Shown here one piece after another: positions 1-64,000 of a DNA stretch of 64,000 nucleotides; the first letter of the stretch is position 1; every line of letters begins with the position of its first letter. Source of the DNA: Bacillota bacterium (GTDB lineage: Bacteria > Bacillota_I > Bacilli_A > RF39 > UBA660); the NCBI GenBank assembly GCA_015059285.1, contig SVAS01000001.1, positions 194,217-258,216 of the forward strand, read 5' to 3'. The notes beneath the pieces are model-generated. The model was not told the DNA's origin. It was given only the letters and a program-made list of their open reading frames with translations, and did no database searches. A program made the translations under genes and the position numbers.

Positions 1-2
1 AT

Positions 3-893
3 ATCGCAAGTATCACTAAAATGTATATGGGATTATTAATTATGAAATTAAAGGAAATGGGATTAATAGATACAGCCAAAAAAATAAATGAATTAACTAA
101 AACATTTAGTTTACCTAATTATTCTGTTGATGATTTAATTCATATGAGAGGCATTATTGTTACACCCATCAGATTAGATAGGTGTGAAAATTCTAAACAA
201 GCTCTTAATATTTTAAAGAAAACTTATGTTGAAGATGAGAATAAAAGTATTTATACATATACAGATATTGGGTTAATAATTTTAACTTACATTTTGGAAG
301 AGATTATGAATATGAAGTATAGTGAAATATTAGATAAGTATTTGTTAAGCCCTTTAGGACTTAGTGCTACTTATCATCCAAATTTTAATGTTACAGGTAA
401 TGGAAGAAAAGACAATAAACCAAATGATCCAAAAGCTAATATTTTAAAACATGAAAATGGTTCAGCTGGCTTGTTTATAAATAGTAATGATTTAATTTTA
501 TTAAGTAAACATTTATTTGATGGAAAATATTTATCTTTAGAGACATTAAAACAATTTTGTTGGAATAATGAAAGTAACTCAAAAGGAATATTTGGATGTT
601 ATACATATCATAAACAAGGACTTGAAAAAACTTACGTCCCAGGTTTATATTCTAAAGATAGTTTTGCGTTTGAAGGATATACTGGAAGTGTAGTGGTATT
701 TGATTTAATAAATAAAATTCATAACAATATTTTAGTAAATACAATGTTTGAAAACACTTTAGAAAAACATCCATTATATAATCGTGCTTTAAGAAGTTAT
801 CAAGAAGTTCTTAGTGAAGCAAGTATCAAAATATGCGCGTTAGAAAAAATTTTTGAAGAACCTCAAAGTTTTGTCAAAAAAATAAAAATATAA
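3..893 (+). CDS. Serine beta-lactamase-like hydrolase, 5' partial
   Basis: The frame is open to the left edge of the window, so the true start lies outside. The first codons read ASITK, giving the SxxK catalytic Ser-Lys pair at about 9-20. A YTD motif (in TYTDIG) follows near 260, in the place of the YxN of class C beta-lactamases and penicillin-binding-protein-like esterases, and a GYTG triad near the C-terminus replaces KTG/HTG. Members of this family act on peptidoglycan peptides, beta-lactams or small esters; substrate cannot be told. The SxxK would be missed if translation were started at the first ATG (21). No signal peptide can be judged because the N-terminus is missing. recX follows after 24 bp with its own -10. 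Confidence 0.75.
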   Translation: MASITKMYMGLLIMKLKEMGLIDTAKKINELTKTFSLPNYSVDDLIHMRGIIVTPIRLDRCENSKQALNILKKTYVEDENKSIYTYTDIGLIILTYILEEIMNMKYSEILDKYLLSPLGLSATYHPNFNVTGNGRKDNKPNDPKANILKHENGSAGLFINSNDLILLSKHLFDGKYLSLETLKQFCWNNESNSKGIFGCYTYHKQGLEKTYVPGLYSKDSFAFEGYTGSVVVFDLINKIHNNILVNTMFENTLEKHPLYNRALRSYQEVLSEASIKICALEKIFEEPQSFVKKIKI

Positions 894-902
894 TGGTATA
901 AT
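894..902 (+). promoter_or_regulatory. Extended -10 element upstream of recX
   Basis: TGGTATAAT lies just after the stop of the upstream hydrolase and 15 bp before the recX ATG. No good -35 is visible at 17 bp. The same TGnTATAAT signature precedes many genes in this window. Confidence 0.5.
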
Positions 903-917
903 TTAGTTGGTGGTAAA

Positions 918-1694
918 ATGAAAGTAGAAAAAATAAAAAAATTAAAAAACGGTAAATATAAAATAGAATTAGACGATGATTATAAAATTACTACATATGA
1001 TGATGTTATTTTAAAACATAATTTACTTTTTAATAAAGAAATAGACAATGATGAATTAAATGAAATGATAAAAGATAACGAATATTATGATATTTATAAT
1101 AAATGTATAAAATATATTAGTAAAAAACTAAGAAGCGAAAAAGAAATAAAAGAATATTTAAATAAATTTGAAATAGAAGAAAATACTAAAAATAAAATAA
1201 TAAAAGATTTAAAAAATATTAATATGATTAATGATTATAATTTTATGAAAGCATATATTTCAGATCGTATATATTTAAGTAACGATGGTTTAGATAAAAT
1301 TAAAACTGATTTAATAAGTCATAATATTGATATTTCATTAATTAATGATGAACTTGATAAAATAGATAAAAGTATTATCAAAGAAAAACTCACTAAATTA
1401 ATAATAAAAAAAGTTAAAAGTAATCATAAAAATTCTAGTTATATGATACGTCAAAAAATATATCATGATATGATTAACTTAGGATATAGTAGTGAAATGT
1501 TTAATGAATGTTACGACTTATTGGATGTTGACGATAATGATAATTTAAAGAAAGAATTTAATAAATTATATAAAAGGCTATCAACTAAAGAAATAAATGA
1601 TAATTTGTATTTAAAAATAAGACAAAAATTATATCAAAATGGATATAATTTGTCTGATATTGATAAATTGATACAAGAAAAAAGAGATTATTAA
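918..1694 (+). CDS. recX: Regulatory protein RecX
   Basis: 258 aa, very rich in Lys, Asn and Ile. The layout is that of Firmicute RecX: a short beta N-terminal part, then repeated three-helix units with the typical pattern of paired basic residues (KYISKKLRSEKEIKEYL near residues 65-82, and later RQKIYHDMINLGYS). RecX binds RecA filaments and modulates RecA activity in recombination and SOS. A GGTGG Shine-Dalgarno precedes the ATG. It is transcribed alone and ends in a hairpin shared with the convergent prsA gene. Sequence divergence is high, so the call rests on the helix pattern and size. Confidence 0.75.
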   Translation: MKVEKIKKLKNGKYKIELDDDYKITTYDDVILKHNLLFNKEIDNDELNEMIKDNEYYDIYNKCIKYISKKLRSEKEIKEYLNKFEIEENTKNKIIKDLKNINMINDYNFMKAYISDRIYLSNDGLDKIKTDLISHNIDISLINDELDKIDKSIIKEKLTKLIIKKVKSNHKNSSYMIRQKIYHDMINLGYSSEMFNECYDLLDVDDNDNLKKEFNKLYKRLSTKEINDNLYLKIRQKLYQNGYNLSDIDKLIQEKRDY

Positions 1695-1708
1695 CAATCT
1701 CTTTTATT
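1679..1708. terminator. Bidirectional terminator, recX / prsA
   Basis: Inverted repeat AAAAGAGATT-ATTAAC-AATCTCTTTT with T/A runs on both sides. It overlaps the recX stop and the end of prsA. Confidence 0.8.
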
Positions 1709-2678
1709 TATAATCTTTAATAGTTTTTTTGTATTCAGAATTAATATCACTATCAATAATATCTAAATTATATTTTTCACGAATTTTAACCCAAGAAGTA
1801 ATTGTTAAATTAGCATCTGTACTAATTTTTTCTTGTGTTAAAGTATCTAAAATTTCTTCTTTTGAATCTTCTAAAGATGGTTTTTCAGCTTGTTTAACTC
1901 TTAAAATAACAAAGTAACCATAACTAGATTTAACAGGAGATGTAGTATAAGCACCATCTTTTAACGCAACTGATGCATTCCAGAATTCTTCTACAACATC
2001 ATTTTTATCAAATCCAGAATATAATCCACCTTCACCAGAAGTAGTCTTATCATCTGAATGTTTTTTAGCTAATTCTTCAAACTTTTCACCTTTTTTAAGT
2101 TTTTTAATAATTTCTTTAGCTTCTTCTAAAGCGGTGTTTTCAGCTTCTGTTTTTTCATCAGCATTCATATCATCTGTAGTTTCAGGTTTAACTAAAATAT
2201 AGCGAACAGTCATTTGCCCATAAATATTATTTTCATAATATTTGTTAATTTCTTTATCAGTTATAGTAGATTTGATATAGTTTTTAGCAACTTCATTTTT
2301 CTTATAGTCTAAAGCAATAACTTGCTTAAATTCATCAAGATTTTTATAACCTGCGCTAGTTAAAGCAGCATCAAAATCCTCACCATAAGATTCATATTGA
2401 GCTTTTAATGTAGAAATTTGAGCATCTGCATATTTTAAAGCATCTTCATCTTCAGGAATTTCTTTTTTAGCAATAAATTCATCAATTAAATTTACTAATA
2501 CACTAGTTCCACCTTGAAATTTTAATTCGCTATATAATTCGTTAGCCGAAATTTCTTTCCCATCTAGTTTTGCAACAACTTCTTCACCATTTTCTAATTT
2601 TGGTATAGTTTTTTCGCCACAACCTGTAATAACTAAACCGACACATAATAGTGGCAATAATAATTTTAATTTTTTCAC
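1704..2678 (-). CDS. prsA: PrsA-like foldase, parvulin peptidyl-prolyl isomerase lipoprotein
   Basis: About 324 aa from a GTG start at 2678. That start is preferred over the upstream ATG codons because GGGAG sits at 2689-2693, and because it places the signal peptide at the very N-terminus (VKKLKLLLPLLCVGLVITGC). ITGC is a lipobox, so the mature protein is a membrane-anchored lipoprotein. The middle carries a parvulin domain (MTVRYILV, EEAKEIIKKLKKGEKFEELAK, GGLYSGF), flanked by helical SurA/PrsA-type chaperone segments. PrsA assists folding of secreted proteins, including penicillin-binding proteins, outside the membrane. It is monocistronic and convergent with recX. Confidence 0.88.
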   Translation of the reverse strand: MKKLKLLLPLLCVGLVITGCGEKTIPKLENGEEVVAKLDGKEISANELYSELKFQGGTSVLVNLIDEFIAKKEIPEDEDALKYADAQISTLKAQYESYGEDFDAALTSAGYKNLDEFKQVIALDYKKNEVAKNYIKSTITDKEINKYYENNIYGQMTVRYILVKPETTDDMNADEKTEAENTALEEAKEIIKKLKKGEKFEELAKKHSDDKTTSGEGGLYSGFDKNDVVEEFWNASVALKDGAYTTSPVKSSYGYFVILRVKQAEKPSLEDSKEEILDTLTQEKISTDANLTITSWVKIREKYNLDIIDSDINSEYKKTIKDYK

Positions 2679-2778
2679 GTTTTGTTTTCTCCCTTCACTT
2701 AAGTACAATGGTTGCATCATACATATAATATAATATCAAAATTAAAAAAAAATTACAATATATTTCTATACAAGTAAT

Positions 2779-2806
2779 CACAAATATTAGAAAATTCCAT
2801 AGAATA
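2779..2806 (+). promoter_or_regulatory. Candidate SigK-type sporulation promoter
   Basis: CACA (AC at 2780-2781), a 16-nt spacer and CATAGAATA (2798-2806) match the mother-cell SigK pattern mACm-N16-CATAnnnTA. It lies 30 bp upstream of the first of two YjcZ-like genes. The motif is short and the DNA AT-rich, so chance is possible. Confidence 0.45.
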
Positions 2807-2836
2807 ATGTGAAAAGAAAAAAAGGAGGAATGTTAT

Positions 2837-2920
2837 ATGTGTAATACTGGTATATCTAGCGCTGCAATCGTTTTAGTATTATTTATTCTTTTAATAATCA
2901 TACTTGGGGCTTATATTTAA
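2837..2920 (+). CDS. YjcZ-like small membrane protein
   Basis: 27 aa: a short N-terminal part (MCNTGISS) followed by one hydrophobic helix ending ILGAYI. This matches the very small YjcZ-family sporulation proteins of Bacilli, which are mostly a single membrane segment ending in a Gly-Ala-hydrophobic motif. An excellent AAAGGAGG Shine-Dalgarno lies 8 nt before the second ATG (2837); the ATG at 2830 hits a stop after four codons. It is followed 25 bp downstream by a second gene with the same C-terminus. Function is unknown; expression during sporulation is inferred from the family and the upstream SigK-like motif. Confidence 0.65.
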   Translation: MCNTGISSAAIVLVLFILLIIILGAYI

Positions 2921-2945
2921 GCCTTAAAGGAATGGAGGTTTAATA

Positions 2946-3098
2946 ATGTCTTGTCAAAATTCTAAATGTGGTTCAAGTCAAGTTTCAAATAATTGTTGTG
3001 GTGAAAATTATGGTAGCAGCAATAGTTTTAATTTTATTATAATTATTGTACTATATATTTTACTAGCAATTATTCTTGGTGCTTGGATTTGGAATTAA
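2946..3098 (+). CDS. YjcZ-like small Cys-rich membrane protein
   Basis: 50 aa with a GGAGG site 11 bp upstream. The N-terminal 25 residues are polar and hold four cysteines (C3, C8 and the pair C17-C18). The rest is one hydrophobic helix ending IILGAWIWN, parallel to the ILGAYI end of the preceding gene, so the two look like tandem duplicates with different heads. The YjcZ-type tail suggests a sporulation-associated membrane peptide. The Cys-rich head is unusual and may allow cross-linking in the coat or membrane (inference). A terminator follows at once. Confidence 0.6.
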   Translation: MSCQNSKCGSSQVSNNCCGENYGSSNSFNFIIIIVLYILLAIILGAWIWN

Positions 3099-3122
3099 AA
3101 AGAGAGAAATCTCTTTTTTTTG
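3097..3122 (+). terminator. Terminator after the YjcZ-like pair
   Basis: AAAGAGA-GAAA-TCTCTTT hairpin followed by a run of eight T. Confidence 0.75.
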
Positions 3123-3132
3123 TTAAAAAACC

Positions 3133-3161
3133 TTTACAAAATGTGTATTTAGGAGTAAAAT
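3133..3161 (+). promoter_or_regulatory. mraZ promoter
   Basis: TTTACA (3133-3138), a 17-bp spacer and TAAAAT (3156-3161). The predicted transcription start falls inside the downstream MraZ boxes. Confidence 0.75.
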
Positions 3162-3196
3162 GGTGGTTGAAAGTGGAATAAAGTGGCACAAAGTGG
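3160..3196 (+). promoter_or_regulatory. MraZ operator: tandem AAAGTGG boxes
   Basis: Three perfect AAAGTGG heptamers (3170-3176, 3180-3186, 3190-3196) are spaced by exactly 3 nt, giving a 10-bp period. A degenerate fourth copy (GTGG at 3163-3166) lies in phase upstream. This matches the AAAGTG-N3 repeat type bound by Mollicutes MraZ. The array covers the expected transcription start, so binding by MraZ would block its own operon. Confidence 0.85.
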
Positions 3197-3205
3197 GTGA
3201 TTTTT

Positions 3206-3640
3206 ATGTTTATGGGTGAATATCATCATAATATTGATGAAAAAGGCAGACTAACAATTCCTTCTAAAGTTCGTTATGAATTAGGAGAAAATTTTATAGT
3301 AACCCGTGGACTTGATAATTGTTTATTTATTTATCCTAAAGACGAATGGACAAATATTATAAATAAATATAAAGAATTGCCAAATACCAAAGATGCCAGA
3401 AATTTTATGCGTTTCTTTTTATCAGGAGCGACCACTTGTGAATTTGATAAACAAGGACGTATTAATATTCCGACACCATTAATTAATTACGCTGATTTAA
3501 CTAAAGAATGTGTAGTTATTGGTGTTAATGATAGGTTAGAAGTATGGAGTAAAGAGCGTTGGGAAAGCTTTATTGATGAAAATGAAGATAATTTATCTGA
3601 TATAGCTGATAAGTTATTCGCAACTAATTTAAATTTTTAG
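3206..3640 (+). CDS. mraZ: Transcriptional regulator MraZ
   Basis: 144 aa beginning [16 protein letters not shown], the standard MraZ N-terminus. The ATG at 3206 is chosen over the upstream GTG (3197) because it restores that family start and has GGGTG 6 nt upstream. Two AbrB-like SWIM halves are present, each with a D-x-KGR or D-x-QGR core ([13 protein letters not shown] and [12 protein letters not shown]). MraZ forms ring oligomers, binds the direct repeats in front of its own gene and controls the division and cell-wall cluster. First gene of the mra operon, with rsmH 8 bp downstream. Confidence 0.95.
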
Positions 3641-3648
3641 GGGGATTT

Positions 3649-4563
3649 ATGCATAAGAGTGTTTTGTTAGAAGAATGTATTGAAAATTTAAATTTAAAAG
3701 ATAATAGTATTATTGTTGACTGTACTTTAGGTTATGGTGGACATAGTAGTGAAATTCTAACAAAAATACCAAATGGATATCTTTATGCATTTGATCAAGA
3801 TAAAGAAGCTATCAAATATAGTTATGATAGATTAAGTAAAATTAGAGATAATTTTGAAATTATTAATACTAATTTTGAAAATGTAGAAAAAGAAATGAAT
3901 TTAAGAAATGCAGAAGTAGATGGTATTTTATATGATTTAGGTGTTTCTAGTCCACAGCTTGATATAGATGAAAGAGGATTTAGTTTTCATAGTTGTGCTA
4001 GATTAGATATGCGTATGGATATAACAAGTAAACTTTCTGCTTATGAAGTAGTTAATAATTATTCTGAAAAAGAATTAGTTAATATTTTATATAAATATGG
4101 TGAAGAAAAATATGCAAGTAGTATTGTTAAAGGAATTATAAAAGCAAGAGAAATAAAACCTATTGAAACAACATTAGACCTTGCTGAAATTATTAAAAAT
4201 AACGTTCCTTTAAAATATAGAAGGGAAAAACATCCTGCTAGAAAAACATTTCAAGCTATTAGAATAGAAGTTAATCGTGAATTAGATGTTTTTGAAAGTA
4301 GTTTAAAACAAGCTTTAAATTTAATTAAAGTTGGTGGAAGAATTTGTGTTATCACTTTCCATTCTTTAGAAGATAAAATTTGTAAAGAAATTTTTAAAAG
4401 TGTTAGTACAGTTGATCCTAATTTAAAAAACTTACCAATAATACCAGAAGAGTTACAACCTAAATTTAAAATTATTGGTAGTATAAAACCAAGTAAACAA
4501 GAATTAGAAATTAATAATAGAGCTAGAAGCGCAAAATTAAGAATAATTGAGAGGGTTAGATAA
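3649..4563 (+). CDS. rsmH: 16S rRNA (cytosine-1402-N4) methyltransferase
   Basis: 304 aa, usual length. The N-terminus HKSVLLEE and the SAM-binding motif DCTLGYGGHSS are diagnostic. Further family blocks are YDLGVSSPQLD, ERGFSF, HPARKTFQAIRIEVN and the late FHSLEDKI. The enzyme methylates N4 of C1402 in the ribosomal P site. GGGGG precedes the ATG by about 5 nt. The C-terminal end overlaps the start region of the next gene, indicating translational coupling within the mra operon. Confidence 0.97.
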   Translation: MHKSVLLEECIENLNLKDNSIIVDCTLGYGGHSSEILTKIPNGYLYAFDQDKEAIKYSYDRLSKIRDNFEIINTNFENVEKEMNLRNAEVDGILYDLGVSSPQLDIDERGFSFHSCARLDMRMDITSKLSAYEVVNNYSEKELVNILYKYGEEKYASSIVKGIIKAREIKPIETTLDLAEIIKNNVPLKYRREKHPARKTFQAIRIEVNRELDVFESSLKQALNLIKVGGRICVITFHSLEDKICKEIFKSVSTVDPNLKNLPIIPEELQPKFKIIGSIKPSKQELEINNRARSAKLRIIERVR

Positions 4564-4564
4564 T

Positions 4565-4855
4565 ATGGCAAAAAAGAAAAAAATGAAAATTACAAAAGGT
4601 GAAAAATTACTATATACAATGACTTTTTTTGCGTTTTTAGGTTCTTTATTGATACAAGTTTTTTGTGGAGCTAGTGTAGGGCATTTGAATATGAGTGTGG
4701 AAATGTTAAAATATAATATAGATTCACAAGAAAAGAAAAATGAAAGTTTAGTAATGCAAGTAAATGAATTAACTGCATTTGATAAAGTTAAAGATGTAGT
4801 TGCTGATATGGGACTTGCATATAATAACGAAAACATTATCGTAGTTAGTGAATAA
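4565..4855 (+). CDS. ftsL: FtsL-like cell division protein
   Basis: 96 aa from the ATG at 4565, which follows a GAGAGG site; an in-frame TTG at 4547 lies inside rsmH and is less likely. The layout is a basic cytoplasmic head (AKKKKMK), one membrane segment (about residues 18-40) and a short heptad-like coiled coil (VEMLKYNIDSQEKKNESLVMQ). This size, topology and position between rsmH and the PBP fit FtsL, the bitopic septal protein that forms a complex with DivIC/FtsB. FtsL sequences diverge strongly, so position carries most of the weight. Confidence 0.75.
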   Translation: MAKKKKMKITKGEKLLYTMTFFAFLGSLLIQVFCGASVGHLNMSVEMLKYNIDSQEKKNESLVMQVNELTAFDKVKDVVADMGLAYNNENIIVVSE

Positions 4856-4869
4856 ACGAGGTGCATAAA

Positions 4870-7059
4870 ATGAAAAAAGAAAGAAAACAATTACAAACTT
4901 GGAAATTTCCTAAGAAAGTATTTGGTGTCTTTCTTTTTTGCTTTTTAATAATATATATTCAATTTGCGTATCTTTCTTTATCACCAAATGTTTATGGAAT
5001 TAATATGGATGATTTTGCTAAAGCAAGAAATACTTATTCTACAACGCTTTATGCTAAAAGAGGAACTATTTATGATAATGAAGGAAATACTTTAGCGTTA
5101 AATGTTTCATCATATACAGTAATAGCATATCTATCACCTAAGAGAACTGGTAGTAATCCAGAACCATTACATGTAGTAGACGTAGAACTTACTGCTAAAA
5201 AACTATCTCCTATTTTAAACATGACAGAAGAAACTTTAATAAAACTTTTAACTAAAAAAGCTTATCAAGTAGAACTTGGTCCTGGTGGTAGGGGGATTAC
5301 TGAAGTAGTAAAAGAAGAAATAGAAGCTTTAGATTTACCGGGAATAGATTTTATTGAAAACTTTAAAAGGTATTATCCAAATGGAGACTTTGCTTCTTAT
5401 ATTTTAGGGTATGCTAAACAATATGAAAAAGAATATGTAGTAGATGATGTGAAAAAAATAGAATATAGTATTGTAGGCGAATTAGGAATAGAAGCTAAAT
5501 TTGAAGATATGCTTACAGGTACTAATGGTTATTTAAAATATCAAAGAGATAGATATGGTTATAAAATACCAGATACTCCAGAAGATAGAGTAGAAGCAGA
5601 AAATGGTAAGGATATTTATTTAACACTTGATGCTAATATCCAAAGATTTATAGAAGCTGCTGTTAAAGATACCGAAACAAACTTTAATCCAGAATGGATG
5701 ACTTTAACAGTAATGAACGCAAAAACAGGAGAAATATTAGGTTCTGCGTCCACACCTTCTTTTGATCCTAATATTAGAAATATAACTAATTATGAAAATC
5801 CACTTGTATCATATGTCTATGAACCAGGTTCAACTATGAAAACATTTACTTATATGTGTGCTATAGATTCTGGTAAATATAAAGGAAATACAGTGTTTAC
5901 ATCTGGTAGTGTTGAAATAGGTGATGATACAGTTAAAGACTGGAATGGAATAGGATGGGGAAACATTACACTAGATTTAGGATTTGAATACTCATCAAAT
6001 GTAGGGGCTTCTTATTTAGTACAAAAAGTTATTAATAAAACAGAACTTAGAGATTGTTTAGAAAGTTATGGTTTTGGAGAAAAGACAGGAATTGAACTTC
6101 CTAGAGAATTAAATGGTAGTCTAAAATTTACTTATCCAATAGAAGTAGCAACAGCCTCATTTGGTCAAGGTATTACAACAACCGCTATCCAACAATTACA
6201 AGCATTAACTATTATTGCAAATGATGGTAAAATGGTAAAACCTTATATTATAGAAAAAATAGTAGACCCAAATACTAATAAAGTAATAGAAGAAAACAAA
6301 CCTCAAATAGGTGAACAAATTGTTAAAACTAGTACAGTTGAAAAAATGAAAGATTTGATGTATAACGTTATTAATGCTAACAACATAGGTACAACAGGGA
6401 TAGCTTATCGTATTGATGGATTTGATATTATTGGAAAAACTGGTACAGCCCAAATTTACGACACAACTCAAAATAAGTATTTAGAAGGAACAAATAATTA
6501 TATTTTCTCATTTGCTGGTATGTTTCCAAAAGATGATCCAGAAATAATAATATATGCAGCTATGAAAAGACCTACTCATAGTACAAGTTATGGACTTTCA
6601 ACAGCAGTTAAAAAAGTTATCAAAGATACTTCAAAATATTTAAATATTTATGGAACTAATAATAATGAAACAAGCGTTACTGAATATAAATTAAATTCAT
6701 ATACTAGTAAAAATACTATAGATATTAAAAAGGAATTAGAAGAAAATAAAATAGTGCCAATCATTATTGGGAATGGTGACAAAATTATAAATCAGTATCC
6801 TAAAAGTGATACTAAAGTGCTATCTTATGATAAAGTGTTCTTAGTAACAAATGATAAAAACTATACATTACCAAACTTAGTAGGTTGGTCTAAAAAAGAT
6901 GCTACTACATTACTAGATTTATTAAAGATTAAATATAATTTAGAAGGATATGGATATGTCACTAGTCAATCGGTACCTGCAAATACTAAATTAACAGGAG
7001 AAGAAATAATAACTTTAATGTTATCTGATAAATATAATTTAAATAAAGTGGAGGAGTAA
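4870..7059 (+). CDS. Penicillin-binding protein 2 / SpoVD-type transpeptidase with PASTA domain
   Basis: 729 aa from the ATG at 4870 (GAGGTG 7 nt upstream). An N-terminal membrane anchor (about 18-38) is followed by the PBP dimerization domain (KRGTIYDNEGNTLA) and the transpeptidase domain. Catalytic motifs are visible: STMK (SxxK) after YEPG, SSN in EYSSNVG, and KTG in IIGKTGTAQ. The C-terminus carries one clear PASTA domain (LPNLVGWSKKDATTLL). It is a class B PBP that cross-links septal or spore peptidoglycan; pbpB and spoVD paralogs cannot be separated here. Usually mraY and mur genes follow, but here the next gene is a pilin-stalk-like protein. Confidence 0.92.
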   Translation: MKKERKQLQTWKFPKKVFGVFLFCFLIIYIQFAYLSLSPNVYGINMDDFAKARNTYSTTLYAKRGTIYDNEGNTLALNVSSYTVIAYLSPKRTGSNPEPLHVVDVELTAKKLSPILNMTEETLIKLLTKKAYQVELGPGGRGITEVVKEEIEALDLPGIDFIENFKRYYPNGDFASYILGYAKQYEKEYVVDDVKKIEYSIVGELGIEAKFEDMLTGTNGYLKYQRDRYGYKIPDTPEDRVEAENGKDIYLTLDANIQRFIEAAVKDTETNFNPEWMTLTVMNAKTGEILGSASTPSFDPNIRNITNYENPLVSYVYEPGSTMKTFTYMCAIDSGKYKGNTVFTSGSVEIGDDTVKDWNGIGWGNITLDLGFEYSSNVGASYLVQKVINKTELRDCLESYGFGEKTGIELPRELNGSLKFTYPIEVATASFGQGITTTAIQQLQALTIIANDGKMVKPYIIEKIVDPNTNKVIEENKPQIGEQIVKTSTVEKMKDLMYNVINANNIGTTGIAYRIDGFDIIGKTGTAQIYDTTQNKYLEGTNNYIFSFAGMFPKDDPEIIIYAAMKRPTHSTSYGLSTAVKKVIKDTSKYLNIYGTNNNETSVTEYKLNSYTSKNTIDIKKELEENKIVPIIIGNGDKIINQYPKSDTKVLSYDKVFLVTNDKNYTLPNLVGWSKKDATTLLDLLKIKYNLEGYGYVTSQSVPANTKLTGEEIITLMLSDKYNLNKVEE

Positions 7060-7062
7060 TAT

Positions 7063-7443
7063 ATGAAACAAATCACATTAAAAGATATTATTAAAATTAT
7101 TGGAATAGGAACTTTTATAACATTAATTATTGGCATCTTTTGTTTAATTATAATTAATAAACAAACAAAAAATACAGTTAAAGAAATGGCTAATAAAGTA
7201 CTTACTGCATCTGATTATTATATAGCAAATCAAATGTTAGAAAATAATTTGCAAGAAGTAACAATTTATTTTCCTGATAATGATACTTTAAAAATTCAAG
7301 GTAATTTACCTAAAGAAGGTTATATTAAAATATATAACAATCATCAAACTGAAATGAAATTCTATCATAAAGGTTATTGTGTAACTAAAAAAACAAATGA
7401 AAATAATTTCAAAATAGAAAAAACTAAAAAGAAAGAATGTTAA
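7063..7443 (+). CDS. Pilin-stalk-like membrane protein without prepilin signal
   Basis: 126 aa. One N-terminal membrane helix (about 10-32) lacks the KGFTLIE prepilin site. The rest aligns by eye with the stalk region of the pilin-like gene that starts 94 bp downstream: YYIANQMLENN matches YYASSLLENG, LKIQGNLPKEGYIKI matches LEVTGALPTSGKVKV, and GYCVTKKTNEN matches TYCVTKGYDES, including both cysteines. The protein stops where the large C-terminal domain would begin. It follows the PBP by 3 bp, so it belongs to the mra operon. It could be a relic, or a dedicated partner for the big pilins; function unknown. Confidence 0.6.
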   Translation: MKQITLKDIIKIIGIGTFITLIIGIFCLIIINKQTKNTVKEMANKVLTASDYYIANQMLENNLQEVTIYFPDNDTLKIQGNLPKEGYIKIYNNHQTEMKFYHKGYCVTKKTNENNFKIEKTKKKEC

Positions 7444-7462
7444 ATTTTTAACATTCTTTTTA
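7433..7462 (+). terminator. Terminator of the mra operon
   Basis: AAGAATGTTAA-ATTT-TTAACATTCTT hairpin followed by T residues; it overlaps the stop codon of the stalk-like gene. Confidence 0.8.
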
Positions 7463-7506
7463 TATGTTATTTATGTTGTACTTCTATTCTAAAGAGTAAA
7501 AGAATG

Positions 7507-7512
7507 TATAAT
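7507..7512 (+). promoter_or_regulatory. -10 element of pilin-like gene 1
   Basis: TATAAT preceded by TG, 26 bp before the ATG. No convincing -35. This leader is different from the conserved leaders of the other two pilin-like genes. Confidence 0.4.
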
Positions 7513-7537
7513 AATACTGTAGAATAGGAGTGAGTTT

Positions 7538-8548
7538 ATGAAGAGAAAAGGATTTACCTTAATTGAATTGTTAGCAGTAATAGTAATACTGGCAATAATA
7601 GCCCTAATCGCAGTACCAGTAATAATGAATATCATAACAAGTGCAAGAAAGAGTGCATTTGAAGATACTGCATATGGATTAATTAGTGCTGGGGAAATGT
7701 ATTATGCAAGTTCACTATTAGAAAATGGAATGACAAGTGATGTAGAGTTCACAGTTGAAGATGGAGAGTTTGTAGGAGAAAACAAATTAGAAGTTACAGG
7801 AGCACTTCCAACAAGCGGAAAAGTAAAAGTTACCCGTGATGGAAAAACAGCAATTGCAATAAGTAATGGAACATATTGTGTAACAAAAGGATATGATGAA
7901 AGTAAGATAAAAACTGACAAAGATGATGGAAATTGTAAATTACCAGAAGAACAAGCAGAAAACACATTAAAAGATATAGCAACCACAACAACAGAAGTAA
8001 CAAGTGTAGCAACATGTGCAACAGATGGAAGTGTGTGTGCACCAGGAACACCATTTGCGATAGAAGTGGCTCCAGGAGAAGTTAAAAACTTCTTTGTAGT
8101 AAGTGATTCCGATAATAAAGTAACATTAATCATGGATAGAAATATAGGGGAAACAGTGGCGTGGAATATATCTGGAGATAATGCGAATGGTCCAATTACA
8201 GCGATAAATTATTTGGAAGAACAAACAAGTGGATGGACAAATATCCTAGCGTTTAATTATACATATGTAGATGAAAATGACTCTAAAGTATATGAAAATA
8301 TTACAAAAACTGGAATAAGAGCAAGAATGATAACAAAATCAGAAATAAATTCAATAATATCAAATGAATGGGCATATGGAAATATGGATACTGGTTCTGC
8401 TCCTTGGGGATATTGGCTAAGTTGTGCAGATGTTGATAACTATAATGATGCTTGGGTTGTTACATATGCAGGTGCTTTTCATCCTAGTGGTGATGGAATT
8501 CTAAGTACTAGCTTTGGAGTACGCCCAGTAATAGAACTTTTAAAATAA
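7538..8548 (+). CDS. Type IV pilin-like protein 1 with large C-terminal domain
   Basis: 336 aa. The N-terminus KRKG/FTLIE is a class III prepilin site (Gly -1, Phe +1, Glu +5) followed by the hydrophobic helix. Residues 30-130 form a stalk with a Cys pair (YCVTK and GNC). A domain from about 175 to the end contains LIMDRNIGETVAW, GPITAINYLE and WTNI, and closes with YWLS...AW...FGVRPVIELLK, a pattern like DUF6273 or C-type-lectin-like modules. The stretch between YWLS (residue 292) and GVRPV differs strongly from the paralogs at 22955 and 50821, while the first 110 residues are nearly identical. GGAGTGAG precedes the ATG. No pilus assembly gene is nearby. Confidence 0.8.
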   Translation: MKRKGFTLIELLAVIVILAIIALIAVPVIMNIITSARKSAFEDTAYGLISAGEMYYASSLLENGMTSDVEFTVEDGEFVGENKLEVTGALPTSGKVKVTRDGKTAIAISNGTYCVTKGYDESKIKTDKDDGNCKLPEEQAENTLKDIATTTTEVTSVATCATDGSVCAPGTPFAIEVAPGEVKNFFVVSDSDNKVTLIMDRNIGETVAWNISGDNANGPITAINYLEEQTSGWTNILAFNYTYVDENDSKVYENITKTGIRARMITKSEINSIISNEWAYGNMDTGSAPWGYWLSCADVDNYNDAWVVTYAGAFHPSGDGILSTSFGVRPVIELLK

Positions 8549-8560
8549 GATGGGAAACAA

Positions 8561-8592
8561 AAAAACTAATAATTTAAAAATTATTAGTTTTT
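8561..8592. terminator. Bidirectional terminator, pilin-like 1 / carboxypeptidase
   Basis: AAAAACTAATAATT-TAA-AAATTATTAGTTTTT hairpin between convergent genes. Confidence 0.8.
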
Positions 8593-9523
8593 ATTTATTA
8601 ATATAATAGGCATAATATTCATCAAAAGTGATACCTAAAGTATGAATTTCATTAGCAACTTCTTCACCAATGTAACGGTAATGCCAAGATTCATAATTAT
8701 ATCCTGTTAGGAATTCTTTACCTTTAGGATATCTTAGGATAAAACCATATTCATGTGCATGTTCTTGTAACCAAGCAAATTCATCTGTTTCTTCAAAATT
8801 ACTCATTGTACTGTTTAAAGTACTAACATCAATAGCAAGTCCTGTTTGATGTTCTGAATGACCTGGTCTTGCTGCATACGAGTCAGCATATTCTTTTCCA
8901 TAATCATTTTTATATCTTGTGTATAAACCTTGTTGATAATCATAGGTACGGAAAGTAGAGTTAGCGACTATTGTTAAATCTTCTTTTTTAGCATCTTTAA
9001 CCATTCTTTTAAATGCAGTATAAACTTCTTCTCTTATTTTTTTACCACTGAATGCATATTGTAATCCCATATCAACTAAATCTTCTGGTGTGTATCCTTC
9101 TTCTAAATAATTAAATTTATTAACTAAAATCAAGTATTCATCACTCATTTTAGTAGCTTTTGGTTCACCATACCAATCTTTATCAGCACCTACATTTATA
9201 ATAGCAACTGTATCGGTATAGTTTTTCTCTTTGTTTTTTTCTTTATAATCTAAATATTTATTTAAATTACTTAAAATGAAATATTTTTCTTGAAATAAAG
9301 AAACCATATGTTCATTATATTCTAAATCTAGAATAGTCTCTATTTCTTTTTTCTCCATTTTAAGAATAGTTTTAATTTCTTTTTCACTATAGCCTAGTTC
9401 TTTTAAATGATATTCATCACTATTTAAATATTTATAAGTTTTTATACCAACACCTCCTCCGATAATTAAAATAACAATTAGTATTACTACCATTAAAACA
9501 TTTTTTTTCTTTACTTTTTTCAT
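8591..9523 (-). CDS. D-alanyl-D-alanine carboxypeptidase, VanY/M15B family
   Basis: 310 aa from the ATG at 9523 (AGGTGA 5 nt upstream; the longer TTG/GTG-type extension is not needed). A basic head (KKVKKKN) leads into one membrane helix, so the enzyme is anchored with its catalytic part outside. Zinc-site motifs of family M15B are present: RPGHSEHQTGLAIDVS gives the HxxxxxxD pair, and ESWHYRYIG gives the last His. STFRTYDYQQGLY is the usual preceding block. It trims the terminal D-Ala from peptidoglycan stem peptides. A helical N-terminal segment of about 100 residues between anchor and enzyme has no recognised family. Confidence 0.9.
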   Translation of the reverse strand: MKKVKKKNVLMVVILIVILIIGGGVGIKTYKYLNSDEYHLKELGYSEKEIKTILKMEKKEIETILDLEYNEHMVSLFQEKYFILSNLNKYLDYKEKNKEKNYTDTVAIINVGADKDWYGEPKATKMSDEYLILVNKFNYLEEGYTPEDLVDMGLQYAFSGKKIREEVYTAFKRMVKDAKKEDLTIVANSTFRTYDYQQGLYTRYKNDYGKEYADSYAARPGHSEHQTGLAIDVSTLNSTMSNFEETDEFAWLQEHAHEYGFILRYPKGKEFLTGYNYESWHYRYIGEEVANEIHTLGITFDEYYAYYINK

Positions 9524-9596
9524 ATTATCACCTAGTATAATTATACTTGTAAACGGGGATAAATGCAATTAAAAAATGAATAAAAAAACAATATTA

Positions 9597-9625
9597 TTTA
9601 CACGAACAAAAGTTTGTGATAAAAT
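9597..9625 (+). promoter_or_regulatory. priA promoter
   Basis: TTTACA (9597-9602), 17-bp spacer, TAAAAT (9620-9625). The spacer contains a LexA-like palindrome. Confidence 0.7.
9603..9616 (+). promoter_or_regulatory. Candidate LexA (SOS) box
   Basis: CGAACAAAAGTTTG matches the Gram-positive SOS consensus CGAAC-N4-GTTYG with both half-sites intact and an A-rich centre. It fills the gap between the -35 and -10 of priA, where repressor binding would exclude RNA polymerase. LexA itself is not in the window. Confidence 0.5.
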
Positions 9626-9651
9626 GGAAGTGTTAAAAAGTAGGTGATGAA

Positions 9652-11817
9652 ATGACAACAGAAGTATTAGTGGAAATAAAAGCTAGAAATATAGATCAAA
9701 CATTTACTTATTTAGTACCTTCTAATTTAGAAAAAGATATTATGATAGGGAAACGTGTTTTAGTTCCTTTTGGAAAACAAAAAATAGAAGGTTTTATTTT
9801 GGGTATTGATAGTAATAAAGAAATTGATTATGAAATAAAAGAAATTATAGAAATAATAGATGAAAACCCTGTCATTAATGAGGAAATGATTGAAATTGGT
9901 AAATATATTAGTAAAAAAACATTATCTACTTTAATATGTGCTTATCAAACTATGTTACCTACAGCTTTAAAAGCTAAAAAAGGTTTTAATGTTAATAAAA
10001 AAATGGTTTCATATTTAAAATTAGTTGATGCAAATTATGTACCAAAAACTAAAGTGCAAGAACAAGTGTTAAATTTATTTAAAGAAGGAGAAAAAGTATT
10101 AAAAAAAGAAGCGACTGATATTTCAATATCTGCTTTAAAAACATTAATTAATAATAAAGTTATTGAAGAATATAAAGAAGAAGATTATCGTATTAAAAAT
10201 TTAGAGAAAAGAGAAATGTGTAAAATTACTTTAAATGAAGAACAACAAAATGTTGTAGATACTGTTATAAGTTCTTTAAATAAGTTTGAACCATTTTTAC
10301 TTTATGGAGTTACAGGTAGTGGTAAAACAGAAGTATATATGCATATTATAGAAGAAGTTTTAAAAAAGGGAAAAGAAGTAATTGTTTTAGTACCAGAAAT
10401 AAGTTTAACTCCTCAAATTGTAAGTTTATTTAAAAAGAGATTTGGTAGTAGGATTGCTATTTTACATAGTAGATTAAGTGATGGAGAAAAATATGATGAA
10501 TGGCGTAAGATAGAAAGAAAAGAAGTATCAATTGTAATAGGTGCTAGGAGTGCTATTTTCGCACCATTTACTAATTTAGGTCTTATCATTATTGATGAAG
10601 AACACACAAGTACTTATAAACAAGAAAATAATCCTAGATATAGTGCCATTGATATAGCTTTAAACCGTGCTAGAAGATATCAAATTCCAGTAGTACTTGG
10701 AAGTGCAACGCCACAAATAGAAAGTTATACTAAAAGTAAAAATGGAACCTATAAATTATTAGAAATTAAAAAAAGAGTTAATAATAATCTTCCTAAAGTA
10801 GAACTTATTGATATGAAAGAAGAAATAAAAAATGGAAATAAAGTTATTAGTAATAGTTTATATAATGGTATTAAATCATGTTTAGAAAAAAAAGAACAAG
10901 TAATACTTCTTTTAAATCGTCGTGGATATTCTACTGTTATCACATGTCATGATTGTGGATATGTTGATAAGTGTCCTAATTGTGATATTCCTTTAACTTA
11001 TCACAAAAGATTGAATAAAATGAAATGTCATTATTGTAATTATGAAAAAAATATTATTGTTAAATGTCCAGAATGCAAAAGTGAAGAACTATGGGATTTT
11101 GGTATGGGGACTGAAAAACTAGAACAAATTATTAAAGAAAAATTTGATGCTAGAGTAGTTAGAATGGATGTTGATACTACTAGTTTAAAAGGTGCTCATG
11201 AAAAAATAATTAATGCTTTTCAAAATAAAGAATATGATATTTTAATTGGAACACAAATGATTGCTAAAGGACTTGATTTTCCTGATGTAACTTTAGTAGG
11301 GGTTGTAAATGGTGATGCCACTTTAAATATACCTGATTTTAGAAGTGCTGAAAGGACTTTTCAACTTTTGAATCAAGTATCTGGTAGAGCAGGACGTGGA
11401 GAAAAAACAGGAAAAGTTATAATTCAAGGATTTAATATAAATCATTATAGTATTATAAGTGCTAGTAAACATGATTATTTTGGTTTTTATAATGAAGAAA
11501 TGAAAATTAGAAAATCTTTAGTATATCCACCATTTTGTAATCTTTCAATTATTAAAATTATTGCATCCGATTTTGAGGTTGCTAATAATGAAGGTAAAAA
11601 AATAGTGAAATTTTTAAAAGATAAAACATCTAATACTATTGTTTTAGGACCTAGTGCTGCTACAGTTCCTAAAATTAATAATAAGTATCATATCCAAGTT
11701 ATTATTAAATATAAGAATTTGGAAGATATTTATAAATGCTTATTTTATTTAAATAATCATTATAAAGCTAATAAAAAAATAAGTGTTGAATTTTGTTTAA
11801 ATCCGCTTAGAATATAG
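9652..11817 (+). CDS. priA: Primosomal protein N' (PriA helicase)
   Basis: 721 aa, usual length. The N-terminal DNA-binding part is followed by a superfamily 2 helicase with Walker A GVTGSGKTE, DEEH Walker B, and motif V/VI text (TQMIAKGLDF, QVSGRAGRG). Zinc-binding cysteines are clear between the helicase lobes (CHDCGYVDKCPNCD and CHYC, CPEC). PriA recognises stalled forks and reloads the replisome; in Firmicutes it works with DnaB, DnaD and DnaI, two of which are encoded at 33-35 kb. GTAGGTGATG gives the ribosome binding site. fmt follows 44 bp downstream, a common pairing. Confidence 0.97.
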   Translation: MTTEVLVEIKARNIDQTFTYLVPSNLEKDIMIGKRVLVPFGKQKIEGFILGIDSNKEIDYEIKEIIEIIDENPVINEEMIEIGKYISKKTLSTLICAYQTMLPTALKAKKGFNVNKKMVSYLKLVDANYVPKTKVQEQVLNLFKEGEKVLKKEATDISISALKTLINNKVIEEYKEEDYRIKNLEKREMCKITLNEEQQNVVDTVISSLNKFEPFLLYGVTGSGKTEVYMHIIEEVLKKGKEVIVLVPEISLTPQIVSLFKKRFGSRIAILHSRLSDGEKYDEWRKIERKEVSIVIGARSAIFAPFTNLGLIIIDEEHTSTYKQENNPRYSAIDIALNRARRYQIPVVLGSATPQIESYTKSKNGTYKLLEIKKRVNNNLPKVELIDMKEEIKNGNKVISNSLYNGIKSCLEKKEQVILLLNRRGYSTVITCHDCGYVDKCPNCDIPLTYHKRLNKMKCHYCNYEKNIIVKCPECKSEELWDFGMGTEKLEQIIKEKFDARVVRMDVDTTSLKGAHEKIINAFQNKEYDILIGTQMIAKGLDFPDVTLVGVVNGDATLNIPDFRSAERTFQLLNQVSGRAGRGEKTGKVIIQGFNINHYSIISASKHDYFGFYNEEMKIRKSLVYPPFCNLSIIKIIASDFEVANNEGKKIVKFLKDKTSNTIVLGPSAATVPKINNKYHIQVIIKYKNLEDIYKCLFYLNNHYKANKKISVEFCLNPLRI

Positions 11818-11861
11818 TTATTTTTATTAAAGTGTGTTAAAATGAATATAGGTGATAATAT

Positions 11862-12824
11862 ATGAATTTAGAAGAACTTAATGTTGAAAAAAAATTAAAG
11901 ATAGTTTATATGGGAACTCCTGATTTTAGTGCTGTAGTTTTAAAGGGATTACTTGAAAAATATGAAGTACGTGCTATTGTATCTCAACCAGATCGTCCAT
12001 CTGGTAGAAAAGGTGAAATAAGCCCTACACCAGTAAAGAAGGTAGGTATAGATAACACTATACTAGTAATTCAGCCAGAAAAAATCAAAGAACAATATGA
12101 TGAAATACTTGCTTTTGAACCAGATTTAATTATTACATGTGCTTATGGACAAATCTTGCCAAGAGAATTATTAATTGCTCCTCGTTTAGGTTGTATTAAT
12201 GTTCATGCTTCACTTCTTCCAAAACTTAGAGGTGGAGCTCCAATTCATCATGCTATTATTGATGGACATACTAAAACAGGAATAACTATTATGTATATGA
12301 GTAGTGGAATGGACGAAGGAGATATAATCGCAAAAAAAGAAATACCAATTGAGTATGAAGATACTGCCGAAAGTTTGCACGATAAATTAGCTATTTTAGG
12401 ACGAGATTTTTTATTAGAAGTTCTTCCAAGTATTATTGATGGAACTAACACAAGAGAAAAACAAGATAGTTTTGAAGCTACTTATGCCCCAACAATTAAA
12501 AGAGAAGATGAAAGAATTGATTTTTCAAAAAGTAAAAGACAAATATATAATCAAATTAGAGGGTTATATTCTTGGCCGGGGGCATATTGCTTATTTGAAG
12601 GTAAAATTTTAAAAGTATGGGAAGCTCGTGAAACAGATAATATTTTTAATAATTTGTTTGATGGTCAAATAACAGCCTTTTATGAAGATGGTTTTGGTGT
12701 TAAAGTTAATAATGGCGAAATTGTATTTACATCTGTTCAACTAGAAGGTAAAAAACGTATGTCTGCTACTGATTTTATTAATGGGCATAGTAAAGAAATA
12801 AATATAGGTAAGATATTAGATTAG
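11862..12824 (+). CDS. fmt: Methionyl-tRNA formyltransferase
   Basis: 320 aa. Hallmarks are VYMGTPDF near the N-terminus, the catalytic block NVHASLLPKLRGGAPIHHAI with its Asn-His pair, DEGDI, and a C-terminal OB-fold-like region (ILKVWEA). The enzyme formylates initiator Met-tRNA. A peptide deformylase gene often sits next to it; none is seen here. The N-terminus has about ten extra residues (MNLEELNVEK) before the usual KIVYMG start, but the GGTGATAAT ribosome site supports the annotated ATG. The following membrane protein gene begins 8 bp downstream, so an operon continues towards ruvAB. Confidence 0.96.
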   Translation: MNLEELNVEKKLKIVYMGTPDFSAVVLKGLLEKYEVRAIVSQPDRPSGRKGEISPTPVKKVGIDNTILVIQPEKIKEQYDEILAFEPDLIITCAYGQILPRELLIAPRLGCINVHASLLPKLRGGAPIHHAIIDGHTKTGITIMYMSSGMDEGDIIAKKEIPIEYEDTAESLHDKLAILGRDFLLEVLPSIIDGTNTREKQDSFEATYAPTIKREDERIDFSKSKRQIYNQIRGLYSWPGAYCLFEGKILKVWEARETDNIFNNLFDGQITAFYEDGFGVKVNNGEIVFTSVQLEGKKRMSATDFINGHSKEINIGKILD

Positions 12825-12832
12825 GTGATAAT

Positions 12833-13552
12833 ATGTTTAAAAGTATTAAAGAAAATGTGTATGTTCAAAAGTTTTTAGAATTATGGGATGTTCCAAGATA
12901 TCGTGCTTTAATTAAATTAGGTTTATATATTATTTTCTTTATATTTGTTATTACCTTAATTAAAACACAAGATAATAATATATCTAAAAATCCTGTAACA
13001 AAAATTAATGTTATGGAAAACTTTAAAAATATGAATAATTATCAATATAAAGTTATTATTAATAATGAAGTCGAAGAAACATTTATTAGTAGAGTTAATA
13101 ATGGTAAAGAGTTAATCATTTATAATTCAGATACTTATTATTTTGATGGAATAAAGATGTATAAAAAAATAGATAGTTATCAAGAATTTAAGGATATTAT
13201 ATTTGATTTTGATATATGGCGTTTTAATCCATTATTTATAACAAACCTGATAGATAATGCTGAATTTAATGCAAAGACAGAATATCAAGATGATACTATA
13301 TCTAATGAATATTTAGTTAAAGTAAAAGATTTTGTTAAGTTATATGACAATTTAGATATAGAAGATGAAAGAACATTTAGTTTAGTAGTTTACCAAACAA
13401 AAAAACAAGTTACTAAAGTAACTTTAGATTTAACAAATATTTATAACATGAAAGAAAATGCTAATACATTTGATTATAAAGTTAGTTTGGAATATGATTT
13501 AATAAATGAAATCGCTCCAATTACAGTAAATATAGAAAGTAGTGATGAATAA
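12833..13552 (+). CDS. Unknown membrane-anchored protein
   Basis: 239 aa, not recognised. A short cytoplasmic head (with VPRYRALIKLG) leads to one membrane segment at about residues 29-46 and then a 190-residue outside part that is acidic and rich in Asn, Tyr and beta-type stretches. No signal cleavage site or cysteine is evident. It sits between fmt and another small membrane gene; its stop overlaps the start of that gene by one base (TAATG), suggesting coupled translation. The two may work together, but nothing in the sequence gives a biochemical role. Confidence 0.6.
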   Translation: MFKSIKENVYVQKFLELWDVPRYRALIKLGLYIIFFIFVITLIKTQDNNISKNPVTKINVMENFKNMNNYQYKVIINNEVEETFISRVNNGKELIIYNSDTYYFDGIKMYKKIDSYQEFKDIIFDFDIWRFNPLFITNLIDNAEFNAKTEYQDDTISNEYLVKVKDFVKLYDNLDIEDERTFSLVVYQTKKQVTKVTLDLTNIYNMKENANTFDYKVSLEYDLINEIAPITVNIESSDE

Positions 13553-13854
13553 TGGATTTAGTAATTTTAGTAGTTTTAATTGGGATTGTAGTATTTATAT
13601 TTAAAAAATTTAGTAGTTTTATCTACTTTATAGCCATTGTAGATATTTTACTTAGAATTTTAACTTTTATTAAAACCCAAATATCTAATTATGAAATTTA
13701 TAGTTTTTTAAACAAATATGTACCTACAAGTATTCCTGGTATTTTAAATAACTATTCTTCTGGAATACTTAATACTTTACTTATTTGGTTATATGTTATT
13801 GCTATGATTATATTTGAATATTATCTTATTAGAACATTTATTAAGAAAAAATAA
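13552..13854 (+). CDS. Unknown small multi-pass membrane protein
   Basis: 100 aa, not recognised. Three hydrophobic segments are visible (about 2-17, 20-40 and 68-95), the last followed by a basic tail RTFIKKK. It overlaps both its upstream neighbour and ruvA by one base each (TAATG junctions), so all three are translationally coupled. Co-transcription with ruvAB is probably positional rather than functional. Confidence 0.55.
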   Translation: MDLVILVVLIGIVVFIFKKFSSFIYFIAIVDILLRILTFIKTQISNYEIYSFLNKYVPTSIPGILNNYSSGILNTLLIWLYVIAMIIFEYYLIRTFIKKK

Positions 13855-14411
13855 TGTATACTTATATTAAAGGTATAGTTACTGAAATCAATAGTAACTA
13901 TATTGTAGTTGAAAATAGTGGTATAGGCTATATGGTTTATACTGCTAATCCATATCAATTTGAAGCAAATAAAGAATATCAAATATATTTATATCAATAT
14001 GTAAGAGAAGACGAAATAAGTTTATATGGTTTTAAAAATACTGAAGAAAAAGATTTATTTTTAAAACTTATTAGTGTTAAAGGATTAGGATGCAAAATGG
14101 CACTACCAATGCTTGCTACTGGTTCAATTGATGGTATTATAGATGCTATTGAAAGGGAAAATATTTTATATTTGAAAAAGTTTCCTAAAATTGGAGATAA
14201 AGTAGCGCGTCAAATTATTCTAGATTTAAAAGGAAAACTTGTATCTAATGTAGTAGAGGCTAAAAATGATAGTGAGTTTGATGAACTTGTGGAAGTATTA
14301 AAAGGACTTGGTTATAAACCAGTAGATATAAAAAGAGTATTACCACATATTAATGCAAAAGATAATATTGAAACACAAGTAAAAGAAGCATTAAAACTAT
14401 TATTAAAATAA
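13854..14411 (+). CDS. ruvA: Holliday junction branch migration protein RuvA
   Basis: 185 aa, near the normal length of 190-205. The N-terminal OB fold has YIKGIVTEI and the typical YLYQYVREDEISLYGF. Helix-hairpin-helix blocks are visible in VKGLGCKMALPML and FPKIGDKVARQIILDLKGKL, and the C-terminal RuvB-contacting domain follows a short linker (LGYKPVDIKRVL). RuvA tetramers hold the four-way junction while RuvB drives branch migration. ruvB follows after 18 bp. Confidence 0.96.
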   Translation: MYTYIKGIVTEINSNYIVVENSGIGYMVYTANPYQFEANKEYQIYLYQYVREDEISLYGFKNTEEKDLFLKLISVKGLGCKMALPMLATGSIDGIIDAIERENILYLKKFPKIGDKVARQIILDLKGKLVSNVVEAKNDSEFDELVEVLKGLGYKPVDIKRVLPHINAKDNIETQVKEALKLLLK

Positions 14412-14429
14412 AAATTAAGGAGGTCTTTT

Positions 14430-15431
14430 ATGGATGAACGAATTATTACAAATGTTGAATTAACAGAAGATAAAGAAATTAATATAAGACCCGCTTTACT
14501 AGAAGAATATATTGGTCAAAGTGAAGTTAAAGAAAATATTAGTATATTTATTAAAGCCGCTAAAATGCGTGATGAAGCTTTAGATCATGTATTACTTTAT
14601 GGCCCACCAGGATTAGGTAAAACTACTTTGGCTTACATTATTGCTAATGAGCTTGAAAGTAATATAAAAACAACTAGTGGTCCATCAATTGAAAAAACAG
14701 GAGATTTAGCTGCAGTTTTATCAACTTTAGAACCTGGTGATGTATTATTTATAGATGAAATTCATAGAATACCTAGATATATAGAAGAAATTTTATATTC
14801 TGCTATGGAAGACTTTACTTTAGATATTGTAGTAGGAAGTGATTCTTCTAGTAGAAATATTAGAATTGACTTACCACCATTTACTTTAGTAGGAGCAACA
14901 ACTAGAGCAGGGGATTTAACTGGACCTCTTAGAGATCGTTTTGGTATAGTGTCAAAGCTAAATTTTTATACTGAAGATGAACTTCAATCTATAATTAAAA
15001 GAACTAGCAAAGTATTAGAATGTGAAATAGATGATAAAGCCGCGAAAGAATTAGCTAAAAGAAGCAGAGGAACTCCAAGAATAGCAAATAGATTGTTTAA
15101 AAGAGTTAGAGATTATGCCTTAGTTATGGGTAATGGTTATATTGATTTAAAAATAACCAAAATAGCGCTTGATAAATTAAAAGTAGATTCTTTAGGTCTT
15201 GATGAAACAGACTATAATTTACTTAAGTCTATTATTGAAAAATTTAATGGTGGTCCAGTAGGTATTGAAGCTATTGCTTCAAGTATTGGTGAAGAACAAA
15301 CTACTATTGAAGATGTATATGAACCATTTTTATTACAAAATGGCTTCCTAAAAAGGACAAATCGTGGTAGAATAGTAACGAAAAAGGCTTATGATCATTT
15401 AAAAATTGATTATCAAGAAAATATATTTTAG
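14430..15431 (+). CDS. ruvB: Holliday junction helicase RuvB
   Basis: 333 aa, usual size. Walker A is GPPGLGKTT, Walker B FIDEIHR, and sensor text includes [18 protein letters not shown] with the arginine finger. The C-terminal winged helix is intact ([15 protein letters not shown] and [13 protein letters not shown]). It is the ATP-driven motor of the RuvAB complex. An AAGGAGG site precedes the ATG. It is followed by a gene of unknown function and galE in the same direction with no terminator between. Confidence 0.97.
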
Positions 15432-15442
15432 GAGGGTTTTAA

Positions 15443-16063
15443 ATGGAATTTATAAGTACAAGAAGTGGAAATAGTGTTTTTGATGAATTAAAAGATAGAG
15501 TTTATCATCAAAAAATCGTAGAAGAACATATTGCTTCAAGACATAAACAAGGTGGAGAATTAGAAGAAGCAATGGATATTATTGAAAGCGAATTTGTTTT
15601 AAATTTATTTAAAATAGATGATGTTTGTGAACTTGCTTCAATGAGTGAAGAAGTACAAAGAAAGTTTGTAGAACAAAAAATGTTTGTTGAAGGATTAGAT
15701 ATTAGTGAAAAAGCAAAACTTCAATCTATTTTAACAACAGCAAGTATTCTAGGAAGAGTAAATACAAGAGTTCAAGATTTAAAAGATTCAGAACTTTATT
15801 TACTAGCTGGAGCAATGGTACAAATGCCACTTGAAGATTATGATACATATGGCGATATTCTTTCTCATCCAGCAGTTTTAAAATCAGTTTTAGAAAAAAC
15901 AACTGATTTTATAGAACAACTAGATATATGTAGTCAAGTAGTTAATTATTGTGATAATTGCTATCATGTAGAAGGTAGTCAAGTTGATTATCAAAGTTCT
16001 ATAAAAGATGCACTTAATGTTGTTAGTAATTATCAAGTTAAAGAGAAGGGTAAAGAAAAATAG
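15443..16063 (+). CDS. Unknown soluble alpha-helical protein
   Basis: 206 aa, not recognised. No signal or membrane segment. The sequence is acidic and almost wholly helical, with long runs rich in Glu, Leu and Asp (EEAMDIIESEFVLNLFKIDD). Five cysteines cluster mostly in the last third (QLDICSQVVNYCDNCYH). An AGGAGGG site lies 6 nt before the ATG, so it should be well translated. It sits 11 bp after ruvB and 8 bp before galE; context gives no clear role. Confidence 0.55.
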   Translation: MEFISTRSGNSVFDELKDRVYHQKIVEEHIASRHKQGGELEEAMDIIESEFVLNLFKIDDVCELASMSEEVQRKFVEQKMFVEGLDISEKAKLQSILTTASILGRVNTRVQDLKDSELYLLAGAMVQMPLEDYDTYGDILSHPAVLKSVLEKTTDFIEQLDICSQVVNYCDNCYHVEGSQVDYQSSIKDALNVVSNYQVKEKGKEK

Positions 16064-16071
16064 GTGAATTA

Positions 16072-17076
16072 ATGAAAATATTAATTACTGGGGGAACTGG
16101 TTATATTGGAAGTCATACTTTAGTAGAATTACTTAATAGTAATTATGAAGTAGTATGTATAGATAATTTTAGTAATTCTAAACCTGAGGTTATTGGTAAA
16201 ATAAAGGAAATTACAAATAAAACATTTACTTTTTATGAAGGTGATGTTTGTGACAAGAATATTTTAGAACGTATTTTTAACGAGCATACTATAGATGCAG
16301 TAATTCATTTTGCTGGATATAAAGCAGTAGGAGAATCTGTTAAAAATCCATTAATGTATTATCGTAATAATTTAGATTCAACAATTACTTTACTTGAGGT
16401 AATGAAAAAATATAATTGTAAAAACTTTGTATTTTCATCAAGTGCTACTGTATATGGTAGTCCAAAAAACTTACCAATTAAGGAAGATTTTCCTTTATCT
16501 ACAACAAATCCATATGGAACTACTAAATTGATGATAGAAGGTATTTTAAAAGATTTATATATTTCTGATAATAGTTGGAATATAGCAGTACTCAGATATT
16601 TTAATCCAATTGGTGCTCATGAAAGCGGACTAATTGGTGAAGATCCTAATGATATTCCAAATAATTTAATGCCTTATATTGTTAAGGTTGCTACTAAAGA
16701 ATATGAACATTTGAATGTCTTTGGTGATGATTATGATACTCCAGATGGAACAGGTGTTAGAGATTATATTCATGTAGTTGATTTAGCACAAGGACATGTT
16801 TCTGCTATAGAACATATTTTAAAAGAACCTGGAATTGACTTTTATAATTTAGGTACAGGTAATGGTTATAGTGTTTTAGATTTAGTAAATACATTTAAAA
16901 AAGTAAATAATATAGACGTTCCTTATGTAATTGCACCTAGAAGAGATGGTGACATAGCTGCTTGCTATGCTGATCCTAGCTATGCTAAAGAAAAATTGGG
17001 TTGGTCCGCACACAAAGACATTAACGATATGTGTAAAGATGCCTATAATTTTGTAAAAAGAACTAAAGGTCTTTAA
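16072..17076 (+). CDS. galE: UDP-glucose 4-epimerase
   Basis: 334 aa, normal length. The NAD-binding glycine motif GGTGYIGSH opens the protein. The short-chain dehydrogenase active site is present as SSSATVYG and YGTTK (YxxxK). Substrate-side blocks include RYFNPIGAHESGLIGEDP and GTGVRDYIHVVDLA. It interconverts UDP-glucose and UDP-galactose for surface glycans or galactose use; no other sugar gene is nearby. Last gene of the fmt-ruvAB-galE run, closed by a terminator. Confidence 0.95.
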   Translation: MKILITGGTGYIGSHTLVELLNSNYEVVCIDNFSNSKPEVIGKIKEITNKTFTFYEGDVCDKNILERIFNEHTIDAVIHFAGYKAVGESVKNPLMYYRNNLDSTITLLEVMKKYNCKNFVFSSSATVYGSPKNLPIKEDFPLSTTNPYGTTKLMIEGILKDLYISDNSWNIAVLRYFNPIGAHESGLIGEDPNDIPNNLMPYIVKVATKEYEHLNVFGDDYDTPDGTGVRDYIHVVDLAQGHVSAIEHILKEPGIDFYNLGTGNGYSVLDLVNTFKKVNNIDVPYVIAPRRDGDIAACYADPSYAKEKLGWSAHKDINDMCKDAYNFVKRTKGL

Positions 17077-17092
17077 TAAAGATCTTTTTTTT
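17065..17092 (+). terminator. Terminator after galE
   Basis: AAAGGTCTTT-AAT-AAAGATCTTT with one G-U pair and a T run that directly joins the next promoter. Confidence 0.8.
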
Positions 17093-17100
17093 GGTATAAT
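17092..17100 (+). promoter_or_regulatory. Extended -10 of queA
   Basis: TGGTATAAT begins at the last T of the galE terminator and ends 17 bp before the queA ATG, leaving a leader of about 10 nt. Confidence 0.6.
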
Positions 17101-17117
17101 TTTCGGTGGAGGGTTTT

Positions 17118-18140
17118 ATGAAAACAGAAGACTTTAATTTTGAATTACCAGAACATTTAATTGCTCAAACACCTCTTAAAAAAAGAGATAATTCTAAACT
17201 ACTTGTTTTAGATAAGAAGACAGGCAATATAGAGCATAAATGTTTTAGTAATATTATAAATTATTTAAATGAAGGAGATGCTTTAGTTTTAAATGACACT
17301 AAAGTAATTCCTGCAAGATTATATGGAATTAAGGAAGATACTAATGCTGTAATTGAAATACTCATGTTAAAAGAAACTTTAGAAAATGTATGGGAATGTC
17401 TGGTTAAACCAGCTAAAAGAGTTAAACTAGGTTCAGTTATTAACTTTAGTAATAAATTAAAAGCAGAATGTATTGAAATAGGTGAAGAAGGAATAAGAAA
17501 GTTTAAATTAATATATGATGGAATATTATATGAAATATTAGATGAACTTGGAGAAATGCCTTTACCACCTTACATTCATGAAAAGTTAGAAGAAAAAGAT
17601 AGATATCAAACTGTGTATGCTAAAAATATTGGAAGTGCTGCGGCCCCAACCGCAGGTCTTCATTTCACTCAAGAATTACTAGAAAAAATAAAAGAAAAAA
17701 ATATTAAAATAGTCTATATAACTTTACATGTAGGTCTTGGAACATTTAGACCTGTAAATGTAGAAGATATTAATAGTCATAAAATGCATTCAGAGTTTTA
17801 TATTATGAATAAAGCAAGTGCTGATATTTTAAATGAAGTTAAGAAAAGTAATCATAAAATTTTTAGTGTTGGAACAACTTCTACCAGAACACTAGAAACT
17901 ATTATGAACTTATATGGAGAGTTTAAAGAATGTAGTGGATGGACAGATATTTTTATTTATCCTGGATATAACTTTAAAGCAATAGATAATTTGATTACTA
18001 ACTTTCATCTTCCAAAATCTACTTTAGTTATGTTAGTAAGTGCTCTAGCAGGGCGTGAAAATATTTTAAAAGCATATAGTGAAGCTATAGATAATGAATA
18101 TCGTTTCTTTTCATTTGGCGATAGTATGTTAATAAAGTAG
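17118..18140 (+). CDS. queA: S-adenosylmethionine:tRNA ribosyltransferase-isomerase
   Basis: 340 aa from the ATG at 17118; the GTG at 17106 is rejected because the GGTGGAGGG it belongs to is the ribosome site. The N-terminal [15 protein letters not shown], the [11 protein letters not shown] block, [10 protein letters not shown] and [19 protein letters not shown] are signatures of QueA. It transfers the ribosyl part of SAM to make epoxyqueuosine in tRNA wobble positions. tgt is not in the window. Downstream genes follow without terminator up to miaA, another tRNA-modifying enzyme. Confidence 0.96.
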
Positions 18141-18208
18141 GTATTATTATTCAAGTTCAAAATTTAAGAATATATAATAAGTTATTAGAAATTATACTAT
18201 CATTTGAT

Positions 18209-18970
18209 ATGAGTGAGATGGCTAAAGTACATGCTTGTTATTTAAATAAAAGTGGTTCAATAGAAATAGTTAGTAATTATTTTCAAAGCGAAAGTACTAG
18301 TTATGGTTTTAAATTTTCTGAAATGGTTAGACAAAGACAAATTGATTTTAATCCTAGATATTATAGTCATTTTGACCATACAAGACAAAAAGTATTTATT
18401 CAGTATACTAGAACTTTAGATGATGCTTTCGCTTTAACTCATGAAAGTAAACATTTTATGAATTATCTACCTAACAAGTCTTTTCAAGAAGAGATATTTA
18501 GTGAAACTTCATCAATTCTTTCTGAACTTCGTTTAGGTGAATATTTAAAACAAACAAGTTTAAAAAGGGCAACAGAGCTTCAAATTAAAAATATATTGTA
18601 TGATAATTATAATTCTTTTGAAGAGATAAAAAGAAATTTAAAATGTGTTCGTATAAAAGATTATGACCATAAAGAAGTTAATTCAAGGATAAAATATTTA
18701 ATAGGATTATTGCTTTCTATTTATATAAATAGGCATATAAAATTAGGTAATATAACTACAAGTGGTTATGAAAAAATAAGAGATCATTTAGAAAATATGC
18801 CACTTTCACAACTGGCTCACATCTTAGATATAGATATTAATTTAGATAATAATATATTAAATATAAGTGAAGGTGGTTTATTAAAATTAGAAGATAGTTA
18901 TAAACTTGAAATGAGTAGTTTATTTAGAAAAGAGGATAAATGTTATGAGAAATGTAGGAACTGTGGTTAG
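18209..18970 (+). CDS. M3-peptidase-like zinc protein, small
   Basis: About 253 aa. TLDDAFALTHESKHFMN contains HESKH, an HExxH zinc motif, followed 24 residues later by FSETSSILSELRLGEYL. Order and spacing copy the active site of M3 oligoendopeptidase F (LDD..LAHELGH ... AEVASTFNE..L.EYL), but the protein is less than half the usual 560-600 residues. The ATG at 18209 has no ribosome site. The frame stays open back to 18125 with no ATG, GTG or TTG; an ATT at 18149 lies 7 nt after AGG, so a rare start is possible. It overlaps the next gene by 26 bp. Confidence 0.6.
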   Translation: MSEMAKVHACYLNKSGSIEIVSNYFQSESTSYGFKFSEMVRQRQIDFNPRYYSHFDHTRQKVFIQYTRTLDDAFALTHESKHFMNYLPNKSFQEEIFSETSSILSELRLGEYLKQTSLKRATELQIKNILYDNYNSFEEIKRNLKCVRIKDYDHKEVNSRIKYLIGLLLSIYINRHIKLGNITTSGYEKIRDHLENMPLSQLAHILDIDINLDNNILNISEGGLLKLEDSYKLEMSSLFRKEDKCYEKCRNCG

Positions 18971-20129
18971 AGGAATTCGTACTCCAATTATAAAAGAAAA
19001 TGATGATTTAGTTACAATCGTTGTTAATTCACTTTTAGAAGCATCTAAATCAGAAAACTTCCACTTTAGAGATAAAGATGTAGTTGCTATTACAGAAGCA
19101 GTCGTTGGAATTAGTGAAGGTAATTATGTTACTGTTTCAGATATAGCTTTAGATATAGAAAGAAAATTCCCAAGTAAAAAGATAGGTATTGTTTTTCCTA
19201 TTTTAAGTAGAAATCGTTTTTCAATGATTTTAAAAGGTATAGCTCGTGGTATGGATAAAATTACTATGCTACTTAGTTTTCCTAGCGATGAAGTAGGTAA
19301 TGGTATTTTAGATGAGGACAAATTAGATCAAAGTAAATATAATTTAGGTAGTGTATTTAATGAAAGTGCATATAGATTAGAGTTTGGTGATTTTATTCAT
19401 CCATTTACAGGTATAAATATGGTTGATTTTTATAAAGAATTAGTTGAAAGTGAAAATTGTGAAATAGAATTTATATTTGCTAATGATCCCACTGAAATCT
19501 TAAACTATACTAATGATGTTTTAAATTGTGATATTCATACACGTTTTAGAACAAAAAAGATATTAAAAGAAAAGGGGGCTAATGTAAGAGGTTTATTTGA
19601 AATTATGAGTGAACCAATTAATAATAGTGGTTTTAATCCAGAATATGGTTTACTTGGTTCTAATAAAGCAACTGAAGAAAGATTAAAATTATTTCCTAAA
19701 ACTGGACGTGAATTAGTATTAAAAATTCAGGAAGAACTAAAAAAACAAACAGGTAAAAACATAGAAGTTATGGTGTATGGTGACGGTGCTTTTAAAGATC
19801 CAGTAGGTAAAATTTGGGAACTAGCTGACCCTGTTGTATCTCCAGCTTATACTAGTGGATTAGAAGGAACGCCTAATGAAATAAAACTTAAATACTTTTC
19901 TGATAATAAATTTGCTAATCTAAAAGGAAATGAATTGAAAGAAGCTATTAAAACAGAAATCAGAAATAAGCAATCTAATTTAAAAGGGAATATGGCATCT
20001 CAAGGAACCACTCCTAGAAGGTTAACTGATTTAATAGGTTCGCTATGTGACTTGACTAGTGGTAGTGGTGATAAAGGTACTCCAGTAGTATTAGTACAAG
20101 GGTATTTTGATAATTTAGCCGATGAATAA
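18945..20129 (+). CDS. CofE-like F420-0:gamma-glutamyl ligase family protein
   Basis: 394 aa. The start RNVGTVVRGIRTPII and the block RDKDVVAITEAVV are typical of the CofE-domain proteins found in Firmicutes that make no F420. Later blocks include GSNKATEERLKLFP and GDGAFKDPVGKIWELADP, with many acidic residues suited to metal and nucleotide binding. Family members join glutamate through a GTP-dependent amide ligation; the substrate in Firmicutes is unknown. AGAGG precedes the ATG inside the upstream gene. The 3' end overlaps miaA by 8 bp. Confidence 0.75.
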   Translation: MRNVGTVVRGIRTPIIKENDDLVTIVVNSLLEASKSENFHFRDKDVVAITEAVVGISEGNYVTVSDIALDIERKFPSKKIGIVFPILSRNRFSMILKGIARGMDKITMLLSFPSDEVGNGILDEDKLDQSKYNLGSVFNESAYRLEFGDFIHPFTGINMVDFYKELVESENCEIEFIFANDPTEILNYTNDVLNCDIHTRFRTKKILKEKGANVRGLFEIMSEPINNSGFNPEYGLLGSNKATEERLKLFPKTGRELVLKIQEELKKQTGKNIEVMVYGDGAFKDPVGKIWELADPVVSPAYTSGLEGTPNEIKLKYFSDNKFANLKGNELKEAIKTEIRNKQSNLKGNMASQGTTPRRLTDLIGSLCDLTSGSGDKGTPVVLVQGYFDNLADE

Positions 20130-21012
20130 AATAATTGTTATAGTGGGTCCTACTGGAGTTGGTAAAACAAAACTAAGTATTGAACTTGCTAAAAAATTTG
20201 ATGGAGAAATTATTAATGGAGATAGTACTCAAGTATATAGAGATTTAGATATCGCAACTGCTAAAGTAACAAAAAAAGAAAAAGAAAATATAAGGCATCA
20301 TTTATTAGATATCAAAGATATTACTGAAGATTATACTGTTTATGACTATCAAAAAGATGGTAGAAAAGCTATTGAAGATATATTAGCTATAAATAAAACG
20401 CCTATTATTGTAGGTGGCACAGGTCTTTATATTAAAGCTTTGCTTTATGATTATAATTTTAAAGAAGGTAATATAAAAAATGATTATAGCACTTTCTCAA
20501 ACGAAGAATTATACAAAAAGATATTAGAAATAAATCCTGATACTAATATACATATAAATAATAGAAAAAAACTAGAAAGATTTTTAGATTATTACTATAA
20601 TACAGGCGAAATTATAGAAAATAATAAAACTGATAAACTACTTTATGAATGTATTTTTATAGGTCTTACAACAAGTCGTGAAGTTTTATATGAACGTATT
20701 AATAAAAGAGTAGATGTCATGGTAAATGATGGTTTATTAGAAGAAGCAAAAAAAATATATGATTCTAATATTAGAACAAAAGCTATTACAACTCCAATAG
20801 GTTATAAAGAATTATTTCCTTATTTTGAAGAAGAGAAAACTTTAGAAGAATGTTTAGAAGATATAAAACAAAAAAGTAGAAAATACGCTAAAAGGCAATA
20901 TACCTGGTTTAATAATCAAATGAGTATCAATTGGTTTGATGTTAATTTTGAAGAGTTTAATGAAACAGTAAATCAAATATATGAATTCATAAAAAAATCT
21001 GTTAATTATTAA
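20122..21012 (+). CDS. miaA: tRNA dimethylallyltransferase
   Basis: 296 aa, slightly short of the usual 300-315. The P-loop GPTGVGKTKLS, the motif NGDSTQVYRDLDIATAK and GGTGLYIKALLY are diagnostic. Late QYTWFNNQ matches the RQxTWFR family block with changes. It adds the dimethylallyl group to A37 of tRNAs reading U-initial codons. It overlaps the upstream CofE-like gene by 8 bp and the convergent rnjA gene by 11 bp at their stops. Confidence 0.95.
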   Translation: MNKIIVIVGPTGVGKTKLSIELAKKFDGEIINGDSTQVYRDLDIATAKVTKKEKENIRHHLLDIKDITEDYTVYDYQKDGRKAIEDILAINKTPIIVGGTGLYIKALLYDYNFKEGNIKNDYSTFSNEELYKKILEINPDTNIHINNRKKLERFLDYYYNTGEIIENNKTDKLLYECIFIGLTTSREVLYERINKRVDVMVNDGLLEEAKKIYDSNIRTKAITTPIGYKELFPYFEEEKTLEECLEDIKQKSRKYAKRQYTWFNNQMSINWFDVNFEEFNETVNQIYEFIKKSVNY

Positions 21013-21022
21013 CAGATTTTTT
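20992..21022. terminator. Bidirectional terminator, miaA / rnjA
   Basis: AAAAATCTGTTAA-TTA-TTAACAGATTTTT; both stop codons lie inside this hairpin. Confidence 0.85.
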
Positions 21023-22684
21023 AATATCCATAATTACGGGTAGGATAATAGGTTTTCTACCAGTTGTTTCATATATATATGGTGATAGTTGATTAATAAT
21101 TTCGTTTTTAATTTCGCTAAAATTAGTTTTATTATTTAATTTAGAATGAATAGCATTTGCACTAATGTCTTCTAATTTTTTTAATAGTTCTAAATTATCA
21201 TTTACTAAAACAAAACCACGTGTAGTAATATTTGGACTAGTAAGCAATTTATTGTTTACTATATCAATATTAGCAATAACAATTACAATTCCATCATTAG
21301 CCATAATCTTTCTATCTTTCATAACCGCATTAGATACATCTCCAATACGATTACCATCTACATATACATCCCCAGCTGGAATAATCCCATCTTTTTTAAT
21401 TTTTCCTTTATAAAGAGAAAGTACTTCACCATTTCCTAAAACAAAAGTATTTTCTTTTGGGATACCACATTCAATAGCAATATCTGCATGTTTCTTAAGC
21501 ATTCTATATTCTCCATGAAATGGCATAAAATATTTAGGTTTAATTAATCTTAGCATAAGCTTTAATTCTTCTTCACTACCATGACCTGTAGTATGTATAT
21601 CACTTAAAGATGTATTTGTATAAACTTCAACACCTTTTAAATATAATTTATTAATAGTTCTAGAAACACTTAAAGCATTTCCTGGAATAGTAGATGAAGA
21701 AAATACTACTACATCATCTGATTGTAATTTAATTTGTCTATGTGAACCATTTGCGATTCTAGATAAAGCAGCAAGCGGTTCTCCTTGACTACCTGTACAA
21801 AGTAAACATACTTTATTAGAAGGTAAGTGATTAGCTTCTTCTGGTGTAATAAAAATCTCTTTATTTTTTATATATCCACCTTGAATAGAAATATCAATAT
21901 TAGTTTCCATGCTTCTACCAAATATTGCAATCTTTCTACCATTTCTTTTACAAGTATCAACTATATGTTTTAATCTATAAATGTTAGAAGCAAAGGTAGC
22001 AATAATAATTCTACCATCTGTTCTAGAAAAAATATCAGATAAAGCTTCATCTACTTTAGATTCACTATTAGAAAAACCTTCATTTAAAGCATTTGTACTA
22101 TCTGAAAGTAATAAACTAACACCAAACTTACCAATTTTAGCCATTTTAAATAAATTAGCCATAGGTCCAATAGGTGTCAAATCAAATTTAAAATCTCCTG
22201 TAGTAACAATAGTTCCATTTGGTGTATGAATACATATACCATGAGAATCAGGAATAGAGTGAGTAGTTCTAAAAAACTCAACATCCATATTTTTAAACTT
22301 AACTTTAGTTTCTTCAGTATAAACAAATAAATTTTTATATTGAATATTTTTTTCTTCTAATTTTTTTCTAATTAATCCGATAGCTTGATTAGGAGCATAT
22401 ATAGCAGGAATATTTACTGCTTGAAGTAAAAAAGGTATACCTCCAATATGATCTTCATGCCCATGAGTTATAAATAAAGCTTTAATTTTATTTTCATTTT
22501 TTTTAAGAAATGTAAAATCAGGAATAACATAATCAATTCCCATTAACTCTCCCGCCGGAAAAGTAACACCCGCATCCGTAATTATAATTTCATTTCCGTG
22601 CATTACACAATACATATTCTTACCGACTTCACCAAGTCCACCGAGTGCAAATATTTTTGTGTCTACACCTTCAAAAAATTTCAT
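21002..22684 (-). CDS. rnjA: Ribonuclease J
   Basis: 560 aa. Metallo-beta-lactamase fold with FITHGHEDHIGGIP (HxHxDH), TTGDFKFD and, in the beta-CASP part, FHGEYRML; KPKYFMPFHGEYR is typical of RNase J. The C-terminal dimerisation domain (RKPIILPVIMDI) is present. RNase J is the 5'-to-3' exonuclease and endonuclease central to mRNA decay in Firmicutes. Length fits J1 or J2. GAAAGGAG precedes the ATG. It is monocistronic and divergent from the second pilin-like gene. Confidence 0.95.
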   Translation of the reverse strand: MKFFEGVDTKIFALGGLGEVGKNMYCVMHGNEIIITDAGVTFPAGELMGIDYVIPDFTFLKKNENKIKALFITHGHEDHIGGIPFLLQAVNIPAIYAPNQAIGLIRKKLEEKNIQYKNLFVYTEETKVKFKNMDVEFFRTTHSIPDSHGICIHTPNGTIVTTGDFKFDLTPIGPMANLFKMAKIGKFGVSLLLSDSTNALNEGFSNSESKVDEALSDIFSRTDGRIIIATFASNIYRLKHIVDTCKRNGRKIAIFGRSMETNIDISIQGGYIKNKEIFITPEEANHLPSNKVCLLCTGSQGEPLAALSRIANGSHRQIKLQSDDVVVFSSSTIPGNALSVSRTINKLYLKGVEVYTNTSLSDIHTTGHGSEEELKLMLRLIKPKYFMPFHGEYRMLKKHADIAIECGIPKENTFVLGNGEVLSLYKGKIKKDGIIPAGDVYVDGNRIGDVSNAVMKDRKIMANDGIVIVIANIDIVNNKLLTSPNITTRGFVLVNDNLELLKKLEDISANAIHSKLNNKTNFSEIKNEIINQLSPYIYETTGRKPIILPVIMDIKKSVNN

Positions 22685-22754
22685 AAAAACTCCTTTCTTT
22701 CAGTTTTAAAAATTTGACTATATAATTATATCTTAGATTTTAATTTTTGTCTAG

Positions 22755-22954
22755 TTTATAATTTATGTTATAGAAACCACTTTAAATAATATTTTATATA
22801 TAATAAAACTGTCAATGATAGCAAAATAAAACATTATGTTATTTACACTAAAATATTATGTTATAAAACTAATCTAGAACAATATGTTATACAAAGTAAA
22901 TAAAAGTATAAAAGAATAAAAAATTGTTCAAGATAAGAAAGAAGGAGTGGAAAT
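22755..22954 (+). repeat. Conserved pilin leader, copy 1
   Basis: About 200 bp that match 50619-50820 at most positions; the shared blocks include TTATGTTATAGAAACCACTT, TCTAGAACAATATGTTATAC and a closing TTGTTCAAGATAAGAAAG. Boxes ATGTTATA occur at 22765, 22858 and 22884, with ATGTTATT at 22836. A possible promoter is TTTACA (22842-22847), 16 bp, TAAAAC (22864-22869), weaker than in copy 2. Conservation outside coding sequence points to shared regulation or to recent duplication with the gene. Confidence 0.8.
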
Positions 22955-23995
22955 ATGAAACAAAACAAAAGAGGATTTACCTTAATTGAACTGTTAGCAG
23001 TAATAGTAATACTAGCAATAATAGCACTAATCGCAGTACCAGTAATAATGAATATCATAACAAGTGCAAGAAAGAGTGCATTTGAAGATACTGCATATGG
23101 ATTAATAAGTGCAGGGGAAATGTATTATGCTCAGGCTCTATTAGAAAATGGAATGACTAGTGATGTAGAATTCACAATTGAAGATGGAGAATTTGTAGGA
23201 GAAAACAAATTAGATGTTAAAGGGGCATTGCCAAAAAGTGGATCAATGGTAGTAACAAAAGATGGTAAAGTAGGTGTAGTGATAAGTAATGGCACTATGT
23301 GTGCTAAAAAAAGAGTAGATGACACAAAAGTAAAATTAGAAGAAACATTAGAATATTGTACATTAGAACCAACATTAAAAGAACTTTCAAAAACAAATGA
23401 TTTTGCTACCAGTGTAGATGAATGTGTAACAAGTGGAACATGTGCAACAGGAACAAAATTTGCAATAGAAGTCGCACCAAATAATATTCAAAACTTCTAT
23501 GTAGTAAGTGATACTGATAATAAAGTAACACTAATCATGGATAGAAATATTGGTGAAACAGTAGCGTGGATAAGTAAAGATGATTATATAAAAGCTGGAG
23601 GAACTGATGCTGAATGGAGCATAAATTTTGAAGAACAAGGATATTATGGTAATAATTCTAAGGGTCCTTTAACAGCAATAAATTATTTAGAAAGTCAAAC
23701 GGCAGTATGGACAAATATTCCTGCAAAAAATTACACATTAATAGATGATGGTGGTGGGGACAAATATTCAATTTCAAGAACTAATGCTAGAACAAGATTA
23801 ATAACGTATACAGAAGCAAATAATTTAATTTATTCAACCAGTTGGTTATTTGAAAATGGCGATCATTGGACAAGTGGAGCTTATAAAACTAATTTTTTTA
23901 TTGCTTATGATGTTACAACAGGGTTTATTAATACAAATTATGTTAATACTGAACATAACTCTGGTGTGCGTCCAGTAATAGAAATTTCAAAATAA
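22955..23995 (+). CDS. Type IV pilin-like protein 2 with large C-terminal domain
   Basis: 346 aa. KQNKRG/FTLIE is a class III prepilin site with Glu +5, followed by the same helix and stalk as the genes at 7538 and 50821; nucleotide identity over the first 270 bp is very high. The C-terminal domain shares LIMDRNIGETVAW, GPLTAINYLE, VWTNIPAKNYTL and the end SGVRPVIEISK. It has an insert after IGETVAW (KDDYIKAGGTDAEW) also found in the third gene. Its segment before GVRPV (AYDVTTGFINTNYVNTEHN) lacks the YWLS start of the other two. AAGGAG lies 7 nt before the ATG. Transcribed alone. Confidence 0.8.
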   Translation: MKQNKRGFTLIELLAVIVILAIIALIAVPVIMNIITSARKSAFEDTAYGLISAGEMYYAQALLENGMTSDVEFTIEDGEFVGENKLDVKGALPKSGSMVVTKDGKVGVVISNGTMCAKKRVDDTKVKLEETLEYCTLEPTLKELSKTNDFATSVDECVTSGTCATGTKFAIEVAPNNIQNFYVVSDTDNKVTLIMDRNIGETVAWISKDDYIKAGGTDAEWSINFEEQGYYGNNSKGPLTAINYLESQTAVWTNIPAKNYTLIDDGGGDKYSISRTNARTRLITYTEANNLIYSTSWLFENGDHWTSGAYKTNFFIAYDVTTGFINTNYVNTEHNSGVRPVIEISK

Positions 23996-24009
23996 TAAAA
24001 CTAATTATA

Positions 24010-24040
24010 AGAGCATATGCTTAATACATATGCTTTTTTT
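24010..24040 (+). terminator. Terminator of pilin-like gene 2
   Basis: AGCATATG-CTTAATA-CATATGCT followed by T7. Confidence 0.8.
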
Positions 24041-24080
24041 GTTAAATAATAATAAATATTTATAATAAATGCTAAAGTCG

Positions 24081-24089
24081 TGATATAAT
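24081..24089 (+). promoter_or_regulatory. Extended -10 of ftsY
   Basis: TGATATAAT, 27 bp before the ATG; no -35 of quality. Confidence 0.55.
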
Positions 24090-24115
24090 ATAAGAAGATA
24101 AGAAAAGGTGAAATA

Positions 24116-25123
24116 ATGGGACTATTTGATAAATTAAAAAATATATTTAATTCAAATGAAAAAAATCATATAGAAGAAAAAGAAGATATTATAAGTTATG
24201 ATAAAGGTCTTGAAAAAACGAGAAATGTTTTTGTTTCTAAATTAAGTCTTTTAAATAATAAATATAAAAAAGTTAGTGAAGAATATTTTGAAGAATTAGA
24301 AGAAATATTAATTATGGCTGATATTGGTGTAGAGACTGTTATGAATTTTATTGATAAACTAAAAAAACGTGTTAAAAATGAAAATATAACAGATTCTAAA
24401 GACTTAATGGAAGTTATAGTTGATGAGATGTTTATAATTTATATTAATAATGAAGTATTAGTAAATAAAATTAATTATAGTGAAATGGGTCCTACTGTAA
24501 TTTTGTTTGTAGGTGTTAATGGAGCTGGAAAAACCACTACTATTGGTAAACTTGCTTATAAGTTAGTAAATGAAGGTAAAAAAGTAATGATGATAGCAGG
24601 AGATACTTTTAGAGCAGGAGCTATTGAACAAATAGAGGTTTGGTCTAAAAGAGTAGGTTGTGATATTATCTATAAAGATACTACTGACGCTGCTAGTGTT
24701 ATTTTTGATGGTTTAACAAAAGCTAAAGAAGAAAATTATGATGTAGTATTAGTAGATACGGCTGGACGTCTTCAAAACAAAACAAATTTAATGAATGAAC
24801 TTGAAAAAATAAATAAGGTAATAGGTAGAATTATTCCTAATGCTCCACATGAAACATTATTAGTAATTGATGCCACAACTGGTCAAAATGGTATTAGTCA
24901 AGCTAAAAGCTTTAAAGAAATAACTAATATTACAGGAATTGTTTTAAGCAAATTAGATGGTACTGCTAAAGGGGGTATAGTTTTAGCTATTAAAGAAAAT
25001 GTAGGAATACCTGTTAAATTTGTGGGACTTGGTGAAAAACTAGAAGATTTAAGAGTATTTGATATTGAAAAATATATATATGGATTATTTAAAGATTTGG
25101 TAGGTGGAAATGATGAAAAATAA
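24116..25123 (+). CDS. ftsY: Signal recognition particle receptor FtsY
   Basis: 335 aa. The SRP-type GTPase has GVNGAGKTTTIGKLA (P-loop), DTFRAGAIEQ, DTAGRLQNK, TKxD as SKLDGTAKGG, and the closing GLGEKLEDLRVFD. An N domain of about 90 residues precedes it, and the acidic A domain is short, as in Firmicutes. FtsY receives SRP-ribosome complexes at the membrane. AAAAGGTGA supplies the ribosome site. It heads a run with a small membrane gene and ylxM. Confidence 0.96.
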   Translation: MGLFDKLKNIFNSNEKNHIEEKEDIISYDKGLEKTRNVFVSKLSLLNNKYKKVSEEYFEELEEILIMADIGVETVMNFIDKLKKRVKNENITDSKDLMEVIVDEMFIIYINNEVLVNKINYSEMGPTVILFVGVNGAGKTTTIGKLAYKLVNEGKKVMMIAGDTFRAGAIEQIEVWSKRVGCDIIYKDTTDAASVIFDGLTKAKEENYDVVLVDTAGRLQNKTNLMNELEKINKVIGRIIPNAPHETLLVIDATTGQNGISQAKSFKEITNITGIVLSKLDGTAKGGIVLAIKENVGIPVKFVGLGEKLEDLRVFDIEKYIYGLFKDLVGGNDEK

Positions 25124-25343
25124 TATAGGTTTAGTTATTCAAACAGTACTCGCAGTAGCTATAGTAGCTTTTGCTTGTCTTTACTTTTTTGAAAATTCTG
25201 TTTTAGTAGTATTACAATCATTAATGGCTATGTTTATGTTTGTATTAGCTTATAATAATCATATGACTTTTAAAAGAGATAAAAAATTTACTATTACTTA
25301 TATAATAGTTGGTATTTTAATTATAGGCTCAATTATTTTTTAA
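25113..25343 (+). CDS. Unknown small membrane protein
   Basis: About 76 aa from the ATG at 25113, preceded by TAGGTGG; it overlaps the end of ftsY by 11 bp. Two or three hydrophobic segments (about 5-22, 27-45 and 57-74) separated by a basic loop (FKRDKK). The stop overlaps the ylxM ATG by one base. It resembles short membrane proteins encoded in Firmicute housekeeping operons, but I do not recognise a family. Confidence 0.55.
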   Translation: MKNNIGLVIQTVLAVAIVAFACLYFFENSVLVVLQSLMAMFMFVLAYNNHMTFKRDKKFTITYIIVGILIIGSIIF

Positions 25344-25636
25344 TGGAAAATAAAATTTTATATTTAAATGATTTATATGATTATTATGGAAATTTATTAA
25401 CTTCAAAACAACAAGAATATTTTGAAGATTATTATTTAAATAATTTGACACTTTCTGAAATAGCTGAAAACAATAATATTAGTAGAAATGCTATACATAA
25501 GCAAATAAAAGACGCTGAAAGTAAATTAGAAATGTTTGAAGAAAATTTAAAACTATTAGAAAAAAGAAAACAAATAGAAAAACTAATAAAAGATTTAGAT
25601 AAAAATTTAAAGGAACAAATAGAAGAATTAATATAA
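25343..25636 (+). CDS. ylxM: YlxM-family helix-turn-helix protein
   Basis: 97 aa. LTSKQQEYFEDYYLNNLTLSEIAE is the family block, followed by the sigma-70 region-4-like helix-turn-helix NNISRNAIHKQIKDAESKL and a long charged helix. YlxM (UPF0122) is linked to the SRP pathway and usually lies beside ffh or ftsY, as here. Direct DNA binding has not been settled for the family. Translationally coupled to the gene upstream. Confidence 0.85.
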   Translation: MENKILYLNDLYDYYGNLLTSKQQEYFEDYYLNNLTLSEIAENNNISRNAIHKQIKDAESKLEMFEENLKLLEKRKQIEKLIKDLDKNLKEQIEELI

Positions 25637-25647
25637 GGGGATGACTT

Positions 25648-27411
25648 ATGTTTGGAAAAATAGTTTATATTAGTGATACATTAGCGCATATTGCAATTAA
25701 TGAAGGAACTCCAGTTGCTTCTAATCTTATGAATATGCATGTTATTTTTGAAGATGATAATAAAAAAATATTAGGGGAAGTACAAGATTTAGATGAAAAA
25801 ATAATTAAGGTAAGTTTTTTAGGTGAAATAGTTAATGGTAAATTTGTAGGTGGTGTTATTAGAAAACCTACATTACAAGCTAATTTGCGTTTGATTACTA
25901 AAGAAGAAGTAGGGTTAATTGTAGGAGAAAATAAACCTGGAAGTATGCTACTTGGGGTTTCTCCTTTATATGATGATTATCCTATTATGGTAGATATCAA
26001 TGATTTATTTAGTAATCATATGGCTATATTTGGAAATACTGGTAGTGGTAAATCTTGTGGAGTAGCAAGACTTATGCAAAATTTATTTGCTAATCCTAAT
26101 TTTATTCCATATCGTTCTAATTTCTTTATATTTGATGCATATGGCGAATATCATAATGCATTTAAAGATATAAATAAAATAAATCCTAATTATAATTTTA
26201 AGTTTTATACAACAAATAAACAATCAGATCCTAGTAATTATTTAAAAATACCATTATGGCTTTTAAGCGTTGATGACTTTGCATTACTACTTGGAGCAGA
26301 AACACACTCTCAATTACCTATTATTGAAAGAATGTTAAAGTTAGTGTCTATATTTTCAACTGATGATAAAATGGCTAATGATTATAAAAATCATTTAATA
26401 GCTAAAGCAATTATGACAATTCTTTATACTAATCAAACATCTTCTAGTAAAAGAAATGATGTGTTTGCTATTTTAGCAACTTGCCAAACACCGGAGTTTA
26501 ACTTAGAAGCGCCAGTTCACGGAGTAGGTTATACTCGCAAATTTAGAGATTGCTTTATAATAGATACAGCCGGTCAATTTCCAGAAAGTAATTTAATGAC
26601 AGAATATGTATCTTCATTTATTAAAGATGAATTAGATACATATGAAGCTAAAACTACAAATTATTTTACTTTAGAAGATTTAGAAAAAGCTTTAGAATTT
26701 ACTTTAATTTCTGAAGGATTATTGCGTAATGAAAAATCTTATAATGACGCTGTTATGTTAAAAGTTAGATTACATTCTCTTACAATAGGTGAAAATTCAG
26801 ATTATTTAAGATACCCTAATTATGTTACTTTAGAACAGTATATAGCATCACTAATATCTGTAGAAGGAAATAGAAAAGCTCAAATAATTAACTTTAATTT
26901 AGAAGATGTTGATGATACCTTTGCTAAAGTAGTAACTAAAATATTTACTAAAATGTTATTTGATTTTACTAAAAAATTAAAAGTAAGAGCTTCCATTCCA
27001 TTTCATATCTTTTTAGAAGAATCACATAGATATGTTCAAAATGATAGTGATAAATTTTTACTTGGTTATAATATTTTTGAAAGAGTTGCTAAAGAGGGGC
27101 GTAAATATGGCCTAATATTTAATCTTATTTCTCAAAGACCTGTAGAAATTTCAGAAACAGTTATATCTCAATGTAGTAATTTCTTAATATTTAAAATGAA
27201 TCATCCAAGAGATATTGAATATATTAAGAAAATGCTTCCAAATATAAGTGCTGAAATAGTTGAAAAACAAAAAAGTTTACAACCAGGAACTTGTGTAGCA
27301 TTTGGTAAATCATTTAAAGTACCAATGATTGTAAAAATGCAAATGCCTTCACCAGAACCACATAGTAGTAACTGTGATGTAGTAAATACTTGGCAAGTAC
27401 AATCTAAATAG
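25648..27411 (+). CDS. HerA-like ATPase (DUF87)
   Basis: 587 aa. An N-terminal beta-barrel-like part (GEVQDLDEKIIKVSFLGEI) is followed by the DUF87 P-loop GNTGSGKS at about residues 131-138, then Walker B IFLEESHRY and the sensor QRPVEIS. The C-terminal arginine-bearing block is MNHPRDIEYIKKMLPN. HerA proteins are hexameric DNA translocases that usually pair with the nuclease NurA in DNA end resection, or with SIR2-like partners in phage defence. No such partner is next to it. An AAGGGGATG site precedes the ATG. It lies 11 bp after ylxM. Confidence 0.85.
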   Translation: MFGKIVYISDTLAHIAINEGTPVASNLMNMHVIFEDDNKKILGEVQDLDEKIIKVSFLGEIVNGKFVGGVIRKPTLQANLRLITKEEVGLIVGENKPGSMLLGVSPLYDDYPIMVDINDLFSNHMAIFGNTGSGKSCGVARLMQNLFANPNFIPYRSNFFIFDAYGEYHNAFKDINKINPNYNFKFYTTNKQSDPSNYLKIPLWLLSVDDFALLLGAETHSQLPIIERMLKLVSIFSTDDKMANDYKNHLIAKAIMTILYTNQTSSSKRNDVFAILATCQTPEFNLEAPVHGVGYTRKFRDCFIIDTAGQFPESNLMTEYVSSFIKDELDTYEAKTTNYFTLEDLEKALEFTLISEGLLRNEKSYNDAVMLKVRLHSLTIGENSDYLRYPNYVTLEQYIASLISVEGNRKAQIINFNLEDVDDTFAKVVTKIFTKMLFDFTKKLKVRASIPFHIFLEESHRYVQNDSDKFLLGYNIFERVAKEGRKYGLIFNLISQRPVEISETVISQCSNFLIFKMNHPRDIEYIKKMLPNISAEIVEKQKSLQPGTCVAFGKSFKVPMIVKMQMPSPEPHSSNCDVVNTWQVQSK

Positions 27412-27437
27412 AACAAATTTAATTTTGTTCTTTTTTG
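27410..27437 (+). terminator. Terminator after the HerA-like gene
   Basis: AGAACAAA-TTTAA-TTTTGTTCT then T6; it ends immediately before the next promoter. Confidence 0.75.
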
Positions 27438-27446
27438 TGATATAAT
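27438..27446 (+). promoter_or_regulatory. Extended -10 of the DUF308 gene
   Basis: TGATATAAT directly behind the terminator T run, 15 bp before the ATG. Confidence 0.55.
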
Positions 27447-27461
27447 TGTGTTGGTGATAAT

Positions 27462-27992
27462 ATGGAAAATTTAAGAAAAACAATGAATAAAAATATAATT
27501 ATTTCAGTAATAACTTTTTTACTAGGCTTAATCATATTTTTAAAACCAGACGCAACTATTAAATCAATAGCGATTATAATAGGAATTATACTTATTATAA
27601 TGGGTAGTGGTCCAATTGTCGATTTAATTAGAAGTGAAGAAAAGAAACTTACTTTTGCAATCGCACCTTCAATTATTTTATATGTTATAGCTTTTGTGTT
27701 ATTTTTTAGTCCGGAGTTATTAGTTTCAATTATACCAATATTAATAGGAATATCCCTTATTATGTCATCTGCTTATAAATTACAAAATATATATAATATA
27801 AAAAAGATGGGTAATGTATTTAATATGTGGACTCTTATTATTACACTAATTATTTTAGTTTTAGGACTACTACTTATTATTAATCCTTTTGGTGGAGCAC
27901 TAGCTATTACTAAAGTTATTGGAATATGCTTAATGGTATATTCAGTATTAGATATAATTGATAGCTATTTATTAAAAAGATTAACAAAATAA
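27462..27992 (+). CDS. DUF308/HdeD-like membrane protein
   Basis: 176 aa with about six hydrophobic helices and few charges. Three similar helical-hairpin units, each opening with a Gly-rich turn after the helix (FLKPDATIKSI, FFSPELLVSI, INPFGGALAI), match the repeat of DUF308 (HdeD-type) proteins. Function in Firmicutes is unknown; HdeD is linked to acid resistance in enterobacteria. GTGATAAT gives the ribosome site. Monocistronic between two terminators. Confidence 0.7.
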   Translation: MENLRKTMNKNIIISVITFLLGLIIFLKPDATIKSIAIIIGIILIIMGSGPIVDLIRSEEKKLTFAIAPSIILYVIAFVLFFSPELLVSIIPILIGISLIMSSAYKLQNIYNIKKMGNVFNMWTLIITLIILVLGLLLIINPFGGALAITKVIGICLMVYSVLDIIDSYLLKRLTK

Positions 27993-27995
27993 AAC

Positions 27996-28029
27996 AAAAA
28001 AGTAATTTGAAAAACAAATTACTTTTTTT
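27996..28029 (+). terminator. Terminator of the DUF308 gene
   Basis: AAGTAATTTG-AAAAA-CAAATTACTT followed by T5. Confidence 0.85.
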
Positions 28030-28030
28030 A

Positions 28031-28058
28031 ATAAAAAAACTTGTAGTATTACAAGTTT
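28031..28058 (-). terminator. Terminator of tRNA-Ile/tRNA-Glu
   Basis: On the minus strand AAACTTGTA-ATAC-TACAAGTTT followed by TTTT. Confidence 0.8.
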
Positions 28059-28068
28059 ACTCACTAAT

Positions 28069-28145
28069 TGGTGACCCGTACGAGATTCGAACTCGTGAAT
28101 GCATGCGTGAAAGGCATGTGTGTTAAGCCACTTCACCAACGGGCC
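28069..28145 (-). tRNA. tRNA-Glu (TTC)
   Basis: Full cloverleaf on the minus strand with encoded CCA. Acceptor GGCCCGT pairs with ACGGGTC; the anticodon stem CATGC/GCATG encloses CTTTCAC, anticodon TTC. The T loop is GTTCGAATC. It lies 8 bp downstream of tRNA-Ile in the same transcript. Confidence 0.95.
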
Positions 28146-28153
28146 AAAATAAA

Positions 28154-28230
<77 letters not shown>

Positions 28231-28256
28231 ATCTAAAATTGGCAATTGACTATTCA

Positions 28257-28285
28257 AGTATACATTATTTTATGCGTTTTGGCAA
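28257..28285 (-). promoter_or_regulatory. Promoter of tRNA-Ile/tRNA-Glu
   Basis: On the minus strand TTGCCA (28280-28285), 17-bp spacer, TATACT (28257-28262). The start would fall about 20 bp before tRNA-Ile. Confidence 0.7.
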
Positions 28286-28375
28286 TACTTTTTGACAAAA
28301 AAAATAAAAAAACTTAAATAGTTGGGTATTATATATATTTTTAATAAACGAAATGATTTAGTTAGTATAATAGAT

Positions 28376-28409
28376 TGAATAAAAAGACTAGTAAATTTTT
28401 TACTAGTCC
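28376..28409 (-). terminator. Terminator of tRNA-Lys
   Basis: Minus-strand GACTAGTAAA-AAA-TTTACTAGTC followed by T5. Confidence 0.85.
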
Positions 28410-28422
28410 TATATTATTTTAG

Positions 28423-28498
28423 TGGTGTCCCCTTAGGGATTCGAACCCTAGACCCATTGATTAAGAGTCAATTGCTCTACCAGCTGAGCTAAGGAGAC
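28423..28498 (-). tRNA. tRNA-Lys (CTT)
   Basis: Minus-strand cloverleaf with encoded CCA. Acceptor GTCTCCT/AGGGGAC with one wobble, anticodon loop CTCTTAA giving CTT. A CTT lysine tRNA is notable in so AT-rich a genome because TTT can read both Lys codons. Confidence 0.93.
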
Positions 28499-28513
28499 AT
28501 AACTACATAAGTA

Positions 28514-28522
28514 ATTATAACA
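28514..28522 (-). promoter_or_regulatory. Extended -10 of tRNA-Lys
   Basis: On the minus strand TGTTATAAT, ending 16 bp before the tRNA. Confidence 0.6.
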
Positions 28523-28602
28523 CAAATTTTAAATATTTTCTATAGAAAGTAATACTGTTTTGTTATATTTATTTAATTTTCACTATTTATAAACAATAAA
28601 CT

Positions 28603-28633
28603 TATAAAAAAAGTTCTGAATAATCAGAACTTT
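28603..28633 (-). terminator. Terminator of tRNA-Ser
   Basis: Minus-strand AAGTTCTGA-TTAT-TCAGAACTT followed by T6. Confidence 0.85.
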
Positions 28634-28643
28634 ATTTTTTTTA

Positions 28644-28734
28644 TGGCGGAGCAGGAGGGATTTGAACCCTCGCGCCAGTTACCCGACCTACACCCTTAGC
28701 AGGGGCGCCTCTTCAGCCTCTTGAGTACTGCTCC
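28644..28734 (-). tRNA. tRNA-Ser (GCT)
   Basis: 91 nt minus-strand tRNA with a long variable arm, as expected for serine, and encoded CCA after a G discriminator. Acceptor GGAGCAG/CTGCTCC; anticodon loop CTGCTAA gives GCT, reading AGC and AGT. Confidence 0.95.
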
Positions 28735-28754
28735 AAACAAGATATTTATATTTT

Positions 28755-28783
28755 ACTATATTATTCATAATTTGGCAAGTCAA
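28755..28783 (-). promoter_or_regulatory. Promoter of tRNA-Ser
   Basis: On the minus strand TTGACT (28778-28783), 17-bp spacer, TATAGT (28755-28760). Confidence 0.7.
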
Positions 28784-28817
28784 AAATCAAAAAAATATAA
28801 CGAATTTTATCTTGTAA

Positions 28818-28842
28818 ATAAAAAAAGCTTTTATAGCTTTTT
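28818..28842 (-). terminator. Terminator of the ZnuA-like gene
   Basis: Minus-strand AAAAAGCT-ATAAA-AGCTTTTT with a T run; it overlaps the stop codon. Confidence 0.75.
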
Positions 28843-29701
28843 AATCATATATTTCATTTTTCAAAATTTCAATATTTTCATTCATAATAGTGATATAATC
28901 TTTTTTACTATTTCTTTCATTTTCTGTAATAGTAGATAAAGTATGTAAGTAAGAAACTTTTACTTTAGATCCTTCTATTAAAGAATTAATATTTTCATCT
29001 ACTTCTTCATTAATTGGAGCAAATATATAATTAATTTGATTATTAGCAATTAAATTCTTTACTTCAAGCATATTTTTGTCAGCTCTAGTATCTGGATCTA
29101 ATGAAATAACATTGAAACCATATTTAGTTAAAAATAAGAATAAATCATCTGATACAACAATGGTCTTATTATTAGCATCACTTAGTATTGCACTCATACG
29201 GGCATCTAAATTAGAAATATCAAGTTTTAATAATTCATAGTTTTCTTCAATTGAATTTTTAAGATAATGATTATTTATATATTCTTCAAATCCTCTTTTA
29301 ACATTTTGAGCAAGCATTAATAGATTTGAGGGATTTAACCATAATTCTTCAACACGATTAGTTACTTCCATACTAGAAGTGGTATCTATAATTTTAATAT
29401 TTTTATTATGTTCAAAAAAGTTTGAAACATAATTCTTTTCTTCACTTAAACCATTAAATATAAAAAGTTCTGCTTTACTATAATCTTTAATTTGTTTTTC
29501 TGTTAACTTATATTCATTAGCAACAGTCCCATCAGGGTAAATACTTAAAACTTCACTATTTTCACCATATAGGCGACTTGTAATATATTCAATGGGATAC
29601 ACAGTAGTATAAATAGTAATATCTTCCATAGTATCTCGTTTAAAGCATCCTGTTGTTAAAAATATAAAAGATAAAGAAACTAAGATTAATAATTTTTTCA
29701 T
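28841..29701 (-). CDS. ZnuA/TroA-like substrate-binding lipoprotein, metal ligands changed
   Basis: 286 aa. The signal peptide ends in the lipobox LTTGC (Cys19). The fold is that of cluster A-I metal-binding proteins: ITIYTTVYPIEYI at the start, the long backbone helix near 135-165, and DYITIMNENIEIL at the end. The usual zinc or manganese ligands appear lost: the first His region reads DGTVANEYKLT, the DPHxWLDP block reads VEELWLNP, the FHD block reads VVSDDLFLF, and the final LDPL reads LHTL. No ABC permease or ATPase is adjacent. It may bind another ligand or serve as a structural lipoprotein. yidD overlaps its start by 4 bp. Confidence 0.75.
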   Translation of the reverse strand: MKKLLILVSLSFIFLTTGCFKRDTMEDITIYTTVYPIEYITSRLYGENSEVLSIYPDGTVANEYKLTEKQIKDYSKAELFIFNGLSEEKNYVSNFFEHNKNIKIIDTTSSMEVTNRVEELWLNPSNLLMLAQNVKRGFEEYINNHYLKNSIEENYELLKLDISNLDARMSAILSDANNKTIVVSDDLFLFLTKYGFNVISLDPDTRADKNMLEVKNLIANNQINYIFAPINEEVDENINSLIEGSKVKVSYLHTLSTITENERNSKKDYITIMNENIEILKNEIYD

Positions 29702-29922
29702 TTTTCTAAACTCCTTTTTGGTACTAAATCAATTCCGCCTTTACTAAAAGGGTTGCATTTTAATATTCTTTTTAAAGTTAAAAGAGATCCTTTTATACTT
29801 CCATATTCACTAATAGCCTCAATGGCATAATTACTGCATGTTGGAATGAATTTGCAATTATTATGAAAATTGCCTGGAATTTTTTGATACCATTTAATTA
29901 ACTTTATTAATATTCTTTTCAT
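29698..29922 (-). CDS. yidD: Membrane protein insertion efficiency factor YidD
   Basis: 74 aa. The family core is complete: KWYQKIPGN (usually YQ..iSP), CKFIPTCSNYAIEAI and KGSLLTLKRILKCNPFSKGGID. YidD is a small membrane-associated protein that helps YidC insert proteins; the three cysteines are conserved. rnpA and yidC are not next to it. Its stop overlaps the start of the ZnuA-like gene (ATGA). Confidence 0.95.
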   Translation of the reverse strand: MKRILIKLIKWYQKIPGNFHNNCKFIPTCSNYAIEAISEYGSIKGSLLTLKRILKCNPFSKGGIDLVPKRSLEK

Positions 29923-29983
29923 ATTAACACCACTTTAATTATACGATAAATACTAAAAAAAGTAAATTATAATTTTAAGTTTA

Positions 29984-29992
29984 TGATATAAT
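29984..29992 (+). promoter_or_regulatory. Extended -10 of rnc
   Basis: TGATATAAT, 15 bp before the rnc ATG, in the divergent region with yidD. Confidence 0.55.
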
Positions 29993-30007
29993 GATAGTGG
30001 TGATTGT

Positions 30008-30676
30008 ATGGAAATATTGGAAAAACTTGAAATAACACCTAAAAGGGAATCGTTATTTGTTAGAGCATTTACACACACATCATATGCAAATGAAAATAAA
30101 ACAGAAAGCTATGAGCGTCTTGAATACTTGGGAGATGCCGTATTAGAATTTATTATGAGTGAATACTTATATAAAAATACTGAAAAAAAAGAAGGAGAAA
30201 TGACTAAATTAAGAGCTCATTATGTATGTGAAAATGCTTTATATGAATATGCTATTAGAATAGGATTAAATGAATATATTTTATTAGGTAAAGGTGAAGA
30301 AGAAAGTGGAGGAAGAAATAGAAAGGCAATAGTTGCAGATGTTTTTGAATCTTTTATAGCCGCACTATTTTTAGATCAAGGAATAGAATTTGTAAAATGT
30401 TTTCTTTATAAGTATATAATTCCTATGATAGAAAAAAAAGAAATAGACTTTTTTAGTGATTATAAATCGGTATTACAAGAATTAGTCCAAACAGATAAAC
30501 GTAGTTTAGAGTATGTTGTTATTAATGAAGAAGGACCATCACATAATAAAACTTTTACAGTTAATGTTGTAATTGATAATATTATTTATGGTACAGGAAT
30601 CGCCCATAGTAAAAAAGAAGCAGAACAAGAAGCTGCTAAAGATGCTTTAAAGAAGGCTCAAAATGGTGAATATTAA
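30008..30676 (+). CDS. rnc: Ribonuclease III
   Basis: 222 aa. The catalytic signature ERLEYLGDAVLEFI and the downstream VADVFESFIAALFLDQG (second acidic cluster) form the nuclease domain. The C-terminal double-stranded-RNA-binding domain (DYKSVLQELVQTDKR ... GTGIAHSKKEAEQEAAKDAL) is complete. It cuts double-stranded RNA in rRNA maturation. smc and ftsY, common neighbours in Bacillus, are not adjacent. It overlaps the next gene by 14 bp. Confidence 0.96.
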   Translation: MEILEKLEITPKRESLFVRAFTHTSYANENKTESYERLEYLGDAVLEFIMSEYLYKNTEKKEGEMTKLRAHYVCENALYEYAIRIGLNEYILLGKGEEESGGRNRKAIVADVFESFIAALFLDQGIEFVKCFLYKYIIPMIEKKEIDFFSDYKSVLQELVQTDKRSLEYVVINEEGPSHNKTFTVNVVIDNIIYGTGIAHSKKEAEQEAAKDALKKAQNGEY

Positions 30677-31790
30677 AGAAATTTGTGATGAATTTTTAAC
30701 AGATATACAAAATGGAAGAGTAGAAACTAAAGAAGCTATATATAATATTAAAGTAGATCTTAATACTAGTAAAAATAATGATTTAGTACCGGTATTAAAA
30801 ATTAAAGATATAAATAGTTTGTTTTTTAAATTTCAAATTTATTTAAAAAAGATAATTGAATTTAGAAATATCCAAGATGAATTAAATTCCGATTTTATTA
30901 AAAATAGTTTGGTACATTTGTTTGCAAATGCAACTTTTACAGATTTTGAAAATCCAGAGATGTTCATAGATAAATATATTAATTTTATGAATATGGACAT
31001 TTTAACTACCAAAGATATTCATGGTATATTTGATGATGTTATTTCTACTAAAGATATGGTTTATGGTAGTGATTTAACATGTGATATAGTAAAACAATCA
31101 GAGTTTTTTGAAACACCATATGCATTTAAATCAAAAATAATACTTGGAAATTTAGAATATAAATTACCAGTTATTAGTTTTGGTATTAGTAATAACACAT
31201 GTTATATTTATGCCATTCAAAAAGAAAAAGAAAAATTTAAAACTAAAGAAAATGATACTTATAACAATAAAGTTAAAAGAATACTTTATAAATTAGATGA
31301 TAAAGTACGTGATTATGAAAGTTTAGAATATTTAGAATATAAAGAAGGTAAATCTGATTATTATCCAGAAAATATAACAGATGTTGTTCCATCTGCTATC
31401 TTAGCCTTATCACAATTTTTTAATACTTTATATCAAAATAATATTAAAAATGTTTCAGTGGTTTCATATTTGCCAGTTAGATATAATGCGAAAAAAGAAG
31501 CATTTGAAAGTAAAGTTAGATATAAAGCCAAGTTAAATAATGTCAGTATAGATGAGTTAAATGTCATGATGGAGGAAGCTTCATTAGAACATTTAAGAAT
31601 TCAAAATAATTTGACTCAAAAATTAATTAGAAATTTTATGAGACTGGGCTATCATTTCAATAACATTGAAATGATTGGGTATCCTTATGAACTATCAGAA
31701 TACCTAGATATTAAAATAAATGCTTTTACTGATACCAACAATGATATTCTAAAAAAAATAATTGAAAGTAATTATTCAAAACAAAAATAG
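30663..31790 (+). CDS. Unknown protein downstream of rnc
   Basis: 375 aa, not recognised. Soluble, no signal or membrane segment, rich in Asn, Lys, Ile and Tyr. A central block with VVPSAILALSQFFNTLYQ and SVVSYLPVRYNAKKEAF, and a C-terminal helical tail that includes RIQNNLTQKLIRNFMRLGYHF, look well ordered. Translationally coupled to rnc by a 14-bp overlap, so it may act with it in RNA handling, but that is only positional. The next ORF begins after a gap of 62 bp. Confidence 0.6.
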   Translation: MVNIKEICDEFLTDIQNGRVETKEAIYNIKVDLNTSKNNDLVPVLKIKDINSLFFKFQIYLKKIIEFRNIQDELNSDFIKNSLVHLFANATFTDFENPEMFIDKYINFMNMDILTTKDIHGIFDDVISTKDMVYGSDLTCDIVKQSEFFETPYAFKSKIILGNLEYKLPVISFGISNNTCYIYAIQKEKEKFKTKENDTYNNKVKRILYKLDDKVRDYESLEYLEYKEGKSDYYPENITDVVPSAILALSQFFNTLYQNNIKNVSVVSYLPVRYNAKKEAFESKVRYKAKLNNVSIDELNVMMEEASLEHLRIQNNLTQKLIRNFMRLGYHFNNIEMIGYPYELSEYLDIKINAFTDTNNDILKKIIESNYSKQK

Positions 31791-31852
31791 CATACAAGTG
31801 TTGTCAAAATGATTAAAATGAAGTAAAATATTAATGTTTAGAGGGTGAATTT

Positions 31853-32569
31853 ATGGGAAGAGCTTATGAAGTTAGAAAAGCAAGTATACAAAAAACAGGA
31901 GCAGCGAAAGCTAAGCTTTATTCAATGTATGCAAAAGAAATTTATCAAGTAGCTAAAACTGGAGGAACTGAACCAGTAGCAAATCCTTCATTAAAAAGAT
32001 TGATGGAAAGAGCAAAAAAGGATCAAGTACCATCAGATATTATTAAAAGAGCAATTGATAAAGTTAATAGTGGTGTTGATGAAAGCTATACTAGCGTTAG
32101 TTATGAGTTATTTGGTCCAAATGGTTCAACTTTGATAGTTGAATGTTTGACTGATAATTTAAATCGTAGTGTAAGTAGTATTAGAACAGCACTTAATAAA
32201 TGTCATTTTAAAATGGGAGCAATGGGTAGTGTTAGCTATATGTATGATCATTTGTGTATTGTGGGATTTAAAGGATTAAAAGAAGAAGATACAATTAATG
32301 CTTTAATTGAAAATGATGTAGATATAGATGATATTGAAACTAATGATGACACAACTTTGGTTTATGGTAGTCCACAAGATTTATTTAAAATAAAAGAAGC
32401 AATTATTAGCGCATTACCAAATGTAGATTTTGTTATAGATGAAATTTCAATGTTACCTAAAGAAAAAGTAACTCTGACAGGTGAAGATTTAGATTCGTTT
32501 AATAAAATGCTTACAATGTTAGATGAAATAGAAGATGTACAAAATGTATATCATAATGTAGAAATTTAA
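31853..32569 (+). CDS. YebC/PmpR-family regulator, YeeN-like
   Basis: 238 aa, full length. GRAYEVRKASIQKTGAAKAKLYS at the start is the variant of the YebC N-terminus seen in the Firmicute YeeN subgroup, followed by the core KRLMERAKKDQVPSDIIKRAI and ECLTDNLNRS. YebC proteins have been described as DNA-binding regulators, and more recently as ribosome-associated translation factors for difficult peptide motifs. GGGTGA precedes the ATG. Monocistronic, closed by a hairpin. Confidence 0.9.
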   Translation: MGRAYEVRKASIQKTGAAKAKLYSMYAKEIYQVAKTGGTEPVANPSLKRLMERAKKDQVPSDIIKRAIDKVNSGVDESYTSVSYELFGPNGSTLIVECLTDNLNRSVSSIRTALNKCHFKMGAMGSVSYMYDHLCIVGFKGLKEEDTINALIENDVDIDDIETNDDTTLVYGSPQDLFKIKEAIISALPNVDFVIDEISMLPKEKVTLTGEDLDSFNKMLTMLDEIEDVQNVYHNVEI

Positions 32570-32590
32570 AAGAGATTATTCTCTTTTTAT
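32566..32590 (+). terminator. Terminator of the YebC-like gene
   Basis: AAAAGAGA-TTAT-TCTCTTTT followed by a T-rich tail. Confidence 0.75.
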
Positions 32591-32700
32591 TTTTACATTC
32601 AAAGATGTGTAAAAAGGTAATTTTTGTTAAAATAATTTCCTTTTATAATCAAAACAAACTGTTCTTTTTCAAAAAAAGATAGTCAAATTTTACTATTATA

Positions 32701-32709
32701 TGTTATAAT
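32701..32709 (+). promoter_or_regulatory. Extended -10 of the small XRE gene
   Basis: TGTTATAAT, 26 bp upstream of the ATG. Confidence 0.5.
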
Positions 32710-32734
32710 AATTTAGCACATAGGGGGCCCAGCA

Positions 32735-32953
32735 ATGTTTACAAAATTAAAAGAAAAACGTTATGCAAAAAAATATACAAATAGAGTAATGGCAGAAAAA
32801 TTAGGAATAAGTAAGGCTTTTTATTGTCAAATTGAAAATGGTAGTCGTAAATTATCATACGAGATGGCTGTTAAAATAGCTGATATTTTTAATTGTAAAC
32901 CAGATAATTTATTTTATAGTGATTTTGTTCAAGAAAAAAGAAAAGAAAATTAG
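32735..32953 (+). CDS. Small XRE-family transcriptional regulator
   Basis: 72 aa, essentially one Cro/C1-type helix-turn-helix: NRVMAEKLGISKAFYCQIENGSRKL with the recognition helix SKAFYCQIE and the typical ending CKPDNLFY. No effector domain. The leader carries an unusual GC-rich AGGGGGCCC before the ATG, within which AGGGGG can serve as ribosome site. It sits alone in front of the dnaB-dnaI operon; no toxin partner is present. Target unknown. Confidence 0.85.
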   Translation: MFTKLKEKRYAKKYTNRVMAEKLGISKAFYCQIENGSRKLSYEMAVKIADIFNCKPDNLFYSDFVQEKRKEN

Positions 32954-33021
32954 TTTTTTCTTTTTTTCTTTATTATTTTATGATATAGTTATATTAACAA
33001 GTACGGTTCAGGAGGGATATT

Positions 33022-34290
33022 ATGAAACAAGTTTTGATGCCAGCAGATACATATATCGTGATTAATCGTACTATCTTGAATGACCATGATCGTAAATTAT
33101 TGGTTATGCTTTACCAACCAATTGTTGGTTCTTTAGCAATTAACCTTTATTTTACATTGTGGTCTTATTTAGATAAATCAGAAATATTATCTTCTATTTG
33201 GACTCATCATCACATAACTAATAGTATGGGTGTTACTATATCAGAATTCATAACTGCTAGAGAAAAATTAGAAGGTATAGGACTTCTTAAATCGTTTATT
33301 AAAAAAGATACAGTTAATAATTATGTTTATGAAATGTATTCACCACTAAGTGCTAGTGAATTTTTTGGTAATCCTATTTTAAATACCGTTTTATATACTA
33401 ATATAGGTAATGATGAATATAAAAAAGTTAAAGAATATTTTAAAGTGCCTAGAATTAATTTAAGTAATTATGAGGATGTGACTGCTAAATTTAATGAAGT
33501 TTATGAATCGACTAACTTAATTAATGTAACTAATGTTGATATAAAAAAGAAAAATTATCAAAAGTTAGATATTATATCTTCATTAGATTTAGATAATATT
33601 TTTTCATCATTCCCAGAAGAAATGTTAAATTTTAAAAATATTACTAGAGAAACTAAAGATTTAATTATTAAATTAGGTTTTATATATAATTTGAATGATG
33701 ATGAAATGATTAATATTATTAGAAATTCTATTAATGAAAAACATAATATTGATAAAGAGGCATTGCGTTCTAATTGTAAGCATTACTATAGTTTTGAACA
33801 TAGTGGTAAACTTCCTAGTATTGTTTATCGTAATCAGCCAGAATATCTAAGAAAACCAATTGGTGATACTTCTAAAAGAGCTAAGTTAATTTATCAATTT
33901 GAAACAACTTCACCATATGATTTTTTAAGTAGTAAATATGAGTATGCTAAACCTACTAAAACTGATTTAAGTTTACTAGAATACTTACTTATTGATTTAA
34001 ATTTAAATCCTGGAGTCGTTAATGTATTAATAGATTATGTTCTTAAAATAAATAATAACAAATTAACGCGTTCTTTTATTGAAGTAATAGCAGGTCAGTG
34101 GAAAAGAAGTAAAATATCTACTGTAGAAGAAGCTATGAATTTAGCTGAAAAAGAATATAAAAGTAAAAAAAGTAAAGTTGTAAGTAAAAAAATAGAACAA
34201 AAGCCAGTTTGGTTTGATCAAGAAATAGAAGCAACTAATGATGAGTTTAAACAAAAAGAGTTAGAAGAATTGTTAAAAGAATTTAGGTGA
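33022..34290 (+). CDS. dnaB: Replication initiation and membrane attachment protein DnaB (Firmicute type)
   Basis: 422 aa. The N-terminal winged-helix part (LLVMLYQPIVGSLAINLYFTLW, SEFITAREKLEGIGLLKSF) and the C-terminal DnaD-like helical domain (SLLEYLLIDLNLNPGVVNVLIDYVL) match Gram-positive DnaB, a primosome component that loads the replicative helicase with DnaD and DnaI. A CAGGAGGG site precedes the ATG. It ends in TGA overlapping the ribosome site of dnaI. This gene pair directly upstream of thrS is conserved in Bacillus. Confidence 0.9.
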   Translation: MKQVLMPADTYIVINRTILNDHDRKLLVMLYQPIVGSLAINLYFTLWSYLDKSEILSSIWTHHHITNSMGVTISEFITAREKLEGIGLLKSFIKKDTVNNYVYEMYSPLSASEFFGNPILNTVLYTNIGNDEYKKVKEYFKVPRINLSNYEDVTAKFNEVYESTNLINVTNVDIKKKNYQKLDIISSLDLDNIFSSFPEEMLNFKNITRETKDLIIKLGFIYNLNDDEMINIIRNSINEKHNIDKEALRSNCKHYYSFEHSGKLPSIVYRNQPEYLRKPIGDTSKRAKLIYQFETTSPYDFLSSKYEYAKPTKTDLSLLEYLLIDLNLNPGVVNVLIDYVLKINNNKLTRSFIEVIAGQWKRSKISTVEEAMNLAEKEYKSKKSKVVSKKIEQKPVWFDQEIEATNDEFKQKELEELLKEFR

Positions 34291-34295
34291 GATGG

Positions 34296-35210
34296 ATGGA
34301 AAATGTAAATAAGGTAGTGAATAATTTAGGGTATAATCCAGCTATTAAAAAATCTTTAGAAAAAGAATATCTTAGTTCTTTAAAAGATGAAAAGTTTAAA
34401 GAATTAGTTGAAAACATTAATCTGCCCAAAGAAACATTAATGAAATATACATCACTTTTAGAAGAAAGTGCTATAGAATATCATCATTGTAAATACTGTA
34501 AAAATATTATGGAATGTAAGAATAAAATAGAAGGCCATGCTTATTTACCTAAGGTTTCAGATAATAATTTAGAATTTAGCTATAAAGCCTGCCGTTATAA
34601 AGAAGAGATACTTAAAAATAGTTCTTATTTAAATAGCGTTAGTTACTATAATACTTCTGATGAATTAAAACAAGCTCAAATGAAAAATATTTATACAAAT
34701 GATACTAAAAGATTAGAAGTAGTAAAATGGTTAAAAGAATTTATTGATAATTATCCAAGTGTTACCAAAGGATTATATCTGCACGGTAATTTTGGTTGTG
34801 GTAAAAGTTATTTAATAGCTGCTTTATTTAATGAATTGGGTAAAAAAAATATTAAAAGTGCCATTATTTTTTGGCCAGAGTTTTTAAGAGATTTAAAAGC
34901 GTCTTTTGGAATAGATTTTAATTCTAAATTTGAATATATTAAAAATGTACCAATCTTACTTATTGATGATATTGGTGCTGAAAATATGACTGGTTGGGGT
35001 AGAGACGAAATACTATGTCCAATATTACAACATCGTATGGATGAAAAACTACTTACCTTTTTTACATCAAATCTTGATTTGAAAGCTTTAGAACAACACC
35101 TATCTATTTCTAATAGCGGAGTAGAAATAGTAAAAGCTAGAAGAATTATAGAAAGAATTAAACAACTTACAGAAACGAAGGAAATGATAAGTACTAATTT
35201 AAGAAAGTAG
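34296..35210 (+). CDS. dnaI: Primosomal helicase loader DnaI
   Basis: 305 aa from the ATG at 34296 (AGGTGA 5 nt upstream). The N-terminal helicase-binding domain holds cysteines and histidines (HHCKYCKNIMEC) that match the zinc site of DnaI. The AAA+ domain has LHGNFGCGKSYLI (Walker A), LLIDDIGAE (Walker B) and RRIIERIKQL at the end. DnaI loads the hexameric DnaC helicase at origins and restart sites. Only 7 bp separate it from the RNB-like gene. Confidence 0.92.
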   Translation: MENVNKVVNNLGYNPAIKKSLEKEYLSSLKDEKFKELVENINLPKETLMKYTSLLEESAIEYHHCKYCKNIMECKNKIEGHAYLPKVSDNNLEFSYKACRYKEEILKNSSYLNSVSYYNTSDELKQAQMKNIYTNDTKRLEVVKWLKEFIDNYPSVTKGLYLHGNFGCGKSYLIAALFNELGKKNIKSAIIFWPEFLRDLKASFGIDFNSKFEYIKNVPILLIDDIGAENMTGWGRDEILCPILQHRMDEKLLTFFTSNLDLKALEQHLSISNSGVEIVKARRIIERIKQLTETKEMISTNLRK

Positions 35211-35217
35211 TTGATTT

Positions 35218-37137
35218 ATGCAGTACACTAAAGAAATATTAAACATTTTAAAAGATACTAGAAGTTGGTCAGAAGAAGAAATTTTAAATAAACTTAAAAT
35301 CAGTAAAAAAACATTCTATGATCATCTTCTTTTTATAGTTTTAGAAGAAATAAAAAAACTAGATTTTGATACCAAAACATATAAGTATAAATACTTATAC
35401 AAAATATTTAAATATTTTGAAGTATTAGAAGATAAATACATTATAAATGAGTGTACTAAGAAATTAAAAAAAGTTGATATATACCTTAATGAAAAAATAA
35501 AAAGAGCTATAAAACAAGGAAATGAAAATATATCATTTGATAATGTTATTAGTAAATTAATAGATATTGTCGGAGTAACCCTTTTAAAGTTGGAGTTTGA
35601 TCCTAAAGATAAAGAGCAAAATGTTAATCAAAATAATCGTAATTATATGTTTTTGTGCGAACTTATTTATAATGTGAAAAATTATGACTATGTTTATGAA
35701 GTTTTTAAAACATCTAAACATTTGATGTATACTACAAATAATGAAGGTAAATTATTAATAGAAGAATTGATAGAACATTATATTAAGTGTGTTATGGAAG
35801 GCAATAATCATTATGATATTATCTATTTTGAAAAAATTATTAAAATATTTTTAAACTCTAAAAAATTTATAATGGAAAAAGAGTGTACTTTAAAACTTAT
35901 TAATAAATTATTAAATCATATTGATAATCTTAAAAGGACTAAGCTAAAAAAAAGAGAAATAGAACGTATTAAATTTTTCCTTGAAGAAATTATTAAAGAT
36001 TTAAAAAATATTAATGCTATTAAAGATTATAATGAATTAAGTTATAAGTATGGAATAATAGATGGCTTTTCCGATGAGGCTTTATTAGAAGCTAAAACAG
36101 GTTTGATAATAGATAATAATAAATACATAGACTATAGAGATAAATTTACAATTACTATAGATTCACCTGGTACAAAAGTTTATGATGATGCATGTTTTTT
36201 TGAACAATTAAAAAATGGAACTTTTCTTTTAGGCGTTTTTGTTTCAGATGTAGATGCTTATCTTAAACCTCATATGCTTTTAGATAAAGAAGCTTATCAA
36301 AAAGCCGAGAATATATATTTAATAAACCATCATATTTCAATGTTGCCTTATGAATTAATTGATAGAATATCACTTCATCAAAGTAAAGATCGTTTAGCCA
36401 TAGGTTATTTTTTTACTTTTGATCCGCAAATGAACCTTATAGATTTTCAGGTTAAAAGATCTTTAATTAATATCAAATATAATTTAGATTATAATGATGT
36501 TAGTAATTTATTAACAACATCTAGTAATATTGAATTATTTAATACTCTTAAAGCTATGATTAAAGCTACAGAACATTTAAAAGAAAAACAAATTTATGAC
36601 GAAAAATATCAAACTTTTAAAGAAATCAAAAGAAGTGTTATAAATCCTTGTCAACCAGAATTTAAAAATGGTGAAGCTAGTATTTTTTCTACATTTAGTA
36701 TTTTAATGAATAATTATGTCGCAAGTTTTTTCAGCAAACATCCTGAAATACCATTTCCATATCATGTTAATTTATCTAAGTATGATGATTATATTATAAG
36801 AGATTTAAAAACAAAGTTATATAATAATGAAAGTTTAGATAGTATTTTAAGTTGTTTAAATGAAATATATGTTCCATCATTTTATTCAACTGATAACTTG
36901 GGACATAATGGTTTAAATTTAAAAAGTTACTCTAATGCTAGTAATCCTTTAAGACAATATATTTCTTTAGTAACAGAAAGATTAGTAAAATACCATATTA
37001 TTGACTGTATTGATTATCCTATTATAGATATTAATAATATGAATGCAATATGTGAATATATTAATAATAAACGTAGTATAAATGAGGAATATAGACAAGA
37101 GTTTATTAAATGTTTTCACAAAAGAAAATATCATTAA
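35218..37137 (+). CDS. RNB (RNase II/R)-domain protein with N-terminal HTH, altered active site
   Basis: 639 aa. Residues 1-45 look like a winged helix (SEEEILNKLKISKKTFYDHL); 55-290 are helical and unrecognised; 305-600 resemble an RNB domain. Matching blocks are FTITIDSPGTKVYDDA, LLGVFVSDVDAYL, LLDKEAYQKAENIYL, SMLPYELI and, near the end, NPLRQYISL (RNB: SPIRRY). Of the four Asp of the RNB metal site, D315, D323 and D324 are kept while the second is Val321. No cold-shock or S1 domain is evident. It replaces ytxC of the Bacillus dnaB-dnaI-ytxC-thrS order. RNA cleavage may be weak or lost. Confidence 0.65.
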   Translation: MQYTKEILNILKDTRSWSEEEILNKLKISKKTFYDHLLFIVLEEIKKLDFDTKTYKYKYLYKIFKYFEVLEDKYIINECTKKLKKVDIYLNEKIKRAIKQGNENISFDNVISKLIDIVGVTLLKLEFDPKDKEQNVNQNNRNYMFLCELIYNVKNYDYVYEVFKTSKHLMYTTNNEGKLLIEELIEHYIKCVMEGNNHYDIIYFEKIIKIFLNSKKFIMEKECTLKLINKLLNHIDNLKRTKLKKREIERIKFFLEEIIKDLKNINAIKDYNELSYKYGIIDGFSDEALLEAKTGLIIDNNKYIDYRDKFTITIDSPGTKVYDDACFFEQLKNGTFLLGVFVSDVDAYLKPHMLLDKEAYQKAENIYLINHHISMLPYELIDRISLHQSKDRLAIGYFFTFDPQMNLIDFQVKRSLINIKYNLDYNDVSNLLTTSSNIELFNTLKAMIKATEHLKEKQIYDEKYQTFKEIKRSVINPCQPEFKNGEASIFSTFSILMNNYVASFFSKHPEIPFPYHVNLSKYDDYIIRDLKTKLYNNESLDSILSCLNEIYVPSFYSTDNLGHNGLNLKSYSNASNPLRQYISLVTERLVKYHIIDCIDYPIIDINNMNAICEYINNKRSINEEYRQEFIKCFHKRKYH

Positions 37138-37140
37138 TAG

Positions 37141-37168
37141 TTGACAAAAACATTAAAAGTGATAAAAT
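37141..37168 (+). promoter_or_regulatory. thrS promoter
   Basis: TTGACA (37141-37146), 16-bp spacer ending TGA, TAAAAT (37163-37168). Confidence 0.8.
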
Positions 37169-37174
37169 AAAGAC

Positions 37175-37381
37175 ATAAATGTGATGAAAAGGACACGACT
37201 TTTAATTACTGTTTAAAGCGAGTTAGGGATGGTGTAAGCCTAATAAATAAGTTTAAAAGTTACTACCTTGAAGCAGAATCTGAAAAGAATATCCGGGAAT
37301 TCCGTTATCAAAATTAAGTGAACAAGGTAGGATGGTACCGCGTATATACGCTCCTTATATTAAATATAAGGAGTTTTTTTA
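37175..37381 (+). promoter_or_regulatory. T-box leader (threonine) of thrS
   Basis: The T-box core AGGATGGTACCGCG (37330-37342) follows AACAAGGT, with a GCGAGTTAGGGATGGTG stem I apex-like region near 37218-37234. A threonine specifier (ACT or ACC in TTACTACC, about 37261-37266) is followed by GAAGCAGAA. The intrinsic terminator CTCCTTATA-TTAAA-TATAAGGAG with T8 ends at 37380. Uncharged tRNA-Thr would stabilise the antiterminator and allow thrS transcription. Confidence 0.92.
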
Positions 37382-37397
37382 TTGAAGGAGGAATAAT

Positions 37398-39137
37398 ATG
37401 ATAAATATTAAAGAAAATGAAAAATTAAGCATTTTAAACCATAGTTGTGCTCATATGTTAGCGCAAGCTGTTAAAAGACTTTATCCAAATGCTTTATTTT
37501 GGGTAGGACCTGTTATTGAAGAAGGATTTTACTATGACATTGATTTAGGTGATAAAGTATTAACTTTAGATGATTTAGAATTAATTTCAAAAGAAATGAA
37601 AAAAATAGTTAAAGAAGATAAATTAATTAAAAGATTAGAACTATCTAAAGAAGAAGCATTAAGTAAATTTCAAGATGACCCATATAAAATAGATTTAATT
37701 GAAAACATGGATGATTCTGAAATAATTTCTGCTTATACTCAAGGAGAATTTACTGATTTATGTCGTGGTCCTCATGTTAATAACACAAAACTTTTAAAAT
37801 ACTTTAAACTATTAAAAGTTAGTGGTGCTTATTATAAAGGAGATTCTAATAATAAAGTATTACAACGTATTTATGGAATTTGTTTTGAAACAGAGGAAGA
37901 CTTAAATAATCACTTGAATTTTTTAGAAGAAGCTAAAAAAAGAGATCATAGAAAATTAGGTAAAGAATTAGATTTATTTATGATGAGCGAATATGGGCCA
38001 GGGTTTCCATTCTTCTTACCAAAGGGAATGATTTTAAGAAATATCTTGGAAAACTATTGGTATGATGAACATACTAAAGAAGGATATGAATTTATTAAAA
38101 CACCAATCATGTTAAATCGTGAATTATGGGAAAAATCAGGACACTGGGAAAACTATAGAGAAAATATGTATACATCTAGTATTGATGAAAAAGATTTTGC
38201 TATTAAACCAATGAACTGTCCAGGTGGGATGTTAGTTTATAAAAACAGTTTACATTCTTATAAAGACTTACCAATTAGATGTGGTGAATTAGGGCAAGTT
38301 CATCGTCATGAAGCAAGTGGAGCTTTAAATGGTTTATTTAGAGTTAGAACATTTACTCAAGATGATGCTCATATATTTATGAGAGAAGACCAAATTGAAG
38401 ATGAAATCATTCGTTTAATTAATTTTATTGATAGAGTATATTCTGTATTTGGTTTGAGTTATGATATCGAACTTTCAACTAGACCAATAGATAAATATAT
38501 TGGTACTATTGAATCTTGGAATAAATCAGAAGCAATCTTACAAAATGCATGTCATATAGCAGGTCATGAATGTAAAATAAATCCAGGTGATGGAGCTTTC
38601 TATGGTCCTAAACTTGATTTCCATATTAAAGATTCTTTAGGTAGAGTATGGCAATGTGGTACAATTCAATTAGACGCTAATTTACCAGAAAGATTTGATT
38701 TAACTTATATTGATAGTGATGGAAGCAAAAAAAGACCAATTATGTTGCACAGAGTAATCTTTGGCTCAATAGAAAGATTCATTGGTATTTTAATTGAACA
38801 CTTTGCAGGTGCTTTCCCACTTTGGTTATCACCAGTTCAAATTAATGTTATTCCTGTTAATAATGAATATCATTTAGAATATGCGAATAAAATAAAAGAC
38901 TTATTAAAAGAAAATAACTTTAGAGTAGAACTTGATGATAGAGAAGAAAAACTAAGTTATAAAATGCGTGAAAGCCAAACTAAGAAAAATCCATATACTT
39001 TAATTATTGGAGACAAAGAAAGAGATAATAATCAAGTTAGTTATAGAAAACATGGAACAAACGAAACAATAACTTTAAGTATAGATGAATTTGTAACAAT
39101 TTTAAAAGAAGAAGTTGATAGTAAAAAATTGAATTAA
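37398..39137 (+). CDS. thrS: Threonyl-tRNA synthetase lacking the TGS domain
   Basis: 579 aa, about 60 shorter than typical ThrRS because it starts directly at the N2 editing domain (NHSCAHMLAQAVKRLYP) with no TGS domain. Editing residues HxxxH and the CRGPHV motif are present. The class II core shows motif 1 (GFPFFLPKGM region), the zinc-site cysteine in KPMNCPGGM, motif 2 (RCGELGQVHRHEASGAL) and motif 3 (LHRVIFGSIERFIGIL). The C-terminal anticodon-binding domain is complete. GAAGGAGG precedes the ATG. Controlled by the T-box. Confidence 0.96.
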   Translation: MINIKENEKLSILNHSCAHMLAQAVKRLYPNALFWVGPVIEEGFYYDIDLGDKVLTLDDLELISKEMKKIVKEDKLIKRLELSKEEALSKFQDDPYKIDLIENMDDSEIISAYTQGEFTDLCRGPHVNNTKLLKYFKLLKVSGAYYKGDSNNKVLQRIYGICFETEEDLNNHLNFLEEAKKRDHRKLGKELDLFMMSEYGPGFPFFLPKGMILRNILENYWYDEHTKEGYEFIKTPIMLNRELWEKSGHWENYRENMYTSSIDEKDFAIKPMNCPGGMLVYKNSLHSYKDLPIRCGELGQVHRHEASGALNGLFRVRTFTQDDAHIFMREDQIEDEIIRLINFIDRVYSVFGLSYDIELSTRPIDKYIGTIESWNKSEAILQNACHIAGHECKINPGDGAFYGPKLDFHIKDSLGRVWQCGTIQLDANLPERFDLTYIDSDGSKKRPIMLHRVIFGSIERFIGILIEHFAGAFPLWLSPVQINVIPVNNEYHLEYANKIKDLLKENNFRVELDDREEKLSYKMRESQTKKNPYTLIIGDKERDNNQVSYRKHGTNETITLSIDEFVTILKEEVDSKKLN

Positions 39138-39158
39138 GTCAATCTTAATTCTTTTTTT
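39131..39158 (+). terminator. Terminator of thrS
   Basis: GAATTAAG-TCAAT-CTTAATTC followed by T8. Confidence 0.85.
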
Positions 39159-39216
39159 TGTAATAAAAATTAAAAATGATAATATAGTTTAATAGATAAG
39201 TACAGGAGGAATAATT

Positions 39217-39729
39217 ATGATAAATAAAAAGAGTTTGTGGTTTTTAACTTTATTTAGTTTAATTTTAGTATTGAGTGTTTATTACGTGACAATGCCTAAT
39301 GAATTATTACTTACAAATAATAATAGCAAAATAGAAAAAGAGGAAGTGTTAGAAGAAGCTAATGCTAGTGTAGAGGTAAGTGAAAGTAGTGTTTTAGTAG
39401 CGCTAAGAGTAGAAGCAGATGAAGAAATGCTTAAAGAATTAGATGATTTAAAAAATATACTTATGGATACAGAAAGTAGTGTTGAAGAAAAAAATAATGC
39501 TTTTGAAAAAATGAAAGATATTAACGTAACTAGAGGTGAAGAAGAAACTTTAGAAAAAAAGATTTTAGATAATTTTAAATTAAAAGCATTTGTAAAAATC
39601 AATGGTGATCAAATAAGAGTAGTTGTAGCTAGTGAAAAACATGATACTTCTTTAGCAAACCAAATAATGCGAAGCATTCAAGAAAACTATACTAATAAAA
39701 TGTATATATCGGTTAAATTTCAGAAATAA
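39217..39729 (+). CDS. spoIIIAH: SpoIIIAH-like stage III sporulation protein
   Basis: 170 aa. KKSLWFLTLFSLILVLSVYYV matches the N-terminal membrane segment of SpoIIIAH (KKQTVWLLTMLSLVVVLSVYYI type). A charged linker and a C-terminal ring-forming domain follow (KILDNFKLKAFVKINGDQIRVVV, ANQIMRSIQENY). SpoIIIAH of the mother cell pairs with SpoIIQ of the forespore in the feeding-tube complex. Normally it is the last gene of an eight-gene spoIIIA operon; here it stands alone between terminators. CAGGAGG precedes the ATG. Confidence 0.85.
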   Translation: MINKKSLWFLTLFSLILVLSVYYVTMPNELLLTNNNSKIEKEEVLEEANASVEVSESSVLVALRVEADEEMLKELDDLKNILMDTESSVEEKNNAFEKMKDINVTRGEEETLEKKILDNFKLKAFVKINGDQIRVVVASEKHDTSLANQIMRSIQENYTNKMYISVKFQK

Positions 39730-39748
39730 CTCGTAAGAGTTATTTTTA
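39724..39748 (+). terminator. Terminator of spoIIIAH-like gene
   Basis: AAATAACTC-GTAA-GAGTTATTT then TT; overlaps the stop codon. Confidence 0.75.
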
Positions 39749-39761
39749 GGCTTTTTCTTTC

Positions 39762-39788
39762 ACTTAAATAGTATTTATTCATAAAATA
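39762..39788 (+). promoter_or_regulatory. Candidate SigK promoter of gerE
   Basis: AC (39762-39763), 16-nt spacer, CATAAAATA (39780-39788), matching AC-N16-CATAnnnTA. In Bacillus gerE is transcribed by SigK. The predicted start lies downstream of the ATG at 39791, which supports the later start codon. Confidence 0.6.
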
Positions 39789-39832
39789 ATATGAGTAAAT
39801 ATAAACCACCCAAGAGGGAAGTGAGGGAAATA

Positions 39833-40039
39833 ATGTCTAAAACTATATTAACAAGTAGAGAAAAAGAAGTTTTTGATTTATTAATATCAAATAAGACTAC
39901 TACTGATATTGCTGAAGTTTTAAATATTAGTGAAAAAACAGTTCGCAATCATATTTCTAATGTTATGCAAAAACTTGGTGTAAAAGGAAGAGCCGGAGCG
40001 GTAGTTGAACTTTTAAAACTAGGTGAATTATCTCTATAA
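39833..40039 (+). CDS. gerE: Spore-coat transcription factor GerE
   Basis: 68 aa, a LuxR-type helix-turn-helix alone. LTSREKEVFDLL, ISEKTVRNHISNVMQKLGVKG and AVVELLKLGEL follow B. subtilis GerE nearly residue for residue, a strong match even within this large superfamily. The ATG at 39833 is chosen: GTGAGGGA lies 6 nt upstream, whereas the in-frame ATG at 39791 lacks a ribosome site and probably precedes the transcription start. GerE is the last mother-cell regulator of coat gene expression. gerM follows, as in the Bacillus gerE-ysmB-racE-gerM region. Confidence 0.88.
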   Translation: MSKTILTSREKEVFDLLISNKTTTDIAEVLNISEKTVRNHISNVMQKLGVKGRAGAVVELLKLGELSL

Positions 40040-40064
40040 AATCGCATTAATAGCGGTTTTTTTT
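40039..40064 (+). terminator. Terminator of gerE
   Basis: AAATCGC-ATTAATA-GCGGTTT (one G-U) followed by T5. Confidence 0.75.
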
Positions 40065-40088
40065 CATATGATTATTTAGAGGTGGATT

Positions 40089-41057
40089 ATGTTAAAGAAA
40101 ATGTCTATAAAAAAAATACTGGTCTCAACATCAGCGTTATTTGCTCTTTTTTTAGTTTATTTAATACCTAAAAACAAGGTGAATACATTGGATAATGTTA
40201 AACAAGAAGTAGAGTATGTTGATAAAAGTGTTGTAACAGAAGAAATATATCTTTTAGATAGTAATAATTATTTAGCTAGAACAAAAGTAGCCATATCTTC
40301 AAAAGAAACAGATATTGAAGCTAAAGCTAAAGAATTAATAGAAGTTTTAATTAAAGATGGTATAGGTGAAAGCAAAATACCAAATGGATTTAAATCTATA
40401 ATTCCAGGTGATACTAAAATACTTAGTATTAAATATGAAAATAACATTTTAAAACTAAATTTATCTAAAGAGCTTTTAGATGTTAGCGAAGAAGATGAAG
40501 AAAAAGTAATAGAAGCAATCGTTTATACTTTAACAACTATTAAAGAAATAGATAAAATTATTTTATATGTAGATGGTGATATACTTACTAAATTACCTAA
40601 AACAAAATTAAATCTTCCTTCAACACTGGATAGAAGTTTTGGTATTAACAAAGAATACAATATTACGAGTACTAAAGATATAAATCAAGTAACTGTTTAT
40701 TATGTAAGTAAATTTAATGAAAATTATTACTATGTGCCTGTAACAAAATATGTTAATGATGAACGTGAGAAGATAAAAATAGTTATTGATGAATTAACCG
40801 GTAGTACTAATTACAATAGTAATTTAATGAGTTTTTTAGATAATAATACTAAACTACTATCTGTTAATAATGGAAACGATTTAATGGAATTAGAGTTTAA
40901 TAATTCTATTTTAAATAATTTAAGTACTAAAGAAATATTAGAGGAAGTAATATATACAATATGTTTATCTATAGATGATAATTATGATGTAGAAACTGTT
41001 GTTTTTTCTGTAGAAGAAGAGGAAATTTATACTAGTGTTTTAAAAGAGATTAAATAA
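40089..41057 (+). CDS. gerM: GerM-like protein with two GerMN domains
   Basis: 322 aa. A membrane anchor (about residues 10-27) precedes two copies of the GerMN domain: EEIYLLDSNNYLARTKV ... IDKIILYVDG and VTVYYVSKFNENYYYVPVTKYV ... DVETVVFSV. GerM of B. subtilis has the same two-domain build and is needed for SpoIIIA-SpoIIQ complex assembly and for germination. GAGGTGG precedes the ATG. Position beside gerE and a SpoIIIAH-like gene supports the call. Confidence 0.88.
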   Translation: MLKKMSIKKILVSTSALFALFLVYLIPKNKVNTLDNVKQEVEYVDKSVVTEEIYLLDSNNYLARTKVAISSKETDIEAKAKELIEVLIKDGIGESKIPNGFKSIIPGDTKILSIKYENNILKLNLSKELLDVSEEDEEKVIEAIVYTLTTIKEIDKIILYVDGDILTKLPKTKLNLPSTLDRSFGINKEYNITSTKDINQVTVYYVSKFNENYYYVPVTKYVNDEREKIKIVIDELTGSTNYNSNLMSFLDNNTKLLSVNNGNDLMELEFNNSILNNLSTKEILEEVIYTICLSIDDNYDVETVVFSVEEEEIYTSVLKEIK

Positions 41058-41086
41058 ATATTTGTTAATAGTTTATTTGAAATCAT

Positions 41087-41154
41087 AAAAAATGGAATAT
41101 CCGGCGAGTGAAAAACCGAATATCCCATTGTTTATTGTATGGAGATATCTCCAT
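41087..41154 (-). ncRNA. Structured minus-strand element, possible small RNA or second terminator
   Basis: Between gerM and tRNA-Arg. Arms 41094-41104 and 41116-41126 pair completely only when read on the minus strand (GGGATATTCGG with CCGGATATTCC, nine Watson-Crick and two G-U pairs), around an 11-nt loop, and a minus-strand T run follows. A perfect 16-bp palindrome ATGGAGATATCTCCAT lies at 41139-41154. The rest of this 350-bp gap holds the tRNA gene and its signals. Confidence 0.35.
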
Positions 41155-41173
41155 CTATATGCATAATAACATA

Positions 41174-41201
41174 AAAACGTACTTTTTGCAAGTACGTTTA
41201 T
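41174..41201 (-). terminator. Terminator of tRNA-Arg (TCT)
   Basis: Minus-strand AACGTACTT-GCAA-AAAGTACGTT followed by TTT. Confidence 0.8.
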
Positions 41202-41209
41202 TATTTAAA

Positions 41210-41286
<77 letters not shown>

Positions 41287-41305
41287 AACTCACATGAACA
41301 AATTG

Positions 41306-41334
41306 ATTATACTATAAAAATAAATTATAATCAA
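41306..41334 (-). promoter_or_regulatory. Promoter of tRNA-Arg (TCT)
   Basis: On the minus strand TTGATT (41329-41334), 17-bp spacer, TATAAT (41306-41311). Confidence 0.75.
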
Positions 41335-41410
41335 GCTTTTTTTGATATTTTTAAAATATCCTTTACTTGCTTTTTTTTTAGGCTAATCGTATAATTAGAG
41401 TGGTGATAGT

Positions 41411-42283
41411 ATGCTTAAGATAAAAGATTTAACAAAATACTATAAAAATAATATTGGAATAACTTCAGTTAATTTAGATTTAAATAAAGGAGAAATATTT
41501 GGATTTATTGGGCCAAATGGTGCTGGTAAGAGTACTACTATTAAATGTATTTTAAATTTTTTAAATAAAAATAATGGAAAAATATATTTAGATGAAGAAG
41601 AAATTCTTCCAAATGATTCCTTATTTAAAGAAAATATTGGTTATTTACCTAGTGAAATAAATTTGTATGAAGATTTAACTGTAAAGCAAATGATAGATTA
41701 TTCTAAAAGTTTTTATAATAAAGATTTAGATAAAAGAGTTTCTGAACTAGTTTCTATTTTTGAAGTTGGTTTAAATAAAAAAATAGATGAATTATCTTTT
41801 GGGAATTTAAAAAAAGTAGGTATAATACTTGCTTTGATGCATGAACCAAGGCTTTTAATTTTAGATGAACCTACTAGTGGTTTAGATCCTTTGATGCAAG
41901 AAAAATTTTTTGAAGTATTACTTGAAGAAAAAAAGAAAGGAACAACTATTTTCTTTTCTTCTCATAATTTAAGTGAAGTAAAAAAAGTTTGTGATAGAGT
42001 AGGAATAATTAAAAATGGTATAGTTATAGAAGTTGATACTGTTAAAAACTTATCTAAGAATAATTTTGTTATTATTACTATTAACAGTAAGGATGTAAAA
42101 AAAATAAAATTTCCTTTAAAAGAAATGCATATTAAAAATTTGAAAGATGATGAAATAACTTTCATTTATAGAGGTAATATTAATAAAATTATTGATATTA
42201 TTAAAGATTGTAAAGTTGATAAATTATTAATAGAAGAGCCAACTATAGATGAGATATTTATGCATTATTATAAGGAGGTATAA
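41411..42283 (+). CDS. ABC transporter ATP-binding protein
   Basis: 290 aa. Walker A GPNGAGKST, signature FGNLKKVG (a weak form of LSGGQ), Walker B LLILDEPTSGLDP and the H-loop SSHNLSEV are present. The C-terminal extra 70 residues are typical of drug or lantibiotic exporters with separate ABC-2 permeases. It ends 1 bp before the permease start. It probably powers export or membrane-lipid adjustment; substrate unknown. No regulator gene is adjacent. Confidence 0.93.
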   Translation: MLKIKDLTKYYKNNIGITSVNLDLNKGEIFGFIGPNGAGKSTTIKCILNFLNKNNGKIYLDEEEILPNDSLFKENIGYLPSEINLYEDLTVKQMIDYSKSFYNKDLDKRVSELVSIFEVGLNKKIDELSFGNLKKVGIILALMHEPRLLILDEPTSGLDPLMQEKFFEVLLEEKKKGTTIFFSSHNLSEVKKVCDRVGIIKNGIVIEVDTVKNLSKNNFVIITINSKDVKKIKFPLKEMHIKNLKDDEITFIYRGNINKIIDIIKDCKVDKLLIEEPTIDEIFMHYYKEV

Positions 42284-42284
42284 T

Positions 42285-43073
42285 ATGTTTAAAAGAGAAT
42301 TTAAAATAAATTTAAAATCACTAATTATTTGGACACTTATTATCGTATTTGTTTTGGTAATAGCATTTTTAATTTATCCATCTTTAATTACTGACACAGT
42401 TAATTTGGAAGAATTAGTAAATACAATGCCTAAAGAAATATTAGAAATTTTTAATATGGATACTATAAGTCTTAATTCAGTTAGTGGATGGTTACTTACT
42501 GAAGGATATCTTTTTATAAATTTAGTTGGTAGTTGCTTTTTTGCTATTCTAGGTGGAACTATTTTATTAAAAGAACAAAGCGATGGTACTATTGATTTCT
42601 TATTTGCAAAACCTATTAAAAAAAGTAAAATAGTCACTTCTAAATTACTTACAGGAACAATTTATATATTAATATTTAATACTATTATTTCTGTTACTAA
42701 TTTCATCGGTTTAAATTTAAGTAATGATTTTAATTTTACACACTGGATTTTAATTAGTATAGCACCTATATTTATACATCTATTTTTCTTTGTTTTGAGC
42801 ATGTTTATATCTAATTATTTTAAGAAAACAAACAAAAGTCTTACTTTTAATATTGGTCTTGTTTTAGGAACTTATTTAATAGGTGTAATATCTCTAATGA
42901 GTGAAAAGTTAGAATTTTTAAAATATTTATCACCATTTGAATATATTAATTCTAAAACAATTGTAACTGATAATTGTTTAAATAGTTATAATTTGATTTT
43001 ATTAACAATTTATATAATTGTTTGTTTAATAGGTTTATATAAAACTTACAATAAAAAAGAACTTGGTTTATAA
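42285..43073 (+). CDS. ABC-2 type transporter permease
   Basis: 262 aa from the ATG at 42285, which follows AAGGAGG; an upstream in-frame ATG inside the ATPase gene is rejected. Six hydrophobic helices are visible, with the conserved block GGTILLKEQSDGTIDFLFAKPIKKSKIVTSKLL between helices 2 and 3, as in ABC-2 permeases of the ATP-driven exporter class. It pairs with the ATPase directly upstream. Confidence 0.88.
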   Translation: MFKREFKINLKSLIIWTLIIVFVLVIAFLIYPSLITDTVNLEELVNTMPKEILEIFNMDTISLNSVSGWLLTEGYLFINLVGSCFFAILGGTILLKEQSDGTIDFLFAKPIKKSKIVTSKLLTGTIYILIFNTIISVTNFIGLNLSNDFNFTHWILISIAPIFIHLFFFVLSMFISNYFKKTNKSLTFNIGLVLGTYLIGVISLMSEKLEFLKYLSPFEYINSKTIVTDNCLNSYNLILLTIYIIVCLIGLYKTYNKKELGL

Positions 43074-43075
43074 AT

Positions 43076-43103
43076 TTGACTCCTTTTAGTTTTGTGCTAT
43101 AAT
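43076..43103 (+). promoter_or_regulatory. Promoter of the phosphoesterase gene
   Basis: TTGACT (43076-43081), 16-bp spacer ending TGC, TATAAT (43098-43103). Confidence 0.75.
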
Positions 43104-43127
43104 AAGCGCTACTAAAGGAGTTTTATT

Positions 43128-44066
43128 ATGAGTAATTTTTTTAAGATTAAGAATATACAAATATATAATTCTAAAGTAATCAATGAAATTAAAATTTCAG
43201 AAATTGCAGACATTCACATAAGTCATTTAATTATTAAAAGAAAATTAGATAAAATAACAAGTTATATAAATGAGTTTAATCCAGACTATGTATGCATTCC
43301 TGGAGATTTATTAGATTATCTTAATATTTTAGAAGAAAAAGAATATTTTGAAATGTTAACAAAGTGGTTAACTAGTTTAGCAAGTTTTCGTCCTGTTTTA
43401 ATTTCTTTAGGTAGTCATGATATGGGTATTCAAGTTTCTAAAATTATTAATGAACGTGGATGGATTGAATCTAATTATTATGAATTTTTTAAAGAATTAG
43501 AAATGAAAGTTCCTAATTTATATGTTCTTGATAATAAAAATTATCAAGATGATAAAATATTGGTGTCTGGATATACACAAACATTTGAATATTGTTATAG
43601 TAGTGAAGATGTAGCACCAACTCTAATGGACGAAGATCTTAAAAAACAAGACTTTATTTTAAAAGCTCCAATAAATAAACCTGCTTGTATGCTTGTACAT
43701 GATCCAATACATTTAACTAGTCCTAAGGTAAAACAACATTTTGAAAATTATGATATTTTATTTAGTGGACACATGCATAATGCTATGGTACCGCCTATTA
43801 TAGATGAACTATGGAAAAGTAATAAAGGTTTTATAAAACCAAATAAGAGTTTAATAGCTCCAAATTCAAGAGGAATAGTACCTATTGATATTGAAGGTAA
43901 AATAGTTTATTTAATTGTTACTGGTGGTATTGTTAAAGTACAAGAAACAGCACCTAAAATTCTTCAACCTGTTAATAATTTATATCCAAGCTGTATTGAT
44001 AATATTGTATTAACACCAAACATTGAATGTTTAAAACCAAAAGTAAAAAGTTATTATAAATTTTAA
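43128..44066 (+). CDS. Calcineurin-like metallophosphoesterase
   Basis: 312 aa. The metal-binding motifs run in order: ADIHIS (DxH), CIPGDLLD (GDxxD), GSHD in place of GNHD/E, and late LVHDP and SGHMHN (GHxH). No signal peptide. Related Firmicute proteins act on phosphodiesters or nucleotides; the substrate is unknown. AAAGGAG lies 7 nt before the ATG. Monocistronic with a strong promoter and a shared bidirectional terminator. Confidence 0.88.
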   Translation: MSNFFKIKNIQIYNSKVINEIKISEIADIHISHLIIKRKLDKITSYINEFNPDYVCIPGDLLDYLNILEEKEYFEMLTKWLTSLASFRPVLISLGSHDMGIQVSKIINERGWIESNYYEFFKELEMKVPNLYVLDNKNYQDDKILVSGYTQTFEYCYSSEDVAPTLMDEDLKKQDFILKAPINKPACMLVHDPIHLTSPKVKQHFENYDILFSGHMHNAMVPPIIDELWKSNKGFIKPNKSLIAPNSRGIVPIDIEGKIVYLIVTGGIVKVQETAPKILQPVNNLYPSCIDNIVLTPNIECLKPKVKSYYKF

Positions 44067-44071
44067 TTATA

Positions 44072-44101
44072 AAAAAACAGAACTGATTTCGGTTCTGTTT
44101 T
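44072..44101. terminator. Bidirectional terminator, phosphoesterase / tandem-HTH gene
   Basis: AAAACAGAAC-TGATTTC-GGTTCTGTTTT between convergent genes. Confidence 0.85.
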
Positions 44102-44549
44102 AATATATATTTTTATCGTTTGTTTTACCACATAAAAAGTCTAATGATACTTTTGATAATTTTGAAAATTCAATTAAGAATATAGTAGGAATTAGTGTTA
44201 CGCCATTTTCGTAAGCACTAATTGCAGAATGGGTTGTATTAAATTTTTTAGCAAGTTTAACTTGTGTTAAATTTAATTCTTTTCTAACTTGTTTAAATCT
44301 TTTACCAACTTCTTTAACGTTTAACTCACAAAATGTTAAATTTTTTTCTTTAATATTAGATAAACCAACGACATAATCAATGCTTAAATTAAAAATATTA
44401 CAAAACTCATTTAATTTAAGTAGGGGAATTACATTTTTATTTATCTCCCAAAGAGAATACGCAGAGCGTTTAATATGCAACATTTCTGCCATCTTCATTT
44501 GCGTTAGTTCATTTTCTTCTCTAATAAGTTTTATTCTTTCAAAGTTCAT
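44100..44549 (-). CDS. Tandem XRE-type regulator (two HTH domains)
   Basis: 149 aa with two Cro/C1 helix-turn-helix domains in a row: residues about 5-62 (ENELTQMKMAEMLHIKRSAYSLWE) and about 80-138 (ELNLTQVKLAKKFNTTHSAISAYENG). Both end with the usual LSIDYVVG / VSLDFLCG. No other domain. Its promoter faces that of the surface operon at 44757, and 17-bp direct repeats lie between them, so it probably controls that operon and itself. GGTGATAG precedes the ATG. Confidence 0.85.
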   Translation of the reverse strand: MNFERIKLIREENELTQMKMAEMLHIKRSAYSLWEINKNVIPLLKLNEFCNIFNLSIDYVVGLSNIKEKNLTFCELNVKEVGKRFKQVRKELNLTQVKLAKKFNTTHSAISAYENGVTLIPTIFLIEFSKLSKVSLDFLCGKTNDKNIY

Positions 44550-44577
44550 ACTATCACCATAGTAATTTTCTCATTCG

Positions 44578-44614
44578 TGCTACAAATTATGACAAAATGC
44601 TACTCATTATGACA
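44578..44614 (+). promoter_or_regulatory. Direct-repeat operator in the divergent region
   Basis: TGCTACAAATTATGACA (44578-44594) and TGCTACTCATTATGACA (44598-44614) agree at 15 of 17 positions with a 20-bp period, so both face the same side of the helix. They cover the -35 zone of the surface operon promoter. A tandem-HTH protein encoded next door is the natural candidate to bind them. Confidence 0.65.
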
Positions 44615-44620
44615 TTTTTG

Positions 44621-44629
44621 TGTTATAAT
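44621..44629 (+). promoter_or_regulatory. Extended -10 of the surface operon
   Basis: TGTTATAAT directly after the direct repeats; the expected -35 position has no consensus, as in activator-dependent or extended -10 promoters. Confidence 0.6.
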
Positions 44630-44634
44630 GCTAG

Positions 44635-44666
44635 TGTAGTAATTTAAAAATCCAGCATTTACTACA
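44635..44666 (+). promoter_or_regulatory. Hairpin in the surface operon leader
   Basis: TGTAGTAA and TTACTACA, eight perfect pairs around a 16-nt loop, starting at about the predicted first nucleotide of a 120-nt leader. May protect the 5' end of the mRNA. Confidence 0.35.
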
Positions 44667-44756
44667 TGTTTTTAGGTAATTTGGTGTTGGGAGTGTGATT
44701 AAAAAGAATTTAATTAGTAGGTATTTGATTGAACATTAATTATGGAGGAGGTATTT

Positions 44757-45980
44757 ATGGATAAAAAAGTAAAAATAGTAATTGCATCTATTATTATCTT
44801 ATTGTGTACTGTTTTAATAATAATATGTATGATATTTAAAAATAAAACTTATACAGTAACATTTAATACAGATGGCGGTTCAATAATTGAAGTACAAAAA
44901 TTGAATAGAGGAGAACAAATAATAAAACCATTAGACCCAGAAAAAGAAGGATATGAGTTTATGGGCTGGTATTTAGATGGTAAACCATATTATTTTGATA
45001 CTACTATCAAAGATGATGTAGAGTTAGTAGCAAAGTGGCAGAAAAAAACTAATTTAGAAACTATTACAGTAACATTTAATACAGATGGTGGTTCAAAAAT
45101 TAGTTCAGTTGAAATTGAGAAAGGTAGTAAACTAAATAAGCCAAAAAATCCTACGAAAGAAGGTTTTATATTTGTTGAGTGGTTATTAGATAACAATTCA
45201 TTTAATTTTGATGTAGAAATAAAAAATGATATTACACTAACTGCTAAATGGGAAAAAGTTTCAAGTGTTGAAGTAAACGTTACATTTAATAGTAATGGTG
45301 GTAGTAGTGTCGCAACTAAAGTTATAAAAAAAGGGGGAAAAATAACTAAACCAACGAATCCTACAAGAACAGGTTATACGTTTAATGGTTGGTATTTAGA
45401 TAATAAATTATTTAATTTTAACGATAGTATTGAAAAAAGTATCACATTAACCGCTAATTGGATAAAAAATCAAACTAGTAACCCATCACAAAACCAAACA
45501 CCAACAAAACCAGAAGAAGTAAAAAAATATACCGTTACATTTAATAGTAATGGTGGTAGTAGTATTGGTGCGCAAACAATTACTGCAGGAGGTAAAGCTA
45601 CAAAACCGAAAGATCCTACAAGAGAAGGTTTTACATTTATTAATTGGACACATAATGGTGGAGCTTATGACTTTAATCAAGCTGTCAATGGGAACATTAT
45701 ATTAGTTGCTAATTGGGAAGTAATTCCAGTACCTGATATATATACAGTGTCATTGGAAGTTATTAATGGGCAAACTAATATTCCCGAAAGAAAAGCGATT
45801 GTGTATAAAAATGGTAGTATTATTACTGCTACTCAACTACTAAATCAAGATGGGGAATTATTAGGAAAATATATTCAATCATTAGGTGCTATTAGGGTTA
45901 ACAAAGCACAATATGATTTAGCAACTTCATTAAAAGTAAAACTATCTGATGGTAGTGTAGTTAGTGCAACAAAAAATTAA
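44757..45980 (+). CDS. Surface protein with four InlB-type (Listeria-Bacteroides) repeats
   Basis: 407 aa from the ATG at 44757; GGAGGAGG lies upstream and overlaps an earlier in-frame ATG (44742). A signal-anchor helix (about residues 5-28) exposes four InlB B-repeats of 65-80 residues, each opening YTVTFNTDGGS or VTFNSNGGSS and closing GW...LVAKW/LTANW. A short Asn/Gln/Pro linker separates repeats 3 and 4. The C-terminal 75 residues (YTVSLEVINGQTNIPERKAI) are a different, unrecognised beta domain. Such repeats serve in adhesion. Repeats 1 and 2 share almost identical DNA at their starts. The dockerin-containing gene follows after 15 bp. Confidence 0.85.
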   Translation: MDKKVKIVIASIIILLCTVLIIICMIFKNKTYTVTFNTDGGSIIEVQKLNRGEQIIKPLDPEKEGYEFMGWYLDGKPYYFDTTIKDDVELVAKWQKKTNLETITVTFNTDGGSKISSVEIEKGSKLNKPKNPTKEGFIFVEWLLDNNSFNFDVEIKNDITLTAKWEKVSSVEVNVTFNSNGGSSVATKVIKKGGKITKPTNPTRTGYTFNGWYLDNKLFNFNDSIEKSITLTANWIKNQTSNPSQNQTPTKPEEVKKYTVTFNSNGGSSIGAQTITAGGKATKPKDPTREGFTFINWTHNGGAYDFNQAVNGNIILVANWEVIPVPDIYTVSLEVINGQTNIPERKAIVYKNGSIITATQLLNQDGELLGKYIQSLGAIRVNKAQYDLATSLKVKLSDGSVVSATKN

Positions 45981-45995
45981 GTAAAGGAGTAAAAT

Positions 45996-48242
45996 ATGAA
46001 GAAGAAATTTATTAGTTTAGTAGTATTTTTATTTGCTATATTTTTTATAGGTAATATAGAAGTATTTGCATCAAACAACCCATATCCTATTTCTAGTCAT
46101 GATATACCAAGTGACACATATATAATAGGTACACATGCATTTGATGAAAATAGAACTTATCTTTCTACTCAAGATATAATGTGGGCAGCAAGAACTATTG
46201 ATGCAGAAACAATAGACGATATGATTATTTATTATAAGGATATGAATGGTATTTGGATTGATGGTTTAACAGGTGAGAACTTAACTGTTCCGTCAACATT
46301 TAAACTTGAAGAAATTAATGGTGAAGAAATTTCGTTAGTTTTAATAAATGTGGTATTAGAAGAATATGAAGTAGATGGTGGAGAAGGTTATAGTTCACTC
46401 CATACTGATGATTATAGTGAAATAGGATTTCATATAAATTTAGAGGAAAATAAAACGGAGTATAATTATAATATTATTTTTGATGCTTATAATGTTAAAG
46501 ATGGGGAATATAATTTAGATTTAAAGTGTCATCAATATGTAATTGAAGATGAGGGATTTACACCAACATCGTTTGAAATCGGTACAATTCCTACAAAAAT
46601 AGAAGTATCAAATGGGATATTTAGAATACCCGTAAAAATCACATCAACAGATTTTGATTATGTATCATGCGCAATGGATTTAAATCAAGATGAAGAAACT
46701 ATATCATCGGGGTTTATTATTGATGTTGGAGAACCTGAAGCTTCACTCGAGGCATCCGTTATAGGTGTAGGTTATGAATCAGAAGAAGGTGCTGGTTCTG
46801 GCGTTATCCATTCAGATACTGGATCATTTTATCTAATTAATGATGAAACTTTAACTAAAAATTTTGAGATAGCTTTTATGTCAAGATATATTGAAGAAGG
46901 AGACTATAAATTAGAAGTAAATGTTTTTAAAGATGATGATTTAGTAAATACTACGTCACCTGATGTTATAAGTGTTGGCGAAGGTGTAGATGAAGTATAT
47001 GGTTTTGCTAATGCAAAAGTTCAATTAACATTTGAAGATAAAATTGAAAGTGGAGTGTATGGATTTGAAGTAACTCTTTATAATTCTTTAGATGAATTAA
47101 TAGTAATTGAATATTTTTATCTAGTAGTTTCAGATGAAACAAAAATGGAAATGGTTTCTGAAATATGGGAAACAACAAATAATAATGAAATTTATCATAA
47201 TAGAGATGAATTTAGTTTTGATTCATCAATTACAAGGACATTTCATGCAGGGTTTTTAACGGAAAATATTGAAACAGGGACTTATGCAGTGAAAGCACAA
47301 TTAGAATATGTAGATATGGTAATCCCTGCTAATTTTGATTTTATGGCTAATCAAAATGTTGAAATTATAAAATCAGAAGAAATAGAATATTTTGATTATG
47401 ATTTCAAAATTCCGAAAGGTGCTGGTTCTGGAAGATATCATGTGTTTTTAACATTACATGAGTTAATTGAAGATGATGAATTTGGTGGAATGATTGTCAG
47501 TGCACAACCAATTGCCCAAACTAGCTTTACTTTTACAATTGAAGAAGAAGTTTTATATGGTGATATTAATCTTGATGGTGAAATAGATATTGGTGATGCT
47601 ACTATGGTACTTCGTTATGTCAATGATTTAGATGAGTTAACTAATGATGAACTAACAAGAGCTGATGTAAATGGTGATGGATTTATTAATAATGTTGACG
47701 CACTTTTAATCCAAGGTTTTGAATCAGGATATTATCCAAACACACTTCCAAATATTCAAATTGAAAATTATGTGTTATATGGCGATACTTTAGATTCAGG
47801 AGATTTGTATAGAAATGAAAGTCCTATGGCATATTCAGTAGTAGAACAATATTTAAATGGTAATACTGATATATTAACTGGACAAGCTCTTAAAAATGCT
47901 GATGTAAATGGTGATAATGTTATTAATCATGTTGATAAAGTGTTAATATATGGTTATATAAATGAACTTGTACAATTTAGCTTACCAAGTATTACACCAA
48001 TAAATGAGTATATACTATATGGTGATGTTACAAATGATGGTATTATTTCTCAAGACGACGCGTATTTAATAAATCAATATATAAGTGGAAGTGGAACTAT
48101 AAGTTCTCAAGGACTTAAAAACGCTGATATTAATAATGATGGTAACATTGATAATACTGACTATGAAATAATTAACCAAGGTATTATAGAGGGTATTTTT
48201 GAAGATAATATGCCTTTATTTACACCAGTTACAAATAATTAA
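45996..48242 (+). CDS. Secreted protein with three dockerin-like modules
   Basis: 748 aa. A clear signal peptide (MKKKFISLVVFLFAIFFIGN, cleavage near VFA) leads to about 500 residues of beta-rich, very acidic sequence with repeated units that contain GAGSG (EEGAGSGVIHS, KGAGSGRYHV). The last 220 residues hold three dockerin type I-like modules, each starting LYGD and built from calcium-loop pairs: GDINLDGEIDIGDA with ADVNGDGFINNVDA; a second with a shortened first loop and ADVNGDNVINHVDK; and GDVTNDGIISQDDA with ADINNDGNIDNTDY. No LPxTG or cohesin is seen. Probably retained at the surface by protein-protein contacts, perhaps with the InlB-type partner. Confidence 0.82.
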   Translation: MKKKFISLVVFLFAIFFIGNIEVFASNNPYPISSHDIPSDTYIIGTHAFDENRTYLSTQDIMWAARTIDAETIDDMIIYYKDMNGIWIDGLTGENLTVPSTFKLEEINGEEISLVLINVVLEEYEVDGGEGYSSLHTDDYSEIGFHINLEENKTEYNYNIIFDAYNVKDGEYNLDLKCHQYVIEDEGFTPTSFEIGTIPTKIEVSNGIFRIPVKITSTDFDYVSCAMDLNQDEETISSGFIIDVGEPEASLEASVIGVGYESEEGAGSGVIHSDTGSFYLINDETLTKNFEIAFMSRYIEEGDYKLEVNVFKDDDLVNTTSPDVISVGEGVDEVYGFANAKVQLTFEDKIESGVYGFEVTLYNSLDELIVIEYFYLVVSDETKMEMVSEIWETTNNNEIYHNRDEFSFDSSITRTFHAGFLTENIETGTYAVKAQLEYVDMVIPANFDFMANQNVEIIKSEEIEYFDYDFKIPKGAGSGRYHVFLTLHELIEDDEFGGMIVSAQPIAQTSFTFTIEEEVLYGDINLDGEIDIGDATMVLRYVNDLDELTNDELTRADVNGDGFINNVDALLIQGFESGYYPNTLPNIQIENYVLYGDTLDSGDLYRNESPMAYSVVEQYLNGNTDILTGQALKNADVNGDNVINHVDKVLIYGYINELVQFSLPSITPINEYILYGDVTNDGIISQDDAYLINQYISGSGTISSQGLKNADINNDGNIDNTDYEIINQGIIEGIFEDNMPLFTPVTNN

Positions 48243-48273
48243 TTATTGATTATATAAAAGATTATAGTTACTT

Positions 48274-48308
48274 AAAAGGATATGTTTAATTTAAACGTAT
48301 CTTTTTTT
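48274..48308 (+). terminator. Terminator of the surface operon
   Basis: AAAGGATATGTTTAA and TTTAAACGTATCTTT pair with G-U steps, followed by a T run. Confidence 0.75.
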
Positions 48309-48345
48309 AATTATTGATAAATAAGCAAAAAACTATTTTTTTTGT

Positions 48346-48373
48346 TCATTTTTTTGAACTTTCGCATAAATTA
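48346..48373 (+). promoter_or_regulatory. Candidate sporulation promoter of cotE
   Basis: TCATTT (48346-48351), 13-nt spacer, CATAAATT (48365-48372) resembles SigE sites (about CATACANT); CATAAATTA also fits the SigK -10 but no AC is in place. cotE of Bacillus uses both sigma factors. Confidence 0.4.
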
Positions 48374-48391
48374 AACTAGAGAGGTGATAAA

Positions 48392-48940
48392 GTGACATCA
48401 TATAAAGAAATTGTAACTAAAGCTATAATTGGAAAAGGAAAAAAATATTTTAAAAACAATTATAATATTGAAGCTAAAGAGGCTACAAATGTTTTGGGCT
48501 GTTGGGTTATAAATCATAAATTTAAAGGGTATAAAACGGGAGATAAGATCGGTGTAGATGGGTCTTATGATGTAAACATTTGGTATTCTTATGATAATGA
48601 TAGTAAGACTACTGTTATTAATAAAAAAGTAGAATACAATGATTTATTTAATGTTAAAGTTAGAGAAAATGCTGATCTAAATGGAGATACCGATATTATT
48701 GTTAGAACTCTAAAACAACCTAATTGTTCAAAAGTTAATATTGAAAATGGAGTGATTTATTTTGATATAGAAAAAGAATTAGGTGTTGAAATAGTAGGAG
48801 AAACAAAAGTTAAAATTGCTATTGAAGAAGATGAAGAACCTTGGGATGAAATAGAAGATGAACTAACAGAAGAAACATTAGAAGAAATTGAACAAAGTGT
48901 AGAAGAAAATTATATAGACGAACAAATAGATAATAATTAG
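48392..48940 (+). CDS. cotE: Spore outer coat morphogenetic protein CotE
   Basis: 182 aa from a GTG start with AGAGGTG 6 nt upstream. It follows B. subtilis CotE along its length: YKEIVTKAIIGKGKK, LGCWVINHKF, DGSYDVNIWYSYD, LKQPNC, GVEIVGETKVKIAI, then a strongly acidic C-terminal tail (EDEEPWDEIEDEL). CotE anchors outer coat proteins around the forespore. Together with gerE it shows that this genome retains Bacilli-type coat formation. Monocistronic. Confidence 0.92.
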   Translation: MTSYKEIVTKAIIGKGKKYFKNNYNIEAKEATNVLGCWVINHKFKGYKTGDKIGVDGSYDVNIWYSYDNDSKTTVINKKVEYNDLFNVKVRENADLNGDTDIIVRTLKQPNCSKVNIENGVIYFDIEKELGVEIVGETKVKIAIEEDEEPWDEIEDELTEETLEEIEQSVEENYIDEQIDNN

Positions 48941-48965
48941 GCACCTTATTGGTGTCATTTTTTTT
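48938..48965 (+). terminator. Terminator of cotE
   Basis: GGCACC-TTATT-GGTGTC hairpin (one G-U) and a T8 run. Confidence 0.75.
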
Positions 48966-48971
48966 GTTGTA

Positions 48972-48980
48972 TGTTATAAT
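48972..48980 (+). promoter_or_regulatory. Extended -10 of the membrane protein gene
   Basis: TGTTATAAT, 18 bp before the ATG, right after the cotE terminator. Confidence 0.55.
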
Positions 48981-48998
48981 AAAATTGAGGTAGATGAT

Positions 48999-49994
48999 AT
49001 GCAGAAGAAAATAGATTTACTTTTAAAAATATTATTAGTTATTTGGTTTGTTTTAGTATTAGGTGTATGTATATTTGGAATGCCAATTAAAGAGTTTTTA
49101 ATTAATGATAATGTATATACTATTTCAGCTTTTGAATCTTTAATTATTCAAATAGTAGTAGGACTAGTAATTTTTGTTGTTAGTTTAATTTCACCACCAT
49201 TTATTTTTATAACAATATATTTACTTTATAGAATGATTACTCAAAATAAAATTAGACAAAATGCTAAATTTGAAAAAGAAAATTTAGAATATTGTAGAGA
49301 TCATTTAAATAAATTATCTCCAGGGATAATTTCATATTTGAAAAATTTTTCTATTGAAAAAGAAAAAGATATTAGCGCTCATATATTAAAACTTTTATAT
49401 GAAGGATATCTTATTGAAGAAGGTAATGTAATAAAAAAATCAAACAAAAATACTACACTTTTAACTAATTCGGATTTAGAAATTATACGCATGGTAGAAG
49501 AAAAAGATTTTTCTGATATAAGAAGTTATGAATTAGAAATAGAGAAAGAAGCTAAAGAAAATGGTTTACTTACTTCTAAAAATGATGTTTTAATTAAATT
49601 CATTGGTAAATTTATAGGCGGCATTATGTTAATACCAATTATTATAATTATTATCGCTAATATTATGATGTCTACAACTACTCAAGCTTTAATGGGTAAA
49701 TTTGAAATTATTATTTTCTTACTAATGTTTATTTTAAGTGTAGTACCAATTATAATAATCATTTATTCAATTGCTAGTTCAATGGCTGTATTTAAATATA
49801 AAACATCTATAATTCGTACTCCTAAGGGAAATAAATTAGTAAAAAATATATATGGATTAGAGAAATTCTTAAAAGATTTCAGTAATTTAGAAAAAGCAAG
49901 TTATAAAGAAGTTTATACTAGAGATTATTTTTTAATATATTCAGTAGTTTTAGGTATAAATAAAGAAATACCAAAAGAAATTATGAAAAAATAA
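48999..49994 (+). CDS. Membrane protein, DUF2207-like
   Basis: 331 aa with about four hydrophobic segments (8-29, 44-76, 203-225, 232-258). Between helices 2 and 3 is a cytosolic part, LSPGIISYLKNFSIEKEKDISAHILKLLYEGYL, which looks like the winged-helix region of DUF2207 proteins; a second cytosolic domain follows the last helix (LEKFLKDFSNLEKASYKEV). The N-terminal extracellular domain of full-length DUF2207 proteins is missing. Function unknown. Transcribed alone. Confidence 0.55.
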   Translation: MQKKIDLLLKILLVIWFVLVLGVCIFGMPIKEFLINDNVYTISAFESLIIQIVVGLVIFVVSLISPPFIFITIYLLYRMITQNKIRQNAKFEKENLEYCRDHLNKLSPGIISYLKNFSIEKEKDISAHILKLLYEGYLIEEGNVIKKSNKNTTLLTNSDLEIIRMVEEKDFSDIRSYELEIEKEAKENGLLTSKNDVLIKFIGKFIGGIMLIPIIIIIIANIMMSTTTQALMGKFEIIIFLLMFILSVVPIIIIIYSIASSMAVFKYKTSIIRTPKGNKLVKNIYGLEKFLKDFSNLEKASYKEVYTRDYFLIYSVVLGINKEIPKEIMKK

Positions 49995-49996
49995 CT

Positions 49997-50042
49997 TTGT
50001 CAACATAAAAAGGTTGACAATATAATATGATTATGGTAGAAT
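49997..50042 (+). promoter_or_regulatory. rpsP promoter with inverted repeat over the -35
   Basis: TTGACA (50014-50019), 17-bp spacer, TAGAAT (50037-50042) with TG before the -10. The -35 lies in one arm of a perfect 8-bp inverted repeat, TTGTCAAC (49997-50004) and GTTGACAA (50013-50020). It is not followed by a T run, so an operator is more likely than a terminator. Confidence 0.7.
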
Positions 50043-50064
50043 TAGTACGAATGGAGGGAAAATC

Positions 50065-50340
50065 ATGGCTGTTAAATTAAGATTAAAAAGAATGGGAGCA
50101 AAAAAAAGACCTTATTATCGTATTGTAGCTGCTGATTCAAGAAGTCCTAGAGATGGTAGATTTATTGAAACAGTTGGAACTTATAATCCAATTATGGAAC
50201 CAGCAGAAATCAAAATAGATGAAGAATTAGCTTTAAAATGGTTATCTACTGGAGCTATTCCTACTGATACTGTAAGAGATTTATTTAGAAGTCAAGGTAT
50301 TATGGAAAAATTCCATAATTCAAAGAAAGCAAGTAAATAA
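50065..50340 (+). CDS. rpsP: 30S ribosomal protein S16
   Basis: 91 aa. [34 protein letters not shown] is the universal S16 start, followed by GTYNPI and [18 protein letters not shown]. It binds 16S rRNA and aids 30S assembly. ATGGAGGG precedes the ATG. It overlaps khpA by one base. The usual rimM and trmD genes do not follow; a terminator closes the pair. Confidence 0.98.
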
Positions 50341-50585
50341 TGAATTTAGTAGCATTAACAGAACACTTAATTAAAAGTTTAGTTAGTGAACCAGATATGG
50401 TGTCAGTAAAACAATTTGATGATGAAGAGGATATGATTGTTATTCAAGTTTTAGTAAATGATAGTGATATGGGAGCTGTAATTGGTAGAGGCGGAAATAT
50501 TGCTAATGCTATTAGAACTATTGTTCAAGCTAGTGCATATGCTAATAACTTGAAAAAAGTAAAAATTAATATTGATTCGTTTTAA
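50340..50585 (+). CDS. khpA: KH-domain RNA-binding protein KhpA
   Basis: 81 aa, a single KH domain: VIQVLVNDSDMGAVIGRGGNIANAIRTIVQASA, with GRGG the RNA-binding GxxG loop. KhpA forms a complex with KhpB that binds small RNAs and mRNAs and influences cell elongation in streptococci. Translationally coupled to rpsP, its standard neighbour in Firmicutes. Confidence 0.93.
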   Translation: MNLVALTEHLIKSLVSEPDMVSVKQFDDEEDMIVIQVLVNDSDMGAVIGRGGNIANAIRTIVQASAYANNLKKVKINIDSF

Positions 50586-50587
50586 TG

Positions 50588-50618
50588 AAGCAAACCTATA
50601 ATGGTTTGTTTTTTTTTG
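50588..50618 (+). terminator. Terminator of rpsP-khpA
   Basis: CAAACC-TATAAT-GGTTTG followed by T9. Confidence 0.85.
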
Positions 50619-50820
50619 TTTGTGATTTATGTTATAGAAACCACTTTAAATAAACCTTTATGTATAATAAAAGTGTCAATGATAGTAAAGTAAAACAATA
50701 TATTATTGACACCAAAATATTATGTTATAAAATTAATCTAGAACAATATGTTATACAAAGTAAATAAAAGTATAAAAGAATAAAACTTGTTCAAGATAAG
50801 AAAGAGGGAGTGGAAAGAAA
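50619..50820 (+). repeat. Conserved pilin leader, copy 2
   Basis: Second copy of the sequence at 22755-22954. ATGTTATA boxes lie at 50629, 50722 and 50748; the last two keep the 26-bp spacing of copy 1. A good promoter is present: TTGACA (50706-50711), 16 bp, TAAAAT (50728-50733), with one box overlapping the -10. TTGACA is part of ATTGACAC, which is the complement of GTGTCAAT at 50674-50681; copy 1 lacks this symmetry. Confidence 0.8.
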
Positions 50821-51888
50821 ATGAAGAGAAAAGGATTTACCTTAATTGAACTATTAGCAGTAATCGTAATACTAGCAATTATAGCATTAATCGCAGTACC
50901 GGTAATTATGAATATAATAAGTAGTGCAAGAAAAAGTGCATTTGAAGATACTGCGTATGGACTAATTGATGCAGGAGAAATGTATTATGCAAGTTCATTA
51001 TTAGAAAATGGAATGGCTAGTGATGTAGAGTTCACAATTGAAGATGGAAAGTTTGTAGGAGAAAACAAACTAGAAGTTAAGGGGGCACTTCCAACAAATG
51101 GAAAAATAATAGTAACAAAAGATGGACGTGTTGCAATAGCAGTAAATAATGGAGCACATTGCGTAACAAAAGCAACAAGCGAAAGTAGAGTAACAACAGT
51201 TAAATATGAAGGAAGCTGTGAATATAAAAAAGCAGCAAATCCAATAATCACATCAACAGCAACATGTATCACAAATGCAAACGAAACATGTAGTGAAGAT
51301 GCAATAAAAGCAGGAATTGCAGTGAATGTTAAAGTAAACGATAAAGAAGAAGCGAAGACATTCTATGTAGTAAAAGACGATGCTACAACTAACACATTAA
51401 CATTAATCATGGATAGAAATATTGGAGAAACAGTAGCTTGGGTAACAAAAGATGACTATATTTCAGCAGGTGGTACAGAAGCTGATTATGGTACATACGG
51501 CAGTAATAATAAAGGCCCAATCACAGCCTTAAATTACTTAGAAAGTAAAACAAGTAGTTGGACAAACATACCAGCAAAAACATACACATTAACAGATAGT
51601 ATATACGGAACAATCACAAGACAAAATGCCAGAGCAAGAATGTTAACAGAAGCCGAAACATTCAGTTTAGATTGCGTAGAATATGACGTTGGATGTCCAG
51701 TATGGTTGTATGGGAATTTAGAGTCTAGTAATCCACCATATGCTTATTGGCTAAGCTCTGCTAGCGTGGACTATTCTAGATATGCTTGGGGTGTGGACTA
51801 CGATGGTACCTTGAGCGACGTCAGTGTAGACGCTGATAACGACTCTGGCGTTCGCCCAGTAATAGAAATACCCAAAACTATAATATAA
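50821..51888 (+). CDS. Type IV pilin-like protein 3 with large, GC-rich variable-looking C-terminus
   Basis: 355 aa. KRKG/FTLIE prepilin site and the stalk are nearly the same as in the genes at 7538 and 22955. Two cysteine pairs (HCVTK/GSCEY and ATCITNANETC) lie between stalk and head. The head contains LIMDRNIGETVAW, GPITALNYLE and WTNIPAKTYTL, and ends YWLSSA ... AWGVDYDG ... SGVRPVIEI. The 3' stretch 51745-51858 is about 52% G+C by hand count, with codons such as GAC, AGC, GTC, TAC and CGC that the neighbours avoid. GAGGGAG precedes the ATG. Probably a surface pilin with a binding tip. Confidence 0.8.
   Translation: MKRKGFTLIELLAVIVILAIIALIAVPVIMNIISSARKSAFEDTAYGLIDAGEMYYASSLLENGMASDVEFTIEDGKFVGENKLEVKGALPTNGKIIVTKDGRVAIAVNNGAHCVTKATSESRVTTVKYEGSCEYKKAANPIITSTATCITNANETCSEDAIKAGIAVNVKVNDKEEAKTFYVVKDDATTNTLTLIMDRNIGETVAWVTKDDYISAGGTEADYGTYGSNNKGPITALNYLESKTSSWTNIPAKTYTLTDSIYGTITRQNARARMLTEAETFSLDCVEYDVGCPVWLYGNLESSNPPYAYWLSSASVDYSRYAWGVDYDGTLSDVSVDADNDSGVRPVIEIPKTII
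51745..51885 (+). other. Variable-region-like 3' end of pilin-like gene 3
   Basis: Encodes residues 309-355, from YWLSSA to the stop. Asn/Asp/Ser/Tyr-type codons ending in C or T alternate with fixed AW, G and GVRPV positions, the look of an adenine-mutagenised variable region in C-type-lectin targets of diversity-generating retroelements. No template repeat or reverse transcriptase was found in the window. Confidence 0.4.
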
Positions 51889-51899
51889 GTATTTAATAT

Positions 51900-51939
51900 G
51901 AACTAGTAAAGTTATAAATTTTATTGGTTCTTTTATTTT
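51900..51939 (+). terminator. Terminator of pilin-like gene 3
   Basis: GAACTAGTAAA (51900-51910) and TTTATTGGTTC (51920-51930) pair with two G-U steps, then TTTTATTTT. Confidence 0.7.
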
Positions 51940-51949
51940 GTAATAATTC

Positions 51950-51978
51950 TTGTATATTTTACCAATTTATACTATAAT
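51950..51978 (+). promoter_or_regulatory. uppS promoter
   Basis: TTGTAT (51950-51955), 17-bp spacer, TATAAT (51973-51978). Confidence 0.75.
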
Positions 51979-52001
51979 TATATTATAGAAGTGAGGTAAA
52001 T

Positions 52002-52733
52002 ATGGAACCAAGTATACTTAGTATTCCTAACCATGTTGCTATTATTGTAGATGGTAATGGTAGATGGGCTAAAGAAAGAGGTTTATCTAGAAGTTTAGGA
52101 CATAAAGCAGGAAGCGAAAACTTAGAAGAAATTGCTAGATATGCTATTTCTAAAGGAGTTAAAGTTTTAAGTTTATATGTATTTTCAACTGAAAATTTTA
52201 AAAGAAGTAAAGAAGAAGTTGATTATTTGATGGATTTATTTGTTAATAAGTTTAAATCTATTGGAAGTAAATTTAATAAAGAAAATATTAAAGTAGTCTT
52301 TTCTGGTAGAAGAGAAAATTTAAGTATAGATGTATTAAATACTATTGATAGTATTACAGAAAAGACTAAAAATAACACAAAAGGAATTATTAATTTTTGT
52401 TTAAATTATGGAGGGCACTTTGAAATAATAGACGCTGTTAAGAAAGTTAGCGAAGATTATAAAAATGGTGTTGTTGATTTAAATAATTTAGATGAAGAAT
52501 GTTTTAGTAAGTATTTATATCAAGATTTACCACCGATTGATCTTTTGATTAGAACAAGCGGTGAATATAGAATTAGCAATTTTATGTTATGGCAAATGTC
52601 GTATGCTGAATTTTATTTTACTAAAACTTATTTTCCTGATTTTAAAGAAAGTGCTTTTGATGAGGCTATTTTAGAATATAATAGAAGAAATCGTAGATTT
52701 GGAGGAATAAAAGATGAAACAAAGAATAATTAG
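52002..52733 (+). CDS. uppS: Undecaprenyl diphosphate synthase
   Basis: 243 aa. The cis-prenyltransferase signature HVAIIVDGNGRWAKERGL with the catalytic Asp, GHKAGSENLEEI, LYVFSTENFKRS and the late DLLIRTSGEYRISNFMLWQMSYAEFYFT are all present. It makes the C55 lipid carrier for cell-wall precursors. It overlaps cdsA by 20 bp. First gene of a cluster that runs uppS-cdsA-rseP; dxr, often between cdsA and rseP, is missing. Confidence 0.97.
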   Translation: MEPSILSIPNHVAIIVDGNGRWAKERGLSRSLGHKAGSENLEEIARYAISKGVKVLSLYVFSTENFKRSKEEVDYLMDLFVNKFKSIGSKFNKENIKVVFSGRRENLSIDVLNTIDSITEKTKNNTKGIINFCLNYGGHFEIIDAVKKVSEDYKNGVVDLNNLDEECFSKYLYQDLPPIDLLIRTSGEYRISNFMLWQMSYAEFYFTKTYFPDFKESAFDEAILEYNRRNRRFGGIKDETKNN

Positions 52734-53514
52734 TGCAATAATAGCTTTAATAATTTTAATACCTATTATTATTATGGGTGGTAATGTTTTTAATATTGGT
52801 GTTTATGTAGTTGCTTTAATCGGTTTAAAAGAATTTATGGATATAAAAGAAACAAAGAAAAGTATTCCATTATTTGTTAAAATTATGTCAGTTATATTTT
52901 ATACTATTATGATTTTATCAAGTTTTGGTGGAGATTTACTTACTTTATCAATGGATTATCGTTTAATAAGTGGACTGTTCTTAGCATTCTTACTTCCAAC
53001 AGTACTATATCATGATAAAAGTAAATATAGTATTAATGATGCATTCTATTTAATGGGTGGCATATTCTTTTTAGCTGTTTCTATGATTTTGTTAATTAAT
53101 GTAAGAGCAAATAGTTTAGCGACACTACTATATTTAGTTTTAATTACAACAATGACTGATACATTCGCATATGTTACTGGTCTTTTAATTGGAAAACATA
53201 AATTACTTGAAAGTATTTCTCCTAAGAAAACTTGGGAAGGAACAATTGGTGGTACTTTATTTGGAACATTTATAGGTACTATGTTTTATATTACAGTTAT
53301 CAATTCAGAAGTTAATTTATTTATAATTATATTAATAACTGCTTTCTTATCTTTGATTGGTCAATTTGGAGATTTAATGTTTTCAGCAATCAAAAGATAT
53401 TATGGTAAAAAAGATTTTTCAAATATTATGCCAGGACATGGTGGGATTTTAGATCGTTTAGATAGTATTATTTTTGTTTTATTAGGCTTTATGTTTTTTA
53501 TAACAATGATATAA
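52714..53514 (+). CDS. cdsA: Phosphatidate cytidylyltransferase
   Basis: 266 aa, multi-pass membrane protein. The signature SPKKTWEGTIGGTLFGT and the C-terminal GDLMFSAIKRYYGKKDFSNIMPGHGGILDRLDS are unmistakable. It forms CDP-diacylglycerol for phospholipid synthesis. GGAGG precedes its ATG inside uppS. Confidence 0.97.
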   Translation: MKQRIISAIIALIILIPIIIMGGNVFNIGVYVVALIGLKEFMDIKETKKSIPLFVKIMSVIFYTIMILSSFGGDLLTLSMDYRLISGLFLAFLLPTVLYHDKSKYSINDAFYLMGGIFFLAVSMILLINVRANSLATLLYLVLITTMTDTFAYVTGLLIGKHKLLESISPKKTWEGTIGGTLFGTFIGTMFYITVINSEVNLFIIILITAFLSLIGQFGDLMFSAIKRYYGKKDFSNIMPGHGGILDRLDSIIFVLLGFMFFITMI

Positions 53515-53526
53515 GGGATGATATTT

Positions 53527-54570
53527 ATGACAATTATATATTTTATACTTATTTTAGGTATTACAGTTATGGTTCATGAATTTGGACACTTCTTATTTGC
53601 TAAAAAAGCAGGTGTTCATGTTTATGAATTTTCTATAGGGATGGGACCTAGATTATTTAAGTGGAACCGTAAAAATGATGAAACTGAATATTCTATTCGT
53701 TTATTTCCTATAGGTGGTTATGTTCAAATGGCAGGAGAATCAAATGAAGACGAAGATAAGTTGCCTAAAGAAAAATTAATGCAATCAAAAACTTGGTGGC
53801 AACGTTTTCTAATTATAATTGCTGGTATTATGTTTAACTTTATAATGGCAATTATAATTCTTTTCTTTATTGCTTTATTTAATGGTTCACCTAAACCTAA
53901 TGCATATATTGGATCCTTGGAAGAAAACTATCCAGCATATTCTAGTGGTTTTAGGATAGGTGATGAAATAGTTAAAGTTAATGGCGAAAAGGTAAGTTCA
54001 TCAGATATATTACTTTTAAAGTTGGAAGTTAATAAAGGAAAAGAAGTAACTTTTACTTTAAAACATGAAAATGGCACTTTAGAAGATATTAAAATTAAAC
54101 CAAAGTTAGTAGAAGTAGATGGAGTAAAAGGTTATAAATATGGTTTTGGTTTGACTAATGAAGTAGAAACAGGATTAATAAGCGCTATTAAATATGCATT
54201 TGTTAAAACATTTAATTTAATTCATCAAATGGTATTAATTATATGGTATTTATGTACAGGAGTACTTAGTTTAAATACTTTATCTGGTCCGATTGGTATA
54301 TTTACAGTAGTTGGTGAAACTGCTAAAACAGGGTTTGTTAATTTAATCTTTTTACTTGCATTTATTAGTATTAATGTAGGATTTATGAATTTACTTCCAA
54401 TTCCAGCTTTTGATGGTGGAAGATTACTTTTCTTGATAATTGAAAAAATAAAAGGTAGTCCTATTAATAGTAAAGTAGAAAATATAATTCATTCTATTGG
54501 ATTTATATTATTAATGTTACTTATGATAGTTATTACTTATAATGATATTATTAGGACATTTATTAAATGA
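53527..54570 (+). CDS. rseP: RseP/RasP-type site-2 intramembrane zinc protease
   Basis: 347 aa from the ATG at 53527, which sits 9 nt after AAGGG; the ATG at 53518 overlaps that site. The zinc motif HEFGH lies in the first membrane helix, GYVQMAGE follows, a single PDZ domain (AYSSGFRIGDEIVKVNGEKV) is in the middle, and NLLPIPAFDGGRLLF gives the third ligand near the C-terminus. It cleaves anti-sigma factors and signal-peptide remnants within the membrane. It overlaps the next small gene by 4 bp. Confidence 0.95.
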   Translation: MTIIYFILILGITVMVHEFGHFLFAKKAGVHVYEFSIGMGPRLFKWNRKNDETEYSIRLFPIGGYVQMAGESNEDEDKLPKEKLMQSKTWWQRFLIIIAGIMFNFIMAIIILFFIALFNGSPKPNAYIGSLEENYPAYSSGFRIGDEIVKVNGEKVSSSDILLLKLEVNKGKEVTFTLKHENGTLEDIKIKPKLVEVDGVKGYKYGFGLTNEVETGLISAIKYAFVKTFNLIHQMVLIIWYLCTGVLSLNTLSGPIGIFTVVGETAKTGFVNLIFLLAFISINVGFMNLLPIPAFDGGRLLFLIIEKIKGSPINSKVENIIHSIGFILLMLLMIVITYNDIIRTFIK

Positions 54571-54905
54571 AAACGTTAAAGTATGCGCCACATTATGATG
54601 AAATCGTTTCATATGTATTTGATGAAAATGATTTTATCACTAAAAGAATTATTAATTATTATCAAGAATATTTACTAGGAACTATTAAATGTAATAATTA
54701 TCGCATTAGATCTTTAGATAAAACAATTTATGAGTATTTAAATAATATTAAGTTTCAAACCTATGTTTATGCTTATTTAGAAGAGTTAGAAGATTCTAAT
54801 GATGGAATTGATTATTATAATAATTTAGATATTAATTTACCTAAATTATATAGAAGTTTTGAAAAAGAAAGTTTAGAAGTAATTAGTAGTACTAGGTGGT
54901 TATAG
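54567..54905 (+). CDS. Unknown small soluble protein
   Basis: 112 aa, not recognised. Rich in Tyr, Asn and acidic residues, predicted helical, with no signal peptide. It overlaps rseP by 4 bp (ATGA) and its end runs up to the ribosome site of the following ABC ATPase gene, so it is co-translated with both. No motif suggests a role. Confidence 0.5.
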   Translation: MKTLKYAPHYDEIVSYVFDENDFITKRIINYYQEYLLGTIKCNNYRIRSLDKTIYEYLNNIKFQTYVYAYLEELEDSNDGIDYYNNLDINLPKLYRSFEKESLEVISSTRWL

Positions 54906-54913
54906 GAGGCTTT

Positions 54914-55813
54914 ATGTTAAAATTAGAAAATATTACAAAATATTATGGTGATTTTTTAGCTGTTGATAATTTATCATTTGAAGTTAAAGAAGGAGAAATA
55001 TTTGGTCTATTAGGAGTTAATGGTGCTGGTAAAACTACAACTTTTAGAATGATTATGGGGCTTTTAGAACCTAGTAGTGGTAGCATTAGTTTAAATGGTA
55101 AAAAAATAGATTACTCAGTTACTGATAATATTGGTTTTTTAACTGAGGAAAGAAGTTTGCTTACTAAAATGACAGTAAAGGAACAATGTTTATTTTATGG
55201 TACATTAAAAGGTATGGACGAAGAACAAATTTTATCTAGATTAAAAGAACTTCTTGAAAAATTTGGTATATCAGAATATTATGATAAAAAAATAAAAGAA
55301 TTATCAAAAGGTAATCAGCAAAAAATTCAATTTATTACAGCTATTATTAATAGTCCTAAATTATTAATTTTAGATGAACCTTTTTCTGGTTTAGACCCAT
55401 TTAATGTAGAATTATTTAAACAAGAAATTGTAGATATGGCCAAAAACGGCAGTATGATTATCTTCTCATCACATCGTATGGAACACGTAGAATTATTTTG
55501 TAAAAAACTAGTAGTTTTAATGAATGGTAAATCTGTATTAGATGGTTATTTAACTGATATAAAAGAAAAATATCGCAAAAAAAATATTTTAGTAAAAGGT
55601 GATATTGATATAGAAAAAATTAAAAATATCAAAGGTGTAATTGAAATAAATGAGAAAGCTTCTGAATATGAAATAAAAATAGAAAATGAAGATGTTAAGG
55701 AAGATGTATTTAAAGTTATTAGTAAGGGTAAAAATATAACTAAATTTGAAGTGGAAGAACCAAGTTTAAATGAAATTTTTGTAGCTAAAGTAGGTGAAAG
55801 TTATGAAAAGTAA
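54914..55813 (+). CDS. ABC transporter ATP-binding protein, NatA-like
   Basis: 299 aa from the ATG at 54914 with AGGAGG 4 nt upstream; the GTG at 54896 is rejected. Walker A GVNGAGKTT, signature LSKGNQQK, Walker B LLILDEPFSGLDP and H-loop SSHRMEHVE. The C-terminal extension of about 85 residues matches the NatA/YhaQ type. It works with the ABC-2 permease directly downstream, overlapping by 11 bp. Export of sodium or a small drug is possible but not shown. Confidence 0.92.
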   Translation: MLKLENITKYYGDFLAVDNLSFEVKEGEIFGLLGVNGAGKTTTFRMIMGLLEPSSGSISLNGKKIDYSVTDNIGFLTEERSLLTKMTVKEQCLFYGTLKGMDEEQILSRLKELLEKFGISEYYDKKIKELSKGNQQKIQFITAIINSPKLLILDEPFSGLDPFNVELFKQEIVDMAKNGSMIIFSSHRMEHVELFCKKLVVLMNGKSVLDGYLTDIKEKYRKKNILVKGDIDIEKIKNIKGVIEINEKASEYEIKIENEDVKEDVFKVISKGKNITKFEVEEPSLNEIFVAKVGESYEK

Positions 55814-57128
55814 GTTAAATTATTTAATTGGTATTAGTTTAGGTAGAAAAATAAAAACAAAATGGTTTTTATTTGCTAATATTATTCTTGCAATCATTAT
55901 TATGGGTATTATTAATATTGATAGTATTATTAGCTTGTTTGGTGGAGATTTTAATCAAAAACAAGAAATATATGTTATAGATAATACTGGTGTAGCCTAT
56001 GATGTATTTAAAGAACAATTAAATAATATTTCTTTAAATTTAAATGTAGAAGATACTAATGGTTCTAATTATAAATTAGAAAAGTATGATAAAAGTATTG
56101 AAGAATCTAAAAAGATGTTAGAAAAAAAAGATAGTGCTTTAGTTGTAGTTTTTAATAACGATATCCAAAATGTTATTAATGTAGAGATAATTTCAAAAGA
56201 GTATATAGATTTAGTAGAAATACAGTCAATTACTGGTGCCATTAATAATACTAAAGTGGCTTTAGCGATTCTAAACTCTAATATTTCTATGGAAGAGATA
56301 AATAACATATATGCTCCTATAGAAATTGAAAGAACTTTTTTAAATGAAAAAATGAATTCTGAAGATGAAAATATGGAAATAATTGTAACCACTGTGTTTC
56401 CAATTATCATTTTACCATTTTTTATGTTGACAATCTTTTTAGTTCAAATGATAGGAGCAGAAGTTAATGATGAAAAAGCAACAAGAGGTATGGAAATAAT
56501 TATTTCTAATGTATCACCTAAGACTCATTTCTTTTCAAAAGTAATTGCTGGTAATTTATTTGTAATAATGCAAGGTGCTTTATTAATTGTCTATGCAGGT
56601 ATAGGTTTATTTATTAGAAAATTAATTGGTGGTAGTAGTATTGTTGGTGGTTTAGGCAATGAAGTTAGTAACATATTAAATAGTGTTATGAATTCAGGCT
56701 TTGGAGAAAAATTAATTTATATACTTCCATTAACACTAATTTTAATGTTGCTTACATTTTTGGCTTATTCTTTATTAGCAGGTATTTTAGCATCAATGAC
56801 CACTAATACCGAAGATTTTCAACAATTACAAACACCAATTATGATAATATCTTTAATAGGTTATTATTTGGCTATGATGGCTGGAGTATTTAAAGGTTCA
56901 TTATTTATTAAAATAATATCTTTTATACCATTTATTTCTGCTATATTATCGCCGTCATTACTGGTTTTAAGTCAAATTGGTATTATAGAAATTATGATAT
57001 CAATAATACTTACAATTATTACTATTTGGGTATTAATTAAATATGGTTTAAAAATATATAAAGTAGGAATTTTAAATTATTCTTCTAAAGATTTATGGAA
57101 AAAAATGTGGAAGGCGATAAAAGATTAA
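55803..57128 (+). CDS. ABC-2 type permease, NatB-like
   Basis: 441 aa from the ATG at 55803 (AGGTGA upstream). A first membrane helix is followed by an extracellular domain of about 150 residues, then five or six helices. The conserved block NDEKATRGMEIIISNVSPKTHFFSKVIAGNL and the following Gly-rich segments are typical of NatB/YhaP permeases. Pairs with the ATPase just upstream. Confidence 0.88.
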   Translation: MKSKLNYLIGISLGRKIKTKWFLFANIILAIIIMGIINIDSIISLFGGDFNQKQEIYVIDNTGVAYDVFKEQLNNISLNLNVEDTNGSNYKLEKYDKSIEESKKMLEKKDSALVVVFNNDIQNVINVEIISKEYIDLVEIQSITGAINNTKVALAILNSNISMEEINNIYAPIEIERTFLNEKMNSEDENMEIIVTTVFPIIILPFFMLTIFLVQMIGAEVNDEKATRGMEIIISNVSPKTHFFSKVIAGNLFVIMQGALLIVYAGIGLFIRKLIGGSSIVGGLGNEVSNILNSVMNSGFGEKLIYILPLTLILMLLTFLAYSLLAGILASMTTNTEDFQQLQTPIMIISLIGYYLAMMAGVFKGSLFIKIISFIPFISAILSPSLLVLSQIGIIEIMISIILTIITIWVLIKYGLKIYKVGILNYSSKDLWKKMWKAIKD

Positions 57129-57129
57129 T

Positions 57130-57471
57130 ATGAAAAAAATATGTTTATTATTAGTAGTGTTTTTGATGTGTGGATGTAGTAATAATTATAAAACAATTAA
57201 TAAAAAAGAAGCACAAAAATTAATAGAAGAAAAAGATGCGATATTAGTAGATGTAAGATCAACTTTGGAATTTCAACAAGGACATATTAATAATGCCGTT
57301 TCTTTTCCTATTACAACTATTTTAGAAGATATTGTTTTAGAATATGAAAAAGATACTTATATAATTGTATATTGCCAAAGTGGTAAAAGAAGTAAGACTG
57401 CAGCCGAAGGTTTAATAGAAATAGGATATGAAAATGTATATGATTTAGGAAGTATAAATAACTGGAGTTAA
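57130..57471 (+). CDS. Rhodanese-domain lipoprotein
   Basis: 113 aa. A very short signal peptide ends in the lipobox LMCGC. One rhodanese domain follows, with the active-site loop VYCQSGKRS (Cys in CxSGxRS), the entry motif VDVRSTLEFQQGHINNAVSFP, and YDLGSINNW at the end. Extracellular lipid-anchored rhodaneses may handle sulfane sulfur or act in redox control. It begins 1 bp after the ABC permease stop. Confidence 0.9.
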   Translation: MKKICLLLVVFLMCGCSNNYKTINKKEAQKLIEEKDAILVDVRSTLEFQQGHINNAVSFPITTILEDIVLEYEKDTYIIVYCQSGKRSKTAAEGLIEIGYENVYDLGSINNWS

Positions 57472-57493
57472 TCTAGATTATTTATACTTTTTT

Positions 57494-57502
57494 TGATATA
57501 AT
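57494..57502 (+). promoter_or_regulatory. Extended -10 of tRNA-Leu
   Basis: TGATATAAT ends 8 bp before the tRNA, so transcription starts at or almost at the mature 5' end. Confidence 0.7.
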
Positions 57503-57510
57503 TTAGTTAT

Positions 57511-57595
57511 GCAAGTGTGGTGGAATAGGTAGACACGCAGGCTTGAGGGGCTTGTGATTTATATCGTAAGGGTTCAAGTCCCTTCACTTGCACCA
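57511..57595 (+). tRNA. tRNA-Leu (GAG)
   Basis: 85 nt with a long variable arm and encoded CCA. Acceptor GCAAGTG/CACTTGC, anticodon loop TTGAGGG giving GAG, T arm GGGTTCAAGTCCC. Confidence 0.93.
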
Positions 57596-57622
57596 AATTA
57601 ATATGTAGTTTTTTAGTATTTG

Positions 57623-57649
57623 AAATAACTTATTAAAAGTTATTTTTTT
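57623..57649 (+). terminator. Terminator of tRNA-Leu
   Basis: AAATAACTT-ATTA-AAAGTTATTT followed by T5. Confidence 0.8.
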
Positions 57650-57650
57650 C

Positions 57651-57700
57651 TTGACAATAACTATTTTATATTGTACTATTGTATTAGTGAGGTAATACAA
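57651..57700 (+). promoter_or_regulatory. Promoter and palindromic operator of the GntR-ABC operon
   Basis: TTGACA (57651-57656), 17-bp spacer, TACTAT (57674-57679). Overlapping the -10 is a perfect palindrome TTGTATTA-GTGAGG-TAATACAA (57679-57700), flanked by TACT and AGTA. Probably the autoregulatory site of the GntR protein encoded 16 bp downstream. Confidence 0.75.
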
Positions 57701-57716
57701 AGTAGAGGAGGTATAT

Positions 57717-58082
57717 ATGAATTTTGAGTTTGATAATAATATTCCAATATATATTCAGATTGTTGAACAGTTAAAAAAGTTTATTATATCTGGGACATTA
57801 GTACCAGGAGAACGGTTACCTTCAGTTAGAGACTTGGCTTTACAAACTAAAGTAAATCCTAATACTATGCAAAAGGCACTAGCCGAATTAGAGGAATTAA
57901 AGTTAATACATACGGAAAGAACAAATGGGAAATTTGTTACTACAAATAAAAAATTAATTGATAAATATAAAAAAGAATATGCGAAAGAGTTATCAAATGC
58001 GTATTTTTCAAATATGGAAAGCATGGGATTTAATAAAAATGAAACTATAGAATATTTAAAGAATTTAGGAGGAGAAAATTAA
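57717..58082 (+). CDS. GntR-family regulator, YtrA type
   Basis: 121 aa. The winged helix is complete: IPIYIQIVEQLKKFIISGTLVPGERLPSVRDLALQTKVNPNTMQKALAELEEL. Only a short dimerisation tail of about 45 residues follows, the hallmark of the YtrA subfamily, which regulates adjacent ABC transporter genes and is often linked to cell-wall antibiotics. AGAGGAGG precedes the ATG. The stop overlaps the ABC ATPase start by one base. Confidence 0.93.
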   Translation: MNFEFDNNIPIYIQIVEQLKKFIISGTLVPGERLPSVRDLALQTKVNPNTMQKALAELEELKLIHTERTNGKFVTTNKKLIDKYKKEYAKELSNAYFSNMESMGFNKNETIEYLKNLGGEN

Positions 58083-58777
58083 TGGAATTATTAGAATGTA
58101 AAAAACTTAATAAAAGTTTTGGAAATAAAAAAATATTAAAAAATATTAATTTAAAAATATCAAAAGGAAAGGTTATAGGTTTATTAGGTAAAAATGGAAC
58201 CGGTAAATCAACGCTTATAAAACTTATAAATGATTTACTTACTCCAACGTCTGGTAAAGTTCTTATAAAAGGAAAAGAAGTTGGTATAGACAGTAAAAAA
58301 ATAATATCATATTTACCAGAAAGAACATATTTAGATAAATCAATGACTGTAGATAAAGTAATAGAATTTTTTGAAGTTTTTTATGATGATTTCGATTCTA
58401 AAAAAGCAAGAAAATTATTAAAAGATTTAGACTTAGACACCACGCAAAAGTTATCTAAAATGAGTAAAGGTATGCAAGAAAAAGTACAACTTGTATTAGT
58501 TATGTCTAGAAAAGCAGAACTATATATTTTAGATGAACCATTAGGTGGAGTAGATCCTGCTACTCGCGATTACATATTAGAAACGATTTTAAATAATTTT
58601 GCTGAAAATGCTAGTGTGATTATTTCTACTCATTTAATTTCTGATGTAGAAAGAATTTTAGATGAAGTAATATTTATTGATAAAGGTGAAATCGTTTTAC
58701 AGTCAAATTCAGATGAACTTAGAACTAAAGAAAATGGTTCTATAGATGAAATTTTTAGGAGGATGTTTAAATGTTAA
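58082..58777 (+). CDS. ABC transporter ATP-binding protein of the YtrA operon
   Basis: 231 aa. Walker A GKNGTGKST, signature MSKGMQEK, Walker B LYILDEPLGGVDP, H-loop STHLISDVE. It is the usual partner of YtrA-type regulators. It overlaps the permease gene by 7 bp. Likely to export or displace an envelope-active compound (inference from family). Confidence 0.93.
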   Translation: MELLECKKLNKSFGNKKILKNINLKISKGKVIGLLGKNGTGKSTLIKLINDLLTPTSGKVLIKGKEVGIDSKKIISYLPERTYLDKSMTVDKVIEFFEVFYDDFDSKKARKLLKDLDLDTTQKLSKMSKGMQEKVQLVLVMSRKAELYILDEPLGGVDPATRDYILETILNNFAENASVIISTHLISDVERILDEVIFIDKGEIVLQSNSDELRTKENGSIDEIFRRMFKC

Positions 58778-59562
58778 AGAAATTATTAAAATATGATTTA
58801 CAATATATCTTTAAGTTTATAATAATATTTTATAGTTTAGCTTTGTTTTTCGGAATACTAACTAGAATATTTTTAAATATAGAAAATTCATTTGTTTTAA
58901 ACATAATTGGTCAAGTTTGTAGTGGTGCTTTAATATCTATGATATTTAGTATTATAATTAATAATTTAATGCGATTATGGGTTAGATTTAGAACGAATTT
59001 TTATGGAGATGAATCGTATTTAACACATACCTTACCTATAGATAAAAAAACATTATATTTATCTAAAATTATAACAGCTATTGTAACTTTATTTGTAAGC
59101 ATAATAGTGATATTTCTAACTTTTTTTATTGCTTATGGTTCAAATGATTTTATAAACATGATTAAAGATATGTTATTACCAATTGCGGATGCATATAATA
59201 GTACTATAATTATAATTTTATTAGCATTTTTCTTTATCCTGTTTCTTGAATTTGCCAATATTTTACAATGTGGATTTACAGGAATAATTTTAGGGCATAA
59301 AAAAAATAATGGTAAAATAGGATATTCCGTATTATTTGGTTTTATTACTTATATAATTAGTCAGTTATTTGTAATAGCAATAGTACTTATATTAGCATTA
59401 TTTAATAAAGATATATTAAATTTAATTATCACAAATCAAATGATAAATATATCAGCAACTAAAATACTTATATATATGTCTATTATAATGTATACTTTAG
59501 TATTAATAATTGGGATGATTGTTAATATTAAGTTATTTAAAAAAGGTATAAATGTAGATTAA
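58771..59562 (+). CDS. ABC transporter permease of the YtrA operon
   Basis: 263 aa with six hydrophobic helices. The block FYGDESYLTHTLPIDKKTLYLSKIITAIVTLF between helices 2 and 3 is a common feature of these Firmicute permeases. Start overlaps the ATPase end, and AGGAGG lies 8 nt upstream. It forms the transporter with the preceding ATPase. Confidence 0.85.
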   Translation: MLKKLLKYDLQYIFKFIIIFYSLALFFGILTRIFLNIENSFVLNIIGQVCSGALISMIFSIIINNLMRLWVRFRTNFYGDESYLTHTLPIDKKTLYLSKIITAIVTLFVSIIVIFLTFFIAYGSNDFINMIKDMLLPIADAYNSTIIIILLAFFFILFLEFANILQCGFTGIILGHKKNNGKIGYSVLFGFITYIISQLFVIAIVLILALFNKDILNLIITNQMINISATKILIYMSIIMYTLVLIIGMIVNIKLFKKGINVD

Positions 59563-59571
59563 TAATGAATA

Positions 59572-59597
59572 AAAAGAGTAGAGATGCTCTTTTTTTA
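59572..59597 (+). terminator. Terminator of the GntR-ABC operon
   Basis: AAAGAGTA-GAGA-TGCTCTTT with a T run. Confidence 0.7.
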
Positions 59598-59663
59598 AAT
59601 ATTTCTTGCTTTGGTAAGGTAAAATAATATATAATAATTGTGTTATTTTTAAAGGGGGATAAT

Positions 59664-60908
59664 ATGCTTGAAAGATTTTTAAAATATATATCAATTGATA
59701 CAACTTCTGATTCTAACAAATATGATACACCTAGTACTTTGGGTCAATTGGATTTAGCGTCTTTATTAGTTAAAGAGTTGCATGAATTAAATTTAGATAT
59801 GGTTCATTATGATCAAGAACATTGTTATGTATATGGAGTGTTAAAAGGAAATCCAGAACTACCTAAAATTGGTTTTATTTCTCACTTGGATACATCAGAA
59901 GATGCACCTGGTAAAAATATAAGTGTTAATATTATTAAAGATTATGATGGTAATGATATTGTTTTAAATAATGGTTTAGTGCTTTCAGTTAAAGATTATC
60001 CAAATTTAAAAAATAAAGTGGGTAAGACTATTATCACTACAGATGGTAGTACTTTGCTTGGGGCAGACGACAAAGCTGGTATTGCTGAAATTATGGAAAT
60101 GCTTACATTATTTACTAATTCTAAAGAAGAACACTGCGATATTTTTGTTTGTTTTACCCCAGATGAAGAAATAGGATTAGGGACACTTCATTTAGATAAA
60201 AATTATTTTCATCCGGATTTTGCATATACAGTAGATGGTAGTGATGTAGGAGAATTTTCATATGAAAACTTTAATGCCGCAACTGCAACAATAACTATCA
60301 ACGGTTTTTCAACTCATTGTGGTACGGCTAAAGATAAAATGATTAATGCTGGAAGAATTACTACTATAATTAATTCATTATTACCAAATGAAATACCTGA
60401 AACCACAGAAGGATATGAAGGATTTTTTCATTTAGAAGAAATTTCAGGTAGTGTATCAACTGCTTCACTGAGATATTTGATAAGAGATTTTGATAAAATC
60501 AATTTTGAAAAAAGAAAACAATTATTAATTACTATAATTGATAAATTAAATAAACAATATAACTATTGTATAGATTTAAAAATTAAAGACACATATCATA
60601 ATATGTTAGATATTATTAGTCGTGAAGAAACCTTAATATCTACAACGCTTAAAGCAATTTCAAGTTTAGGAATAACTCCAAAAGTCACTCCTATTAGAGG
60701 TGGAACTGATGGTACAGAGCTTAGTTATGATGGTATTCCTTGTCCTAATTTAGGAACAGGCGGACATAATTATCATAGTGTTTATGAATATATATGTTTG
60801 GAAGATATGGAAAAAACTAGTGAAATTTTAATAGAAATTATAAAACAATTTTCTAAACAAAAAAATAAAGTTAAAAAAACTAATTTAAATAGATGTCAGG
60901 AGGGATAA
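59664..60908 (+). CDS. pepT: Peptidase T (tripeptide aminopeptidase)
   Basis: 414 aa from the ATG at 59664, preceded by AAAGGGGG; the upstream ATG is inside a leader with no site. Metal and catalytic residues of M20B are all visible: FISHLDTS, GADDKAGIAEI, TPDEEIGLG, VDGSDVGEFS, the SGSVSTASLRYLIRDF dimer block, and GGTDGTELSYDGIPCPNLGTGGHNYHS. It removes the N-terminal residue of tripeptides in the cytosol. The next gene starts 1 bp after it. Confidence 0.97.
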   Translation: MLERFLKYISIDTTSDSNKYDTPSTLGQLDLASLLVKELHELNLDMVHYDQEHCYVYGVLKGNPELPKIGFISHLDTSEDAPGKNISVNIIKDYDGNDIVLNNGLVLSVKDYPNLKNKVGKTIITTDGSTLLGADDKAGIAEIMEMLTLFTNSKEEHCDIFVCFTPDEEIGLGTLHLDKNYFHPDFAYTVDGSDVGEFSYENFNAATATITINGFSTHCGTAKDKMINAGRITTIINSLLPNEIPETTEGYEGFFHLEEISGSVSTASLRYLIRDFDKINFEKRKQLLITIIDKLNKQYNYCIDLKIKDTYHNMLDIISREETLISTTLKAISSLGITPKVTPIRGGTDGTELSYDGIPCPNLGTGGHNYHSVYEYICLEDMEKTSEILIEIIKQFSKQKNKVKKTNLNRCQEG

Positions 60909-60909
60909 A

Positions 60910-61953
60910 ATGGTTAAATTAAAGGATGCATATGAGTTTTGTGAATTATTAAAAATAGAATGCATAAAGCAAGAATTAGAAAGTCATTTAGTAGGTTATA
61001 AGGTAAATAGTTTAGGATACTCAATGGGAAAATTTTCCTTTTCACTTAGTAATGATAATGGTGAAAAAATAGAATTATGTATTTATGAAAAATCAATTAT
61101 ATTTAGTAAAAGAAGTAAATATTTGGTAGAAAACTTTGTTATTGAAGATGATTTAAAATTATTACAAACTAATGTTGAAAAAAGATCTAATGGAGTAATG
61201 GTTACTAATATAACTAAAAATTTTGATTTTTCAGAGAGATTTAATAGTCAAATAGTTTTAGCTGATATAATAGAAGATACTTATGTTTTTGATAAAGAAA
61301 AATCTATTGATTTATTTAATATTACATCTTTTGAAGATATTAAATCTGTAACCTTATTTATAAAAGTAAAGGAATTTGAACATAGCAATAGTTTAGAAAA
61401 AAACGCTAATTGCCATAGTAAATTTTCAACACATATGAATTATTTACTACCAGGTAGATTTAGAGGTGGTTATGTTGTTGCTAATTCATGTTCTAATCAT
61501 ACTTATTTAAATGGAGAAGAAGTGTCAAGATTATATGATATTGTAGATGGTGCTGATAAATTATATCGCATTTATGATTTGTATCATGGAATAATTAATC
61601 CTAGAAATGAACTTGATATTAATTGTATTAGTTTAGGACTAATTAGTCCTTATGCTTTTTCTCTTAGAAATTTAAGAGGAATAGATAAAAATGAAGAAAA
61701 AATTATTGGTAAAAGTAAAATTTTAATTTCAAATGATTATTGTAACTATGTTTGTAATTTACTTAAAGATAAATATAATTGTGATATAGATAAAGATTTT
61801 TCTAGAGATACAATTTTAGAAGGAATAGGTTATTATTTAACTGAAGATGAAAAACAAGAAATTTTAGCTGAGGAAGGATTAACGACTATAGAAGAAAGTA
61901 AAGGTTTTATTAAAAAATTTATTTCTAGATTTAAAAACAAAAAGAACGACTAA
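60910..61953 (+). CDS. Unknown protein downstream of pepT
   Basis: 347 aa, not recognised. Soluble, acidic N-terminal two-thirds with alternating beta and helical stretches; about ten cysteines and several His, including NCHSKFSTHMNYL and VANSCSNHTYL, which might bind metal (inference). The C-terminus ends in a basic amphipathic tail (FIKKFISRFKNKKND). TCAGGAGGG precedes the ATG and overlaps the pepT end. No function can be given. Confidence 0.55.
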   Translation: MVKLKDAYEFCELLKIECIKQELESHLVGYKVNSLGYSMGKFSFSLSNDNGEKIELCIYEKSIIFSKRSKYLVENFVIEDDLKLLQTNVEKRSNGVMVTNITKNFDFSERFNSQIVLADIIEDTYVFDKEKSIDLFNITSFEDIKSVTLFIKVKEFEHSNSLEKNANCHSKFSTHMNYLLPGRFRGGYVVANSCSNHTYLNGEEVSRLYDIVDGADKLYRIYDLYHGIINPRNELDINCISLGLISPYAFSLRNLRGIDKNEEKIIGKSKILISNDYCNYVCNLLKDKYNCDIDKDFSRDTILEGIGYYLTEDEKQEILAEEGLTTIEESKGFIKKFISRFKNKKND

Positions 61954-61971
61954 TATTTAGTCGGTCTTTTT
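61939..61971. terminator. Bidirectional terminator, unknown gene / restriction enzyme
   Basis: AAAAAGAACGACTAA-TAT-TTAGTCGGTCTTTTT; both stop codons lie in or next to it. Confidence 0.85.
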
Positions 61972-62625
61972 GTTTTCTAGTGTATTAATAATACTAGTCA
62001 TTTCTTGTATAAAATATTCAAAATTATCTTCAGCGTCTTCTTTTCTTTTATTGACTATTTCTTCGTAATCTATACTTAATATATCGCAAAATTCTTTACC
62101 AGTCATAATTTGATCTTCTGTAAATTCATTTTTAAAACCTTGTTTTATTTTTTCTTTTGATAATTGATTGAAAGCACAGATTTTATAATTAGTTTTAAAT
62201 TCAATTAATGAACCTATATGGTTTTTATAAAGAACAAGAGATTCATATTCACTAGAAGATTTTTTCGTATCAAAAGCATCCCCGTCTTTTAATTCAATTA
62301 TTAAGCAAGTTTTACCTGTCTTAGTTAATATAAATATTAAAAAATCAGGTTCTTTTTTATATAATGAATAAGAACTTTTTTTAGCCACTTTTTTTGTACA
62401 TAAATAAGTTCCTTCAGTGATAATACCACTATTTACGTTTAGCATAAACTCATCTAAATTGGTAATACAATTAGCTCTTTTAGCAATCATTTTTTCTAAT
62501 TCAGTACCATTTGTAATGACTGTTGATTGTGCTTTAGTTAACAAATCTGCCACTTGTTTATTTCCAGTTAAACGAAAATATCCGCCTGAACTGCTTTTTG
62601 GTTTTGCATTTCTAATCTTCGCCAT
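61957..62625 (-). CDS. Type II restriction endonuclease, PD-(D/E)xK type
   Basis: 222 aa. The catalytic core is EPDFLIFILTKTGKTCLIIELKDGD: PD, about 15 residues, then ELK, with an Asp-rich follow-up, as in PD-(D/E)xK nucleases. GNKQVADLL and the N-terminal KRANCITNLDEFML blocks are shared with MjaI/MjaII-like enzymes as far as I can recall. It overlaps the methyltransferase gene by 14 bp, so modification is translated first. Recognition sequence unknown. Confidence 0.75.
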   Translation of the reverse strand: MAKIRNAKPKSSSGGYFRLTGNKQVADLLTKAQSTVITNGTELEKMIAKRANCITNLDEFMLNVNSGIITEGTYLCTKKVAKKSSYSLYKKEPDFLIFILTKTGKTCLIIELKDGDAFDTKKSSSEYESLVLYKNHIGSLIEFKTNYKICAFNQLSKEKIKQGFKNEFTEDQIMTGKEFCDILSIDYEEIVNKRKEDAEDNFEYFIQEMTSIINTLENKKTD

Positions 62626-63286
62626 ATTCTATATCCCCCCCGATAAAGTTTCTGTTTTCTAATTTACATGCTTCAAATACTGAGTATCCACCAGCGGCTG
62701 GATCAACTACATATTCATTTTCTTTAGTAGTTGCACTAATTAGTTCACGTTGTAATTGAATTGGTTTAGAATGTGGATGTTTCTTTTCTATTTTTTCTTC
62801 CCAAACATCTGGGATATTGTGTTTAGTCCAACAATCTTTTGCTCTAACTGGTTCTTTTTGAAATACAATGATATATTCACTTTTTCTTCTGGAACGATAT
62901 CCCATACCAATTTTACCTTTATCCCAAACAATCATATCAACTAATTGTAAGCTAGTATTTTTAAACCATTTACTTGTTCCAGAACACAAATGGAATTTAT
63001 CTACCCACAAAAATAAATGACCGGATTTTTTTAAAACTCTATCAATTTGTTCTATAAATGTAATGATAGTATCTTCATCCATTTGCATTAAATCACTTCT
63101 GGCTTTTCCACGATTAACTCCTTCGTTGCCATATTTCATTTTGTCTAAAATCCCTCTATATTGAGGATCAAAAAACGCAACAGATATTTTTTCATCATTA
63201 ATGTTTTTTAGTAGTTCAACACCATCTATTTTATTTTTATGATTAACTTTTATAAGTTTTTTGTTTTTTAAAATACTATCTTTCAT
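62612..63286 (-). CDS. DNA methyltransferase, beta class (adenine-N6 or cytosine-N4)
   Basis: 224 aa. The catalytic motif IV is FFDPQYRG (a DPPY variant) near residue 35; the SAM-binding FxGxG-type motif I, VVDPAAGGYSVFEAC, comes near the C-terminus. This IV-before-I order is class beta. HLFLWVDKFHL and SRRKSEYIIVFQK are further family blocks. With the overlapping nuclease it forms a compact type II restriction-modification pair beside tRNA-Arg. GGAG precedes the ATG. Confidence 0.88.
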   Translation of the reverse strand: MKDSILKNKKLIKVNHKNKIDGVELLKNINDEKISVAFFDPQYRGILDKMKYGNEGVNRGKARSDLMQMDEDTIITFIEQIDRVLKKSGHLFLWVDKFHLCSGTSKWFKNTSLQLVDMIVWDKGKIGMGYRSRRKSEYIIVFQKEPVRAKDCWTKHNIPDVWEEKIEKKHPHSKPIQLQRELISATTKENEYVVDPAAGGYSVFEACKLENRNFIGGDIEYGED

Positions 63287-63306
63287 AATCCAACTCCTAT
63301 TTAATA

Positions 63307-63335
63307 ATTATAACATTTATAATGATGAATGTAAA
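63307..63335 (-). promoter_or_regulatory. Promoter of the restriction-modification pair
   Basis: On the minus strand TTTACA (63330-63335), 17-bp spacer ending TGT, TATAAT (63307-63312). Confidence 0.75.
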
Positions 63336-63374
63336 TTATTGTCATAGTAAAAACTTGTTTTATAAACATAAAAT

Positions 63375-63400
63375 AAAAAATTCCATAATAATGGAATTTC
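63375..63400 (-). terminator. Terminator of tRNA-Arg (CCT)
   Basis: Minus-strand AAATTCCAT-TATT-ATGGAATTT followed by T residues. Confidence 0.8.
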
Positions 63401-63410
63401 TTAATTAATA

Positions 63411-63486
63411 TGGTGTCCCCGACAGGAGTCGAACCCATATCTATCCCTTAGGAGGGGATTGCTCTATCCTGCTGAGCTACGGGGAC
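63411..63486 (-). tRNA. tRNA-Arg (CCT)
   Basis: Minus-strand cloverleaf with encoded CCA. Acceptor GTCCCCG/CGGGGAC, anticodon loop CTCCTAA giving CCT, T arm GGTTCGACTCC. It lies 11 bp after the HD gene and may be co-transcribed with it. Confidence 0.93.
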
Positions 63487-63497
63487 AAATAGCTAAG

Positions 63498-64000
63498 CTA
63501 TTTTACTAAATTTAAAAGTACAAACAAATATAGATAATTAGCTGCACAATTGAGTTTATAACTATTTTGACACAATAATTCATAACTACCAATAACTTTG
63601 TCAGTTAAATTAACAATCCAACTTTCACCATATTTAGGAATCGCTTTATAAAAAGGAAACATATGACTAACTATAATGTCTTTTTCAAGATCGTTAACTT
63701 CAAAAGTTTCACTTGCTTTAATAGCGGCTCTTTTTGGATGTGTGAAAGTATCAAACAATTTTTCTTTATCGCTTCTTTCATTGTCACTTAAGAAAAAATC
63801 ATGTAGTAAGCCACCTCTAGCAACATCTTTATAATTTAATTTTAGAGCTTTCGCAATTTTATAAGAAAAATAAGATACTTTTAAAGAGTGTTCAAATCTA
63901 GTAATCCCATGATGTTCAATCTTATTAATTTTATTAAATTCTTCATTATTTAGGATATTATTAACAATACTTAAGTATTCATAATCCTTTTTTATATTAA
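63498..64000 (-). CDS. HD-domain phosphohydrolase, 5' partial at right edge
   Basis: The frame is open from the stop at 63498 to the window edge with no ATG, so the start lies outside. The first TTG-like start at 63758 would cut the domain. HD-superfamily metal ligands are visible in order: RFEHSLKVSYFSY, GGLLHDFFLSD (HD), FTHPKRAA and IVSHMFPF. Such proteins hydrolyse nucleotide phosphates; the short uncharacterised Firmicute type is most likely. It runs in the direction of tRNA-Arg (CCT). Confidence 0.8.
   Translation of the reverse strand, partial: NIKKDYEYLSIVNNILNNEEFNKINKIEHHGITRFEHSLKVSYFSYKIAKALKLNYKDVARGGLLHDFFLSDNERSDKEKLFDTFTHPKRAAIKASETFEVNDLEKDIIVSHMFPFYKAIPKYGESWIVNLTDKVIGSYELLCQNSYKLNCAANYLYLFVLLNLVK

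Follow-up and report, generated by a model that had tools for sequence, protein, structure and literature searches.

Mosaic pilin coding sequences made by gene conversion are known from the pilE/pilS system of Neisseria, in which a single locus is expressed and the silent copies lack promoters, while in Mycoplasma, with its small low-GC genome, the vlhA-type surface genes form large families of relatives behind similar leaders. The targets of diversity-generating retroelements (DGRs) have usually been described singly or a few together, and from their 3' ends. The pilin-like family described here, three members of which lie in a 64,000-nucleotide stretch of a Bacillota genome (the window), has in common with Neisseria the mosaics that arise by conversion between loci, but here nearly every copy is preceded by a promoter leader of its own, and new variation comes from a retroelement. 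It resembles the Mycoplasma families in its large size, its alike leaders and the small low-GC genome; these leaders, however, showed no repeat-length switch, and retroelement hypermutation and fixed promoter boxes are found instead.

The DGR of Treponema denticola, as described in excerpts of the source, likewise combines one reverse transcriptase and template with several dispersed surface-protein genes, two to seven per strain and some of them decayed in appearance, but many of those targets are lipoproteins, whereas the 38 variable-region genes found here have prepilin N-termini and common promoter leaders (PMC4891356). In Thiohalocapsa PB-PSB1 distant targets are also diversified in trans and show footprints of duplication and domain shuffling, although, according to the selected passages, nine DGR loci, 15 targets and 21 variable regions are involved and the targets are linked to conflict systems, not pilins (PMC10907252). 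The remote variable proteins of cyanobacteria are similar in being genome-wide paralogs with C-terminal variable regions; they differ in their varied N-terminal domains and mostly predicted cytosolic location, and the excerpted parts of that report describe no common promoter module (PMC7517822). No retroelement-diversified type IV pilin family of such size was found in the titles, abstracts and selected passages of the literature. The known kind of system is the DGR; what is new is that the pilin targets form so large a family, with common promoter leaders and an apparent split between acceptors and archive.

The repeated leader and its genomic copies

The sequence-only reading had described a non-coding stretch recurring before two pilin-like genes of the window. 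A search of the genome (1.04 Mb in five contigs, 95.6% complete) showed that the repeat of 22755-22954 and 50619-50820 is real over its whole length (91% identity, E = 2e-76). In the alignment the two stretches, here called leader A, are identical almost without interruption between ATTTATGTTATAG and the ribosome-binding site and diverge sharply upstream; the similarity sets in abruptly at ATTTATGTT and runs on into the genes. The features of the three pilin-like genes of the window and their leaders are:

7465..7537, + strand: leader B before pilin-like gene 1; 18 genomic copies
7471..7512, + strand: box-N26-TATAAT module of leader B, TTATGTTGTA...TATAAT
7538..8548, + strand: pilin-like gene 1, 336 aa
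22755..22954, + strand: copy 1 of leader A, upstream of pilin-like gene 2; identity to copy 2, 91%
22763..22772, + strand: box 1 of copy 1, TTATGTTATA
22799..22804, + strand: TATAAT exactly 26 bp past box 1, putative -10 of promoter P1
22842..22869, + strand: putative promoter P2 of copy 1, TTTACA-16-TAAAAC (weak), overlapping box 2
22858..22865, + strand: box 2 of copy 1, ATGTTATA
22884..22891, + strand: box 3 of copy 1, ATGTTATA, 26 bp from box 2
22944..22947, + strand: Shine-Dalgarno-like GGAG of copy 1, from the sequence
22955..23995, + strand: pilin-like gene 2, 346 aa, with N_methyl prepilin motif (Pfam PF07963, E 5e-9)
50619..50820, + strand: copy 2 of leader A, upstream of pilin-like gene 3
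50627..50636, + strand: box 1 of copy 2, TTATGTTATA
50663..50668, + strand: TATAAT exactly 26 bp past box 1 of copy 2
50706..50733, + strand: putative promoter P2 of copy 2, TTGACA-16-TAAAAT (11/12), overlapping box 2
50722..50729, + strand: box 2 of copy 2, ATGTTATA
50748..50755, + strand: box 3 of copy 2, ATGTTATA, 26 bp from box 2
50821..51888, + strand: pilin-like gene 3, 355 aa

The ATGTTATA boxes stand where they had been described (22765, 22858 and 22884 in copy 1; 50629, 50722 and 50748 in copy 2), the last two of each leader keep the 26-bp spacing, and one overlaps the predicted -10. The difference in predicted promoter strength was also recovered, copy 2 having a strong promoter (TTGACA-16-TAAAAT, 11 of 12 positions) and copy 1 a weak one (TTTACA/TAAAAC) that falls below the scan threshold. 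The weak -35 of copy 1 is exceptional among the 18 leader A copies, 16 of which read TTGACA, one TCGACA and one TTTACA. Taken alone, ATGTTATA is no more frequent in the window than chance allows (17 occurrences, with 12.2 +/- 3.7 expected), and for this lack of enrichment the plain octamer was rejected as the signal.

A terminator-like hairpin usually precedes the promoter unit, its T-tract ending 0-14 nt ahead in 35 of 38 family members (50587-50612 is the example in the window), and these hairpins are different at each locus. No convincing hairpin of this type is seen at copy 1 of leader A (22755), where the leader and an RNase J-like gene are divergently oriented.

Leader A has 18 copies in the genome (81-100% identity), each directly before a prepilin-like gene starting GFTLIELLAVIVILAIIALIAVPVI. 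The shorter leader B likewise has 18 copies, only before pilin-like genes and including gene 1 of the window (7538), and leader C has two, before further pilin-like paralogs, one of which adjoins the retroelement. All 18 leader A and all 18 leader B copies thus precede pilin-like genes and none was found before an unrelated gene, in line with the proposed family-specific leader. That gene 1 has a leader of a different type also stands, although the two types turned out to have the module treated below in common. No DNA match to leader A was found in 59 relatives, the same-genus species included. The starts of contigs C2, C3, C4 and C5 all lie inside pilin-family genes; the repeats therefore probably break the assembly, and the copy numbers are lower bounds.

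That leader A is a structured RNA regulator, a riboswitch or attenuator, is hardly credible. Its sequence does allow an invariant GAACAAT...ATTGTTC helix, but the covariation term for this helix is zero, Rfam gave no match up to E = 1, leader B is short, and what all leaders have in common is a spacing in DNA. We rejected this candidate on the Rfam and covariation results.

The family comprises roughly 40 dispersed genes, 38 of them with a recognisable DGR variable region. Their products begin as type IV prepilins, with a GF(T)xxxE cleavage motif ahead of a hydrophobic helix (PF07963, 5e-9 to 7e-8; TIGR02532 above cut-off), and a PDB profile matched MshA at 4e-8 over the N-terminus only. The C-terminal stretch is hypervariable and ends in GVRPVIE. 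Matches of the variable domain to DUF6273/Lcl_C were all sub-threshold, and an AlphaFold2 model of it from a four-sequence alignment reached pLDDT 55 and had no fold match. A phage-borne origin of the family was rejected, viral contigs giving only partial matches to the prepilin N-terminus, of at most ~120 residues.

The box and TATAAT at a fixed distance

Leaders A, B and C have in common TTATGTTRTA-N26-TATAAT. Exact sites of this module number 30 in the genome, 28 of them before the pilin-like family, while the reversed pattern used as a control gave three sites even with up to one mismatch. Within the window the box TTATGTTRTA occurs five times, always before one of the three pilin-like genes, and the complete module exactly three times, once per gene. 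The two remaining exact sites precede genes for a zinc-ribbon FxLYD protein and a sigma-K-like protein; the former site (L112:987-1028) lies 25 nt before a gene for 156 aa (L112:1053-1523), and the latter 43 nt before a gene for 651 aa with additional sigma-4 domains (L113:1263-3218). Some leader A copies have an altered box 1 or spacing, among them C2:16397, C3:437914 and C3:483773, and in those at C3:130782, C3:449078 and C4:27410 the spacing is 25 bp instead of 26 bp. In addition to the module, leader A carries TTGACA-16/17-TAAAAT, overlapped by the second box, with the third box 26 bp further on.

In a species of the same genus we found 21 module sites, six of them exact, against four in the control, and several lie directly before its pilin-like genes; in 17 other genera the module was at background level. 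The spacers that separate box from TATAAT in the two species are unrelated in sequence. As two short elements and their distance are kept and the spacer is not, the module looks like a promoter read by a protein, the comparison being of one assembled genome with one sister species. At L232, L233 and L235 of the sister species the module also stands before a second pilin-like class with a GFAISGILYSLL-type start (MKKMNNKGFAISGILYSLLIL).

The presence of one module in all three leader types suggests a single, putative trans-acting regulator. The sequence-only reading had proposed a dedicated regulator, and this part is strengthened by a fixed module that is nearly exclusive to the family and kept in the same-genus species; what did not hold is the site, the signal being the module and not ATGTTATA alone. 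From sequence comparison we consider it probable (roughly 0.7) that the repeat is the promoter and 5' UTR of a dispersed prepilin-like family whose C-terminal ends are DGR targets and which forms the regulon of a shared activator. The TATAAT of the module would serve as the -10 in a promoter that lacks a good -35. The box, ending 26 bp upstream of this candidate -10, would offer a place for an activator touching RNA polymerase, and a shared DNA-binding protein may sit there just upstream of the -35, at about -39 to -48, so that the whole family would be expressed as one regulon. In leader A the same protein, on boxes 2 and 3, could compete with or modulate the predicted second promoter (TTGACA/TAAAAT), which box 2 overlaps.

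A simpler arrangement is one in which the box itself is an extended -10 (TGnTATAAT) and each leader holds tandem ordinary sigma-A promoters, no dedicated regulator being needed. The boxes of the sister species, TATGTTATAATTT, come near the extended -10 consensus, a resemblance (TGTTATAAT) that keeps tandem promoters in consideration, and box 2 of leader A does fall where a good TTGACA promoter has its -10 region. Most leader B boxes, however, read TTATGTTGTA, with G at a -10 position for which A is nearly essential. A fixed 26 bp between two independent -10 elements, maintained across species while the spacer changes, is likewise not expected of tandem promoters, and we regard this arrangement as rather unlikely.

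An alternative sigma factor might instead read the promoter directly, and the sigma-K-like protein is an example, given its extra sigma-4 domains and the exact module before its own gene. Yet 26 bp is far from a normal -35/-10 spacing, and no full-length relative was found in the same-genus species, which keeps the module, or in 57 other genomes of the family searched. Such direct reading is very improbable, and the sigma-K-like protein was rejected as a universal regulator because the sister species lacks a full-length relative.

Retroelement targets, fresh and drifted

Contig C1 has a complete DGR cassette consisting of a MutS-like protein (MutS_I, 6e-7), Avd, a reverse transcriptase, a template repeat and a neighbouring pilin target. 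The reverse transcriptase (400 aa) is the single RVT_1 protein of the genome (E 1e-18), and Avd is above cut-off for PF22296 bAvd (5e-13), while its NCBIfam Avd match (7e-16) reaches 58 bits against an equivalog cut-off of 80. The cassette, its tag example and the variable regions of the window are:

L062:5813-7741, - strand: DGR (MutS-like, Avd, reverse transcriptase), template repeat at about L062:5732-5625
L062:4060-4203, - strand: example of the 3' tag, on C1, also at the ends of six other target genes
8426..8527, + strand: drifted DGR variable region of gene 1; overall not significant, codon positions 1+2 P 7.6e-3
23876..23974, + strand: site of the drifted DGR variable region in gene 2; mismatches at A 14/37, at non-A 28/62, adenine bias not significant
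51757..51858, + strand: variable region (DGR) of gene 3, an older one; mismatches at 19/37 A and 15/65 non-A (P 3.7e-3), with P 1.2e-4 for codon positions 1+2

The non-coding template repeat beside the reverse transcriptase matches the C-terminal stretches of the family and differs from them at adenines. Four dispersed leader A genes agree with the template at all 63-65 non-adenine positions and differ from it at 21-26 of 33-37 adenines (P 4e-12 to 7e-16); such adenine-restricted mismatches in dispersed genes are the signature of a DGR acting in trans. Nine of the 38 genes have at most eight non-adenine mismatches to the template, and the adenine bias is significant in 13 of 38 (Bonferroni, neutral alignment scoring). 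The fresh copies were unaffected when the adenine-favouring alignment scoring was rechecked with neutral scoring. Template and targets have in common an IMH-like GGTGTGCGCCCAG; the hairpin of the 3' tag on the freshest targets lies farther from the variable region than in BPP-1 (PMC3240598).

The sister species has its template repeat within the reading frame of the reverse transcriptase, at the 3' end (L249:3465-4622, ANSNNSNNSFNVNYNGNVDGNSVFNNNNGGVRPD). Related retroelements occur in many uncultured gut Bacilli/Tenericutes assemblies, and some also target prepilin-type genes. At four such gut Bacilli loci (L183, L196, L202 and L221) long prepilin-type proteins with similar C-terminal domains are found nearby.

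A tag of ~100 nt follows the stop codon in seven genes, of which six have the lowest counts of non-adenine mismatches (0-2) and the seventh has five; it contains an 8-bp hairpin, and an exact 18-mer search also recovers most of the tagged genes. One fresh gene, C3:304809 (three mismatches), is without it, as are the remaining family genes, all three of the window among them, most of which have an altered IMH-like sequence. In the Bordetella phage system target recognition needs a hairpin downstream of the variable region, according to the excerpted source (PMC3240598), and by this analogy the tag is a plausible acceptor mark of the freshest targets. Adenine bias in the window is present in gene 3, weak in gene 1 and absent in gene 2, and the three genes look like older, drifted targets of the retroelement; by appearance they would be retired or rarely used.

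Exchange of coding bodies between loci

The leader A copies have a mean identity of 87%, while third-codon-position identity in the genes behind them is 73% over the first 35 codons and 50-62% after that. The nearest coding-sequence relative belongs to the same leader class in just 9 of 35 genes, against a shuffle mean of 15.3. Three genes with bodies 91-94% identical bear leaders A, B and C, respectively, and their identity jumps within the first tens of coding bases; another pair is 97% identical over the leader and the first 110 nt, ~55% at 120-440 and >90% after 450. These mismatches between leader and body indicate that bodies have been exchanged between loci that retained their own leaders. 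Four contig ends lie inside family genes, so single mosaics could be assembly artefacts; the pattern, however, spans the whole family. The shuffling of leaders against coding bodies implies gene conversion, as judged from the alignments, in which bodies would be swapped while leaders remain with their loci.

Gene conversion clearly acts on the family, and the likeness among leaders could be partly due to it. Carried further, the main reason for the conservation of the leader might be a role as homology arm, together with the conserved prepilin segment; conversion would then homogenise the leader and move the coding bodies, and special regulation would be unnecessary. The low agreement of leader class between nearest relatives (9 of 35) and the rise in identity from ~50% to >90% within the first tens of coding bases in pairs with different leaders both favour such a role. 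Exchange also takes place between genes with unrelated leaders, however, which shows that the leader is not the required arm, and conversion leaves unexplained that only the box and TATAAT at their fixed spacing are common to leaders A, B and C and to a second species. We therefore consider it unlikely as the main reason for the conservation, and retain the activator-regulon reading.

It is tempting to speculate further that these gut Bacilli have a pilin system resembling an immune repertoire, in which the retroelement rewrites a few 3'-tagged acceptors, conversion copies the bodies into ~30 archived loci, and one regulator acts through one module on the whole set; we offer this as a tentative proposal that is possible but less than likely. 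With ~40 dispersed targets behind common leaders in a 1-Mb genome, the family makes it possible to ask how the timing and number of hypermutable surface proteins are controlled and whether gene conversion stores variants, and so short and specific a module lends itself to a direct test of promoter function in a laboratory host.
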